DNA from: a virus
Strand: one strand, 5' to 3'
IMG/VR virus record: IMGVR_UViG_3300050821_010580
Location: 1-41,303 of that record
DNA length: 41,303 nucleotides
How positions within the stretch are numbered: position 1 is the stretch's first letter; every line of letters begins with the position of its first letter. Of this stretch, positions 1 to 41,303 are shown piece by piece. The notes beneath the pieces were generated by a model. That model saw only the letters and a program-made list of their open reading frames with translations, made no database searches and was not told the DNA's origin. Both the position numbers and the translations under genes were made by a program.

Positions 1-28
1 TAAAGAAAGCAGGAATTGATGACGGATA
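1..28. repeat. Terminal direct repeat, left copy (circular assembly overlap)
   Basis: The first 28 bases are identical to the last 28 (41276-41303). Joining them keeps one reading frame open through a tail-fibre gene. The length and exact identity fit a k-mer overlap left by an assembler on a circular or circularly permuted molecule. A real packaged terminal repeat would usually be longer, but cannot be excluded. Confidence 0.9.
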
Positions 29-929
29 TGGCTTAAAACATGTTTACTATCTCCAAACCCAGACTTACTTCGGAATGTGGACGCAAGTTAATTGCCCTAT
101 CTCTCTTCCATCAGATAGCTCTAAACAATTAGGTACGCTAGCAATATATGCTGATTCAACCACTCTTGCAGAAGGGCTGTATGTTATTAGTTTAACAGGT
201 GCTACTTCAGCATTAAACGATCGTTATTTCTTGTTTAAAAAGCCTGGAACTACCTATTACTTGTGGATAAATTATAACGGAACTGGCACAGACCCCGCAG
301 TATCCAGTTCTACGGGTATTGAAGTAGACGTGACGACTTCTGATACGCTTCATGACGTGACGATGAAAATTGTTGCGACCATAAGAGGCGCTGAGTTAAC
401 GTATATTACGACAGTAGCTGCGTCTGCGTTAACGTCAGGTTCTTATTTCACAATGGAAGCTAGCGGACAGAAAATCGCTCCATGGTATTCAATTGAAGGC
501 GCAGGAACAGCTCCTGTCGTGACAGATTACGTTGCTATTCGTGTTGATTTAACGGCAGCAGATTCAGCGGCAATCGTTGCCACTAAAACTCAAGATGCAG
601 TAAATCAGCGTTACTTCCAAGTTCCAGATGGTCGTGGAGGAGTGCCTATGGGACTTCCTGATGGTAGTGGTATTGATGCAGGGGTAGCGAGCCGATTTAG
701 CTTTACCAATCCAACAATTAGTGGCGATAACATTGGTACTTATCAGTTTGATCAGAATAGAGATCATCTACATAATTTGCAAAATATTTGTATTCCCGCT
801 GATCCCGGTAGTCAAGTGGAGAGAGGCTCAGCAGATACTATAAATTATGGATCATACAAAACAGATGAGGCTGGCCAAGCGCGTGTAACACCTTACAACT
901 TTTCAGGATACTGGGTAATTTCACATTAA
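1..929 (+). CDS. Tail fibre/adhesin, C-terminal part (continues from 39928-41303)
   Basis: This is the C-terminal 308 residues of a protein whose start is at 39928 on the other side of the contig join; the frame is open from position 3 and matches the right-end frame exactly. The full protein would be about 758 residues. This part is rich in Thr, Ser, Gly and Ala with beta-strand-like alternation and no Cys-rich or enzymatic motif. It ends NFSGYWVISH, and the next gene follows after a strong AAAGGAGG. Position after the ejection-protein genes points to a receptor-binding fibre or spike; the receptor cannot be predicted. Confidence 0.85.
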   Translation, partial: KKAGIDDGYGLKHVYYLQTQTYFGMWTQVNCPISLPSDSSKQLGTLAIYADSTTLAEGLYVISLTGATSALNDRYFLFKKPGTTYYLWINYNGTGTDPAVSSSTGIEVDVTTSDTLHDVTMKIVATIRGAELTYITTVAASALTSGSYFTMEASGQKIAPWYSIEGAGTAPVVTDYVAIRVDLTAADSAAIVATKTQDAVNQRYFQVPDGRGGVPMGLPDGSGIDAGVASRFSFTNPTISGDNIGTYQFDQNRDHLHNLQNICIPADPGSQVERGSADTINYGSYKTDEAGQARVTPYNFSGYWVISH

Positions 930-946
930 TTTAAAGGAGGAAAAAA

Positions 947-1264
947 ATGTCGTTTTATGAATTAGATGAACCAGTACCAACTAGCACCACAAACCGTAGT
1001 GCTGAATTGGGCTTGTATCCCACTAAGCACGGTAAAATAACTCTCGATGCACCGTTAGGATTTTTTGCAAAGCAAATAATGACTGACACCGCGGGGGATG
1101 TAGTTTATCGAGGTAAAAATGGGGTGATATCACTTATACCAAATATGCAAGCCAATCAATGGTATGTCGCATACTTTGATATGGTTTTATCAGAAGGAAC
1201 AACTTGGCAGGGGATATTAGCTGACACTGTTAGCGGGAATATTTATTTTGCGGGCTGTGAGTAA
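947..1264 (+). CDS. Small tail-associated protein, 105 aa
   Basis: A strong AAAGGAGG lies 7 bases before the ATG. The product has no signal peptide or membrane segment and a mixed beta-type composition (GDVVYRGKNGVISLIP, NQWYVAYFDMVLSEG). It sits directly between the large tail fibre and another small beta-rich protein in the late operon, so a minor tail part, fibre cap or chaperone is likely. I do not recognise the family. Confidence 0.7.
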   Translation: MSFYELDEPVPTSTTNRSAELGLYPTKHGKITLDAPLGFFAKQIMTDTAGDVVYRGKNGVISLIPNMQANQWYVAYFDMVLSEGTTWQGILADTVSGNIYFAGCE

Positions 1265-1302
1265 TTTTAACGTTAAATTAATTTAAATTTAGGAGATATA
1301 AA

Positions 1303-1704
1303 ATGGCTAATTCACAATATTCACAAATCACACCTTTAAATTCAAACCAAGAAAGACCATATGAGTTTATTGCTAGCACATCCACGGCAACCCCTGTAGC
1401 TGTGCCTGCTTTAACAAACTGGACATCTGCGTGCTCTGTTTATCAAATTACATCGTCCACGGGGTTTATTACCGGTTCATTTACGTCAACAGCAGCCACA
1501 AATACCGGTGATCTAGGTGTTCTACCAGTTGGATTTATTTTCTCTGGTCATAGAGCAACTGTTAAATCAGTTTCTGGCACATTTTCAGATATTTCTGTTA
1601 CAGCTAACGCTGCGACAGGCCATATTTCTATTGATAGTGTAGGGGCTGGTGTAGGTAACGGAGATATTATTTACTTTGAATTTTCATATTCAATAGTAGG
1701 TTAA
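1303..1704 (+). CDS. Small beta-rich tail protein, 133 aa
   Basis: AGGAG precedes the ATG at a normal distance. The protein is Ser/Thr/Gly-rich with repeated short strands (TSTATPVAVPALTNW, SVSGTFSDISVTANAATG, GNGDIIYFEFSYSIVG), typical of small phage tail or head decoration proteins. It lies in the adhesin cluster, 38 bp after the 105-aa gene. A tail fibre accessory role is inferred from context only. Confidence 0.7.
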   Translation: MANSQYSQITPLNSNQERPYEFIASTSTATPVAVPALTNWTSACSVYQITSSTGFITGSFTSTAATNTGDLGVLPVGFIFSGHRATVKSVSGTFSDISVTANAATGHISIDSVGAGVGNGDIIYFEFSYSIVG

Positions 1705-1717
1705 TTTATAAAGATTC

Positions 1718-1736
1718 CCCCATGTTTTGCATGGGG
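1718..1736 (+). promoter_or_regulatory. Intercistronic hairpin
   Basis: CCCCATG and CATGGGG form a perfect 7-bp stem around the loop TTTTG. No U-run follows, so it is a weak terminator candidate at best. It lies in the gap before the 46-aa gene and may be a processing or pausing site in the late transcript. Confidence 0.5.
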
Positions 1737-1758
1737 ATAATCCAGGGAAGGATTAAAT

Positions 1759-1899
1759 ATGTTTGTTAACAATGGCGCTAAAGGATTCTTTATTTTTTTC
1801 GGTAAAATTTCGCCAATACCTCCCGGGGAAAATGGCTTGTTACTTGAAACGGGAGATTTCTTTTTATTAGAAACCGGTGACAACTTACTTTTAGAATAA
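1759..1899 (+). CDS. Very small late protein with LLETGD repeats, 46 aa
   Basis: The sequence begins MFVNNGAKGFFIFFGKISPI and its C-terminal half repeats the motif LLLETGD-FFLLETGD-NLLLE. Similar LLLETGD repeats are common in phage tail proteins. GGGAAGGA precedes the ATG, and the next gene starts 12 bp after the stop. Function unknown; a virion-associated role is inferred from position. Confidence 0.65.
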   Translation: MFVNNGAKGFFIFFGKISPIPPGENGLLLETGDFFLLETGDNLLLE

Positions 1900-1910
1900 G
1901 GATATTTAAA

Positions 1911-4289
1911 ATGGCAGACCAAAAACTTACCCAGCTTAACTCTATATCATCAGTATCATCCACAGATTTATTGTATGCTGTATCGGGTATAACACCAACA
2001 TCATATAAGGCAACCGCTCAACAAATTGCAACTTTTGTTGCATCCATTACTCAATACGGAAATTTTGACGCTATTGTTGATGGGGTAGGAGGAAAGCCAA
2101 ATACATATGATAAGTTATCAAACGTTCCTTCTGGTAAAAAATGTATAAATGTCATAGCAAGTTATACAGAAACTGCAAATGTTATTCCCTCTAATGATTG
2201 TCTAGTCTATTTAAACCAAGGTGTCACGGTAAGTATGGGGGCAAATTACTTTGATCTTTCTTCTCTTGTAAATTTTGTAATAAAAGGATATGACAAGTCT
2301 TCTGTTATAAGGAGCAGTTTTTCTTCATTTTCAAATATTTTATTCGTTACACCCAATACCACTATAAATGTTCTAATAAACAATTTAACATTTGATTACA
2401 CATCAGCCACAGCATCTCCTAATACACAATTTAATGAAACCTATACGTCAAATAACTTCATTTTATCAAATATTAATTTTTTACTTGGACACCAGACATT
2501 AAAAATTTATGTATCGAATTATTTATCTTATGCGGAATATATAAATTTTATAGGAAATAATGCTGCATGTAGTTCAACAATATTTGGTAATTTATGCTTT
2601 ATTTCAAATATAACTTATTCAGGAACGTTTAATACATCGGTAAATTATTTAGATTTAACTACCTCTTATGCAAGCAATATAAATGTTAATTTAAATTCTC
2701 AACCATCACCTGAATCTAGTCAGTCATTAATTTTCGTACTTAGACTTCAGTCCCAATTATCAATTGTAAGTTCTTTTTACACTTATAGTTACTCTATTTC
2801 TTGTCAACGAGCAGGTTTTCTAATTTCAAATTGTCCGCAAATAGACGTTCTTACTACAAATAATTTTAATGGCAAAATTATTGGCTGTACTGCCTATTCT
2901 TATGGAGGCATTGGAACTGGGACTGTTCAGAGGGTAGGTAATAACAGTGTTATAGGTAATGATTATTTAACATCAGAGACAATTATACCATATTATGATG
3001 CTAACGTTGACGGATTTGGTATTAACCCCAATACATACGTGACAGTGGGAGCTGCTGTCTTAGCGGGTAAATCTTCTATAAAAGTAACAGCACATGTTAT
3101 TGAAACGGGTAATATTGTTTTCTCTAATGATACTTATATTTTTATAAACACCTCTGCATCCATCGGAATGGGTTCTTATTCATTTGACCTTAACGCTATT
3201 AACAATTTAATAATCAATGGCTTCTCGCCAACATCCTCATCAATTATTTATACTGGATCAGAAAATAATTTATTTATTAATACATCTGGCTCTAATTTAT
3301 CAATATATTTTCAAAATTTAACTTTCGATTTTAGCGAAGCATCTCAGGGGGTTAATGGTGCTGAAGACTCTTCTAATTTATCAATGAAAAATTTCATTAT
3401 TCTAGCAAACATTAATACTAATATTTATTTTAATACCAATGTATCTGTAGCAAATGGAATTACTGTTTATGGGAATGGTGGATCATCCAGCTCAACTATA
3501 TTTTTACAAAATGGGGCTAGAGGATATAATTTTATTTATAATGGTTCGTTTTCTACTGTTTTTACTCAAGTTCTTTATATCGTTGATTCAAGTTTATTTG
3601 GAGTATATTTTAATTTAGATAGTGCTCCTCCTCTTGGCGAAGAGCCACAAATAACTCTTTATGGAGGTACTCTTCAGAATGTTAATGCTATTGATAATGG
3701 ATATTATAATATTACTAACTATATTTCTGGTAGTAGTAATTCAGAAAATTTAATTCAAAATATTAATAATTGTTCTGATCTTCAAGCTGACAATATCGGT
3801 TTCCTTTCTATATCAAATGCCCTTACAAATTTCCTAACTCTTGGTGGAACTGACGGCCTAATTACGATAACTGGATCAGTCGCTGAATCTTTTACAAATG
3901 ATTTTACAGGAACTTTAATTAGATCTGGTAATAATTTTACAATTGGTAATGATTACGATGGGACTATCCCTACTTTTGTATCGTCATCTTCAGTCAGTAT
4001 GTTATACAATATATATTACATAACGCAAAATTCTTCTCTGACAACGTTAACTTTACCCGTTGCATTTCCACAAGGATCTATATTTAAAATATTAGGCAAT
4101 GGAACCGGCGGTTGGAAAATAGCGCAAAATTCAGGTCAATCTATTCATGCCGTTGGTTTGTCCACAACTACTGGCGTCTCAGGGTACATCTCTTCTAGCA
4201 ACATTGGTCAATCGGTGGAGCTAGTGGCGACTGTAGCGAACACAACGTTACGCGTTGTGAATTGTTTTGGAACTTTAAATATAAATTAA
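1911..4289 (+). CDS. Large modular tailspike/tail fibre, 792 aa
   Basis: The N-terminus (MADQKLTQLNSISSVSSTD...) resembles the short virion-anchoring segments of phage fibres. Two homologous beta-rich modules follow, starting near residue 52 (DAIVDGVGGKPNTY) and residue 363 (DANVDGFGINPNTY), each with repeated N/S/I strands like a right-handed beta helix. Each ends in a shared motif R-x-G-N-N-x-x-I-G-N-D-Y (near residues 340 and 670). The C-terminal ~100 residues (TLTLPVAFPQGSIFKILG, GGWKIAQNSGQSI) are paralogous to the next gene product. Likely a trimeric receptor-binding spike; no catalytic residues for glycan cleavage can be assigned by eye. Confidence 0.8.
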   Translation: MADQKLTQLNSISSVSSTDLLYAVSGITPTSYKATAQQIATFVASITQYGNFDAIVDGVGGKPNTYDKLSNVPSGKKCINVIASYTETANVIPSNDCLVYLNQGVTVSMGANYFDLSSLVNFVIKGYDKSSVIRSSFSSFSNILFVTPNTTINVLINNLTFDYTSATASPNTQFNETYTSNNFILSNINFLLGHQTLKIYVSNYLSYAEYINFIGNNAACSSTIFGNLCFISNITYSGTFNTSVNYLDLTTSYASNINVNLNSQPSPESSQSLIFVLRLQSQLSIVSSFYTYSYSISCQRAGFLISNCPQIDVLTTNNFNGKIIGCTAYSYGGIGTGTVQRVGNNSVIGNDYLTSETIIPYYDANVDGFGINPNTYVTVGAAVLAGKSSIKVTAHVIETGNIVFSNDTYIFINTSASIGMGSYSFDLNAINNLIINGFSPTSSSIIYTGSENNLFINTSGSNLSIYFQNLTFDFSEASQGVNGAEDSSNLSMKNFIILANINTNIYFNTNVSVANGITVYGNGGSSSSTIFLQNGARGYNFIYNGSFSTVFTQVLYIVDSSLFGVYFNLDSAPPLGEEPQITLYGGTLQNVNAIDNGYYNITNYISGSSNSENLIQNINNCSDLQADNIGFLSISNALTNFLTLGGTDGLITITGSVAESFTNDFTGTLIRSGNNFTIGNDYDGTIPTFVSSSSVSMLYNIYYITQNSSLTTLTLPVAFPQGSIFKILGNGTGGWKIAQNSGQSIHAVGLSTTTGVSGYISSSNIGQSVELVATVANTTLRVVNCFGTLNIN

Positions 4290-4306
4290 TTTTTGGAGAT
4301 AATATT

Positions 4307-4843
4307 ATGACAACAGTTAACCCATGCGGAAACATCATATCAGACGGCACTAACGTAGTGTCCTTAGGTGGCAATATTACTACGGCAGGAGCTTTAACAA
4401 CAGCAGGAGCTTTAACAACCGTCGGTGCTTATGGTGTTACCTTAACTTTCACTAACACGACAGGCGTGACCTTCCCAACCTCTGGAACTTTATCTACTGG
4501 ATCATTCCCAGTGACAGATGTTACCGGAACTTCTCAAGCAATGGCTATTAACAATGCTTATGTTGCTGATAACGCGTCATTAGTAACATTGACATTACCT
4601 TCGACAGCAGTATTTGGTAGTGAATTCATTATCAATGGTAAAGGTGCTGGTGGTTGGAAAATTGGTCAAAACGCAGGTCAATCTATTCAATTTACCGCAA
4701 ATGGTAGCGTTTCTTCTACTACAGCGGGAACGGGCGGAAGTCTTGCATCTTCAGTGGCCTCAGATTGTATACGAATACGTTGTATTACAGCAAATACATT
4801 ATTCGAGATTACGGATGCTTTCGGAAATATTTCTATCGTTTAA
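4307..4843 (+). CDS. Tail adhesin-related protein, 178 aa
   Basis: I chose the ATG at 4307 because TTGGAG lies 9 bases upstream; an in-frame ATG at 4262 would overlap the previous gene. The N-terminal half contains short repeats (TTAGALTTAGALTTVGAYG). The C-terminal half (SLVTLTLPSTAVFGSEFIIN, GGWKIGQNAGQSIQF) is paralogous to the end of the 792-aa spike. It may be a free-standing C-terminal head or trimerisation domain, or a module that can be exchanged between spikes. Confidence 0.75.
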   Translation: MTTVNPCGNIISDGTNVVSLGGNITTAGALTTAGALTTVGAYGVTLTFTNTTGVTFPTSGTLSTGSFPVTDVTGTSQAMAINNAYVADNASLVTLTLPSTAVFGSEFIINGKGAGGWKIGQNAGQSIQFTANGSVSSTTAGTGGSLASSVASDCIRIRCITANTLFEITDAFGNISIV

Positions 4844-4858
4844 TTTTTTTAAATACAG

Positions 4859-4876
4859 AGGGGCTGAAATGCCCCT
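4859..4876 (+). promoter_or_regulatory. Intercistronic hairpin
   Basis: AGGGGC and GCCCCT form a 6-bp perfect stem with a TGAAAT loop, in the 57-bp gap between two adhesin genes. No T-tract follows, so readthrough is expected; it may stabilise or process the transcript. Confidence 0.4.
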
Positions 4877-4900
4877 TACTACAAGTAGGATACAATTATC

Positions 4901-6478
4901 ATGACGACACTTAATCAGATCGGAAATAAAATAACTGACGGCATTAATAGTCTGACGCTTGCTGAAAGTGGTGTCGCTACTACGTTAGCCGGCACGGAAA
5001 CTTTAACCAATAAATCGATATCAGGAGCAACAAACACATTATCAGCAATCCCAGGAAGTGCGATTAATGATGCATCTGTTACTTATGCTAAAATACAAAA
5101 TATATCCGCCACTGATCTTATATTAGGTCGGTCAAGTGCTGGGGCCGGGGTCACACAAGAAATCGCGTGTACTGCATCGGGAAGGGCGATGATAGCCGCA
5201 GCGAGTGCAGCTGCACAGGCCGCTTTATTAGGCTTAAATTCTAGTTTAAATTTTTATGACGCTGTTGTTGACGGCGTAGGAACAAATCCCAGCTCATATT
5301 CTACCGTTTCTGCGGCGGTAGGTGCTGGTAAAAAATACATTAATGTTATTTCTAATACTACAGAAACGGCAGATATTGTCTTAGGATCTTTCTGCTTTGT
5401 ATATGCTAACAGTGGCGTGACAATTGATCTTGGTACTCATAAAATAGATTGCAATTCCGCAGATAACATTATTTTTTCTGGGTTCAATCAATTTACATCA
5501 ACTATTAAATTTTCGCCTTCTTCAAATTCAAATATTTTCATAAATACCTCTTCCAGTAATTTGGTTGTAATTATAAATAATTTTTTTATTGATTTTAGCG
5601 CAATGACCGCGACAGTTGCAAATTTTAATGTATCAACGGACGGTAGCAGCTTTATTTTTAAGAATGTTACAGTTAAAGCCGGTGGCGGCCATAATCAAAT
5701 TTGGTTAAACGGTGCCAACAATCCTTCCTATATAGAAAATATCTCTTACATAGGAACAGGAGGTTCTAGTAATACTCTCATTACATTAAATAATGGAGCC
5801 TATGCCGAAGGATTACAATATTCAGGAACCTTTAATCCCTCCATTAGTTTATTGGATATATACACAGGATCTAGTGTTAACAATGTTTATATAAATGCCG
5901 CAACTGCTATTAATGTCTTTCTTTATGAGGGAAGTTTAACTAATATCTCTGGATCAGCTGCTACCGCTTACGGATATGTCATAGCTATTTATGGCGGAAC
6001 AGACGGTTATGTTCTTGCAAACGGCACGCAAATATATGCCCTTTATATAAGTGGTTCCAGCATTGGAACAATTAGCAACTGTAGTTCTATTTCATTTTAT
6101 CCTTCTACTTACAATTTACCCACAAGAACTGGTAATAACTCGGTAATAGGAAATGATTATCAACCTTTACTTATACCCTCCACGACGGTCGGTAGTGCGT
6201 ATACTGCTAACCAGTGGAATCAGCAGATACAATGTGATACAACAACTTATGGGCCTGTTACAATAACGTTACCCGATGCTACCTCCGCAGCCGGACAATT
6301 AATTTATGTTTCTATAATTAATGGCGTGGGTGGGGTCACTATTAATGCTAGCGGCGGTCAAAATATCCTAACAGCAGCAGGGTATGCCTCTAATGTTAGT
6401 ATGTTATCTCTAGGAAGCACATGGGGCTTTATGAGTGATGGTGGGAATGTGACAATTATAAGTGCGGTGGGATCATAA
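4901..6478 (+). CDS. Tailspike/tail fibre paralogue, 525 aa
   Basis: The N-terminal ~115 residues include a fibre-type stretch (ETLTNKSISGATNTLSA, ATDLILGRSSAGAG) common in phage tail fibres. From residue ~118 (DAVVDGVGTNPSSY) comes a third copy of the beta-helix-like module found twice in the 792-aa protein, again closed by RTGNNSVIGNDY near residue 408. A distinct C-terminal domain follows (VTITLPDATSAAGQLIYVSI). Last gene of the adhesin cluster; the ATG of the next ORF lies 1 bp after the stop. Probably a second spike or a partner of the 792-aa one. Confidence 0.8.
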   Translation: MTTLNQIGNKITDGINSLTLAESGVATTLAGTETLTNKSISGATNTLSAIPGSAINDASVTYAKIQNISATDLILGRSSAGAGVTQEIACTASGRAMIAAASAAAQAALLGLNSSLNFYDAVVDGVGTNPSSYSTVSAAVGAGKKYINVISNTTETADIVLGSFCFVYANSGVTIDLGTHKIDCNSADNIIFSGFNQFTSTIKFSPSSNSNIFINTSSSNLVVIINNFFIDFSAMTATVANFNVSTDGSSFIFKNVTVKAGGGHNQIWLNGANNPSYIENISYIGTGGSSNTLITLNNGAYAEGLQYSGTFNPSISLLDIYTGSSVNNVYINAATAINVFLYEGSLTNISGSAATAYGYVIAIYGGTDGYVLANGTQIYALYISGSSIGTISNCSSISFYPSTYNLPTRTGNNSVIGNDYQPLLIPSTTVGSAYTANQWNQQIQCDTTTYGPVTITLPDATSAAGQLIYVSIINGVGGVTINASGGQNILTAAGYASNVSMLSLGSTWGFMSDGGNVTIISAVGS

Positions 6479-6479
6479 T

Positions 6480-6707
6480 ATGGATTTTTTGAACAAACAA
6501 GGATTCTGGGTGACCTTAGCTAGCTTGGGTCTCGGGTCTTTTACCACTTTTAACACCATACAACTTGAGCATTAAAATAAGACAGCAGAAGATACACGCC
6601 AAGAAATCATGTTACTGCAAGAGAATATCAATCAAATCCAGTTACGTATTGACAATGTTTATGATAAAATTGTAGAACTTGAAGAACGCCATGGAGGGGA
6701 AAAATGA
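6480..6707 (+). pseudogene. Holin-like membrane/coiled-coil gene with in-frame TAA
   Basis: The frame starts ATG at 6480 and runs to TGA at 6705-6707, but is broken by TAA at 6573-6575 after residue 31. Before the stop it encodes a hydrophobic segment (FWVTLASLGLGSFTTF); after it an amphipathic coiled coil (EIMLLQENINQIQLRIDNVY). One membrane helix plus a cytoplasmic coiled coil fits phage lysis or tail accessory proteins. The coding character continues past the stop and the end overlaps the next ATG as ATGA, so a single base change broke a 75-residue gene or the stop is read through. Confidence 0.65.
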
Positions 6708-6880
6708 GCATTATAATTTCTGAACTATTGCATTTAGCATTATCTGTTATCACGATAGTTGGTTTTTTTTCAGTTCTAGCATCCTTAATACCTCAACGAT
6801 TTGAAAATTATTTTTTAAATGGAGTAGGGCACCTAATTCATTTTATCGCTTTTAATTTTTGGCATGCTGGGAGTAAATAA
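6704..6880 (+). CDS. Small two-helix membrane protein, 58 aa (holin candidate)
   Basis: The start codon overlaps the previous stop (ATGA) and AGGGG lies just upstream. Two hydrophobic stretches (ELLHLALSVITIVGFFSVLASLI and VGHLIHFIAFNFW) are separated by a charged turn. Size, topology and location at the end of the late operon suggest a holin or antiholin, but this is inference. The next gene begins in the stop codon (TAATG). Confidence 0.65.
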   Translation: MSIIISELLHLALSVITIVGFFSVLASLIPQRFENYFLNGVGHLIHFIAFNFWHAGSK

Positions 6881-7095
6881 TGAAAACTTTTAAACTTCCT
6901 AGTACTGCGTCAATAAATGATACTTTTACAATTGAGGGCGATGAAGAAGGACTTGTTATTGTCAAAAATAATTCTTATTGTATTGGAGAAAAAGAATTCG
7001 ATGCAATAAATAAAGAAACTGAAAAATTTCATCACGAAAATGGTATTGAAGTATTACCAATTATTAAATCTATAAGAAAAAAGTATAATAAATAA
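6880..7095 (+). CDS. Small hypothetical protein, 71 aa
   Basis: The ATG overlaps the previous stop. The product is soluble and Lys/Glu-rich, beginning with a beta-type segment (MKTFKLPSTASINDTFTIEG) like fibre-domain fragments elsewhere in this genome (TLTLP...GS.F.I.G). It may derive from a tail module. No family recognised. Confidence 0.6.
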   Translation: MKTFKLPSTASINDTFTIEGDEEGLVIVKNNSYCIGEKEFDAINKETEKFHHENGIEVLPIIKSIRKKYNK

Positions 7096-7208
7096 TGAGA
7101 ATGAGAAAATGCTGCGGTAAGCATGGATTCCAGGATTTGGAAATAATTAGAAAATTATGGTTAAATAATACTTTAAAAAAACACTTTAAAGGATGTATTA
7201 ATGCTTGA
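7095..7208 (+). CDS. Possible tiny basic protein, 37 aa
   Basis: The ATG overlaps the previous TAA and the TGA lies within the next gene's first codons, a pattern of translational coupling. The sequence is basic (MRMRKCCGKHGFQDLEIIRK). It may only be a coupling ORF; function unknown. Confidence 0.4.
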   Translation: MRMRKCCGKHGFQDLEIIRKLWLNNTLKKHFKGCINA

Positions 7209-7446
7209 AGCAATAAGACTATTTTTAGACTTCATTAAAATACTGAAAGTGTTACGCTGGTTACGCGTTGTATGGACTATTATAAAACTATGTAAGCGCG
7301 TACACAACGCTTTTCATGATATTGACCCCGTTACAAGCCTTATGAAAACAACCATCCTTAAAACAGCTATGGAGGCCGTAGATGAAGGTGATGTGCTTAG
7401 TCTTAATAGTTCTATCACTGAGTTTGACAAGCTGCTTCCTAGTTAA
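7201..7446 (+). CDS. Membrane-associated small protein, 81 aa
   Basis: AAAGGA precedes the ATG. The N-terminal half is hydrophobic and basic (LFLDFIKILKVLRWLRVVWTIIKLCKRV), consistent with a membrane-embedded or amphipathic helix; the C-terminal half is soluble. Its 3' end overlaps, in another frame, the start of a lipoprotein gene, an arrangement seen in spanin pairs (Rz/Rz1). The lack of a long periplasmic coiled coil weakens that comparison. Confidence 0.6.
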   Translation: MLEAIRLFLDFIKILKVLRWLRVVWTIIKLCKRVHNAFHDIDPVTSLMKTTILKTAMEAVDEGDVLSLNSSITEFDKLLPS

Positions 7447-7609
7447 ATCAGATAAAAAGTATTATCCCGTCTCAGATAAGGATTTAATCTATATCAAGAA
7501 GGGTAGTACGGTGTGCTTAAAGCATAATTGCCGAACCATTAATCAGAATGGTTTCTTTATGTCTAGCTACTACATGAAAAACTTTTTAAAAGCTAAAGAG
7601 GATAGTTAG
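7382..7609 (+). CDS. Lipoprotein, 75 aa (possible outer spanin)
   Basis: The N-terminus is a signal peptide with a lipobox: hydrophobic VMCLVLIVLSLS then LTSC with Cys18. The remaining ~57 residues are periplasmic, with a second Cys pair region (STVCLKHNC). It overlaps the preceding membrane-protein gene by 65 bp in a different frame, as o-spanins often do. It lacks the proline-rich character of Rz1, so the spanin call is tentative. It is the last gene of the rightward late operon. Confidence 0.6.
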   Translation: MKVMCLVLIVLSLSLTSCFLVKSDKKYYPVSDKDLIYIKKGSTVCLKHNCRTINQNGFFMSSYYMKNFLKAKEDS

Positions 7610-7649
7610 ATGGAAGACATGGAAAACTTCATTTAGTGAAATGTTAATT

Positions 7650-7838
7650 TTATTCATTGATTATCTCCTTATCAAATAAACAGTACTCAAGATATTTAAT
7701 ATCATTATCGTAAAATGGCGTAGATATAACGCAGTTCAATTCTGTATTTATCTTTAAAGCATATTCACCATTATTAATCCCATCCATTACACATTTATAT
7801 TTATTGGCCTTATCGAGCATCAGGTAATTTAATTTCAT
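7650..7838 (-). CDS. Small hypothetical early protein, 62 aa
   Basis: Last gene of the leftward early operon, convergent with the late operon's end. Soluble, acidic at the C-terminus (YNDNDIKYLEYCLFDKEIINE region). The start region AAAGACGG..GTTATGAAA is shared with the next gene upstream, suggesting duplicated start cassettes. No family recognised. Confidence 0.6.
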   Translation of the reverse strand: MKLNYLMLDKANKYKCVMDGINNGEYALKINTELNCVISTPFYDNDIKYLEYCLFDKEIINE

Positions 7839-7858
7839 AACCTAACCGTCTTTGTTTA

Positions 7859-8188
7859 TTATTTGCAATTCTTTAATGCCCACTTTATCAATGGGCCACA
7901 TAATAATGTCAAATTTTTAAATTCAATATTTGTTTTAAAACTTTTGTTATCACACATAAAAAATCCTGGCCTCTCAAATAACCAAAGATCTATAGAGCTC
8001 TCATTTTTATTTTCACCAGTAATAATTAAATCGCAATTATTTAAAAATTTAAAATGCCCATATTTTTTAGATTTTGTAGAGTATTTTTCAAAAGAAAGTG
8101 TACTAAATCTATTAAGTTTAATGATAGTATCTTCGTAAATTATAATAGGCTTTTTTAATACCGTTGTGTTTAGTGTAATTTCTTTCAT
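7859..8188 (-). CDS. Hypothetical early protein, 109 aa
   Basis: The start is preceded by the same AACAAAGACGGT leader as the 62-aa gene, without a canonical GGAGG. The sequence alternates short hydrophobic strands (KKPIIIYEDTIIKLNRFSTLSF, NCDLIITG) and is Lys/Asn-rich. It may resemble a fibre or beta-helix fragment, but no family can be named. Expressed leftward from the 15.96-kb promoter. Confidence 0.55.
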   Translation of the reverse strand: MKEITLNTTVLKKPIIIYEDTIIKLNRFSTLSFEKYSTKSKKYGHFKFLNNCDLIITGENKNESSIDLWLFERPGFFMCDNKSFKTNIEFKNLTLLCGPLIKWALKNCK

Positions 8189-8208
8189 AACGCACCGTCT
8201 TTGTTTTT

Positions 8209-8457
8209 TTATTTCATTTTTTTATCTAAATTTACAAGATCTTTTTCAGTTGGTAGACCAAGCAAAAATTTATAGGTATCAACTAAATATGTTAATCTTT
8301 CTTCCGGGATATGTTGTTTTTGATATAATTCAAGCATTATTAAAAAACATTTAACTTGTGTTTGCCAATTTTTGTTATAATTTTTTCTAAACGAAATAAC
8401 ATATCCAATAAAAAACATAGTCAAAAAATAAGTTATTGAAACAACTAAAATTATCAT
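8209..8457 (-). CDS. Single-pass membrane protein, 82 aa
   Basis: AAGGAAAG precedes the ATG. One N-terminal transmembrane helix (MIILVVSITYFLTMFFIGYVI) is followed by a basic stretch and a helical cytoplasmic tail (LIMLELYQKQHIPEERLTYL). Small early membrane proteins of temperate phages often modulate the host envelope or superinfection; function here is unknown. Confidence 0.6.
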   Translation of the reverse strand: MIILVVSITYFLTMFFIGYVISFRKNYNKNWQTQVKCFLIMLELYQKQHIPEERLTYLVDTYKFLLGLPTEKDLVNLDKKMK

Positions 8458-8512
8458 TATTTCTTTCCTTGTGTTATAATAATACGTTAAAGCATTAATC
8501 CAATAGTAGAAA

Positions 8513-8797
8513 CTATTGGATTAATCTATACTTTACTGCTTTTTCAAAAAACCATTCTCCCAATTTTGAAGACGGTATGTACTTAAATTCATAATTTAAT
8601 CTTTTTAATCGATCAAATACTACATGCTCCCACTCAAGTGACGAATAATTATTTATAAAATTTAATAAAAAATCTGGATCATCGGTAACAAAAGGTTTTA
8701 TCCTTTCTTCTCCTGTTAATTTATAATAAAAAGGATTTATAATATGTCTACAAATAAATGTATTAAAGCTATCGTCAAAATAGACTAGTTGTTTCAT
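8513..8797 (-). CDS. Hypothetical early protein, 94 aa
   Basis: I prefer the ATG at 8797 (MKQLVYFDD), preceded by purine-rich GGGAAGAAGAAG, over one six codons upstream that lacks a ribosome site. The start overlaps the TGA of a possible 20-codon TTG-start ORF. The product has aromatic- and charged-rich segments with no membrane helix. No family recognised. Confidence 0.6.
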   Translation of the reverse strand: MKQLVYFDDSFNTFICRHIINPFYYKLTGEERIKPFVTDDPDFLLNFINNYSSLEWEHVVFDRLKRLNYEFKYIPSSKLGEWFFEKAVKYRLIQ

Positions 8798-8870
8798 AAA
8801 TCTTCTTCTTCCCATCTGTCTAAAATATCTTGAATTTTTTTAGCATCTTCATCCAAGAAATTATGGCAAT

Positions 8871-9176
8871 CTATCTCAATAAATATTTTGAAATATCTAA
8901 GTCTAAAATAGATTCATTATTTCTCAAATAACACTGGAATAATCTCATAAATTTAAGAGCTTCCCCTTCATTCTCAAAATCAAGTTGAGTTAATAATCCA
9001 TTTCCATAAAATATTGAAACTAACTCTTTAGATCTCGTGAAGAATAAATTATGAATATTGCCTATTATTTCATTAAGTCCTCTACCATATGTATATGTAT
9101 TTGCATGCGATTTTGATATATTAAAAATATTAATAATCTTTATTTGATTTGAATAATATCTAAACCAATTTTTCAT
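8871..9176 (-). CDS. Hypothetical early protein, 101 aa
   Basis: The start at 9176 (MKNWFRYYSN) follows GGGGGAGAGAG, better than an ATG five codons upstream. The protein is soluble, with a segment FENEGEALKFMRLFQCYLRNN that looks helical. No family recognised; it is part of the leftward operon of small genes. Confidence 0.6.
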   Translation of the reverse strand: MKNWFRYYSNQIKIINIFNISKSHANTYTYGRGLNEIIGNIHNLFFTRSKELVSIFYGNGLLTQLDFENEGEALKFMRLFQCYLRNNESILDLDISKYLLR

Positions 9177-9221
9177 CTCTCTCCCCCACATCCTAACATC
9201 CTCACAGTCCTGTACTTGTAT

Positions 9222-9539
9222 TTAGCCAGCATTGAAATCAGATAATAAAATACGACTTTCTCCAGTTGTAGAAATTTCCTCGCATGTTGATCCAATGCTA
9301 GTTAAGAACATTTCTGGGAGTCTATCATGATAACCATCGCTAAAACAATCAAAAGCAATTTTTCTTGCTTCTTGCTCATTAGTTTTTATTTCAATAAAAC
9401 TTAAATTATGGTTTTTTACAACAAAATATTCTTTAGATTTTACTGATTTCAAAGCTGATTTTATAATTTTGTTTTCACTTTTCAATTCGTTAATTTTTTC
9501 TATGTATTTACGGAAAAATAGCTTTTTAATTATGTTCAT
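9222..9539 (-). CDS. Hypothetical early protein with duplicated N-terminus, 105 aa
   Basis: The first 17 residues (MNIIKKLFFRKYIEKIN) are identical to those of the adjacent 93-aa gene, because a 68-bp sequence covering the ribosome site and start is repeated exactly. After that the two proteins diverge. This copy continues with a coiled-coil-like stretch and a segment NEQEARKIAFDCFSDGYHD. Basic amphipathic N-terminus; function unknown. Confidence 0.6.
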   Translation of the reverse strand: MNIIKKLFFRKYIEKINELKSENKIIKSALKSVKSKEYFVVKNHNLSFIEIKTNEQEARKIAFDCFSDGYHDRLPEMFLTSIGSTCEEISTTGESRILLSDFNAG

Positions 9540-9555
9540 CGTCTCTCCTCAATGT
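9488..9555 (-). repeat. 68-bp exact direct repeat, copy 1
   Basis: Identical to 9810-9877. On the coding (minus) strand it spans GAGGAGAG, the ATG and the first codons of the 105-aa gene. Exact identity over 68 bp implies a recent duplication or gene conversion. Confidence 0.95.
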
Positions 9556-9579
9556 GCGGTACTACTAATTACCGGACAT

Positions 9580-9861
9580 TTAACATTTAATATCTAAAAA
9601 CAAATCATAAACTGCACTAAGTATACCAACTAATAAACTTCCTGCAAATTCTTCATCAGAATTAGAATGTTCTTGCGATATTGCTTGAATACGATTGCAG
9701 TTATATTTAATCCATTTTTCTCTAAATTCAATATCCCTTGCTTTTAAGTTTAACTTTTCCTCTAAAGCACTGACACGAGATTCTAAAAAAAAATAATCAT
9801 CTTTCATCCCGTTAATTTTTTCTATGTATTTACGGAAAAATAGCTTTTTAATTATGTTCAT
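9580..9861 (-). CDS. Hypothetical early protein with duplicated N-terminus, 93 aa
   Basis: Shares the first 17 residues with the 105-aa neighbour. The body is predicted helical (MKDDYFFLESRVSALEEKLN, a coiled coil), followed by NSDEEFAGSLLVGILSAVYDLFL. Its ATG overlaps the upstream gene's TGA, so the two are translationally coupled. The upstream-coupled arrangement suggests this is the original copy and 9222-9539 the derived one. Confidence 0.6.
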   Translation of the reverse strand: MNIIKKLFFRKYIEKINGMKDDYFFLESRVSALEEKLNLKARDIEFREKWIKYNCNRIQAISQEHSNSDEEFAGSLLVGILSAVYDLFLDIKC

Positions 9862-9877
9862 CGTCTCTCCTCAATGT
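9810..9877 (-). repeat. 68-bp exact direct repeat, copy 2
   Basis: Identical to 9488-9555. In this copy the 5' part also encodes the last codons (DIEERR) of the upstream 100-aa gene, which shows that the copied unit crossed a gene boundary. Confidence 0.95.
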
Positions 9878-10160
9878 CCGTTTTTAAATTTTTTACCATA
9901 TCTGTTAAATCATCCTCTAAATATGACATTACATCAATATAAATCCCTACAAAAGCCCACTCTGATCTGGCTTCGTTAAGCTTTTTTCCTTCACTATAAA
10001 ATGTAGCAATTGTATTAGCTGCCGGCTCAATTCCTTCATAGAAGGATTCTTTGTAACCTTCTAAAATTATTTTTTTTAAGCATTCCTTAATTTCACCACG
10101 ACAAAGAATCTCTCCAGGGGTATTTAAATAATTATCCAAATACTTTATTATCACTTTCAT
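9858..10160 (-). CDS. Hypothetical early protein, 100 aa
   Basis: Soluble, mostly helical and acidic/basic mixed (NEARSEWAFVGIYIDVMSYL). The 3' end overlaps the next ATG by 4 bp. A possible 18-codon ORF in the gap upstream (ATG at the AAATGTCCGGTAA motif) ends in ATGA on this start. No family recognised. Confidence 0.6.
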   Translation of the reverse strand: MKVIIKYLDNYLNTPGEILCRGEIKECLKKIILEGYKESFYEGIEPAANTIATFYSEGKKLNEARSEWAFVGIYIDVMSYLEDDLTDMVKNLKTDIEERR

Positions 10161-10222
10161 AGCGTAGCCGATACCTTATTTGTTTGTCTGAATAAATTCA
10201 ATTTACCGGACATTTAATTTAG

Positions 10223-10597
10223 TTAACCACGAATAAATTCTTTTTCAAAAATTATTTCATCTGTCTCTATTAATTTACATAAATCTATAATCTTACCATT
10301 ATCCACTTTTCTAGTTACATATTCAGGGAAAAATCCAAACCCCTCAAATAAATCTCTTAGAGAAGTTAGTCTTGAAAATTGCGTGTATAAGATCATTTTA
10401 ACAAAAAACTTTGTGATAGGATTATTTTCAAGTATTTTATCATTACTATCTATTATATTTTTAAAGGCCTTTATTTTTTTTAAAATATCTTCTTTATAGA
10501 TTGGAAGACAATATTGGTTTTCTATAACAAACGAAGGAAATTCATCGGCATGAAGACATGTAACTACCTTTTTTAATTTTTCAAAATCATCTTTCAT
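10223..10597 (-). CDS. Hypothetical early protein, 124 aa
   Basis: The start overlaps the preceding stop by 4 bp (ATGA). The sequence is helical, with FKNIIDSNDKILENNPITKFF and a charged C-terminus. It forms a coupled three-gene block with the 120-aa and 118-aa genes upstream, suggesting joint expression and perhaps a joint role. No family recognised. Confidence 0.65.
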   Translation of the reverse strand: MKDDFEKLKKVVTCLHADEFPSFVIENQYCLPIYKEDILKKIKAFKNIIDSNDKILENNPITKFFVKMILYTQFSRLTSLRDLFEGFGFFPEYVTRKVDNGKIIDLCKLIETDEIIFEKEFIRG

Positions 10598-10956
10598 CTC
10601 AAATTTTCCCCTTCCCTCAGGAATCTAACAAAATCACTGTGGATTTCTTCAGGTATTGTCTCGCAAAATATTTTCAACCTTTCCCTGTTATTTAAATGCC
10701 TGATATATGCCTTTGACGCAATAATATTTAGTGCCGACTCCAATAAATCCTTATCTACAAAATGTGGCATCAATGCACTGCTTACTCTTTCTAATATATT
10801 ACATGTCATATCAAATATTAATTTTTCCATTTCTTCTTGAGTAAGATTTGTTTTTAAAACAGCATAAGTGATCCTGTTTATCTCTCTGCAATATTTTTCT
10901 GAGATATTATCACAGTCATTTTTTATAGCATCATAATATTGATCGTAATCACTCAT
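10594..10956 (-). CDS. Hypothetical early protein, 120 aa
   Basis: Coupled by 4-bp overlaps on both sides. All-helical looking, with Cys and Glu scattered (LTQEEMEKLIFDMTCNILER, LNIIASKAYIRHLNNRERL). No membrane helix or known DNA-binding signature. Function unknown. Confidence 0.65.
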   Translation of the reverse strand: MSDYDQYYDAIKNDCDNISEKYCREINRITYAVLKTNLTQEEMEKLIFDMTCNILERVSSALMPHFVDKDLLESALNIIASKAYIRHLNNRERLKIFCETIPEEIHSDFVRFLREGENLR

Positions 10957-11309
10957 TTTAATTCCTTAATCTTACTATCGCAAAGAGTGGCTAGCTTGTA
11001 TTTCAATTCAAAAATTTCACTTTCAAGTCTTACAATACAATCCTGCTGATTTTTTATAATTTTATCTTCTAACTCAGTATTGCAATTGTGTATTTTAAAA
11101 GGTTCATTATCGTATGTTACAATTACTCCATTTTCATTACAGGCAATCGAATATTTACTTTTTTCTTTTATATATTTTTTATGCTCATCTTTATAAAGCT
11201 TCTTGTAATTATGCCTGAATACGTAAAACATAGGTCTCCTTTTCTGTTTCTGTTTTGATTTTTCAATTTCATCATTGAGTGACGCAAAATCGTTTGATTC
11301 GTCTTTCAT
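10953..11309 (-). CDS. Coiled-coil early protein, 118 aa
   Basis: The N-terminus is strongly basic (KSKQKQKRRPMFYVFRHNYKKLY) and the C-terminus is a coiled coil (DKIIKNQQDCIVRLESEIFELKYKLATL). This suggests a nucleic-acid-binding or oligomerising small protein. Its stop overlaps the 120-aa gene start. No family recognised. Confidence 0.6.
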   Translation of the reverse strand: MKDESNDFASLNDEIEKSKQKQKRRPMFYVFRHNYKKLYKDEHKKYIKEKSKYSIACNENGVIVTYDNEPFKIHNCNTELEDKIIKNQQDCIVRLESEIFELKYKLATLCDSKIKELK

Positions 11310-11325
11310 TTAAGTTTTTTCCATT

Positions 11326-11496
11326 TTAGAGCGTATTAATGTATTCTTTTAAATTATCAACAGTCACGACCTTAAAAGTATTTCAGTTATCATCGGTGAA
11401 TAATTTATTGCGATCCCATGAAAAAACATTCTTAACGATTGAGAACATGGTTTTTGTTTTTTTGATATCTATCTTGATATAGTCGTACCTGATCAT
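11326..11496 (-). pseudogene. Small early gene with in-frame TGA, 57 codons
   Basis: AAGGAG precedes the ATG at 11496. The frame encodes MIRYDYIKIDIKKTKTMFSI... for 37 codons, meets TGA at 11383-11385, then continues in the same frame as NTFKVVTVDNLKEYINTL to TAA at 11326-11328. The continuation looks coding (KVVTVDNLKEYI), so a nonsense change or stop-codon readthrough is likely. It sits just downstream of the annealing-protein gene. Family unknown. Confidence 0.55.
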
Positions 11497-11505
11497 GATT
11501 ACTCC

Positions 11506-12372
11506 TTATTGGTTAGCCGTGCTTTTTGAGTTTATCCAGTTATCCAGTTTTTCCTTTGATTCCTTATTAACAATTTCAGCTTCAATAAGCATAGTTTCTT
11601 TTTTCGGTAAAAGTTCTTTAATTAGGTCTTGCGCGCTATTAGACTCTATTATTTTATCCGTAAAAGCATCATCTATTTTTATGGTTCCCTCCTTTATTGC
11701 TGTACCAATACCGATTAAATATTCAATATCTTGTAAAGTTATTTCTTCAATACTTTTTTTATTAAGATAACTAAATATTTTTTCTTCTGAGATATTCATT
11801 GATTTAAATCTTTCTAATATTTTTTTACGTTTAATTGATAATGTTTTTTGGTCTCCAACAGCAAAATTTTTTGCTTTTTTCATTAAGTAATTAGTATATG
11901 ATTTTCCTATTATTGAGAATATAGCATTACGCAAACATTTAGATTGCGCTCCAGCGGAAGCTTTTGTCTGCATATCCGCCGTATAAATTTGGCCGTTTCT
12001 TTTAATAATTGATATCTGCAATTCTGACGTAGTTTGTGTATTAGTTTCTAAATCCCAGGCGGTCCCTTCTACCGTTATAAACTTTCCATCATTTTCAACA
12101 ACTCTTGACGCTGTTTTTATATTACCCCAAGCTGACCTCATTATTTCTGCGAGTCTTATTGACGGCCCTTCTATACGATTTCCTTCTTCGTCTCTCCCTG
12201 GCAAGCTATACCAGCATTCTTCTGCAATCTCTTCATCTAATGTTACTTGTATTTCAGCATTTTGAAGAAATTTTTTCACATCTCTAGGATATGCTTTTGC
12301 TGTGGATATTTTTGTATCTAGTTCAACCTTAGCTATAATTCCATTGTTATTAAGCATTATTTCTTGTGACAT
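11506..12372 (-). CDS. Probable phage recombination/ssDNA-annealing protein, 288 aa
   Basis: GGAGGG precedes the ATG. The central segment GPSIRLAEIMRSAWGNIKTA then FITVEGTAWDLETN is characteristic of a widespread phage protein found beside RecE- or lambda-Exo-like nucleases. The following SKCLRNAIFSIIGKSYTNYL is the conserved basic helix of that family. With the PD-(D/E)XK exonuclease 257 bp upstream it would form a two-gene homologous recombination system: resection, then strand annealing. The RecT-like role is an inference from neighbourhood and family habit, not from a visible active site. Confidence 0.6.
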   Translation of the reverse strand: MSQEIMLNNNGIIAKVELDTKISTAKAYPRDVKKFLQNAEIQVTLDEEIAEECWYSLPGRDEEGNRIEGPSIRLAEIMRSAWGNIKTASRVVENDGKFITVEGTAWDLETNTQTTSELQISIIKRNGQIYTADMQTKASAGAQSKCLRNAIFSIIGKSYTNYLMKKAKNFAVGDQKTLSIKRKKILERFKSMNISEEKIFSYLNKKSIEEITLQDIEYLIGIGTAIKEGTIKIDDAFTDKIIESNSAQDLIKELLPKKETMLIEAEIVNKESKEKLDNWINSKSTANQ

Positions 12373-12375
12373 TTA

Positions 12376-12618
12376 TTAACCCTCCAATATATCTATGTAT
12401 ATTACTTCGCTTTTATCAGTAATTTCTATTTGTCTGCAAAAACTTAATTCACGATTTATAAATTTTCCAACTACTTTTTTCTCAAAAAGATAATCTTTAT
12501 CTAGATTGGTTTCGCATAATATTCTTGCCTCATTTTCTGAATCAGCTAACACTAACATAGATTGAGGTGAGTCGTAATCTATCGGTTTTTCTATATGAAT
12601 TAAAAATAATTTTTTCAT
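12376..12618 (-). CDS. Hypothetical protein in recombination block, 80 aa
   Basis: It lies between the exonuclease and annealing-protein genes with short gaps on both sides. Soluble, beta-alpha type (KLFLIHIEKPIDYDSPQSMLVLADSENEARILCETNL). The SMLVLADSENEAR pattern resembles small phage proteins encoded beside nucleases. Function unknown; a modulator of the recombination pair is possible. Confidence 0.6.
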   Translation of the reverse strand: MKKLFLIHIEKPIDYDSPQSMLVLADSENEARILCETNLDKDYLFEKKVVGKFINRELSFCRQIEITDKSEVIYIDILEG

Positions 12619-12628
12619 TTAATTAATC

Positions 12629-13429
12629 CTAGTAAAATGCATAACTTGGCAAAAACAAATAAGAAGCGCCGTAACTTTTCCATTTGTTTTCTGTGAGGCT
12701 TTCTTTGTAATTCTTTAACAAAGCTTTATATTCCTCTTGTCCTTTTTCAATAGCGCTATCATCAACTATATAACTTTTCACAGCATAAGGTGGTTCTTTT
12801 TCAAAAGCAATAAGTACTACTGCTTTTAATTCTTTTTTTGTTATTTTTTCAAAACCGTCTTTTAGCATAGCTGCTTGAATATGGTAGCCATAACGATAAG
12901 CTGAGTTCATAAAAGAGAATTCTGATGCGTCAGCTGTACTCTTTAAATCACAAATTATATTATCGTGCATAATATCAGGTCGTGCTTTGCATAATATACC
13001 TGTCTCCTCATCTTCCCAATAAATTGATTGTTCATACTCAGCATTATCTATTAAATTTGCAGCATAGTCATCATCTCTTATGGACTGGGTTATTTCTAAA
13101 ATTTTTTCGTAATCATCAATGGAAATTATTTCTTTATCAGCATTTTTCTTTTCCCATTCTGCCCACTGTTCCTTCCCAATCTTTGTCCGTCTGTCAATTT
13201 TAGGCAATATAACGTAATTGTCTTTAAATAAATCATGTTCTAAAATACTAACGTGCATTGCGTTACCGAATTTTTTAGCATATGTTTCTTTTTCAGGCTT
13301 TCTATTAGGATTTAAATATCTATTCCAGTAATGTTTTGCTGATTTCTTAAATAACATAAGGCCGCTTCTGCTAATACCTTCTGATGAGTGATATTCTTCG
13401 TTGGAAATATTGTATATTCCAGGTTTCAT
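12629..13429 (-). CDS. RecE-like PD-(D/E)XK exonuclease, 266 aa
   Basis: Fits the C-terminal nuclease domain of exonuclease VIII-type proteins. The N-terminal substrate region is ISNEEYHSSEGISRSGLMLF; GNAMHVSILE (~55-64) supplies the conserved His. The catalytic core is ARPDIMHDNIICDLKST (residues ~149-165), with Asp152, Asp161 and Lys163 as the PD...DxK motif, followed by YHIQAAMLKDG with the conserved Gln. Length is typical for a free-standing nuclease domain. It should degrade dsDNA ends 5'-3' to leave ssDNA for the partner at 11506. Start overlaps the upstream gene by 4 bp. Confidence 0.85.
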   Translation of the reverse strand: MKPGIYNISNEEYHSSEGISRSGLMLFKKSAKHYWNRYLNPNRKPEKETYAKKFGNAMHVSILEHDLFKDNYVILPKIDRRTKIGKEQWAEWEKKNADKEIISIDDYEKILEITQSIRDDDYAANLIDNAEYEQSIYWEDEETGILCKARPDIMHDNIICDLKSTADASEFSFMNSAYRYGYHIQAAMLKDGFEKITKKELKAVVLIAFEKEPPYAVKSYIVDDSAIEKGQEEYKALLKNYKESLTENKWKSYGASYLFLPSYAFY

Positions 13430-13698
13430 ACTAACTTACCTTTTAAATAATTAAATTCTTGGTTAGGGTCTTTGTAAAATAAAATTCTCTCGTCCCCTTT
13501 ATACTTTAATTCATAGCACTTACATTTGCTATGGCTAAGCCAATCGTAGTTTCTAACTTCTTTGTAATTATCGTCAAATGTTGCGGTCCAATATGAAGCT
13601 GCCGTTCTAGCGCATAGCTTATTTTTCTCTAGCACTATCATAAAGTAATCCTGCGATTTTTCGTTTCTATAATGTAAAAGAAATGCTTTATTTGTCAT
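13426..13698 (-). CDS. Hypothetical protein upstream of exonuclease, 90 aa
   Basis: I chose the ATG at 13698 (MTNKAFLLHYRN), with GAGG 8 bases upstream; an earlier start would add five residues. Compact and beta-rich, with YDWLSHSKCKCYELKYKGDERILFY. The 4-bp overlap with the exonuclease gene suggests co-translation. No family recognised. Confidence 0.6.
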   Translation of the reverse strand: MTNKAFLLHYRNEKSQDYFMIVLEKNKLCARTAASYWTATFDDNYKEVRNYDWLSHSKCKCYELKYKGDERILFYKDPNQEFNYLKGKLV

Positions 13699-13753
13699 TA
13701 TTAACATCCTCATAATTAACTTGATCAGATATATTTACTAAATATAAGTTCAT
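13688..13753 (-). CDS. Possible 21-aa peptide gene
   Basis: The perfect AGGAGA at the right distance and the AAAAGCATG start cassette (shared with 14007 and 15126) favour translation. The stop lies inside the next gene's start region, so it may serve as a coupling ORF. The peptide MNLYLVNISDQVNYEDVNND is not recognisable. Confidence 0.35.
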   Translation of the reverse strand: MNLYLVNISDQVNYEDVNNDK

Positions 13754-13762
13754 GCTTTTCTC

Positions 13763-13933
13763 CTATTTATCACTTAAATAAAGATCAATATTGCTTATTG
13801 CATTTTCTATACTTGACATCGCATTATAAAGGCAGCCGTCCCTTTCTTTTTCATAAATCATTTTTAATGTTAAGTGCTCTCTTTCCATAACAACTTTTAC
13901 TCGTTGTAAAAGTGCTCCGCCTACCCATCCCAT
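13763..13933 (-). CDS. Small helical protein, 56 aa
   Basis: Starts 3 bp after the previous small ORF, following the repeated GGGGGATTTGATTATG junction. The sequence is MGWVGGALLQRVKVVMEREH then a helical stretch ending in SIENAISNIDLYLSDK. The stop is inside the ribosome site of the next peptide. Function unknown. Confidence 0.5.
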   Translation of the reverse strand: MGWVGGALLQRVKVVMEREHLTLKMIYEKERDGCLYNAMSSIENAISNIDLYLSDK

Positions 13934-13935
13934 AA

Positions 13936-14007
13936 TCAAATCCCCCTCAATATTGATTCCATAGATTCAAAAAAACTTTTCCTTAACTTTCTAACTAAAG
14001 CGTCCAT
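13936..14007 (-). CDS. Possible 23-aa basic peptide (boundary remnant)
   Basis: Begins with AGGAGAAAAGCATGGACGC, identical to the start of the 51-aa membrane gene at 15126, and ends SILRGI with the GGGGGATTTGATTATG junction shared with the 149-aa gene. It looks like a gene whose interior was lost while both boundaries were kept. May still be translated. Confidence 0.35.
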   Translation of the reverse strand: MDALVRKLRKSFFESMESILRGI

Positions 14008-14021
14008 GCTTTTCTCCTATT

Positions 14022-14420
14022 TTAAATTGGGTATTTATCCGTAAATTGCTCGGCTGTTTTCATAGCATCTTCCAAAATCTCTTCTATTTCATATTCGGAT
14101 TTATTCCAAATGTGGTTATAATCGCATCCTACTTTCAAAAAAACATATTCTTCAATTACTAAGTGACCTACCTCTCTATCAAGTTTTGGTAGCTGAATTT
14201 TTTCGATAGACTTCCAGGTTATTCCACCCGAAAAATTAATTCCTTCAAAACCTTTATATTGTTTAATTAAATCTTTAATTAGATGCCAATATTTTGAATA
14301 TTTTTCTTTACTTATATGAAGGTAATAAGTCCATATCTTTTTTTCGGAAGATAAATTATTTTTTATCTCTACTCTTAATCCATCATTTATTCTTTTCCAG
14401 AAACTTTCTACTTTATCCAT
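14022..14420 (-). CDS. Hypothetical early protein, 132 aa
   Basis: Follows the GGGGGATTTAATATG junction. Composition is mixed alpha/beta with many aromatic residues (WHLIKDLIKQYKGFEGINFSGG; EILEDAMKTAEQF). No membrane segment or catalytic motif. Function unknown. Confidence 0.6.
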   Translation of the reverse strand: MDKVESFWKRINDGLRVEIKNNLSSEKKIWTYYLHISKEKYSKYWHLIKDLIKQYKGFEGINFSGGITWKSIEKIQLPKLDREVGHLVIEEYVFLKVGCDYNHIWNKSEYEIEEILEDAMKTAEQFTDKYPI

Positions 14421-14421
14421 A

Positions 14422-14721
14422 TTAAATCCCCCTCAATGATTGTGCGCGATCCCGATTGTCATCGTAAATTGAATCGCGCACATCATCATGTAGCATAGTT
14501 GTTTCTGAGTAGCCTTCTGCATGGGTATGCCAGGCCATACGGAGCTTTTCTTGCAATATACTAATCATACCTTTACTGTTGATAGAGCTTTTGTAGTTCT
14601 TGATAAGATCCTCGATAATATCGTCTCTACCCCTTCTGCAAATTACTAATTCAAACATATGCGAAACAAGTAGCCTATCTTTAGGTAATAATTTTTTAAA
14701 ATGCTCACCGTATTTACTCAT
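14422..14721 (-). CDS. Paralogue A of small early protein, 99 aa
   Basis: The C-terminal ~40 residues (AWHTHAEGY...MLHDDVRDSIYDDNRDRAQSLRGI) are paralogous to the 149-aa protein at 15438. GAGGAG precedes the ATG at 14721. The N-terminal part contains a short helical segment (LLPKDRLLVSHMFELVICRRGRDDI) that also matches the paralogue (FDIISCKRDRDEI). Helical, soluble; function unknown. Retention of both copies suggests a useful early role. Confidence 0.65.
   Translation of the reverse strand: MSKYGEHFKKLLPKDRLLVSHMFELVICRRGRDDIIEDLIKNYKSSINSKGMISILQEKLRMAWHTHAEGYSETTMLHDDVRDSIYDDNRDRAQSLRGI
14424..14495 (-). repeat. 72-bp imperfect direct repeat with conserved hairpin, copy A
   Basis: Matches 15440-15511 at 67 of 72 positions. 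It covers the 3' end of the 99-aa gene and the stop. Inside, TGTGCGCGAT (14441-14450) and ATCGCGCACA (14473-14482) are perfectly complementary, so the coding 3' end can fold into a 10-bp stem. Confidence 0.85.
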
Positions 14722-14730
14722 TTTCACTCC

Positions 14731-14961
14731 TCAGTTAATTAATTTAAGTAATTCATTTAGGACAAAATATTTATCGGTACTTCCGTCAGTACGAATATAA
14801 ATTAATTTAACCCCATGCACTGTATAAAGTTCGTTACGACTGAATCTATCTGATAGCGGCAAAATAACCGCTTCGTCTAGGGCTTCAAGAAAATGATGTA
14901 CTTTTAAATATTCAGATTCCGTAACTAGTTTATATTTTCTACTACAATATATTAAACCCAT
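14731..14961 (-). CDS. Hypothetical early protein, 76 aa
   Basis: GAGGTG precedes the ATG. Alpha/beta, with ESEYLKVHHFLEALDEAVILP and a possible C-terminal helix. It follows the 51-aa membrane protein within 10 bp. No family recognised. Confidence 0.6.
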   Translation of the reverse strand: MGLIYCSRKYKLVTESEYLKVHHFLEALDEAVILPLSDRFSRNELYTVHGVKLIYIRTDGSTDKYFVLNELLKLIN

Positions 14962-14970
14962 AAATTCACC

Positions 14971-15126
14971 TCACACTAAAATAATTGCTATAAACGTTAC
15001 TACACTTACAAGTGTACTTCCCAGTAACGCTACCATAGCTAAATAATCTATTAACCGTGGCTCTCCCTCTTCAAAAAACAATGTCTCTAAAAAATTCCTT
15101 TTAATCTCTTCAATTACAGCGTCCAT
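14971..15126 (-). CDS. Single-pass membrane protein, 51 aa
   Basis: Start cassette AGGAGAAAAGCATGGACGC is shared with 14007. The N-terminal ~28 residues are charged (MDAVIEEIKRNFLETLFFEE); a C-terminal transmembrane helix follows (LAMVALLGSTLVSVVTFIAI). A small tail-anchored early protein; function unknown. Confidence 0.6.
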   Translation of the reverse strand: MDAVIEEIKRNFLETLFFEEGEPRLIDYLAMVALLGSTLVSVVTFIAIILV

Positions 15127-15135
15127 GCTTTTCTC

Positions 15136-15435
15136 CTATTGTTTAATTATTTCATTAAATTTTTTAATAGCCTCTTGTTCGATATATTCTTTGTCTTCTC
15201 GAAATGGGGTTAAGGCTAAAATATTATTTATATTATTAAGATCAATATTCCACGGGTATACCTCTTCAAAAATAACTTGATACTTGTGGAAAAAACATAA
15301 TAAATTAATACACTCCCAAGATTTATGTTCTTTATCTTTATTTTTAAGTAAAAATTCAGAGATCTTAACAAGGCATTTTTCAGGATTATCAGATACAAAG
15401 TAATATAATGGAACTTCCAGCTTATATATTTTCAT
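15136..15435 (-). CDS. Hypothetical early protein, 99 aa
   Basis: The ATG at 15435 follows the GGGGGATTTGATTATG junction that ends the 149-aa gene. The protein begins MKIYKLEVPLYYFVSDNPEK and is mostly helical after that. No recognised domain. Confidence 0.6.
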   Translation of the reverse strand: MKIYKLEVPLYYFVSDNPEKCLVKISEFLLKNKDKEHKSWECINLLCFFHKYQVIFEEVYPWNIDLNNINNILALTPFREDKEYIEQEAIKKFNEIIKQ

Positions 15436-15437
15436 AA

Positions 15438-15887
15438 TCAAATCCCCCTCAATGATCGTGCGCGATCCCGATTGTCATCGTCAACTAAATCGCGCACATC
15501 GTCATGTAGCACTCTAAGTTTCGGGGTAGTATTTAGGTGGTCATGCCAAGCCAGCCTAAATTTATCCTCTAAGACACTTTTGATTTCAAAGCTATCATGG
15601 AGTGCTGCTTTATAATTACTCTCAATCTCTTTGATGATTTCGTCTCGATCTCTCTTGCATGATATAATATCGAATATCTGAGCGGCAACGCAGTTAGACT
15701 TAATTAGACTGTCACTGCATCGCTCAGTCACTGCTAATGACACTAATAGCTCGTCGTACTCTTCTGGGGATTGCTGCCGTAAGTCCCATAATTCTCGACA
15801 ATCATTCCGTACCGCTTTCATTAGAATATCATTAGCATTATTACTCGCTCTTTGTTCCATTGTGTCTTTTCTCGAAAAATCTAACAT
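15438..15887 (-). CDS. First gene of leftward early operon, 149 aa (paralogue B)
   Basis: AAAGGAGTAGAGGA precedes the ATG, and the TTGACA/TAATCT promoter lies ~60 bp upstream. The C-terminal ~80 residues are paralogous to the 99-aa protein at 14422 (AWHDHLN...VLHDDVRDLVDDDNRDRARSLRGI). The N-terminal half is helical. Being promoter-proximal, it occupies the place of an early regulator such as an antiterminator, but it lacks an Arg-rich N-terminus and no such role can be shown. Confidence 0.65.
   Translation of the reverse strand: MLDFSRKDTMEQRASNNANDILMKAVRNDCRELWDLRQQSPEEYDELLVSLAVTERCSDSLIKSNCVAAQIFDIISCKRDRDEIIKEIESNYKAALHDSFEIKSVLEDKFRLAWHDHLNTTPKLRVLHDDVRDLVDDDNRDRARSLRGI
15440..15511 (-). 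repeat. 72-bp imperfect direct repeat with conserved hairpin, copy B
   Basis: Matches 14424-14495 at 67 of 72 positions. A 9-bp stem (GTGCGCGAT with ATCGCGCAC) is kept intact while the loop carries several of the differences. Confidence 0.85.
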
Positions 15888-15946
15888 TCCTCTACTCCTT
15901 TAACTGTTAACCTTCCGTGGCTTATAAGCGTTTAGCTTATGTTTTA

Positions 15947-15975
15947 AGATTAGCTGACGCTTAGACAGATGTCAA
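15947..15975 (-). promoter_or_regulatory. Leftward early promoter with dyad operator
   Basis: On the minus strand TTGACA (15970-15975) is followed by 17 bp and TAATCT (15947-15952), a near-consensus sigma-70 promoter driving the leftward operon. Just downstream, ATAAGC-TAAAC-GCTTAT (about 15925-15941) forms a dyad at the likely transcription start, a plausible repressor site. Confidence 0.75.
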
Positions 15976-16023
15976 CATATTTTTTGCATATTTTTATCAT
16001 AGCGGGATATTTATATTTTCGGC

Positions 16024-16056
16024 TTGCTATTATTCCAAAAAAACAATACTATTGTT
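16024..16056 (+). promoter_or_regulatory. Rightward promoter with operator for the Cro-like gene
   Basis: TTGCTA (16024-16029), 17 bp, then TACTAT (16047-16052). A perfect dyad AACAATA-C-TATTGTT (16042-16056) overlaps the -10 element, so binding there would block the promoter. It lies just upstream of the small HTH gene, which suggests autoregulation. Confidence 0.65.
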
Positions 16057-16080
16057 ATACAAAAATTATATGGTGAAAAT

Positions 16081-16287
16081 ATGACATTACGAGAATATTT
16101 TTTAAAGCTAGACTGGGAGATTCGAAATAAGTCTATTAAAAAAGCATGTAAAGATTTAGACCTAAATATACGAACTATTACGAACATGATTTATGGTCAT
16201 AAACCAGTTTCAAAGAAGCATTGTAAATATTTTGAGAAAATAACCGGCAAAAAAGTTAAAATAAAAGATATGAGATCAGACTGGTAA
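16081..16287 (+). CDS. Small HTH (Cro/YdaS-like) DNA-binding protein, 68 aa
   Basis: I chose ATG 16081 because an upstream in-frame start would lie inside the promoter. The segment IKKACKDLDLNIRTITNMIYGHKPVSKKHCKYFEKIT matches the helix-turn-helix of short XRE/Cro-type repressors (helix, turn LNIRTIT, recognition helix, then a dimer helix). The gene is divergent from the leftward early operon, with operator-like dyads in both promoters, the layout of a phage switch. Likely controls lysis/plasmid-state choice. Confidence 0.65.
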   Translation: MTLREYFLKLDWEIRNKSIKKACKDLDLNIRTITNMIYGHKPVSKKHCKYFEKITGKKVKIKDMRSDW

Positions 16288-16340
16288 AATGTTATTGCAT
16301 TCGGGTCAAAAATAATAAATACTGAGTATATAAAGTTTAT

Positions 16341-16459
16341 TTAGTAGTTTTGACGTGTTTATTTTTGAGTATTGTAATTTATTTGTCATACTTTACATCC
16401 TTAAATCAATTGTATGCACACTTATCCGGTTGAGCCCCTAAGCGCGTCAAAACCACTAA
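16341..16459. repeat. Inverted repeat upstream of rep leader
   Basis: TTAGTAGTTTTGACG (16341-16355) and CGTCAAAACCACTAA (16445-16459) are inverted copies with one mismatch, 89 bp apart. The gene-free stretch 16288-16535 contains them; the rest is AT-rich and I see no other gene. They may be operator half-sites, Rep binding sites or a large stem in the leader RNA. Confidence 0.6.
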
Positions 16460-16500
16460 GTTAATTTGTTACTACCCCTAACTCTATTAACCTAAGCAAT

Positions 16501-16525
16501 TAGCAGTCTCATGATGGGACTGCTA
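16501..16525 (+). promoter_or_regulatory. Strong leader hairpin upstream of rep
   Basis: TAGCAGTCTC and GGGACTGCTA form a 10-bp stem (one G-U) around ATGAT. The hairpin is flanked by the 9-bp direct repeat CTAAGCAAT (16492-16500 and 16529-16537). It is the first structured element of the proposed rep leader. Confidence 0.6.
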
Positions 16526-16535
16526 GTACTAAGCA

Positions 16536-16721
16536 ATGTATTTAAGTATTATGGTTTATCAAATGGATTTGATTATACTGTTAGAAGTATTTAAAAAATT
16601 AAGGCCGCTTCGCAGGCGGCCTAACAGGGAGTCTAATTTGATAAAAATTCACCGGATGTTTAACGACATCCGAACAAAAAAAACAGCTAGGAGGCCGCCT
16701 TTTTCATGTCTCCAACTATAG
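16536..16721 (+). CDS. Leader ORF overlapping rep start, up to 61 aa
   Basis: The frame opens at 16536 (or 16551) and ends at 16721, 13 bp inside rep. No good ribosome site is visible. Its interest is positional: translating it would move ribosomes through two hairpins and the rep ribosome-binding site. I-complex (IncB, ColIb-P9) and IncL/M plasmids use such a leader peptide to couple rep translation. The peptide itself (KLRPLRRRPNRESNLIK) is basic and unrecognised. Confidence 0.45.
   Translation: MYLSIMVYQMDLIILLEVFKKLRPLRRRPNRESNLIKIHRMFNDIRTKKTARRPPFSCLQL
16593..16680 (-). ncRNA. Candidate antisense RNA with intrinsic terminator
   Basis: Read on the minus strand, the hairpin at 16602-16622 (7-bp GC-rich stem, loop CTGCGAA) is followed by TTAATTTTTT, a classic intrinsic terminator. 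A transcript started near 16640-16700 would end at about 16593 and be fully complementary to the rep leader. In IncFII and I-complex plasmids the recognition loop of the copy-control RNA is likewise part of its terminator. I cannot place its promoter confidently, so the 5' end is approximate. Confidence 0.4.
16602..16700 (+). promoter_or_regulatory. Rep leader: alternative pairings that hide the ribosome site
   Basis: Hairpin B pairs AGGCCGC (16602-16608) with GCGGCCT (16616-16622) around TTCGCAG. Hairpin C pairs CGGATGT (16653-16659) with ACATCCG (16666-16672). AGGCGGCCT (16614-16622) is also perfectly complementary to AGGCCGCCT (16692-16700), which overlaps the rep Shine-Dalgarno AGGAGG (16689-16694). 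Local hairpin B and the long-range pairing exclude each other, so the leader can switch between open and closed ribosome sites. Confidence 0.6.
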
Positions 16722-17425
16722 ATAGCTTCATCGATAATTTCAACAACAATTTTCATAATTCGGAAAAAAAGTCCTATATTCATGAAATTTTACCACACAA
16801 TACCTATAATCTTAGAGTTTATGATGAAAAAGAGCACAGGATGGGCGTTAAGCCTCCTGATACTTTATTCCGAATTATCGATAAAATTAAAGATCGTTTA
16901 TTGACTAGACGTGAGTTTCTGCCGCAATTAAAAAATAAAGCCAATAAATTAGCCAGATCAGAATTGAGAGAAACCTGCGCGTTAGTGTTGAGTTACCTTA
17001 CTCATCACGCAAATCTTGAGAGCTATAATTCTGATGGGCAAGGTGATATTCATGTTTGGAATTCATTTACCATAGATAATATATCAATTGCACTTAAAAA
17101 ATCCTGGTCAGCAACTCAAAGAGCAATCGGGATATTGATAAAATCAGGTTATCTAAAAAAAGAAAAAAAACGCAAATATTACGATAAAGCTAATCCATTA
17201 TTTTATGCGTCATTTTTTAATCTTACTGCAAAACTCTTTGCTCATATTGATTATGCTGTATGGCGTCTCAAAAAGGCGTTAAGCTTCGCCACAGCATCAA
17301 AGGCGCGTAAAATCAAGATAGCCTCTTACGGCTACCCTACTTCCTCAAAACCTTCTGTAGAGATTTTTAAAGAGCCAAAGGAGGTATTTGACTACCTTCG
17401 CGATAAGCTCAAACCTAGAAACTAA
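16706..17425 (+). CDS. Plasmid-type replication initiator (RepA-like), 239 aa
   Basis: AGGAGG lies 11 bases before the ATG. Residues ~118-160 look like a winged-helix unit: a helix (FTIDNISIALKKSW), recognition helix (SATQRAIGILIKSGYL) and basic wing (KKEKKRKYYD). The pattern is similar to the RepA family of IncFII-like plasmids (RATRALTFLSELGLI). The C-terminus is basic (RLKKALSFATASKARKIK). The structured leader upstream and tandem repeats with a DnaA-box-like site downstream support initiation of plasmid replication at an adjacent origin. Family assignment is by eye; a phage-type replication or transcription factor is the alternative. Confidence 0.65.
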   Translation: MSPTIDSFIDNFNNNFHNSEKKSYIHEILPHNTYNLRVYDEKEHRMGVKPPDTLFRIIDKIKDRLLTRREFLPQLKNKANKLARSELRETCALVLSYLTHHANLESYNSDGQGDIHVWNSFTIDNISIALKKSWSATQRAIGILIKSGYLKKEKKRKYYDKANPLFYASFFNLTAKLFAHIDYAVWRLKKALSFATASKARKIKIASYGYPTSSKPSVEIFKEPKEVFDYLRDKLKPRN

Positions 17426-17478
17426 TCCACTTAGTCGGCTGGATCGACCGGCGTAGCTATGTTTAACCCTAATAATGT

Positions 17479-17601
17479 GCGTTAAAACCCTCATACTCTG
17501 CGCTAAAACATCCATTACTTCCAGGCTACTTGTGGATATCTAAAAACTAACCTGGGGATATCTAAAAACTAAGTGGGTACTGCTATCTACTAAGCGGGTA
17601 C
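17479..17601. other. Candidate replication origin with three tandem repeat pairs
   Basis: Downstream of rep lie three adjacent repeat pairs, each spaced about two helical turns: GCGYTAAAAC at 17479 and 17500 (21 bp apart); GGATATCTAAAAACTAA at 17534 and 17556 (22 bp apart, exact); ACTAAGYGGGTAC at 17568 and 17589 (21 bp apart). TGTGGATAT (17531-17539) matches a reversed DnaA box at 8 of 9 positions. The rest of 17426-17694 has no gene. This is the expected look of an iteron origin beside its initiator gene. Confidence 0.6.
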
Positions 17602-17694
17602 ACTGTATTGTTCGTATAGCTAATATTATTAAATAATACTAGATACGAGTAGAGAGATCTGTTGATAGTTTGTTTTTTTTGTTATTATTGTTTT

Positions 17695-17997
17695 ATGAAA
17701 GTTTATATTTACAATTGGAATACTTATGAATACGATGAGTTCAGCTTAAACCTACGTCACATTAAAAAGACTTATTTAATGTTTCCTCATGCTTTTGAAC
17801 ATGGTTGTGGTAGAGAAACGATGTCATACTGGTTTAGAAAAGCTAATGGGTTTCTACCCCCCAAAAATAAACTTAGAAAATTCTTAACAGCCTTAGTAAG
17901 AAAAAGAGTGTTCGTAAAACAACAATCCTCCTCTGGTCATTCCATATTTAAATTAACTGATCATTTACGCAAGAAAGATACATGGTTAAATCTTTGA
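17695..17997 (+). CDS. Hypothetical basic protein, 100 aa
   Basis: Start at ATG 17695 (MKVYIYNWNTYEYDEFSL); an upstream TTG would add a hydrophobic leader that I think is not translated. The C-terminal half (NKLRKFLTALVRKRVFVKQQSSSGHSIFKLTDHLRK) looks like a winged-helix-type DNA-binding fold. It is the first gene after the candidate origin and overlaps the convergent secreted-protein gene by 12 bp. Possible replication accessory or regulator. Confidence 0.5.
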   Translation: MKVYIYNWNTYEYDEFSLNLRHIKKTYLMFPHAFEHGCGRETMSYWFRKANGFLPPKNKLRKFLTALVRKRVFVKQQSSSGHSIFKLTDHLRKKDTWLNL

Positions 17998-18402
17998 GCA
18001 TACCACCTCCAGTGTAGGCGGCAACGGGTAATGATCCCAGTGATAAACTGGCAAATAACCTGTTGTAGTATAAGTATTATCCATATAGCAATTGCTAATG
18101 CATTTTGGGAATTGAGTATCGCAATACTCATAAAACCACGATAATGACGGCTGAATAACTGATGCACCCTGCACATACACCTTTTGATTTGATCCCAGAG
18201 AAATATCTATCTCATCTCTAGATCCGCTTAATACCGTAGGAGTAACCGTTAATCCACCCCATGAAATGCTGCTATCAGGATTTACCGTGGCGACGTTGTA
18301 CATAAAATACATTGGGTATGCGTCGCTGTTATTGACAAAATTGATTACGACAGCATTGGAAAAAGTACCTACAGCTATCAGTATTAATATTAATAATCTC
18401 AT
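17986..18402 (-). CDS. Secreted protein with signal peptide, 138 aa
   Basis: GAGG precedes the ATG. The N-terminus (MRLLILILIAVGTFSNA) is a Sec signal peptide with a cleavable AxA-like end. The mature part is beta-rich with four Cys (YCDTQFPKCISNCY and VVCSK), consistent with disulfides in the periplasm or outside. It is a stand-alone leftward gene among rightward ones, the pattern of a prophage cargo (moron) gene. The product could alter the host surface or exclude other phages; no family recognised. Confidence 0.6.
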   Translation of the reverse strand: MRLLILILIAVGTFSNAVVINFVNNSDAYPMYFMYNVATVNPDSSISWGGLTVTPTVLSGSRDEIDISLGSNQKVYVQGASVIQPSLSWFYEYCDTQFPKCISNCYMDNTYTTTGYLPVYHWDHYPLPPTLEVVCSKI

Positions 18403-18500
18403 GATGTTACCTCAATTAAAAACATAACTATATACTACTTTTATAAGGTTGTGATAATATTAACCGTCCAAATTTAATGCCTAAGGCGGACACTCCTCAT

Positions 18501-18550
18501 CTACATTATTGTAGACTGAGCACCCGAGGTCGATACGTCGGCCTCAGCTT
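18501..18550 (+). promoter_or_regulatory. Structured leader/attenuator before the 18.58-kb operon
   Basis: CTACA-TTAT-TGTAG (18501-18514) and an 8-bp stem closed by a TACG loop (18526-18545) are followed by AGCTTTTAAAA. CTGAG (18516-18520) can pair with CTCAG (18543-18547) instead of the second stem, so alternative folds exist. No gene lies in 18403-18580. A terminator or attenuator role is plausible. Confidence 0.45.
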
Positions 18551-18580
18551 TTAAAATTATTTAACATAAGGATATTTTAT

Positions 18581-18778
18581 ATGGACCAAGTATTTAAATT
18601 CTGGTTGTATGTAAGCTCTCTTGTTGTATTATTTTTAATTATATTAACGATAGTTTGTGGGATTAATTATTGGAAATGTTCAGTGCTTCAGACTCAAATA
18701 TGTTTAGCAACTCCAGACAATCAAAAATTAATTTATCCTTTTCCCTGTGATTTAAATAGAAATAGATCAAGCAATTAA
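18581..18778 (+). CDS. Single-pass membrane protein, 65 aa
   Basis: AAGGATAT precedes the ATG. One long transmembrane helix (FWLYVSSLVVLFLIILTIVCGINYW) sits near the N-terminus, followed by a short tail with three Cys. First gene of a small rightward set. Function unknown. Confidence 0.6.
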   Translation: MDQVFKFWLYVSSLVVLFLIILTIVCGINYWKCSVLQTQICLATPDNQKLIYPFPCDLNRNRSSN

Positions 18779-18794
18779 ATGTCAAGGATGGTAG

Positions 18795-19076
18795 ATGGAT
18801 TTTTTATATTTAACTGCTGATGCTCACGAAAAAAGAGACTACATAGAAATATCTCTAATAAAACGAATAAAAACTGTAAAAAACAAAATTTTTATTTATT
18901 ACGATCGTGATCATAAATGTATTATTATGACTCTAGATAATTTTGTTGAAGCTGCCAATAAGGCTTCTACTCTTGCTCAAATAATTGTTGGATCTGCTGA
19001 AAATGATGTGGTTTTTAAGTGTAAAAATTTGTTTGTTCCTAACTTGAAAATAGTGGATAATAGTGGTGACGTGTAA
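18795..19076 (+). CDS. Hypothetical protein, 93 aa
   Basis: GGATGG precedes the ATG. Alpha/beta type (KNKIFIYYDRDHKCIIMTLDNFVEAANKAS), soluble. It ends 31 bp before an intrinsic terminator, so it closes a two-gene unit with the membrane protein upstream. No family recognised. Confidence 0.6.
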   Translation: MDFLYLTADAHEKRDYIEISLIKRIKTVKNKIFIYYDRDHKCIIMTLDNFVEAANKASTLAQIIVGSAENDVVFKCKNLFVPNLKIVDNSGDV

Positions 19077-19106
19077 TGGGTTTGGGATGATGTTCTCACC
19101 ATTGAA

Positions 19107-19136
19107 AACCGCTAGTTCGCGCTAGCGGTTTTATTT
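19107..19136 (+). terminator. Intrinsic terminator
   Basis: AACCGCTAG and CTAGCGGTT form a perfect 9-bp stem around TTCGCG, followed by TTATTTTA. It ends the 18.58-19.08 kb unit and lies immediately upstream of the truncated tRNA-like element. Confidence 0.8.
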
Positions 19137-19139
19137 TAT

Positions 19140-19197
19140 GGAGAAAGTAGCTCAGTAGTAGAGCCATGGGTCGGTGGTGTAAATCCATCCTTTCTCC
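19140..19197 (+). ncRNA. tRNA-like element lacking the anticodon arm, 58 nt
   Basis: GGAGAAAG and CTTTCTCC form a perfect 8-bp acceptor-like stem. TA then the D-arm GCTC-AGTAGTA-GAGC is fully canonical. A T-arm follows, GGTGG-TGTAAAT-CCATC, with five pairs (one G-U). Only 8 nt separate the D- and T-arms, so the anticodon stem-loop is missing. Either a tRNA gene that suffered an exact internal loss, or a tRNA mimic. No CCA is encoded directly at the 3' end; TTTTTACCA follows. Confidence 0.6.
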
Positions 19198-19221
19198 TTT
19201 TTACCAGGGAAGGTAAAACGA

Positions 19222-19461
19222 ATGAACCACGCAGAAGCGCTATCAAAGAGAGATAAAGCCTTAGAAAAGCTTTACGAGCCTCTATATGCTCGCAAACGAG
19301 ACCGAAAACCCGTTCCACCTCTGGTTATGGATCATTACAATCAAACTGCTGCTGCCCTACTCACTTTATTGAAAACAGACAGGGATGAGCACGCAAGGCG
19401 ATATTACAGTCAGCGTAAAAGCGAGATAGATAAAATGTTTGAGGATATCGATATTGAGTAA
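19222..19461 (+). CDS. Hypothetical charged protein, 79 aa
   Basis: GGGAAGG lies upstream of the ATG. Highly charged and helical (SKRDKALEKLYEPLYARKRDRK, DEHARRYYSQRKSEIDKMF). No membrane segment. It overlaps the start of the next gene, so they are probably coupled. Function unknown. Confidence 0.6.
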   Translation: MNHAEALSKRDKALEKLYEPLYARKRDRKPVPPLVMDHYNQTAAALLTLLKTDRDEHARRYYSQRKSEIDKMFEDIDIE

Positions 19462-19867
19462 AACTATAAAACAACGATTAGAGATATTAGCTAAAAATTC
19501 TGAAATTAAGATGATCAATTATCTTGAAAAGCTAAAATTCGATTTTCATAAAGTAAAAATTTCTCCATTCATTTATGATATTATTTCACTTCCTGCTAAA
19601 TATCCCGAATCAGTTGCATTTTATAATAAAAGTGAAAATATTGATGATTTGTTTGGCAGTTTTCTATCTAAAAATCGTGAAAATTTTATGGCTGCGGCTG
19701 AAATTATAGCTTCCCCGATAAAAAAGGAATTTACTATGTTTCCTGATATAATAGGCTTTTGTAATTATTCTCACCATGGAAAGTTACCCTTAAAGCTAGT
19801 TTATGTGGAAAATATGTTTTTTGTTGAATATAGTCTGAGACTTGATATTGGGTGGTTTAATGCATAA
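19454..19867 (+). CDS. Hypothetical protein with TTG start, 137 aa
   Basis: I chose the TTG at 19454 (MSKTIKQRLEILAKN), with GAGGAT at a good distance inside the preceding gene; no ATG exists before residue 20. The protein is alpha/beta (KVKISPFIYDIISLPAKYPES) and soluble. Its stop overlaps the next start by 8 bp. No family recognised. Confidence 0.55.
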   Translation: MSKTIKQRLEILAKNSEIKMINYLEKLKFDFHKVKISPFIYDIISLPAKYPESVAFYNKSENIDDLFGSFLSKNRENFMAAAEIIASPIKKEFTMFPDIIGFCNYSHHGKLPLKLVYVENMFFVEYSLRLDIGWFNA

Positions 19868-20123
19868 GAGAACTGACGCCAACCATAAATCGCTTATACA
19901 CGAATTAAAAGCGATTGGAGCCTCTGTAACTGACACTAGTATGGTAGGAAGGGGTTTCCCTGATTTCGTCGTTGGATATCGCGGAATTAACTATTTAGCT
20001 GAGGTTAAAGTCAGGGGTGGTAAGCTAATCGAGTCCCAGATTGACTTTAGAGATCAATGGACGGGAAATAAGCCGTTTGTGATAACATGCTTGGAAGATT
20101 TTTTGGAGAATGTTAATGGATAA
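19860..20123 (+). CDS. VRR-NUC-like PD-(D/E)XK nuclease, 87 aa
   Basis: Start at ATG 19860 (MHKRTDANHKSLIHELKAIG). The core GRGFPDFVVGYRGINYLAEVK carries the motif: Asp of PDF, then Glu and Lys of E-V-K, as in small phage VRR-NUC nucleases related to Holliday-junction resolvases. IESQIDFRDQW supplies the usual downstream Gln. A short single-domain form typical for phages. It could resolve branched replication or packaging intermediates. Confidence 0.75.
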   Translation: MHKRTDANHKSLIHELKAIGASVTDTSMVGRGFPDFVVGYRGINYLAEVKVRGGKLIESQIDFRDQWTGNKPFVITCLEDFLENVNG

Positions 20124-20292
20124 AAAAGGGTTAGAATATTTAAGCCATCAATTAATATGCCTAAAAAATTCCATTTCAGACATTCATTTCCGGGAATGCC
20201 GCAAATATGATGACCTCTTGAAAAATTGCCTTGAACATCTGGTAATAGCTGAATATTGGCTGAAGGATTTTATTTCTGAGAAGTTTAATTAA
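20116..20292 (+). CDS. Hypothetical protein, 58 aa
   Basis: The ATG at 20116 lies 7 bases after GGAG; it overlaps the end of the nuclease gene by 8 bp. Helical, with H/C-rich patches (ICLKNSISDIHFRECRKYDDL). Possible small partner of the nuclease. No family recognised. Confidence 0.5.
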   Translation: MDKKGLEYLSHQLICLKNSISDIHFRECRKYDDLLKNCLEHLVIAEYWLKDFISEKFN

Positions 20293-20310
20293 AGAAATAG
20301 ACTAAAGTCT

Positions 20311-20499
20311 TTAATTAGATGAATCTCTATTAAAGAGTTTTAATAATTTATTTTCTAATTTATTAAATAATTCCTTTTCACTAATTATTGTTTCTTGGTC
20401 AAAGCTAACGATACATTCCCCTACAAAAAGTAAAGGATTATTTTTCCTGAATTTTTTTTGATCGTCTTCAGACATTTTATAATAATCATTTATGTTCAT
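20311..20499 (-). CDS. Small hypothetical protein, 62 aa
   Basis: AAAGGA precedes the ATG. Acidic N-terminus (MNINDYYKMSEDDQKKFRKN) and a helical C-terminus. It lies downstream of the partition genes in the same direction and could be the third gene of that operon, or driven by its own promoter near the parS-like site. Function unknown. Confidence 0.5.
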   Translation of the reverse strand: MNINDYYKMSEDDQKKFRKNNPLLFVGECIVSFDQETIISEKELFNKLENKLLKLFNRDSSN

Positions 20500-20520
20500 A
20501 ATTTTTCCTTTAAAGCTAAT

Positions 20521-20536
20521 CTTCCCACGTGGAACA
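20521..20536. promoter_or_regulatory. parS-like palindrome
   Basis: CTTCCCACGTGGAACA matches the chromosomal/plasmid parS consensus TGTTCCACGTGGAACA at 13 of 16 positions, with the core CACGTG and the right arm intact. No ParB of the matching type is encoded here, so it may be a host ParB target or coincidence. Confidence 0.35.
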
Positions 20537-20550
20537 TTTTTTTGCAGCTG

Positions 20551-20595
20551 ATATCATTTTGATATATTTATGCTATAGTTTTGCTATATATATGC
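20551..20595. repeat. Partition repeat cluster downstream of the RHH gene
   Basis: GCTATAGTTTT and GCTATATATAT lie in tandem (20572-20593), 11 bp each, next to the small dyad ATATCA-TTT-TGATAT (20551-20565). The same GCTATAGTT unit occurs in inverted orientation upstream of parA. One-turn spacing is typical of ribbon-helix-helix binding sites. Confidence 0.55.
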
Positions 20596-20597
20596 AG

Positions 20598-20843
20598 CTA
20601 TTCTGGCATTAAATCTTTTAACCTCTGATTAAGAGCGGGGATCAGTATACTTAATATGATTCCGTTTTTAGACATACGTGAACGTTTTTCTATTTCCCTC
20701 AAGGTCTTTTCTAACGAGCTTGGCATACGTAGGTAAAAACGGTAATCATCGCCTCTTAATCCCTCGGCTTCATCAATCAACCTGTCAGTTTTTCTTTTAA
20801 GCGCGCTTCTTTTTGATAATGAAAAATCATTTGTAGTATTCAT
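20598..20843 (-). CDS. Ribbon-helix-helix partition protein (ParG/ParB-type), 81 aa
   Basis: Overlaps the 3' end of parA by 17 bp. The basic N-terminal arm (SLSKRSALKRKTDRL) is followed by a ribbon (DYRFYLRMP) and two helices (SSLEKTLREIEKRSRMSKNGIILSILIPALNQ), the standard RHH fold. In type Ib systems such a protein binds centromere repeats, represses the operon and stimulates ParA ATPase. Nearby 11-bp repeats are the likely binding sites. Confidence 0.75.
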   Translation of the reverse strand: MNTTNDFSLSKRSALKRKTDRLIDEAEGLRGDDYRFYLRMPSSLEKTLREIEKRSRMSKNGIILSILIPALNQRLKDLMPE

Positions 20844-21480
20844 TAAATATTTCTCCGTATAAACTTGATATTTCTATGATCGCATTTTTGTCTTTTTTAT
20901 ATTCAGTGACGGACATTCCTTTTTTGACGCTTTCCCGGAAAACTTTCCTGTCACACAAATATGTACTTAATAATGTAATATCAGATAATGTATTTTTCTC
21001 TAAAAATTTCTTAGCTAATTTTAGCTCGATTGAGTGAGGGTGCGGCATGACCCTATTAAGCAAAATGTATGCCTGTAGAGTTTCGTTTATCTGTTTAAAC
21101 TCCTCAACTAGATAATTTAATGTACCAATAGTATCAACATCAAACTGAGATGGTAGTAGCGGAAAAATAACTTTATCCACGACGCTAAGAGCACTACGCA
21201 ACTCCACTGAGTCTGTGCCAGCAGAATCAATGATAATATCATCGTATTTTTGCTGGAGAGCTTTTATTTCTGTTTCAACGGATCTTCCAAATTTTTTGAC
21301 ATTATTAACTCTAGGCCGTGTCTCAAATTTGTCGCGCCATTCGCACCAGTTACTAGCACTCTCCATTTTATCGGTATCAATCAATAATAAATCTTTAGTA
21401 ACAGCGCGCATAGCGGATAAATTAATAGCAGTCGTTGTTTTCCCGGTACCACCCTTCTCCCCTGCTATTAATATAATCAT
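20827..21480 (-). CDS. parA: ParA-family partition ATPase, 217 aa
   Basis: Deviant Walker A EKGGTGKTTTA (residues ~8-18) with the signature Lys; Walker A' LLLIDTDKMESA (~31-42); Walker B-type DDIIIDSAGTD. The protein lacks an N-terminal HTH, as in small type Ib ParA/ParF proteins. Paired with the RHH gene it should position plasmid copies at division. A MinD/ParA-like protein of other function is unlikely given the partner and repeats. AAGAGG precedes the ATG. Confidence 0.85.
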   Translation of the reverse strand: MIILIAGEKGGTGKTTTAINLSAMRAVTKDLLLIDTDKMESASNWCEWRDKFETRPRVNNVKKFGRSVETEIKALQQKYDDIIIDSAGTDSVELRSALSVVDKVIFPLLPSQFDVDTIGTLNYLVEEFKQINETLQAYILLNRVMPHPHSIELKLAKKFLEKNTLSDITLLSTYLCDRKVFRESVKKGMSVTEYKKDKNAIIEISSLYGEIFNEYYK

Positions 21481-21504
21481 TACTACCTCTTACCGCATAA
21501 ATAT

Positions 21505-21553
21505 ATCATAACTATAGCATAACTATTGCTTTTTGCTATATTTAAGATATAAT
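21505..21553. promoter_or_regulatory. Partition repeats and divergent promoter region
   Basis: Tandem 11-bp units ATAACTATAGC and ATAACTATTGC (21508-21529) are the inverse of the repeats beyond the RHH gene. Rightward, TTGCTT (21526-21531), 16 bp, TATAAT (21548-21553) forms a good promoter for the 21.58-kb genes; the parA promoter must lie in the same segment on the other strand. RHH binding here would repress par and perhaps both directions. Confidence 0.55.
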
Positions 21554-21581
21554 TTTTGTATTGTTTTTTTTGGCAACTTAA

Positions 21582-21827
21582 ATGCACCTAAAAATTAATT
21601 TTAAAAACAGAACGTGGACTGCAATCAATGACGCCGGGGAAGACGTGTGCGCTGGCCACACGTCTATGGATGAGATAAGTCTACATGTGTGTGATTGTGA
21701 TGCGTCCAGATGGAAGCTACTTAATACCACGCTACAATCAAAAAATATAGATAATATTACTGTCAATGAAATTGTGGATTTTGTCGTTGAAAAAGCTTTG
21801 GAGAGAATTAAAAATGAACGAAGTTAA
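21582..21827 (+). CDS. Hypothetical protein, 81 aa
   Basis: First gene after the TATAAT promoter. Contains NRTWTAINDAGEDVCAGHTSMDEISLHVCDCDASRWKLL, with three Cys and a His that might bind metal, and a helical C-terminus. Soluble. It overlaps the next gene by 14 bp. No family recognised. Confidence 0.6.
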   Translation: MHLKINFKNRTWTAINDAGEDVCAGHTSMDEISLHVCDCDASRWKLLNTTLQSKNIDNITVNEIVDFVVEKALERIKNERS

Positions 21828-22032
21828 ACATAGAGCCGAAAGCACGATTAGCAATCTGCGGTACTTAAGCCAAGATAACCCCAGGGATGTTTTATCGAAA
21901 GAGATGATCTGCGAATTGCTAATGGCAGTAGGGGAGTTTAAGAATAGGCTTGGGCTTTATCCGATTACGAAATGGAGTAAGGTTTCCGGAGACTCTATTG
22001 AAAATTATTTGAACATGAATGATAAAATATAG
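21814..22032 (+). CDS. Hypothetical protein, 72 aa
   Basis: Start at ATG 21814 (MNEVKHRAESTISNLRYLSQ), with GGAGAG 7 bases upstream inside the previous gene. Helical and charged (SKEMICELLMAVGEFKNRLG). Likely translated by coupling. Function unknown. Confidence 0.6.
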   Translation: MNEVKHRAESTISNLRYLSQDNPRDVLSKEMICELLMAVGEFKNRLGLYPITKWSKVSGDSIENYLNMNDKI

Positions 22033-22041
22033 GATTTTAAA

Positions 22042-22434
22042 ATGACAAAAGAAATTTTCACCGTCACTGACAAAACCGGTCAACCTCACAACTTTGACGT
22101 GAGCGAGATTAACTTTATGCTTGCTAATGACGAAGATGACTACTTAATAATAAATTTAGAAAAGATAGAATTTCCCCCTGATGATAGCGTGCTGGTTGTA
22201 TTTAGCGGTTTTATGGCAAAGTATCCTGGATATTATTTTACCCAGGAAATAAAGTTTTTTTGCGAAGCTTTGATTAAATTACCAAGGCTATATAGCGTTT
22301 CTCAAGATATTGCCAATAATAGATTATTATTAAACGGATTATTGTCGTTGCCGTTTGATACCGCTGATAATCTAAAGGCTGAGTATGCAAGGTTGATGGA
22401 CGCTTGGAGTAAATTTGGAGTAAATTTGGAGTAA
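22042..22434 (+). CDS. Hypothetical protein, 130 aa
   Basis: AGGAT precedes the ATG by 10 bases. Alpha/beta with FPPDDSVLVVFSGFMAKYPGYYF and a helical C-terminus ending in the short duplicated phrase KFGVNLE (the DNA repeats GGAGTAAATTT). Soluble. No family recognised. Confidence 0.6.
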   Translation: MTKEIFTVTDKTGQPHNFDVSEINFMLANDEDDYLIINLEKIEFPPDDSVLVVFSGFMAKYPGYYFTQEIKFFCEALIKLPRLYSVSQDIANNRLLLNGLLSLPFDTADNLKAEYARLMDAWSKFGVNLE

Positions 22435-22437
22435 ATA

Positions 22438-22602
22438 ATGATGCTAACTTATTATCGATTATTTTCTATTTTTTTGATTATTTTCACTTTATTTATTGCT
22501 CTGTTTGTAGACAGCGGTGAAAAAGAAAATAATTTTCTTTTTTTGATTACCATCGTATTGATATTAATAATGAACTTAATGGCTTGTGTGATCTTTAGGT
22601 AA
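22438..22602 (+). CDS. Two-helix membrane protein, 54 aa
   Basis: Begins 3 bp after the previous stop. Two transmembrane stretches (LFSIFLIIFTLFIALFV and FLFLITIVLILIMNLMACVIF) flank a charged loop DSGEKENN. Small phage membrane protein of unknown role; holin-like topology but far from the lysis block. Confidence 0.6.
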   Translation: MMLTYYRLFSIFLIIFTLFIALFVDSGEKENNFLFLITIVLILIMNLMACVIFR

Positions 22603-22612
22603 AGGAGCTACT

Positions 22613-22777
22613 ATGAAACTATTAGGATTTTATATCACCAAACATAATTATCAAGCTGATGCTAATTACTACAAAACACTGTATTTAGATTTATATAAAG
22701 ATTACGAAGCAAAGAAAATTTGCATAGATTGTGGTAATAAATTGCGGTGTGCTAATTGTGATGGGGAGCTGCTATGA
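22613..22777 (+). CDS. Small zinc-ribbon protein, 54 aa
   Basis: AAAGGAGC lies at ideal distance from the ATG. The C-terminus has CIDCGNKLRCANCDG, two CxxC pairs that would bind one zinc, preceded by a helical N-terminus. Probably a DNA- or protein-binding accessory factor. The stop overlaps the next ATG (ATGA). Confidence 0.65.
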   Translation: MKLLGFYITKHNYQADANYYKTLYLDLYKDYEAKKICIDCGNKLRCANCDGELL

Positions 22778-22923
22778 TCGAATTACAATCTGATCCTATT
22801 CAATTCATGAAGGATGTTTTATAGAATTATCATAAGGATCAACAAACTGTTTATTTTATACCATTTCAAATAGCACGTTTTTTAGATTTTAATAAGAATT
22901 TTGGAACTCAGGAGCTTATATGA
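22774..22923 (+). pseudogene. Small gene with in-frame TAG, 50 codons
   Basis: Starts in ATGA overlap with the zinc-ribbon gene, encodes MIELQSDPIQFMKDVL, meets TAG at 22822-22824, then continues in frame as NYHKDQQTVYFIPFQIARFL... to TGA at 22921. That final TGA overlaps the next gene's ATG, so the whole 50-codon frame fits the operon spacing exactly. Either a fresh nonsense mutation or a suppressed amber codon. Confidence 0.6.
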
Positions 22924-23096
22924 AAGATGATCAGGTGCGCAAGTTAATATTAGAAATATTAGAGCATTCCGAAAACAGCGGAAACAGAGTAGAATATACG
23001 CTTAGAAGATTTATAGCAGAAAAACTAAGGCTTTATAAGTTAGATACGGTACAAATGTTAAAAAAATTATCAAAGTATCACGACTATCTGCTGTAA
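22920..23096 (+). CDS. Small helical protein, 58 aa
   Basis: The start overlaps the upstream TGA; CAGGAG lies just upstream. All-helical and basic (DDQVRKLILEILEHSENS, YTLRRFIAEKLRLYKLDTVQ). Could be a small nucleic-acid-binding or anti-host protein. No family recognised. It ends 13 bp before the tRNA-Asn. Confidence 0.6.
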   Translation: MKDDQVRKLILEILEHSENSGNRVEYTLRRFIAEKLRLYKLDTVQMLKKLSKYHDYLL

Positions 23097-23109
23097 ATTA
23101 ATAGAAAAT

Positions 23110-23184
23110 TGCGTGCTAACTCAGTGGTAGAGTAGGTGACTGTTAACCACCCTGTCCTAGGTTCGATTCCTAGGCACGCAGCCA
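23110..23184 (+). tRNA. tRNA-Asn (anticodon GTT)
   Basis: Complete cloverleaf: acceptor TGCGTGC/GCACGCA (7 perfect pairs), D-stem ACTC/GAGT with loop AGTGGTA, anticodon loop CTGTTAA (GTT), T-stem CTAGG/CCTAG with loop TTCGATT, discriminator G and an encoded CCA. The anticodon stem has an A-C mismatch at the loop-closing pair 31-39. The 3' part overlaps the end of the antisense HTH gene. Confidence 0.92.
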
Positions 23185-23339
23185 ATTAATTCTTCAAATT
23201 TTAAATAGACCCAGTGCGGTATATCTCGTCCTTTTTCGTAATATCGCCAAGTTCTCTCACTTATACCACAGTATTCTGCAACTTGACGCTGTAATAGTCC
23301 TACTTTTTCTCGCATGCCTTTTATGTCGGGGTTTTTCAT
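23157..23339 (-). CDS. Small HTH protein, 60 aa
   Basis: AAGGGGATC precedes the ATG. MREKVGLLQRQVAEYCGISERTWRYYEKGRDIP is a clear XRE/Cro-type helix-turn-helix: Q-x-x-x-A-x-x-x-G-I-S-x-x-T-W-x-x-Y-E-x-G. The last eight residues (GCVPRNRT) are encoded by the antisense of tRNA-Asn. Second gene of a two-gene leftward unit with its own promoter. Candidate repressor of the phage-plasmid state or of its own operon. Confidence 0.75.
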   Translation of the reverse strand: MKNPDIKGMREKVGLLQRQVAEYCGISERTWRYYEKGRDIPHWVYLKFEELIGCVPRNRT

Positions 23340-23352
23340 TTTGATCCCCTTG

Positions 23353-23604
23353 TTAAACTAATAGTGTGTGATATTTTTCTGTGTGTATTTTTCCGTCATA
23401 ATAGGTACCTGAGAAGCCATTATTCGACTTTAGAACAAAACCGTGTTTAAATTTTTCAACTGAATATTTTATAGGATGTTCGCTAAATATTTCTGAAAAA
23501 GCTTTATTACGTAATTTAGCTTCTTCTAAGGCTTTTTTAGCTTGATATAAAGTTGTGTAAAATTCTGTGACTTTATATTTATTACCATTTATTTTTACTA
23601 ACAT
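23353..23604 (-). CDS. Hypothetical protein, 83 aa
   Basis: AAGGAGATC precedes the ATG. Small alpha/beta protein (KVTEFYTTLYQAKKALEEAKLRNKAF; GFVLKSNNGFSGTYYDGKIHTEKYH). First gene of the leftward unit; 13 bp before the HTH gene. No family recognised; possibly a partner of the HTH protein. Confidence 0.6.
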   Translation of the reverse strand: MLVKINGNKYKVTEFYTTLYQAKKALEEAKLRNKAFSEIFSEHPIKYSVEKFKHGFVLKSNNGFSGTYYDGKIHTEKYHTLLV

Positions 23605-23620
23605 TTTTGATCTCCTTGTT

Positions 23621-23676
23621 TAGCGTCTTAATTAACGCTATGAGATAAGTATAGAGGAACAAACATGCCTATGCAA
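23621..23676 (-). promoter_or_regulatory. Leftward promoter with dyad operator
   Basis: On the minus strand TTGCAT (23671-23676), 17 bp, TATACT (23648-23653). TAGCGT-N8-ACGCTA (23621-23640) is a dyad between the -10 and the first gene, a likely operator for the HTH protein of this unit. Confidence 0.65.
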
Positions 23677-23783
23677 GAGATTTTTAAAAAATTTTTATTA
23701 TTTCAATGTGGATGTTTTTTTAACCATTATTTATCAAATTGAACCCCTGTACACGCGTGGTTAATTGTTGTTATAATTAATCC

Positions 23784-24020
23784 ATGAAATTTAAATGCCC
23801 TAAATGCTCAGGTATAACCCGTTGTATAGATTCGAGGCCAAAGAATGAAAATTCCACCATTATTAGACGTAGGCTGTGCTTATCTTGCGGGTATAAATTT
23901 AATACCATTGAAAAATTTTTTAATGAAAGAAATGACCGAGATTCTAATCCAACTGAATTCTGCGGAGAGTGTAAAGGGCTATCTTTAAAGATTGCTAGCG
24001 AACTAAAATCCCATATTTAG
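23784..24020 (+). CDS. NrdR/Ogr-like zinc-ribbon regulator, 78 aa
   Basis: The N-terminus MKFKCPKCSGITRCIDSRPK then RRRLCLSCGYKFNTIE is close to the zinc-ribbon of NrdR (CxxC...SRP...RRRxCxxCxxRFTTxE), with Cys5, Cys8 and the pair at ~33-36. It lacks the NrdR ATP-cone, so it is not a ribonucleotide-reductase repressor. Another CxxC (FCGECKG) is near the C-terminus. Small zinc-finger activators of this size (Ogr/Delta) switch on late genes in P2-type phages. Being the last gene before the late promoter makes a late regulator the best guess. Confidence 0.65.
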   Translation: MKFKCPKCSGITRCIDSRPKNENSTIIRRRLCLSCGYKFNTIEKFFNERNDRDSNPTEFCGECKGLSLKIASELKSHI

Positions 24021-24035
24021 TATGTTCAAATTTTA

Positions 24036-24150
24036 TTGACACTACCTATAGTGGTATGTTAGCCTAGATCTGTAGCATGGATTGCTACGGTTTTAAACAT
24101 GTGTTTAAGAGGCGGTGTTTTACGTCCTTGTTTCTCCGCCTCTCTTTTAT
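24036..24150 (+). promoter_or_regulatory. Late promoter and structured leader with terminator
   Basis: TTGACA (24036-24041) is followed by a poor -10 (TAGCCT at 18 bp, or TATGTT at 13 bp), as expected of an activated promoter. ACTAC-N5-GTGGT (24041-24055) is an imperfect dyad over the spacer. The leader then has three hairpins: CTGTAGCA/TGCTACGG (24070-24090), TTAAAC/GTTTAA (24093-24108) and AGAGGCGG/CCGCCTCT (24108-24143), the last followed by CTTTTAT like an intrinsic terminator. It ends 20 bp before terS. Confidence 0.55.
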
Positions 24151-24170
24151 ATCACGGATGATAACCAGTT

Positions 24171-24686
24171 ATGCATAAATACGATCCGGCGTATTGCAAC
24201 AAAATTATTGAGCTTGCGTCCACAGGGTGCAACGTCCACCAACTCGCCCGAGGGATCGGGGTATCAACAGCAACGCTATACAACTGGGTGACAGATTACC
24301 CTGAGTTTGCAGAGGCTAAAGAGCAGGCGCAAACTAATTACCTTGCCTGGTTATCTGACGTAGCTAATGACAATTTTTTAAACCGCAATTTTAATAGTCG
24401 TACTCACGAGTTGATGTGGGTTGGAGCTAATTATCACGCCTCACAACGCGCTCTAAAGCGTGGGATAGCAGACACACCTAATCCCACGCATCAGTGCTAC
24501 CTCATCATTAATGCTCTGTTAGAGGGTGTTATTGCTCCGGATAGAGCGGAGGTGCTCATAAACCTAATAACAAACACGCACAAATTAATTGATATCGAAA
24601 ATATCAAAAGAGAGTTTGAGCTTATAAAATCACTGACAGGAGTAGCCAAGGATGGCGTTACTACATCAGCTCCAGCAGTATCGTAG
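24171..24686 (+). CDS. terS: Terminase small subunit, 171 aa
   Basis: The N-terminus holds a helix-turn-helix for pac-site recognition (CNKIIELASTGCNVHQLARGIGVSTATLYNWVTDYPEF), followed by EAKEQAQTNYLAWL and helical oligomerisation and C-terminal segments. It overlaps the large subunit by 35 bp. First gene of the late operon. It should bind the packaging start site and bring TerL to the concatemer. Confidence 0.85.
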   Translation: MHKYDPAYCNKIIELASTGCNVHQLARGIGVSTATLYNWVTDYPEFAEAKEQAQTNYLAWLSDVANDNFLNRNFNSRTHELMWVGANYHASQRALKRGIADTPNPTHQCYLIINALLEGVIAPDRAEVLINLITNTHKLIDIENIKREFELIKSLTGVAKDGVTTSAPAVS

Positions 24687-26235
24687 CGAGATTGAGAGTC
24701 GCGTTAACCCGATCCAAAAGATTAATGTTGTTGTTAATGAGGATTGGTCTATTAGGTTATTACGCAATGATGGGACGGAAAAAGTATATACGCCAACCCC
24801 ATTTTTTAAAGAATTTTATCTCTCCAGAAAATACGTAAACCTTGTAATGGGCCCATATTCATCGGGAAAAACAGTTGGATTAATGATGATAAAGTTTCTC
24901 AACGCGATAAATATGCCTCCCTGTAAAGACGGTGTAAGAAGGTCTAGAACGATTATCACACGTACCACCTATTCCAAACTGTGGTCATCAATCATAAATA
25001 CATTTTTAGACTGGTTTGGAGACTTTGCCGATCCTGCGCCAGGAGACCTTAAAACATTTATCCAAAAACCTTATCCTATATTTAAAGCACGGTTTTATGA
25101 CCAGAAGGGGCCTATAGAGTGGGAAGTCTATTTTATGGCTTTCGAAAAAGAGAAAGACGTCGATAAATTAGGATCTTGTGAATTTACCGACGGATTGGTA
25201 AATGAGTTAAGAGATTATCCTAAATCATTATTTGATGCCATCCAAGGTCGTATTGGGCGTTATCCCATGGTTGATGATGTAGGTACTGATGATTACCCTA
25301 GAGCGTTAGATTGCGATACAAATCCACCCCCAAATACACACTGGATTAAAAAACAATTTGAAGATGAAAAGCCCGATTCATTTGGATTTTACAAACAGCA
25401 ACCTGGCGTTATAAAAGATGCTAACAACAAATGGATTGAAAATCCTCTGCGAGATAATCCTTATAACAGTAAAGATTATTATTTGCATTTAATAGCGGGT
25501 AAAACCATAGAGTTTATTAATGTGTATGCAAGAGGTGAGTATGGTTTAGCATTTGAAGGCAAGCCGGTATTCCCGGAATATAACGATGATATTCACAGCG
25601 TTGATACGATTGACTATACACCAGGATCACCGCTGTACCTAGGTTGGGATTTTGGATTAACTCCATGCTTGGTTATAGTGCAATTCGTAAATGGTCAGTT
25701 AAGAGTAATTCAGGAATTTATAACGGAAAGTTTTGGTATAGAAAATCTAATATTTGATTGCGTCAAGCCTTATTGGTCTCAAATGAATTTAAAGGATTAT
25801 AGGATTGCATTCAGTGACGCTGACCCAGCGGGTAACGCACGCAGTGCTAAAAACATCGACGAACCAACGCTTATCCAAACTATTTGCGATAATTTTACAT
25901 ATACAGAGGCAGCTTTAAGCAATAAGGAAGAGCCGAGACTTGAAGCGGTGAGAGGATTTTTAAATAGAATGAGCGGTGGAAAGCCTTCGTTTTTAATATC
26001 TAAAAAAGGCTGTCCGATACTGCGAGAGGGTATGAATGGTAAATACTATCTAGGAGAAAGGACTATCCCTGGTAAAGGCGAAAAGATGACGACATCAACG
26101 CCCGTTAAAACTCATCCTCATTCCGAACCTCAAGATTGCTTGCAATATATTGCAATGCGCATTAACAATTTTGGATTATATAACGATAAGCCATCGGCGG
26201 AAGAGGTAGATATCTTAAGAGCGGCTAGAAATTAA
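24652..26235 (+). CDS. terL: Terminase large subunit, 527 aa
   Basis: N-terminal ATPase: Walker A GPYSSGKT (residues 67-74). C-terminal RNase H-like nuclease: first Asp in LYLGWDFGLTPC (~residue 330) and second in AFSDADPAG (~residue 385). Length is normal for a headful-type large terminase. It threads DNA through the portal and cuts it when the head is full, in line with a circularly permuted map. GGAG lies upstream of the ATG inside terS. Confidence 0.92.
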   Translation: MALLHQLQQYRSEIESRVNPIQKINVVVNEDWSIRLLRNDGTEKVYTPTPFFKEFYLSRKYVNLVMGPYSSGKTVGLMMIKFLNAINMPPCKDGVRRSRTIITRTTYSKLWSSIINTFLDWFGDFADPAPGDLKTFIQKPYPIFKARFYDQKGPIEWEVYFMAFEKEKDVDKLGSCEFTDGLVNELRDYPKSLFDAIQGRIGRYPMVDDVGTDDYPRALDCDTNPPPNTHWIKKQFEDEKPDSFGFYKQQPGVIKDANNKWIENPLRDNPYNSKDYYLHLIAGKTIEFINVYARGEYGLAFEGKPVFPEYNDDIHSVDTIDYTPGSPLYLGWDFGLTPCLVIVQFVNGQLRVIQEFITESFGIENLIFDCVKPYWSQMNLKDYRIAFSDADPAGNARSAKNIDEPTLIQTICDNFTYTEAALSNKEEPRLEAVRGFLNRMSGGKPSFLISKKGCPILREGMNGKYYLGERTIPGKGEKMTTSTPVKTHPHSEPQDCLQYIAMRINNFGLYNDKPSAEEVDILRAARN

Positions 26236-26247
26236 AGGATTAATATC

Positions 26248-28446
26248 ATGCAACTAGATAACGATAATAGTAAAGGTAAATACAAAGACGAAAAGATTTT
26301 AAAGAAGCTCAAGAATCAAGTTGAGAATGCATATAGTGCAAATCAAAATAATCTTAAAATGTATAGGACAGCACAGGAATTTACTAATACCAAAGAGGGA
26401 CAATGGGAGAGCAACGAAAGCGCCTATTATTCTAAAAATAAAAAGCCTAAAGTTTGTATTAACCGTATTATTAACAATAAAAATAAACTTATTTCAGAAG
26501 TCCGTGGATTAAAACGCAATGTTGAATTAAGACCTATTGCTGGCTATCCCGAAAATGAAGCGGCTGCACAGAAAAATGAAGACAATATTGAATTAAGGCA
26601 ATCAATGCTTGAGTCCATTTCAATGCATAGTTCTGCTAATAAAATTTATGAAGATTCAACTGACCGAGCTTATTTTGGGTGGGGAGCTTGGCGGATAAAA
26701 TATGATTATGAGTCTGATGATTCGTTTTATAAGTCATTCAAAATCATAGGTCTGCCTAATTCTATGCGTGTTTATTGGGACCCAAATGCTCAAGATATCA
26801 CAAGTCTAGACCCAAAAGACCATGGGGATTTCAAGGGCTTTAGCATGGATTTAACCGCTAATCAAATAAAATCTCAGTATAAAGTTGACCTTAATAAAGA
26901 TAAAAATTTACTAGATGATAACGTTTATAGCCCAACTGCGTTTACCTGGCAGGTAAGTAGTGGATCATCAGACGACAAAGGTCATGATACTTATACGGTT
27001 TGTCATCATTACTACAAAAAATATTACAACAAAAAAGTAGTACAAGTTGATAATGGTTTTAAGAGCTATACTTTTGATTTAGAGGAGGCAGAGGAAAAGA
27101 TAGACGAATTGAACTCTCAAATAGAGCAAGAAATTATGATGGGAGGACAGCCTCAGCCTTTATTCAAAATAGTTAAAGAGCGAACTGTTGCAACATACAA
27201 AATAAAAGAAGTGATATTTTGCGGTAAAAAAATATTAGCTAAACAAGACTGGATTAATAAGCATTTCCCGGTTGTTACATTGTTTAGTGCGCATTATATT
27301 AATGATAAGGGTGAGTTTTGCGTAATACCGGAATCTTATTTTGCGCAAGATCCTCAAAAAATGTTGAATATAGTATTGTCGGCTATTGCAGATGCGGCTA
27401 CAAAATATCGCACTGAACGTATCGTCATGTCTCCTCAGAATTTACCGCAAGATGCAGATCGCAAAGAGTCATGGCGCAACCCGGATCAAGTTAATGGTAT
27501 TTTAATGTTTCATCCCACTACAGCATTTCCACGTCCGGAAATATTACCAAATAAAGAGATTCCGCAGTCGTTACTCGTAACAATGAACGAGATGAATCAA
27601 ATAATGAATGACGCGTTAAATCGTTCCCCAACCTCTCAAATGTCGCCAGGTGGACTAAATACATCTGGTAAAGCCATAGACTCGATAAACAGAGAAGATA
27701 ATAAATCAAATAGTATTTTACTGGATGAGCTTAACCGGATGATCACCTATACAAACATGATAATTTCTGATGGTTTGCATGTGGTATATGATACCTATCG
27801 ACAAATCTCTATTAACACCAGTAATGGGGCTAAAAATGTCGTGATTAATGATGATCAAAAACCAGAAACCATGATAACTAAAAAAGATTATGAAATTAGC
27901 GTTCATTGCGGCCCCGCATTTGAGGTTCAACGTCAAGAAACTGCTAATGCAATATTGCAATTATTCCAGCTTGATCCTACATTAATTAGCCTAATGGGTG
28001 ATATATTCGCTAAAAATCTCAATGTCAATAATGCCCAAGAAATTGCTGACCGTATGAATTACAAACTAGATCCAAGAGTACTAAAGAAAATTGGCGCCGC
28101 TCCTATTCCTCCGTTGCCACAACAGGGGCCACCTCCACAAATGCAAATTGAGATGATGAAGTTGCAAATGGATCAAAAGAAAATGCAGCTAGATCAACTT
28201 AATGCACAAATGGAAAATCAAACTAAGCAGCAGCAACAGCAATTAGATATGCGCAAGCAGCAATTGCAAGAAGAAATGACGATGATGGAATATCAAATGA
28301 ATTTGATGAAGCTACAGCAAGAAGGTCAAGCCGATCAAATGAAGGCTCAGACTGATACAATACGTTCTAGAGCTGAGATTATAAAGGCTGTTGAGGGAAC
28401 GCATTCAGCTATACAAACCGCAAGGATGAAAAACAATGCAAAATGA
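26248..28446 (+). CDS. P22-like portal protein, 732 aa
   Basis: The body matches the P22 gp1 class: early segment PKVCINRIINNKNKLISEVRGLKRNVELRP, then EDSTDRAYFGWGAWRIKYDYE, FGPNSMRVYWDP-like FIGLPNSMRVYWDPNAQD, and ADAATKYRTERIVMSPQNLP. P22 gp1 is 725 aa. The C-terminal ~100 residues (from about 620) are Met/Gln-rich coiled coil (KLQMDQKKMQLDQLNAQM), corresponding to the long barrel helices. Forms the dodecameric DNA channel. Confidence 0.9.
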   Translation: MQLDNDNSKGKYKDEKILKKLKNQVENAYSANQNNLKMYRTAQEFTNTKEGQWESNESAYYSKNKKPKVCINRIINNKNKLISEVRGLKRNVELRPIAGYPENEAAAQKNEDNIELRQSMLESISMHSSANKIYEDSTDRAYFGWGAWRIKYDYESDDSFYKSFKIIGLPNSMRVYWDPNAQDITSLDPKDHGDFKGFSMDLTANQIKSQYKVDLNKDKNLLDDNVYSPTAFTWQVSSGSSDDKGHDTYTVCHHYYKKYYNKKVVQVDNGFKSYTFDLEEAEEKIDELNSQIEQEIMMGGQPQPLFKIVKERTVATYKIKEVIFCGKKILAKQDWINKHFPVVTLFSAHYINDKGEFCVIPESYFAQDPQKMLNIVLSAIADAATKYRTERIVMSPQNLPQDADRKESWRNPDQVNGILMFHPTTAFPRPEILPNKEIPQSLLVTMNEMNQIMNDALNRSPTSQMSPGGLNTSGKAIDSINREDNKSNSILLDELNRMITYTNMIISDGLHVVYDTYRQISINTSNGAKNVVINDDQKPETMITKKDYEISVHCGPAFEVQRQETANAILQLFQLDPTLISLMGDIFAKNLNVNNAQEIADRMNYKLDPRVLKKIGAAPIPPLPQQGPPPQMQIEMMKLQMDQKKMQLDQLNAQMENQTKQQQQQLDMRKQQLQEEMTMMEYQMNLMKLQQEGQADQMKAQTDTIRSRAEIIKAVEGTHSAIQTARMKNNAK

Positions 28447-28654
28447 TTTATTAAAAAAATACTGCGAAACTTATACGGATTCATTAAATGGTCTAGTTGA
28501 GTTATTCAATAAGTTTTGTGGAACGGATATGGAAAAAGATGATTTAAACTATTTTTTCAGTAATTTCGAAAAAATTATCAGGGACGTTAATATTAAAGTT
28601 CACAATTTAAATATTGAAGCTAAGAAAGCACATAGAAAGCACATAAGGAGATAG
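28436..28654 (+). CDS. Small helical protein after portal, 72 aa
   Basis: Overlaps the portal stop by 11 bp. Helical with an acidic front (CETYTDSLNGLVELFNKFCGTDMEKDDLN) and a basic tail (KVHNLNIEAKKAHRKHIRR). Possibly a head or scaffold accessory protein. No family recognised. Confidence 0.6.
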   Translation: MQNDLLKKYCETYTDSLNGLVELFNKFCGTDMEKDDLNYFFSNFEKIIRDVNIKVHNLNIEAKKAHRKHIRR

Positions 28655-28658
28655 AAAT

Positions 28659-28868
28659 ATGTCTAAATTAAGCAGTAAACAGCGTAATAAGCTACCTAAG
28701 AGTGACTTTGGATTACCGGGAGCTGAAAAGTATCCTATGCCAGATAAAAGTCATGCAGCAAATGCTAAAGCGCGTGCTACACAGATGGTAAAAAAAGGTA
28801 AATTGTCACCCGCATCGAAAGAAAAAATTGATGCTAAAGCCAATAAAGTTCTTGGTAAAGGGAAATAA
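28659..28868 (+). CDS. Small basic protein of the KLPxSDFGLP family, 69 aa
   Basis: AAGGAG precedes the ATG. The sequence RNKLPKSDFGLPGAEKYPMPDKSHAANAKARATQMVKKGKLSPASKEKI matches a short, widely conserved phage and bacterial family of unknown function (LPxxxFGxPxxRKYPMPDxxHAxNAxARAxQ). Lys/Ala-rich, likely nucleic-acid or capsid associated. Family recall is by eye. Confidence 0.7.
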   Translation: MSKLSSKQRNKLPKSDFGLPGAEKYPMPDKSHAANAKARATQMVKKGKLSPASKEKIDAKANKVLGKGK

Positions 28869-28869
28869 C

Positions 28870-29226
28870 ATGGAAAATAACATTACAGATTTTTTAAAAG
28901 AGCTTAAGGAATTAAGCGATAAATATAAGATTTATTTTGTTGATCTTTGTCATATTGAATTTTTGCGTGATTTTGAATCTCATTATAGAACAACTATTGT
29001 AGGCCATCCTGATAAATTAGCGGGTTATACAATCGAACCCTTATACGATGATATCAAGTATTCATTTAGACGCGCAATTCCTATAAAATTTAATATAGTG
29101 TGCTCTAAAAGTAGGGAACATATACACTTTATAAATAAAAGAAGATGTTATACGGAATTTTATAAACCTAACGAATTATTCGCTTGTTCTTTAGATACAG
29201 GTGATAAGACATCAGATGAAACTTAA
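28870..29226 (+). CDS. Hypothetical protein, 118 aa
   Basis: Start at ATG 28870 (MENNITDFLKELKELSDKYK), with AAAGGGAAA upstream; an earlier in-frame ATG lies inside the previous gene. The N-terminal half is helical; the rest has a beta-rich stretch (FRRAIPIKFNIVCSKSREHI). It lies between portal and scaffold. Function unknown. Confidence 0.6.
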   Translation: MENNITDFLKELKELSDKYKIYFVDLCHIEFLRDFESHYRTTIVGHPDKLAGYTIEPLYDDIKYSFRRAIPIKFNIVCSKSREHIHFINKRRCYTEFYKPNELFACSLDTGDKTSDET

Positions 29227-29243
29227 TTTAATAGGAGAAACCC

Positions 29244-29411
29244 ATGAAAAAAGCTAAATACGTAACACGCACCGAAATGGACGATTACAAAGAACAGGAT
29301 AAGAAGCAAGACAAAAAGATGATGAAAAAGTCTATGCCAAAACAAAAAGATAACGATATGTCTGATAAAATTCAGTCAAAACGTGAGTCCATGAAAGGCT
29401 ATAGAAAATAA
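29244..29411 (+). CDS. Small highly charged protein, 55 aa
   Basis: AGGAGAAACCC precedes the ATG. Extremely Lys/Asp/Met-rich (EQDKKQDKKMMKKSMPKQKD), no fold expected. Such short basic proteins near the portal are often internal or DNA-associated virion proteins. Last gene before the tRNA-like element and the reversed cassette. Confidence 0.6.
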   Translation: MKKAKYVTRTEMDDYKEQDKKQDKKMMKKSMPKQKDNDMSDKIQSKRESMKGYRK

Positions 29412-29419
29412 GAGTTTAC

Positions 29420-29487
29420 GGCCCCGTAGCATAAGTTAATGCATCCTACCTGAAATAGGACAATCTGGTTCAAGTCCAGCCGGGGTC
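29420..29487 (+). tRNA. tRNA or tRNA-like gene, short and unusual, anticodon uncertain
   Basis: Acceptor GGCCCCG/CGGGGTC (7 pairs, one G-U), D-stem GCAT/ATGC with a 6-nt loop lacking the GG pair, anticodon stem TCCTA/TAGGA with loop CCTGAAA, and a T-arm CTGG-TTCAAGT-CCAG. The loop reads TGA at positions 34-36 but has C instead of the invariant U33; a one-base shift would give GAA. Only 68 nt, with a 3-nt variable loop and no encoded CCA. A T-run follows. Probably degenerate or a phage-type tRNA. Confidence 0.5.
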
Positions 29488-29507
29488 TTTTTTTGTTAGC
29501 AACATAA

Positions 29508-29533
29508 GATAATACCCAATATTGGGTATTATC
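29508..29533. terminator. 26-bp perfect palindrome between convergent units
   Basis: The half GATAATACCCAAT (29508-29520) is followed at once by its exact reverse complement (29521-29533). It lies between the end of the tRNA-like element and the 3' end of the leftward cassette, where a bidirectional terminator is expected; no U-run follows. An operator for the cassette's DNA-binding protein is an alternative. Confidence 0.5.
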
Positions 29534-29571
29534 GTAGTATGGTCTAGGCTGTTTCTGGACGCATTTATTTT

Positions 29572-30663
29572 TTAATAATTATAAATTTTATTATTTATAA
29601 TTGAAGAAATAAGTGACGCAGAGCAGCCATATATTTTTGATAATTCTCTCCCTGATAATTCACTATTTCTTATTTTATTTATTTCTTGGTCAGAAAATTT
29701 TCTTTTAAATTTCATGGATTTTATGTCTTTATCCTTGTATTTATTAACATAGTTCACATTGTTTCTTCTTATTTTAAAGATAGTACTTTTGTGAACATTG
29801 AACTTATTGCATAAAACAGAATAATGTGAGGTGGTATCATTTTTAATTTCATCAATCTGGTCGGCAGTTAATCTTGGTGTATTCTTACCGTATGGTAAAT
29901 GAGAAGCTTTACCTATATTTTTATGTATTCTTCCATTCTTAATATCAGAAATTGTATCAAGACGTTTAATTCCGAATTTTTCACACAATTCTTTTTGAGA
30001 CAGATCTTTATTATTTTTTATAAAAATAATTTCATCTTCTTTCAAAAAATGTAATTTATCAAATGATTTTTTTCTTTCAATGTTTTTAGTACATTTTTTT
30101 CGGTATTTAGTAATCAAGTCAACACAACAGTTGAATTTTTTAGCCAATTCATGCCTGTTATATTTTTCTTCTGGAGTGGTGGATATTTCTTGTATTTCTT
30201 TTTTATTTAACTTTCTATTTTTTTTATCTACTGACGTACAAGGAGGTATATATTTATTTTTATCTACCGGATTAACTTTAAAATACTTAGATAGTTTTTT
30301 TACATTTTCTTTAAATTCCTCGGTTTCGCTTCTTTTCTTCATTCTTAATGAATGTTTATTTGAAAATTCTTTTGTGCATAATCCATATTTTATTGGAATT
30401 CCAAATTTTATTTTGTAATCTCTTACTGGAATTCTATGAATAAAAGAAAGATGAACAGCAAGTGTAGTATAATCTTTACCACATAAAAGACATGTAATTT
30501 TATCATGAGATAAATATTCTTTTATTTGATCTGCGCTTTCAAATTTAAAATTATCGGGGTAGCCTGTATATTTTTTAGCATTAATATTTCTATATTTTCT
30601 ATTTCTATCGCTTGGTATATGATTCCATTTCCAAGAATATTTTCTAACGTTTAATGAACCCAT
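29572..30663 (-). CDS. Ros/MucR-type zinc-finger protein with repeated HTH modules, 363 aa
   Basis: Residues 58-76 have Cys58-x2-Cys61-x9-His71-x4-His76, exactly the spacing of the prokaryotic Ros/MucR zinc finger, followed by RDYKIKFGIPIKYGLC like MucR's YR.KWGLP. The rest holds four short HTH-like units ending near residues 192, 245, 307 and 363 (ELAKKFNCCVDLITKYRK; ELCEKFGIKRLDTISDIK; VLCNKFNVHKSTIFKIRR; ELSKIYGCSASLISSIIN). Much longer than MucR (~150 aa). Strongly basic, so DNA-binding at an extended site is likely. The HTH repeats resemble those trailing homing endonucleases; no nuclease domain is visible. Confidence 0.75.
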   Translation of the reverse strand: MGSLNVRKYSWKWNHIPSDRNRKYRNINAKKYTGYPDNFKFESADQIKEYLSHDKITCLLCGKDYTTLAVHLSFIHRIPVRDYKIKFGIPIKYGLCTKEFSNKHSLRMKKRSETEEFKENVKKLSKYFKVNPVDKNKYIPPCTSVDKKNRKLNKKEIQEISTTPEEKYNRHELAKKFNCCVDLITKYRKKCTKNIERKKSFDKLHFLKEDEIIFIKNNKDLSQKELCEKFGIKRLDTISDIKNGRIHKNIGKASHLPYGKNTPRLTADQIDEIKNDTTSHYSVLCNKFNVHKSTIFKIRRNNVNYVNKYKDKDIKSMKFKRKFSDQEINKIRNSELSGRELSKIYGCSASLISSIINNKIYNY

Positions 30664-30664
30664 A

Positions 30665-30997
30665 CTATTTATTCCTAGTAATCAAATAAGCCTCAATCAT
30701 CGATCGTTCTATTGGGCTCAGCTTTTTTATTCGGTATAGCAGTCTGACTTCATCGGGCATAGTGGTAAGCCCATGAAGTAGCTCATCCATAGTAATGCTA
30801 AAGTATTTTGCTATCTTGTATAAATTGAAATATGAGTGGTGGACGAAACAATCGTTGTCCTCAATGTTTGCTATGGTTTGCCTGCTTACAAGAATCGAAT
30901 CTGCCAACTCTTCCTGAGTTACGGATTTTTCTTCCCGAATGTGCTTTAAGTTATTAGCTAGTTTTGACTTTAAATCAGCGAATTCTAAATATGACAT
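30665..30997 (-). CDS. XRE-family repressor, 110 aa
   Basis: Residues ~15-70 form a canonical HTH_3: LKHIREEKSVTQEELADSILVSRQTIANIE. The C-terminal tail (SITMDELLHGLTTMPDEVRLLYRIKKLSPIERSMIEAYL) follows the usual pattern of short transcriptional repressors with a dimerisation helix. GAGG precedes the ATG, and the stop lies just before the zinc-finger gene's start, so both are co-transcribed. A dyad overlaps the promoter upstream. Probably controls its own operon and perhaps the divergent late genes. Confidence 0.8.
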   Translation of the reverse strand: MSYLEFADLKSKLANNLKHIREEKSVTQEELADSILVSRQTIANIEDNDCFVHHSYFNLYKIAKYFSITMDELLHGLTTMPDEVRLLYRIKKLSPIERSMIEAYLITRNK

Positions 30998-31013
30998 TTT
31001 ACCTCTATGTAAA

Positions 31014-31081
31014 GCATAACATCCATGTTTTGCAAATTGTAATGTACATCGTTTTACTAAAAAAGTAAATGACTATATAAA
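31014..31081. promoter_or_regulatory. Divergent promoters with operator-like dyads
   Basis: GCATAACAT-CC-ATGTTTTGC (31014-31033) is a near-perfect dyad overlapping a leftward promoter (TTACAA, 18 bp, TATGCT) for the XRE gene. Rightward, TTTACT (31053-31058), 17 bp, TATAAA (31076-31081) could drive the scaffold/coat genes, with its own dyad TTTACT-AAAAA-AGTAAA. So the structural genes after the cassette may have a separate promoter, under XRE control. Confidence 0.5.
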
Positions 31082-31166
31082 GAAATTACGTTCTAAAACG
31101 GCGCGAACATGACGCAGTATATCATGGCGGTAACGTGTAACGGTAAACACGGCGATAAGGTGATTG

Positions 31167-31976
31167 ATGGATCAAGTTGAAAATCAAGTTCAGGATGAAC
31201 AATCATCAGGACTTCAAAGTAATGTAGATAATTCTCAAGTTGAATCTAATGTTGAAGAACATGAGAGTGAGAAGGTAGTTGAATCTACTGATGGCGAAAG
31301 CCATACGGAATCGGATAAGTTTGACGATCCAAAAATGGAAGCAATGTTCCAAAAGCGTTTAGCTAGGTCAGAGCGGAAATTAGAAAAGAAATTGCAGGAT
31401 AAATATAGTGGCTATCGGCCAGATACTTTTTCTAATCAATTTTATGGTCAGCAACACTATCCTCAGCCGCACCAGCAGTATCAACAATCTTTATCACCAG
31501 ACCAACAAGAATTAGCTCGACAAGAGCAGGCTTTAAACAGCTGGGTAGATCAACGTGTTAATCAGGTTGTTCAACAGAAAGAAAGGCAAAGTTTTTACGA
31601 GCAAATTCAGGAGCACTCTGCAAAAGATGAAGACTATGATGATTTTATGAATTATGAATTACCTAAATTAGGTAATAAAGCTTCAACCTTACTTGAACTT
31701 TCAAAAGACATTAAAGATCCACGGATTTTATTTGACATTTACAAATCAAATCCAATTGATTTCAAAAAATTGGCCGCCTTAGAGCCCATTCAACAAGCTA
31801 TGAGGCTCGGAGAATTTAGGGGTAAACGCAGTGTACCGACTCGAAAGACCGTTAGTAGTGCACCAGAGCCAATTCAAGATATCAACTCACGATCAGCTTA
31901 TCAGAAACCAGACCATGAGCTTGACGTGAGTGACCGTATTGCCCGCAAACGCGCCGAAATGAGGTCATCACGTTAA
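31167..31976 (+). CDS. Scaffolding protein, 269 aa
   Basis: Position between portal and coat, size (P22 gp8 is 303 aa) and composition fit: very acidic N-terminus (QDEQSSGLQSNVDNSQVES), Gln-rich middle (PQPHQQYQQSLSPDQQELAR), helical body, and a basic C-terminal helical tail (HELDVSDRIARKRAEMRSSR) that in P22 binds coat. Start at ATG 31167 after AAGG. Should template procapsid assembly and leave before DNA filling. Confidence 0.75.
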   Translation: MDQVENQVQDEQSSGLQSNVDNSQVESNVEEHESEKVVESTDGESHTESDKFDDPKMEAMFQKRLARSERKLEKKLQDKYSGYRPDTFSNQFYGQQHYPQPHQQYQQSLSPDQQELARQEQALNSWVDQRVNQVVQQKERQSFYEQIQEHSAKDEDYDDFMNYELPKLGNKASTLLELSKDIKDPRILFDIYKSNPIDFKKLAALEPIQQAMRLGEFRGKRSVPTRKTVSSAPEPIQDINSRSAYQKPDHELDVSDRIARKRAEMRSSR

Positions 31977-32005
31977 ATTATTAACTAATTTAATGAGGTG
32001 AAACT

Positions 32006-33259
32006 ATGCCTACCGTACAAGGTATAAATGTATCGCAGTTAGTTGCTGATGAGGCACTAATGCAATTTGTTCTTAAGTGTCCAATGGCTTCTTTTGGTGG
32101 AAAACTAGGTGAAGCCACTTGGAAAGACATGAAGTGGTCTTTAAACAGAAGTATTGATATTCCAAAGCGTAACTTTATGATTGCTAGTCAGGGTATGACG
32201 GCACAAAATACAACGCTTGTTGAAGAAACTGTGCCAGTAATTGCACCATTGCCTTTAAATACCATGTTTCCATCAGACGCTTATGACACCATTTTTAACT
32301 ATGGTGGTATGAGCAACGATCCTAAGCGTGGCTTAGGTATGGTTGAGAGAGTGATTGAGCCTTCCGTTCGCGCGATTAAAGTTTTATTGGAAAATCGCTT
32401 AATGACTGAATTTGGTAATAACTATTATCAAGCAATAGGTACCCCAGGAACGCCTTTAAGTCAGTTTTCATCAATTACCCCGATTAATGCCTTAGCTGAC
32501 CGCATGGAAATAATGGGCGATAATATGTGTATTTTTACCTCTCCTGAAAACTACTCAAGTTTATCGGCTGGTGTAGGCGCTGGTAGCAATGCACCCTTTA
32601 ACCCATCATACAATAATTCTATTATTCGAAAATTGATGTTACCAGAAATGGCAGATTTCGGGATCATGAAAACTAACTTCGTACAACAACATGTATTTGG
32701 TACGGCTTATTCAGACACGACTACTGTAACAACCACTATGACTGACGGTTCCAGTACAATTCAATTAACAATTGGTTCTGGGCATACCGTATTAGCTGGA
32801 GATTTGTTTGAGGTAGAAGGTGTTTATTCTGTATCACCAACCAGTAAAATCCCCTATGGAAAATTGCGTGGATTTGTAGCTAATGTTGATGCAACTGTAT
32901 CAGGTACCACTGCAACAATTACGTTGCCTACTCCATTATATGCAACAGGCCCTCGCCAAAATGTTACAGCTTTACCACAAACGGGCGCAGCTGTTACGTG
33001 GAAGGCAATTATGTCTGGTGCTAATGCAGGTACTGTTACAAAGAGTTACTGTTTAATGCCAGCGTCTTATTCTGTTACCTCGTTAACAATGCCTGATTTA
33101 TGGGGCGCGGAAAATGGTTTAAGCCGAGATAAAGATTCTGAAATGCAATTCAAGGTCACCAAACAAGGATTAGTCGAAACGTATGTAAACGAATTACGTT
33201 TAGATTTGGCTGCTGTCTGGCGTGCATTTGCAGATTACGGAATAGTAATCCTTAGTTAA
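32006..33259 (+). CDS. Major capsid (coat) protein, P22 gp5-like, 417 aa
   Basis: GAGGTGAAA precedes the ATG. Follows scaffold directly and has the length of P22 gp5 (430 aa). HK97-fold features seen: N-terminal arm (GINVSQLVADEALMQF), spine/P-domain region (PFNPSYNNSIIRKLMLPEM), and an inserted beta-rich stretch (DTTTVTTTMTDGSSTIQLTI to VTWKAI, residues ~235-335) where P22 has its insertion domain. Forms the T=7 head. Confidence 0.88.
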   Translation: MPTVQGINVSQLVADEALMQFVLKCPMASFGGKLGEATWKDMKWSLNRSIDIPKRNFMIASQGMTAQNTTLVEETVPVIAPLPLNTMFPSDAYDTIFNYGGMSNDPKRGLGMVERVIEPSVRAIKVLLENRLMTEFGNNYYQAIGTPGTPLSQFSSITPINALADRMEIMGDNMCIFTSPENYSSLSAGVGAGSNAPFNPSYNNSIIRKLMLPEMADFGIMKTNFVQQHVFGTAYSDTTTVTTTMTDGSSTIQLTIGSGHTVLAGDLFEVEGVYSVSPTSKIPYGKLRGFVANVDATVSGTTATITLPTPLYATGPRQNVTALPQTGAAVTWKAIMSGANAGTVTKSYCLMPASYSVTSLTMPDLWGAENGLSRDKDSEMQFKVTKQGLVETYVNELRLDLAAVWRAFADYGIVILS

Positions 33260-33279
33260 TTAATAGCGGAAAATCAACG

Positions 33280-34002
33280 ATGAGCAATAAAAACGTTAGA
33301 TCCATTATTTTAAGGGCCTATCAGGATGCAAATATTGTTGGCCAAGGTCGCGATATGGCGGACTATCAGCTCAGTGATGGATTAGAAAGTTTAAACGAGC
33401 TCATCGTTGATTTAAGCAGTTCAGGCGTAACTATTCCTTATCAAACACGATTAAATTTTAACTTACAAACCAATGTTCAAGACTATCGCATTGACATGAA
33501 TCCTGGGGCTGCCGTTGAATCTCAGCCTTTGACAGATTTAAATTTTGTAACTGTATATTTGGGAAGTGTTGCTATACCCATTAAAATAATTACAACTGCG
33601 TCATATTATTTAGCAAATAGAAATACTACGGGGTCTTCTATTCCTGAATCAGTTTTGTTAAGAAAAAGTAATAACTCAAGTACACTGACATTCTATTTAA
33701 TTCCTGCGCAGGTATTAAATTGTGATGTTGTTGGATTAACTCAAATGTCGGAAGTAAATGGTACTGAATTAGTAAGTTCAATGCCTACTATCTGGCGAAG
33801 ATTTTTAAGATTCTCATTGGCAATTGAATTTGCTGCCTGCAATCAATCTTTAGAATTACCAGACTGGTACAAGTCGGAATATGACAAGCTATACAACAAG
33901 CTTGTCAGTAATTCTCCGCTTAATGTGCAAAGTGACAATAATGTTTTTTTCACAAGCAGTGGTTATACGCAAGATATTAAAACCTATGGTGGACTATGCT
34001 AG
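33280..34002 (+). CDS. Head completion/tail accessory factor, P22 gp4-like, 240 aa
   Basis: The N-terminal helical motif SNKNVRSIILRAYQDANIVGQGRDMADYQLSDGLESLNELIVDLSSSG is typical of gp4-type adaptor proteins that bind below the portal. The rest is longer than P22 gp4 (166 aa) and beta-rich. P22 gp4 also has muralytic activity, but no catalytic residues can be assigned here. The stop overlaps the gp10-like gene by 7 bp. Confidence 0.8.
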   Translation: MSNKNVRSIILRAYQDANIVGQGRDMADYQLSDGLESLNELIVDLSSSGVTIPYQTRLNFNLQTNVQDYRIDMNPGAAVESQPLTDLNFVTVYLGSVAIPIKIITTASYYLANRNTTGSSIPESVLLRKSNNSSTLTFYLIPAQVLNCDVVGLTQMSEVNGTELVSSMPTIWRRFLRFSLAIEFAACNQSLELPDWYKSEYDKLYNKLVSNSPLNVQSDNNVFFTSSGYTQDIKTYGGLC

Positions 34003-35489
34003 CAGGACAAAAGGTAGTTCCCTACAATCTAATTTCTGGCTTTGACAAAGGAATTGTGCCAAAGATAGGTACTCAGCGTGCCTTAAATGTCTATGTTATT
34101 TATCCAAACGACCCAGAAGATTTTCCGGCTCTCTATGATCTACCGGGAATTAAAGGAGTTACTACCATTGGATCTGATCCTAATGCAGTATGTCGAAATC
34201 TCATTAAAGTTGGTGATTATTTATATGCTGTGTATGGTCAGAATATTTATAGGTTAGATAACAATCTTTTTCCTATACAGCTGGGAGGGTCGCTTTCAAC
34301 TGATCAAGGTGTCGTAAGATCATCTCAAAACGAAAATCAAATAATTTGGGTAGATGGTGTTGATGGGTATGTATGGAATTTCATAACGGAAATAGCCACT
34401 TTTCCAATACCCAGAACAGGGGCATCACAACCATTTCCATTTCAACCTTTGGATATCACTAACCTGGATGGTTACGGTATTGTTGTGCAGGGAGAATCTA
34501 ATAATTGGTTATGGTCAGCTCTTAATGATTTTTTAGTGTGGACAATAGATCAAGGGGGAGGGGCTGCTAAGATAGTTTCTCAGCCTACCACTTGTTCGGC
34601 TATTTCAACCATTAATAGGAAATTATTCATATTTGGAACCACGATTTGCGAACCTTGGTATGACGATCCTGTCAATGATAATCAGCCATTTCAACGAAAC
34701 AATAATCTAATTTTTGAGTTTGGTACGCAAGCGAGAGGATCAGTTATACAAAATTACAGTCGCCTCGTGTGGCTTGCCTCTACCAAAAACGGTTTTGATT
34801 CGGTAAAAATGAGCGATGGGGGTTTTCCCATTTCCATTAGCTCTCCAGAAATTGAATATGTATTTCGAGAATATGAAGAGCAATACGGAATTTCAGATGC
34901 TATTGCGATGCTGTACAAAGAAAATGGCCATATTTTTTATGAAATAGCATTTCCAACGGCAAATCATAGCTGGGTATGCGATTTGTCCGCGCCTAATCCA
35001 ACTGAAGCATGGTTTGAGCGTCAAATGAATAATGGAAATAGATTTATTGGACAGTTTTATGCGGAATTTAACGGAAAACATTATGTTGGGTCTGCTGTTG
35101 ACAATAGATTATTTGAATTATCTTCTGATTATGGCACTTATGATGACGAGGTCTTTTTAAGAAGAATTATCGGAAGCACTTTTCAGTCGGAGGCATTGAA
35201 AAAAATAGCTATTTATCGATGGGAGTTTGACCTATTAATGGGTACTGGTTCACCAGATGGATTAAATGCAGATCCATTATTTTATTTATCCATATCAGAC
35301 GATGCAGGCGTTACCTTTGGTAATCGAATCACAGCTAATGTTGGTGAGATAGGTCATAGAAACTGGTCTTTATTTTTTAATAGACTTGGTACGCAGCGAA
35401 TGTTTACTCCTATGATTGAGTTTTATAACAATGTTCCGACGGCCATGCTTAGATCGGTAATAACCATGAGGGAGACACAAGCGTCATGA
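33996..35489 (+). CDS. Packaged-DNA stabilisation protein, P22 gp10-like, 497 aa
   Basis: Length is near P22 gp10 (472 aa). Composition is beta-propeller-like, with repeated W/G/Y-rich blades (GDYLYAVYGQNIYRLDN; NQIIWVDGVDGYVWNF; GNRFIGQFYAEFNGKHYVGSAVDNRLFELS). In P22 gp10 forms the hub beneath gp4 that closes the portal channel and holds tailspikes and needle. Order portal-coat-gp4-gp10 is conserved. Confidence 0.85.
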   Translation: MLAGQKVVPYNLISGFDKGIVPKIGTQRALNVYVIYPNDPEDFPALYDLPGIKGVTTIGSDPNAVCRNLIKVGDYLYAVYGQNIYRLDNNLFPIQLGGSLSTDQGVVRSSQNENQIIWVDGVDGYVWNFITEIATFPIPRTGASQPFPFQPLDITNLDGYGIVVQGESNNWLWSALNDFLVWTIDQGGGAAKIVSQPTTCSAISTINRKLFIFGTTICEPWYDDPVNDNQPFQRNNNLIFEFGTQARGSVIQNYSRLVWLASTKNGFDSVKMSDGGFPISISSPEIEYVFREYEEQYGISDAIAMLYKENGHIFYEIAFPTANHSWVCDLSAPNPTEAWFERQMNNGNRFIGQFYAEFNGKHYVGSAVDNRLFELSSDYGTYDDEVFLRRIIGSTFQSEALKKIAIYRWEFDLLMGTGSPDGLNADPLFYLSISDDAGVTFGNRITANVGEIGHRNWSLFFNRLGTQRMFTPMIEFYNNVPTAMLRSVITMRETQAS

Positions 35490-35911
35490 GTCTACCTAAT
35501 AAGCAAATTAGTCATCCACTTATAGAATATCCTTTGACTGATAAAAAAGGAATGGTTACTACTTTTCATATGGATTGGCTAAATAGTATAAAACCTATTT
35601 TAGAAAATACTATTACCAATCAGTATATTTCAACACCTCACATTGCATCAGACCAAATTGCAAAGATTTCAAAACCGCAATTTGGTATGGAGGTTTATGA
35701 CACTGATGCAAATAAACGACGCGTCAATGAAAATGGTTCATGGAAATATTACAACACTTCTAGTTCTCAATTTGCAAATTCTACGCCAGGTATTACTACA
35801 GAGCAGAGGGATGCATTAAATTCAAGTCATGGTGACTTTATCGTTAATAATGACATTAATTTGCCTCAGATTTATTTAAATGGTGTCTGGAAGACGCTAA
35901 ATGTTTCATAA
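35486..35911 (+). CDS. Tail protein in the needle position, 141 aa
   Basis: Overlaps the gp10-like gene by 4 bp (ATGA). In P22 this place holds the needle gp26, but this product is short and not obviously coiled coil. It has a fibre-like segment GMEVYDTDANKRRVNENGSWKYYNTSS and a helical N-terminal part. It may be a reduced needle or another tail plug. Confidence 0.6.
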   Translation: MSLPNKQISHPLIEYPLTDKKGMVTTFHMDWLNSIKPILENTITNQYISTPHIASDQIAKISKPQFGMEVYDTDANKRRVNENGSWKYYNTSSSQFANSTPGITTEQRDALNSSHGDFIVNNDINLPQIYLNGVWKTLNVS

Positions 35912-35922
35912 GGATATGAACT

Positions 35923-36519
35923 ATGAGTTTTTGGGATGATTTTTTAAGCGGTGGTTATGACCAAGCAAGTCAAGGATATCAAAATGGTATCAATGGCATT
36001 AATGATTATTACAATAAAGCTACTGGCTTTATGAACCCTTATCAACAATTTGGTCAAGGCGAATTAGGTGCATATGGTCAGGGTGTTAATGCAATGGCTG
36101 ATCCTAATAAATTCATTAATGGAATCATGTCTAATTATTCAATGTCACCTCAAGCGCAATTCCAGCAACAACAAGGTCAAAAAGGAATTAATGCGGGTGC
36201 GGCAGCATCAGGAATGTTGGGAAGTAGTCCTGAAGCGCAGCAGCTCAGTCAATTCAACCAACAGGTTACTAATAATGATCAGAGCAACTATCTCAATCAG
36301 AGATTAGGTGTTTACGATCAATTTTTAAATGGCGCGGGAAATATTGCAAATATGGGTTATGGCGCGGCGGGTCAAATGGGTAACTGGGCTATGGATGCTG
36401 GGGGAAGCCTTGCGCAACTCTACGGTCAACAAGGAATGGCTAATATGTATGGTGCTCAATCAATGCTTGGTGATATTGGTAGTGCGGCTGGATTTGCCTA
36501 TGGAAAAGGGTGGTTATAA
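35923..36519 (+). CDS. Internal/ejection protein, P22 gp7-like, 198 aa
   Basis: GGAT precedes the ATG. Gly/Gln/Asn/Ala-rich with little structure: FQQQQGQKGINAGAAASGMLGSSPEAQQL then NQRLGVYDQFLNGAGNIANMGYGAAGQMG. Such sequence is typical of the smallest injected protein of P22-like phages, which enters the cell envelope with the DNA. The stop overlaps the next ATG (TAATG). Confidence 0.65.
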   Translation: MSFWDDFLSGGYDQASQGYQNGINGINDYYNKATGFMNPYQQFGQGELGAYGQGVNAMADPNKFINGIMSNYSMSPQAQFQQQQGQKGINAGAAASGMLGSSPEAQQLSQFNQQVTNNDQSNYLNQRLGVYDQFLNGAGNIANMGYGAAGQMGNWAMDAGGSLAQLYGQQGMANMYGAQSMLGDIGSAAGFAYGKGWL

Positions 36520-37865
36520 TGGCATACTTAGGCTTAAACAATTTACCGCAATATAATCCCCAGAATTCACCGCTGGCATTAGGCGTTGGTATGTATCAAA
36601 ACATGCAGCAGTTTCCTTTGCTCCAACAACAAAGACAACTTCAAAATCAGCAAACACAAATTGCCAATCAATATGCGCCTCAGGTTAATCAAGCGAATAT
36701 CGCATTAACGCAAGCACAGGCTAATTCTCCGCAAATGAATCCGCAGGGTAATTATCAAAATCTTTATCAAGCATGGATGAATTCAAAAGATCCTTATGAA
36801 AAAGCAGGATTAGGGGCTCTTTTAAATAAAAGCGTCGCTGCTAATCCAAACTATATGGGTATGCCTGCTCAAATGGCTACTGGCCCTTTTGGTACCAATC
36901 CAAATTCTTATGGGGGTCAACAACAAACTCAGCCTACTGTGCAAAATTCTCCGCAAGGAATGCCGCCGCCTATGCAGTCTCCACCTAATCCAGGGATTCC
37001 TTATCAAGGACAAAATATAGGTGGAATTACTTCTCAAAATCCACAAGGTGGAATGTATTCAAATCAATGGCAGCCAGGAATGTTACCACCACCTGTAAAT
37101 CCAAATCAGTCTCCTGTAGGAAGCGCGTATAACTTTATGACTGCTTCGAGAGCACCTAAACAACAGGTATTAAATAATGGCCCAACTAGCACGGTTTTGA
37201 GTGCCCCAACTGGTGACAGCCAGACTCTTGGCCAAACAAGATCAGTCGGGGCGGCTGAATTAAACTATCTAGCCCCTTTAATAGCTAATGCCCCATATCA
37301 AGGATTAGGGGGAGATTTAAGTGCTCTATATGACTTAGGGAAATATGGATATAACTACTTAACTGGTGGTGACAATTCAGCATTAGGAGATAGGATTGTT
37401 AGTGGTGCTTCTGCTACTTCATTGGCCCCGGAATATGGAGCTATTCAAGCTAGAACCTCTACTGGTAAAACTCCTGGTATTGAATTAGTTGATAAATTTG
37501 GTAATCATATGATTCCATCTCCTTTAAGTTCTGAGATTATTAAATTATTACCCCCTGGATTACAATCTAAACTTATTCAAAATAATGCAAACATATCCGG
37601 CAATGTTGAACAAATAGCAAATCAAAATTTAGCAAGTGGTTTTCCAACACAGGTTAATTCTAATCAAGTAGCGTATCAAGGCGGTAATCCAACGCCGCCT
37701 ATGCAAAAACCGGTAATTTTACCACCTGGTATGCAGGGTCAACAAGCGTCTCCGTCATTGCCACCTATGCCTCAATTCCAAAGTCGAGATGAATTAAGAA
37801 GTTGGTTTAAAAACTTAAGTCCTCAACAAAAACTAGCATATGCACCTCAATTAGGAGGAAAATAA
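36519..37865 (+). CDS. Ejection protein, P22 gp20-like, 448 aa
   Basis: Start at ATG 36519 in the preceding stop. Very Gln/Pro/Asn-rich, low-complexity (LLQQQRQLQNQQTQIANQY; PTVQNSPQGMPPPMQSPPNP), with a short helical C-terminus (SRDELRSWFKNLSPQQKLAY). Consistent in place and composition with the gp20 class of injected proteins. Overlaps the next gene by 1 bp. Confidence 0.65.
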   Translation: MAYLGLNNLPQYNPQNSPLALGVGMYQNMQQFPLLQQQRQLQNQQTQIANQYAPQVNQANIALTQAQANSPQMNPQGNYQNLYQAWMNSKDPYEKAGLGALLNKSVAANPNYMGMPAQMATGPFGTNPNSYGGQQQTQPTVQNSPQGMPPPMQSPPNPGIPYQGQNIGGITSQNPQGGMYSNQWQPGMLPPPVNPNQSPVGSAYNFMTASRAPKQQVLNNGPTSTVLSAPTGDSQTLGQTRSVGAAELNYLAPLIANAPYQGLGGDLSALYDLGKYGYNYLTGGDNSALGDRIVSGASATSLAPEYGAIQARTSTGKTPGIELVDKFGNHMIPSPLSSEIIKLLPPGLQSKLIQNNANISGNVEQIANQNLASGFPTQVNSNQVAYQGGNPTPPMQKPVILPPGMQGQQASPSLPPMPQFQSRDELRSWFKNLSPQQKLAYAPQLGGK

Positions 37866-39928
37866 TGGCTTATCAACCATCTTTAAATGATGTTAAAGAT
37901 TTAATGCCGCAAAGTTCAGGTTATAAACCTTCGCTATCTGATGTACAAGATTTATTACCTCAAAATAATTCAGATTTAGCAAAGACTCTTGCTTTAACTC
38001 AAAACAGCCCCTGGGGGCTGGAAATGAATATGGCAGCTTCGAGTCCCGTTCAAACTAACATTGCTAATAATATTGCACAAGGGGCCTCTAATGCTGTAAC
38101 ACAACCGGTAAATTTAGGTATTAGAGGAATTAATGCAGGTTTAAATAAAAATATTCCTTTAATAAATCCAACTATTTCCGGAATAAAAACCGATCCTACG
38201 GCTGTTAATGCTTCCACTGCCGTATTAAGTTCTCTACCGTTTATTCTATCTGACGGTGCTATTAATCCTTACTTGGGCTATCTAGGAAAAGTAGGAATGG
38301 GGACTGCTACCGGAGTTTCTCAAGGGGCTTTAAGTGCAGCAAATAATCCAAACGCTTCAATTGGTTTTAATTCACTATTAGGCGGATTTTTAGGATTGGG
38401 TGGAGCAGCGTTAGGAAATGCGGTTTCAAGTTTTGCAAAATCTAAAGGAGCGCAGTCCGCCATGGAAGGAAGTGATATAAACACCCCGTCCCAAGCAGCT
38501 GATATTTTAGCAACTGCTAAGGCTAATGGAATGAATCCTGATATTGGTACTGTCATGAATTCAGAAGGTGCCTCTAATCTTTATAATGATGTTTTAGGGT
38601 CAGTTCCATTCAGTGGGGTTGGTACTCAACAAAAAAATATTATTGGAAAAGCTAAGAGTATGGCCACCAATATTATGAATGGATTTAAAGGTTCTTCCGC
38701 TCCCGGCGATATTGGGGATGATCTTAAAACTGCGGTTGCAGCTAATATGGAAACAGCCACTGCTAATAATAAACAAATGTTCAGTGGCCCTGATGGCGTA
38801 TTTACACAATCAGACGCACAAGGACTAAATATGTCTCCCAGTGAATTTCCCAATACTGCCGCAGTAGCAGCAAAACTTCTTAATGGAAAGAAAAGTATTT
38901 TAGGTATTACTCCAACTGTACCCGAAGAACAGTTACAAAGATTGCAAGGAATTATCGCGTCTAATCCGATAGCAGGCACGACGGGTAATAATCATATTGT
39001 GAATTTGGGAGGAGTCTTACCGGATGATATTGATTCAGCATTAAATTCTGCTGATGTAAATCATGCTCCTGATCAAACTGGAGCAACGGCAGTATCTATT
39101 CCTACTGATCCAGATTCTCTTCCATTGAGTAATATTCATTCTGAAATATCAGATATTGGTGATGAGGCCCGTCAAGCTGCTCAAACAGGTGATATGAAAA
39201 CAGCTTCATTTTATACGAGTATCAAAAATGCTATGACCCAAGACTTAAATAATAAAATGGCGAGCATTCCTGGCTTAGGCGATGATTACGCTGCTGCTAA
39301 ACAAGATTTCGCTAAAAATGTTGCCCCTTATCGACAACAACAACTTTTAAATATTATTAATAATAAAACTGATTCCAATTTGCTACCAGGATTGTTAACT
39401 AAAACTAATAATCAAAAGATATTTCAAGATTTAGATGAAGGTAGCCAAAATAAGGTTATCTTTAGTGCTTTAAAAAACGCGGCAAAAATAGACCAAGACG
39501 GTTCTTTGCAATATTCGCCTATGGGTGTTGTTGAGGGTTATAAAAATCTTCAAAAAAATCTTCCAAGTTATATTATTAATGATAAAGCAAATCAACAATT
39601 AAGCGATTTATCTAAAGTAAATAATATCTATAAAACTGCAAATGCAAATATTAATTCTCCTTTGACGGCGTTTGGCGTGATGAAAAGGTTTGGTCCTTAT
39701 ATTGGTGCGGCTGGTTTAGGTGTTGGTGCGCATGCATTAGGTGGCTCAATTCCAGAGGATATCGCTGCAAGTATTGGCATTCCGTTGGCGGCTAGAATTG
39801 CCGGGAAAACTCTCAGAAGTAATGCATTAGCTAATACGTATGCTAACCCAGGGTCTGGGTCAAATGGAATTTTGCGACATCCTTTAATATCTGCAATATT
39901 AAATCAAAAACAAGGAGGGTCGCAATAA
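37865..39928 (+). CDS. Large ejection protein, P22 gp16-like, 687 aa
   Basis: P22 gp16 is 609 aa and occupies the same place. The N-terminus carries a duplicated motif YQPSLNDVKDLMPQ / YKPSLSDVQDLLPQ. Gly/Ala-rich stretches (LLGGFLGLGGAALGNAVSSF; GPYIGAAGLGVGAHALGG) could insert in a membrane and form a DNA-translocation channel on injection. The middle is helical. Overlaps both neighbours by 1 bp. Confidence 0.7.
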   Translation: MAYQPSLNDVKDLMPQSSGYKPSLSDVQDLLPQNNSDLAKTLALTQNSPWGLEMNMAASSPVQTNIANNIAQGASNAVTQPVNLGIRGINAGLNKNIPLINPTISGIKTDPTAVNASTAVLSSLPFILSDGAINPYLGYLGKVGMGTATGVSQGALSAANNPNASIGFNSLLGGFLGLGGAALGNAVSSFAKSKGAQSAMEGSDINTPSQAADILATAKANGMNPDIGTVMNSEGASNLYNDVLGSVPFSGVGTQQKNIIGKAKSMATNIMNGFKGSSAPGDIGDDLKTAVAANMETATANNKQMFSGPDGVFTQSDAQGLNMSPSEFPNTAAVAAKLLNGKKSILGITPTVPEEQLQRLQGIIASNPIAGTTGNNHIVNLGGVLPDDIDSALNSADVNHAPDQTGATAVSIPTDPDSLPLSNIHSEISDIGDEARQAAQTGDMKTASFYTSIKNAMTQDLNNKMASIPGLGDDYAAAKQDFAKNVAPYRQQQLLNIINNKTDSNLLPGLLTKTNNQKIFQDLDEGSQNKVIFSALKNAAKIDQDGSLQYSPMGVVEGYKNLQKNLPSYIINDKANQQLSDLSKVNNIYKTANANINSPLTAFGVMKRFGPYIGAAGLGVGAHALGGSIPEDIAASIGIPLAARIAGKTLRSNALANTYANPGSGSNGILRHPLISAILNQKQGGSQ

Positions 39929-41303
39929 TGGCAACTAGTTATGTAATGGGTTGGAACCCGATATGGTTCTTTGTAGATTCAACCGGTGTTATTGCAGTGA
40001 ATGGCACGCTAGGAACCTTTTATGCTAATAGCCATTCAACACCGAGACCAGTTTTTCAGAACCCTGATGGTACTGGCACTTATCCAAATCCGGTGCCTTT
40101 AAATACCAGAGGGGTAACACCAATTTATTTTGAAGAAACGACAGATCCTACTGATCATGGATATTATTTAGTATTTACAGATGCTGATGGTAATGAAACA
40201 GCAGTTGATAATTATATACCTTCTGAAAATGGAGGTGGTAGCACTATTACAATTAATGGCTATACAAACTATCTAGTCAATCCGCAGTTTCGTTTTAACT
40301 ACGGCACTCAAGCGGGAGCGGATTTGGGAGCAGGTACACCTTTACCTGTTGCGCAAGGAGGATGGAGCGTTTATAAAAATGGTACAGGTTCTAATGATAC
40401 CATTTCATTTCCTCTTGTTGTGAAGGGCGATACAACGCCTGAAGGCACGCCTATTTGTTATTTTAGTTGGGTTAATAGCAGTGTCGGTATAAACGAAACT
40501 TTTAAGTATTTTCAATTTTTCATTCCAGATGTTCGTTCATTTGAACAAACTGAAGTAATTGTTCAATTTGCGGGAAAATCAACATCTTCTTCAACTGTTC
40601 AAGTTATTGTGAGTCAGTTTTTTGGTACCGGTGGTTCTCCGAGTACTCAAGTTAATACAACATTAGGTTCAGTAGCATTAAATAATACTTGGAATAATTC
40701 CTGTTCTGCTACAGGCACCTTACCTTCAGTAGCTGGGATGACGCTGGGTACTAATGGTGATGACGGAGTTTACGTAAGAATTTCTCTACCAGTTTTGGCG
40801 GCATTTAACATTAATCTTGATAATATGCAATTTAGACTAGGCAATACAGTAGTCCCATTTCCCGTTGATTCATTTAATTTAGATCGTGATTTGACGATGG
40901 GGTCACAAATTCCAGCTCCCAATAATGGTGTCAATGGCCAAGATATTGGAAACGTTTTAACGGTTAAACAATATGGACTAGATTGGATGCCAACTTTTCC
41001 CGCTGGGTTTTCTATGTTATGGGAGGGTGATAAATCCGATATTCCTTCTAATTTTACTTATTGTGATGGAAGCCGTTATGATGCCACAACTAATTTTCCA
41101 GATGGCGTTGCAACCTCTAGGTTATATAATATTATCAAATTGAAATGGGGTAATGGTTACGATTATCTCTGGTGCAATAACAATAGTAGCAACATTATTG
41201 AAGTGATAAATGCGGCTCCCAAAGAGGTCACGCATGCTACAAATGGTACTTCCTCGCCGGGATTTACCTATGATCTAAAGAAAGCAGGAATTGATGACGG
41301 ATA
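39928..41303 (+). CDS. Tail fibre/adhesin, N-terminal part (continues at 1-929)
   Basis: Starts at ATG 39928 in the stop of the gp16-like gene (GGAGG upstream). About 450 residues are encoded up to the terminal repeat, and the frame continues at position 3. The N-terminal ~110 residues (NPIWFFVDSTGVIAVNGTLGTFYANSH...GTGTYPNPVPLNTRGVTPIYF) look like a virion-anchoring fibre domain. A tail-collar-like segment follows at FPAGFSMLWEGDKSDIPSNF-TYCDGSRYD (~355-380). The total of ~758 residues suits a trimeric tail fibre. Confidence 0.8.
   Translation, partial: MATSYVMGWNPIWFFVDSTGVIAVNGTLGTFYANSHSTPRPVFQNPDGTGTYPNPVPLNTRGVTPIYFEETTDPTDHGYYLVFTDADGNETAVDNYIPSENGGGSTITINGYTNYLVNPQFRFNYGTQAGADLGAGTPLPVAQGGWSVYKNGTGSNDTISFPLVVKGDTTPEGTPICYFSWVNSSVGINETFKYFQFFIPDVRSFEQTEVIVQFAGKSTSSSTVQVIVSQFFGTGGSPSTQVNTTLGSVALNNTWNNSCSATGTLPSVAGMTLGTNGDDGVYVRISLPVLAAFNINLDNMQFRLGNTVVPFPVDSFNLDRDLTMGSQIPAPNNGVNGQDIGNVLTVKQYGLDWMPTFPAGFSMLWEGDKSDIPSNFTYCDGSRYDATTNFPDGVATSRLYNIIKLKWGNGYDYLWCNNNSSNIIEVINAAPKEVTHATNGTSSPGFTYDLKKAGIDDG
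41276..41303. repeat. Terminal direct repeat, right copy
   Basis: Identical to bases 1-28; see the left copy. Trimming one copy gives a circle of about 41,275 bp and restores the tail-fibre gene. Confidence 0.9.

What the first reader, a model, noticed from the sequence alone, without database searches (positions are those of the whole stretch)
19140..19197. tRNA-like element with acceptor, D and T arms but no anticodon arm
An 8-bp acceptor stem, canonical D-arm and 5-bp T-arm are intact, with only 8 nt where the anticodon arm should be. Preservation of the stems suggests selection for a tRNA mimic (processing signal, primer, decoy or RNase P substrate) rather than plain decay. It sits right after a strong terminator and before a separate gene set.
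Basis: seen in the sequence. Interest (0 to 1): 0.7.

Follow-up and report, generated by a model that had tools for sequence, protein, structure and literature searches.

The report
Phage tRNA-like RNA without anticodon arm
A small RNA that keeps every part of a transfer RNA except the arm that reads the genetic code turns up in many unrelated bacterial viruses with its fold preserved, which suggests viruses use a tRNA shape for something other than translation.

Summary
At 19140-19197 there is a 58-nt tRNA-like element with an 8-bp acceptor stem, a 4-bp D stem and a 5-bp T stem. Only CATGGGTC lies where the anticodon arm should be. Rfam's tRNA model scores it 37.6 bits in a local scan, above the 29-bit threshold; the whole-window scan and ARAGORN missed it. 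It is not isolated. A pattern with a free, short D-to-T spacer hit more than 118 viral contigs (under 1 expected), with a peak at 8 nt and a recurrent spacer CNNGGKKC. A specific pattern gave 32 viral contigs. In bacterial genomes only a few copies keep a D arm. Each of 22 genomes or records checked holds one such copy. In orthologous phages the truncated form persists with compensatory acceptor changes and a coupled D-loop/T-loop change (A18 with G55), so selection acted after truncation. Polaribacter phage Danklef carries it, annotated only 'tRNA-OTHER'. A hairpin often sits directly upstream, as in the window. Lactococcus P335 phages show the contrast: a worn 61-nt remnant of a tRNA-Met. 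Best guess for function, unproven: a non-decoding tRNA mimic cut out by tRNA-processing enzymes at operon junctions. A stable decoy RNA is the main rival.

The parts
19105..19138 (+). strong hairpin with U-run just upstream (terminator-like): 12-bp stem 19105-19116/19121-19132, loop 19117-19120, T-rich tail
   Evidence: fold; sequence; upstream z -4.7
19140..19197 (+). anticodon-arm-less tRNA-like element (whole)
   Evidence: Rfam tRNA 37.6 bits; family model R1 62.1 bits against 22 for the window's real tRNA
19140..19147 (+). acceptor stem 5' strand, GGAGAAAG (includes G-1)
   Evidence: fold
19150..19164 (+). D arm: GCTC AGTAGTA GAGC, with A18 G19
   Evidence: fold; alignment
19165..19172 (+). 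8-nt spacer CATGGGTC in place of the anticodon arm; matches family consensus CNNGGKKC
19173..19189 (+). T arm: GGTGG TGTAAAT CCATC, with G55 U56
   Evidence: fold; alignment
19190..19197 (+). acceptor stem 3' strand, CTTTCTCC (includes C73); no CCA encoded, followed by TTTTTACC
19222..19461 (+). next ORF (79 aa, no family match), starts 24 nt after the element, same strand
18795..19076 (+). upstream ORF (93 aa, no family match), same strand, ends 28 nt before the hairpin

Best explanation
The element encodes a short non-decoding tRNA mimic, one of a conserved class of tailed-phage RNAs in which the anticodon arm is replaced by a short linker while the acceptor/T stack, D arm and D-loop/T-loop elbow are kept. 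Most likely it works as an RNA-processing signal. Read-through transcripts past the upstream hairpin contain it; RNase P would cut at its 5' side and RNase Z or 3' exonucleases at its 3' side. That would leave the upstream RNA with a hairpin-protected 3' end, free the downstream mRNA, and release a stable 58-nt RNA. Shown: structure, conservation after truncation, recurrence in unrelated phages, hairpin association. Inferred: transcription, cleavage and purpose.
For: The parts kept are those that tRNA end-processing enzymes contact, and the part lost is the one they do not need (established knowledge of RNase P and RNase Z). In the window and in Danklef only a few nt separate the hairpin tail from the element, leaving no room for a promoter of its own. 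Upstream hairpins (z < -2) occur in 41% of family members against 16% of 160 ordinary tRNAs in the same loci, p = 0.001. In the L008/L100/L122 and L126/L154 groups the neighbouring hairpin also keeps pairing through sequence change. Acceptor sequences and discriminators vary freely and CCA is mostly not encoded, which argues against a fixed aminoacylation identity. In eight actinophages the same slot, usually behind a hairpin, holds a mini element, full-length forms (most with non-standard anticodon loops), or arm-poor forms. The acceptor stem is kept in all of them, with one mismatch in L161.
Against: No transcript or cleavage data. A minority of copies lie beside opposite-strand genes (L006, L031, L086), where mRNA punctuation makes less sense. 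RNase P does not need a D arm, so its near invariance suggests a further role; the D-arm invariance is however partly built into the search pattern. More than half of the copies have no strong upstream hairpin.
Confidence: 0.4

Rival explanations
1. A stable decoy or sponge RNA: a tRNA mimic that occupies a host or defence protein which recognises the acceptor/T half and elbow (for example 3'-CCA modifying toxins of the toxSAS type, or tRNA-modifying enzymes) without taking part in translation.
For: FaRel2 modifies a mere acceptor-stem minihelix (PMC11559606), so an anticodon is not needed. The elbow contact 18-55 is maintained by co-change. One copy per phage in 22 genomes or records.
Against: CCA is rarely encoded and acceptor sequences show no common target. 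No recurrent defence or toxin gene beside it was found.
Confidence: 0.25
2. A tRNA remnant: a phage tRNA gene that lost its anticodon arm by deletion and is decaying.
For: This happens: Lactococcus P335-type phages carry a 61-nt truncated tRNA whose intact tRNA-Met(CAT) version is kept in five relatives; some truncated copies have uncompensated stem mismatches. Acceptor covariation across unrelated phages could be inherited from different intact tRNAs. Several short elements of the first scan lie inside tRNA arrays.
Against: The core family scores 64-80 bits (window 62) against 44-49 for the Lactococcus remnants. Deletion ends should be random, yet 16 of 28 distinct 8-nt spacers of the unconstrained scan read CNNGGNNC (some are relatives). 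Orthologous truncated copies show two-sided compensatory changes.
Confidence: 0.15
3. A chargeable tRNA-like molecule, used for a non-ribosomal purpose or, like the tRNA half of tmRNA, on the ribosome with a protein standing in for the anticodon arm. The window copy with G-1:C73 would be a histidine acceptor.
For: G-1:C73 is the main identity element of tRNA-His (established knowledge); the window copy has it. A73 followed by C is frequent in the family.
Against: Discriminator and acceptor pairs vary without a common identity and pair 1:72 is mismatched in 5 of 33. No mRNA-like domain or tmRNA match.
Confidence: 0.12
4. Part of a phage attachment site derived from a host tRNA gene.
For: In Lactococcus phages the (different) truncated tRNA lies near attP and the integrase gene.
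Against: Family copies sit mid-genome beside terminase, portal or capsid genes. An att copy needs only the 3' part of the tRNA, while here both acceptor strands and the D arm are kept. No integrase was found among the window proteins scanned.
Confidence: 0.04

Closest known systems
Polaribacter phage Danklef 'tRNA-OTHER, Undet (NNN)' (MT732458, NC_062745)
   Same: Close match to the family: 58 nt, 69.2 bits with the family model, hairpin with U run directly upstream, same-strand ORF 13 nt downstream, terminase genes about 2 kb further on.
   Different: Spacer TTTAGGTC departs from the CNNGG consensus at its first and fourth bases. Only an automatic annotation as an undetermined tRNA; no function proposed in the record.
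tRNA-like domain of tmRNA
   Same: Acceptor and T stack, no anticodon arm, 5' end made by RNase P (PMC3985003 abstract).
   Different: tmRNA has a degenerate D arm and a long mRNA-like insert; here the D arm is canonical and the insert is 8-9 nt.
mascRNA / menRNA tRNA-like 3'-end processing signals (from memory)
   Same: tRNA-like element cut by RNase P and RNase Z that defines the end of another RNA.
   Different: Eukaryotic; keeps a small anticodon arm. Processing has not been shown here.
Truncated tRNA-Met of Lactococcus P335 phages (ul36, P335, bIL309, TP712)
   Same: tRNA that lost its anticodon arm; intact relatives known.
   Different: Lies near attP, different spacer and extended D stem, uncompensated changes: looks like a remnant.

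Membership tests
tRNA (Rfam RF00005) | acceptor, D and T arms with elbow contacts | tested here: met
tRNA (Rfam RF00005) | anticodon arm with 7-nt loop | tested here: not met
   only CATGGGTC between D and T stems
tmRNA tRNA-like domain | mRNA-like domain with tag peptide | tested here: not met
   no tmRNA by ARAGORN or Rfam in the window
tmRNA tRNA-like domain | G3:U70 alanine identity pair | tested here: not met
   3:70 is G-C in the window; pair types at 3:70 vary across the family
Conserved anticodon-arm-less phage tRNA-like family defined here | spacer CNNGG[GTC][GT]C of 8-9 nt plus intact three stems | tested here: met
   window copy 62.1 bits with model R1, though it is one of the 33 sequences the model was built from
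Conserved anticodon-arm-less phage tRNA-like family defined here | 18-55 contact kept by co-change (G-U or A-G) | tested here: met
   window is A18/G55; 4 of 4 A18 elements found in viral contigs also have G55; one other copy is G18/G55
tRNA pseudogene / remnant | uncompensated stem mismatches, intact relative at the same place | tested here: inconclusive
   window stems fully paired; no relatives of the window phage available
tRNA-like RNA-processing signal (mascRNA type) | cleavage by RNase P and RNase Z | not testable with these tools
   needs RNA end mapping or in vitro cleavage

The most novel reading that the evidence does not exclude
Tailed phages across several bacterial phyla encode a dedicated class of anticodon-arm-less tRNAs that act in infection as non-decoding tRNA mimics (processing device or decoy), a viral use of tRNA shape not described before.
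Probability: 0.6. Interest if true: 0.85.

Novelty: new variant of a known kind. Interest (0 to 1): 0.72.

Why it matters
Phage tRNAs are usually explained by codon usage or by resistance to tRNA-cleaving defences, both of which need an anticodon. A conserved phage tRNA that cannot decode needs another explanation. It points to a function of the acceptor/elbow half in infection, and an isolated phage (Danklef) makes this testable. tRNA finders miss these elements or label them undetermined, so the class is probably larger than counted here.

Tried and rejected
DNA similarity to annotated phages for the window region and for three family elements (L091, L008, L121): no useful match. Relatives of the window's TerL, portal and a downstream gene: one distant TerL at 32% identity and nothing else. 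GOLLD/ROOL-type giant RNA in the actinophage region: no Rfam match. The archaeal hits of the genome scan were rejected: they lack a D arm and look like 3' halves of intron-bearing tRNAs. Alanine identity and a constant discriminator were rejected by counting. A link to one specific neighbouring tRNA isotype was rejected: isotypes vary and most loci have none. Literature: no paper on a phage tRNA without anticodon arm found in the held library.

Full report
OBSERVATION. The window is an IMG/VR virus record of 41,303 bases. It encodes a terminase large subunit, portal and head-closure protein and a ParA-like ATPase. Bases 19140-19197 read GGAGAAAG TA GCTC AGTAGTA GAGC CATGGGTC GGTGG TGTAAAT CCATC CTTTCTCC. 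ARAGORN and the whole-window Rfam scan miss it. A 12-bp hairpin with a T-rich tail (19105-19138) ends one base before it, and a same-strand ORF starts 24 nt after it.

A FAMILY. Among 72 distinct copies with at least 6 acceptor and 4 T-stem pairs, the gap between D and T stems peaks at 8-9 nt, and 16 of 28 distinct 8-nt-spacer copies other than the window's read CNNGGNNC. The window's CATGGGTC fits. A pattern for this class, with no constraint on the acceptor stem, found 32 viral contigs. It found 20 genome contigs, most of them archaeal tRNA halves without a D arm; copies with a D arm remain in Acinetobacter, Venteria, a Rhizobiales and a Ruminococcaceae genome. Of the viral and bacterial hits with a D arm, nearly all have 6-7 paired acceptor positions.

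The aligned family (33 sequences) has 98.7% paired cells and two-sided changes at all seven acceptor pairs; its covariation score is 0.70 against about 0.12 for slid partners. These sequences had been chosen with at least 5 of 7 acceptor pairs, which inflates the first figure. A covariance model gives 64-80 bits to the 22 copies in the genomes and records checked, one copy in each, and at most about 50 to normal tRNAs. The window copy gets 62 and the window's own tRNA-Asn 22. The window copy and most of those 22 were among the model's training sequences.

SELECTION AFTER TRUNCATION. Acceptor covariation alone could be inherited from different intact tRNAs, so I looked at orthologous copies. 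(a) Actinophages with a helix-turn-helix gene before TerL: the mini elements in L158, L156 and L163 differ at three acceptor pairs, all by two-sided changes, with 100% pairing. In the same three, D-loop G18 with U55 in L158 becomes A18 with G55 in L156 and L163. (b) L008 against L100: pair 1:72 changes from C-G to G-C, and the hairpin upstream also keeps pairing. (c) L126 against L154: pair 2:71 changes from A-U to G-C, and a hairpin downstream has a two-sided change. (d) L022/L095 and L127/L130 differ by changes that keep pairing through G-U. Over all distinct copies of the first scan, 18-55 is G/U in 65 and A/G in 4. A scan for A18 found four viral copies, all with G55. The window copy is A18/G55 with G19/U56.

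In eight actinophages the same slot, mostly behind one conserved hairpin, holds a mini element (57-58 nt), a 73-nt form with a 6-nt loop by the fold, a 66-nt form with a 5-nt loop, a 70-nt near-normal tRNA, or 44- and 55-nt arm-poor forms. The acceptor stem is kept in all of them, with one mismatch in L161. Decoding does not look like what is being kept.

A CONTRAST. Lactococcus P335-type phages carry a 61-nt truncated tRNA beside attP. Five relatives match over the longer length, and the two inspected keep the intact 74-nt tRNA-Met at the same place; the truncated form differs by losing CAG and GGCTCATAAC. It has another spacer, an altered D stem and some uncompensated mismatches, and scores 44-49 bits. 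This is what a worn remnant looks like, and it shows how mini elements can arise. Several other short elements of the first scan lie within tRNA arrays and may also be remnants.

CONTEXT. The isolated Polaribacter phage Danklef has the element annotated as 'tRNA-OTHER, Undet'. As in the window, a hairpin with a U run ends a few nt before it and a same-strand ORF follows after 13 nt. Copies often lie near TerL, portal or capsid genes. Stable upstream hairpins are more common than beside ordinary tRNAs in the same loci (41% against 16%, p = 0.001). Most copies run with their neighbours, but L006, L031 and L086 have an opposite-strand gene on one side.

MECHANISM. The molecule keeps what RNase P, RNase Z, the CCA-adding enzyme and elbow-binding proteins contact and lacks what decoding needs. 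With almost no space for a promoter between hairpin and element in the window and Danklef, transcription must come through the hairpin. I therefore favour a processing device at operon junctions (0.40), then a decoy RNA (0.25), a remnant (0.15), a chargeable tRNA-like (0.12) and an attachment-site part (0.04). None of the functional steps is shown here.

NOVELTY. I found no description of such a class in Rfam or in the papers searched. Non-decoding tRNA-like RNAs are a known kind, so I rate it a new variant of a known kind.

Noticed in passing
L155-L163, about 4800-5500: Actinophages carry a noncoding region of up to about 800 nt between a helix-turn-helix gene and TerL, with conserved blocks (GATCGAAGAACTGTAAC..., TTGACGGCGG...CCGCCGTCAA) around the tRNA-like slot; no Rfam match in the one tested (L158). 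It may be a larger structured RNA or a packaging site.
   Followed up: partly
L029: A 180-kb phage record has three anticodon-arm-less tRNA-like elements within 13.5 kb; all keep a CATCG[CT]T 3' acceptor strand but have different spacers (6, 12 and 13 nt).
   Followed up: no
L085:9168-9243: tRNA with anticodon TTA (would read the UAA stop codon) in a six-tRNA cluster downstream of the mini element.
   Followed up: no
window 29420-29488: ARAGORN's tRNA-Ser(TGA) has no long variable arm, no encoded CCA, is below Rfam's tRNA threshold and is followed by a T run; probably not a normal serine tRNA.
   Followed up: no
window 20598-21480 (-): ParA-like ATPase overlapping a small ORF: looks like a plasmid-type partition module, so the phage may be a phage-plasmid.
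   Followed up: partly
Lactococcus phages near attP (AF323670 36732-36792 and about 35 other records): Mostly unannotated 61-nt truncated tRNA-Met, apparently intact in five relatives; present beside different integrase types.
   Followed up: partly
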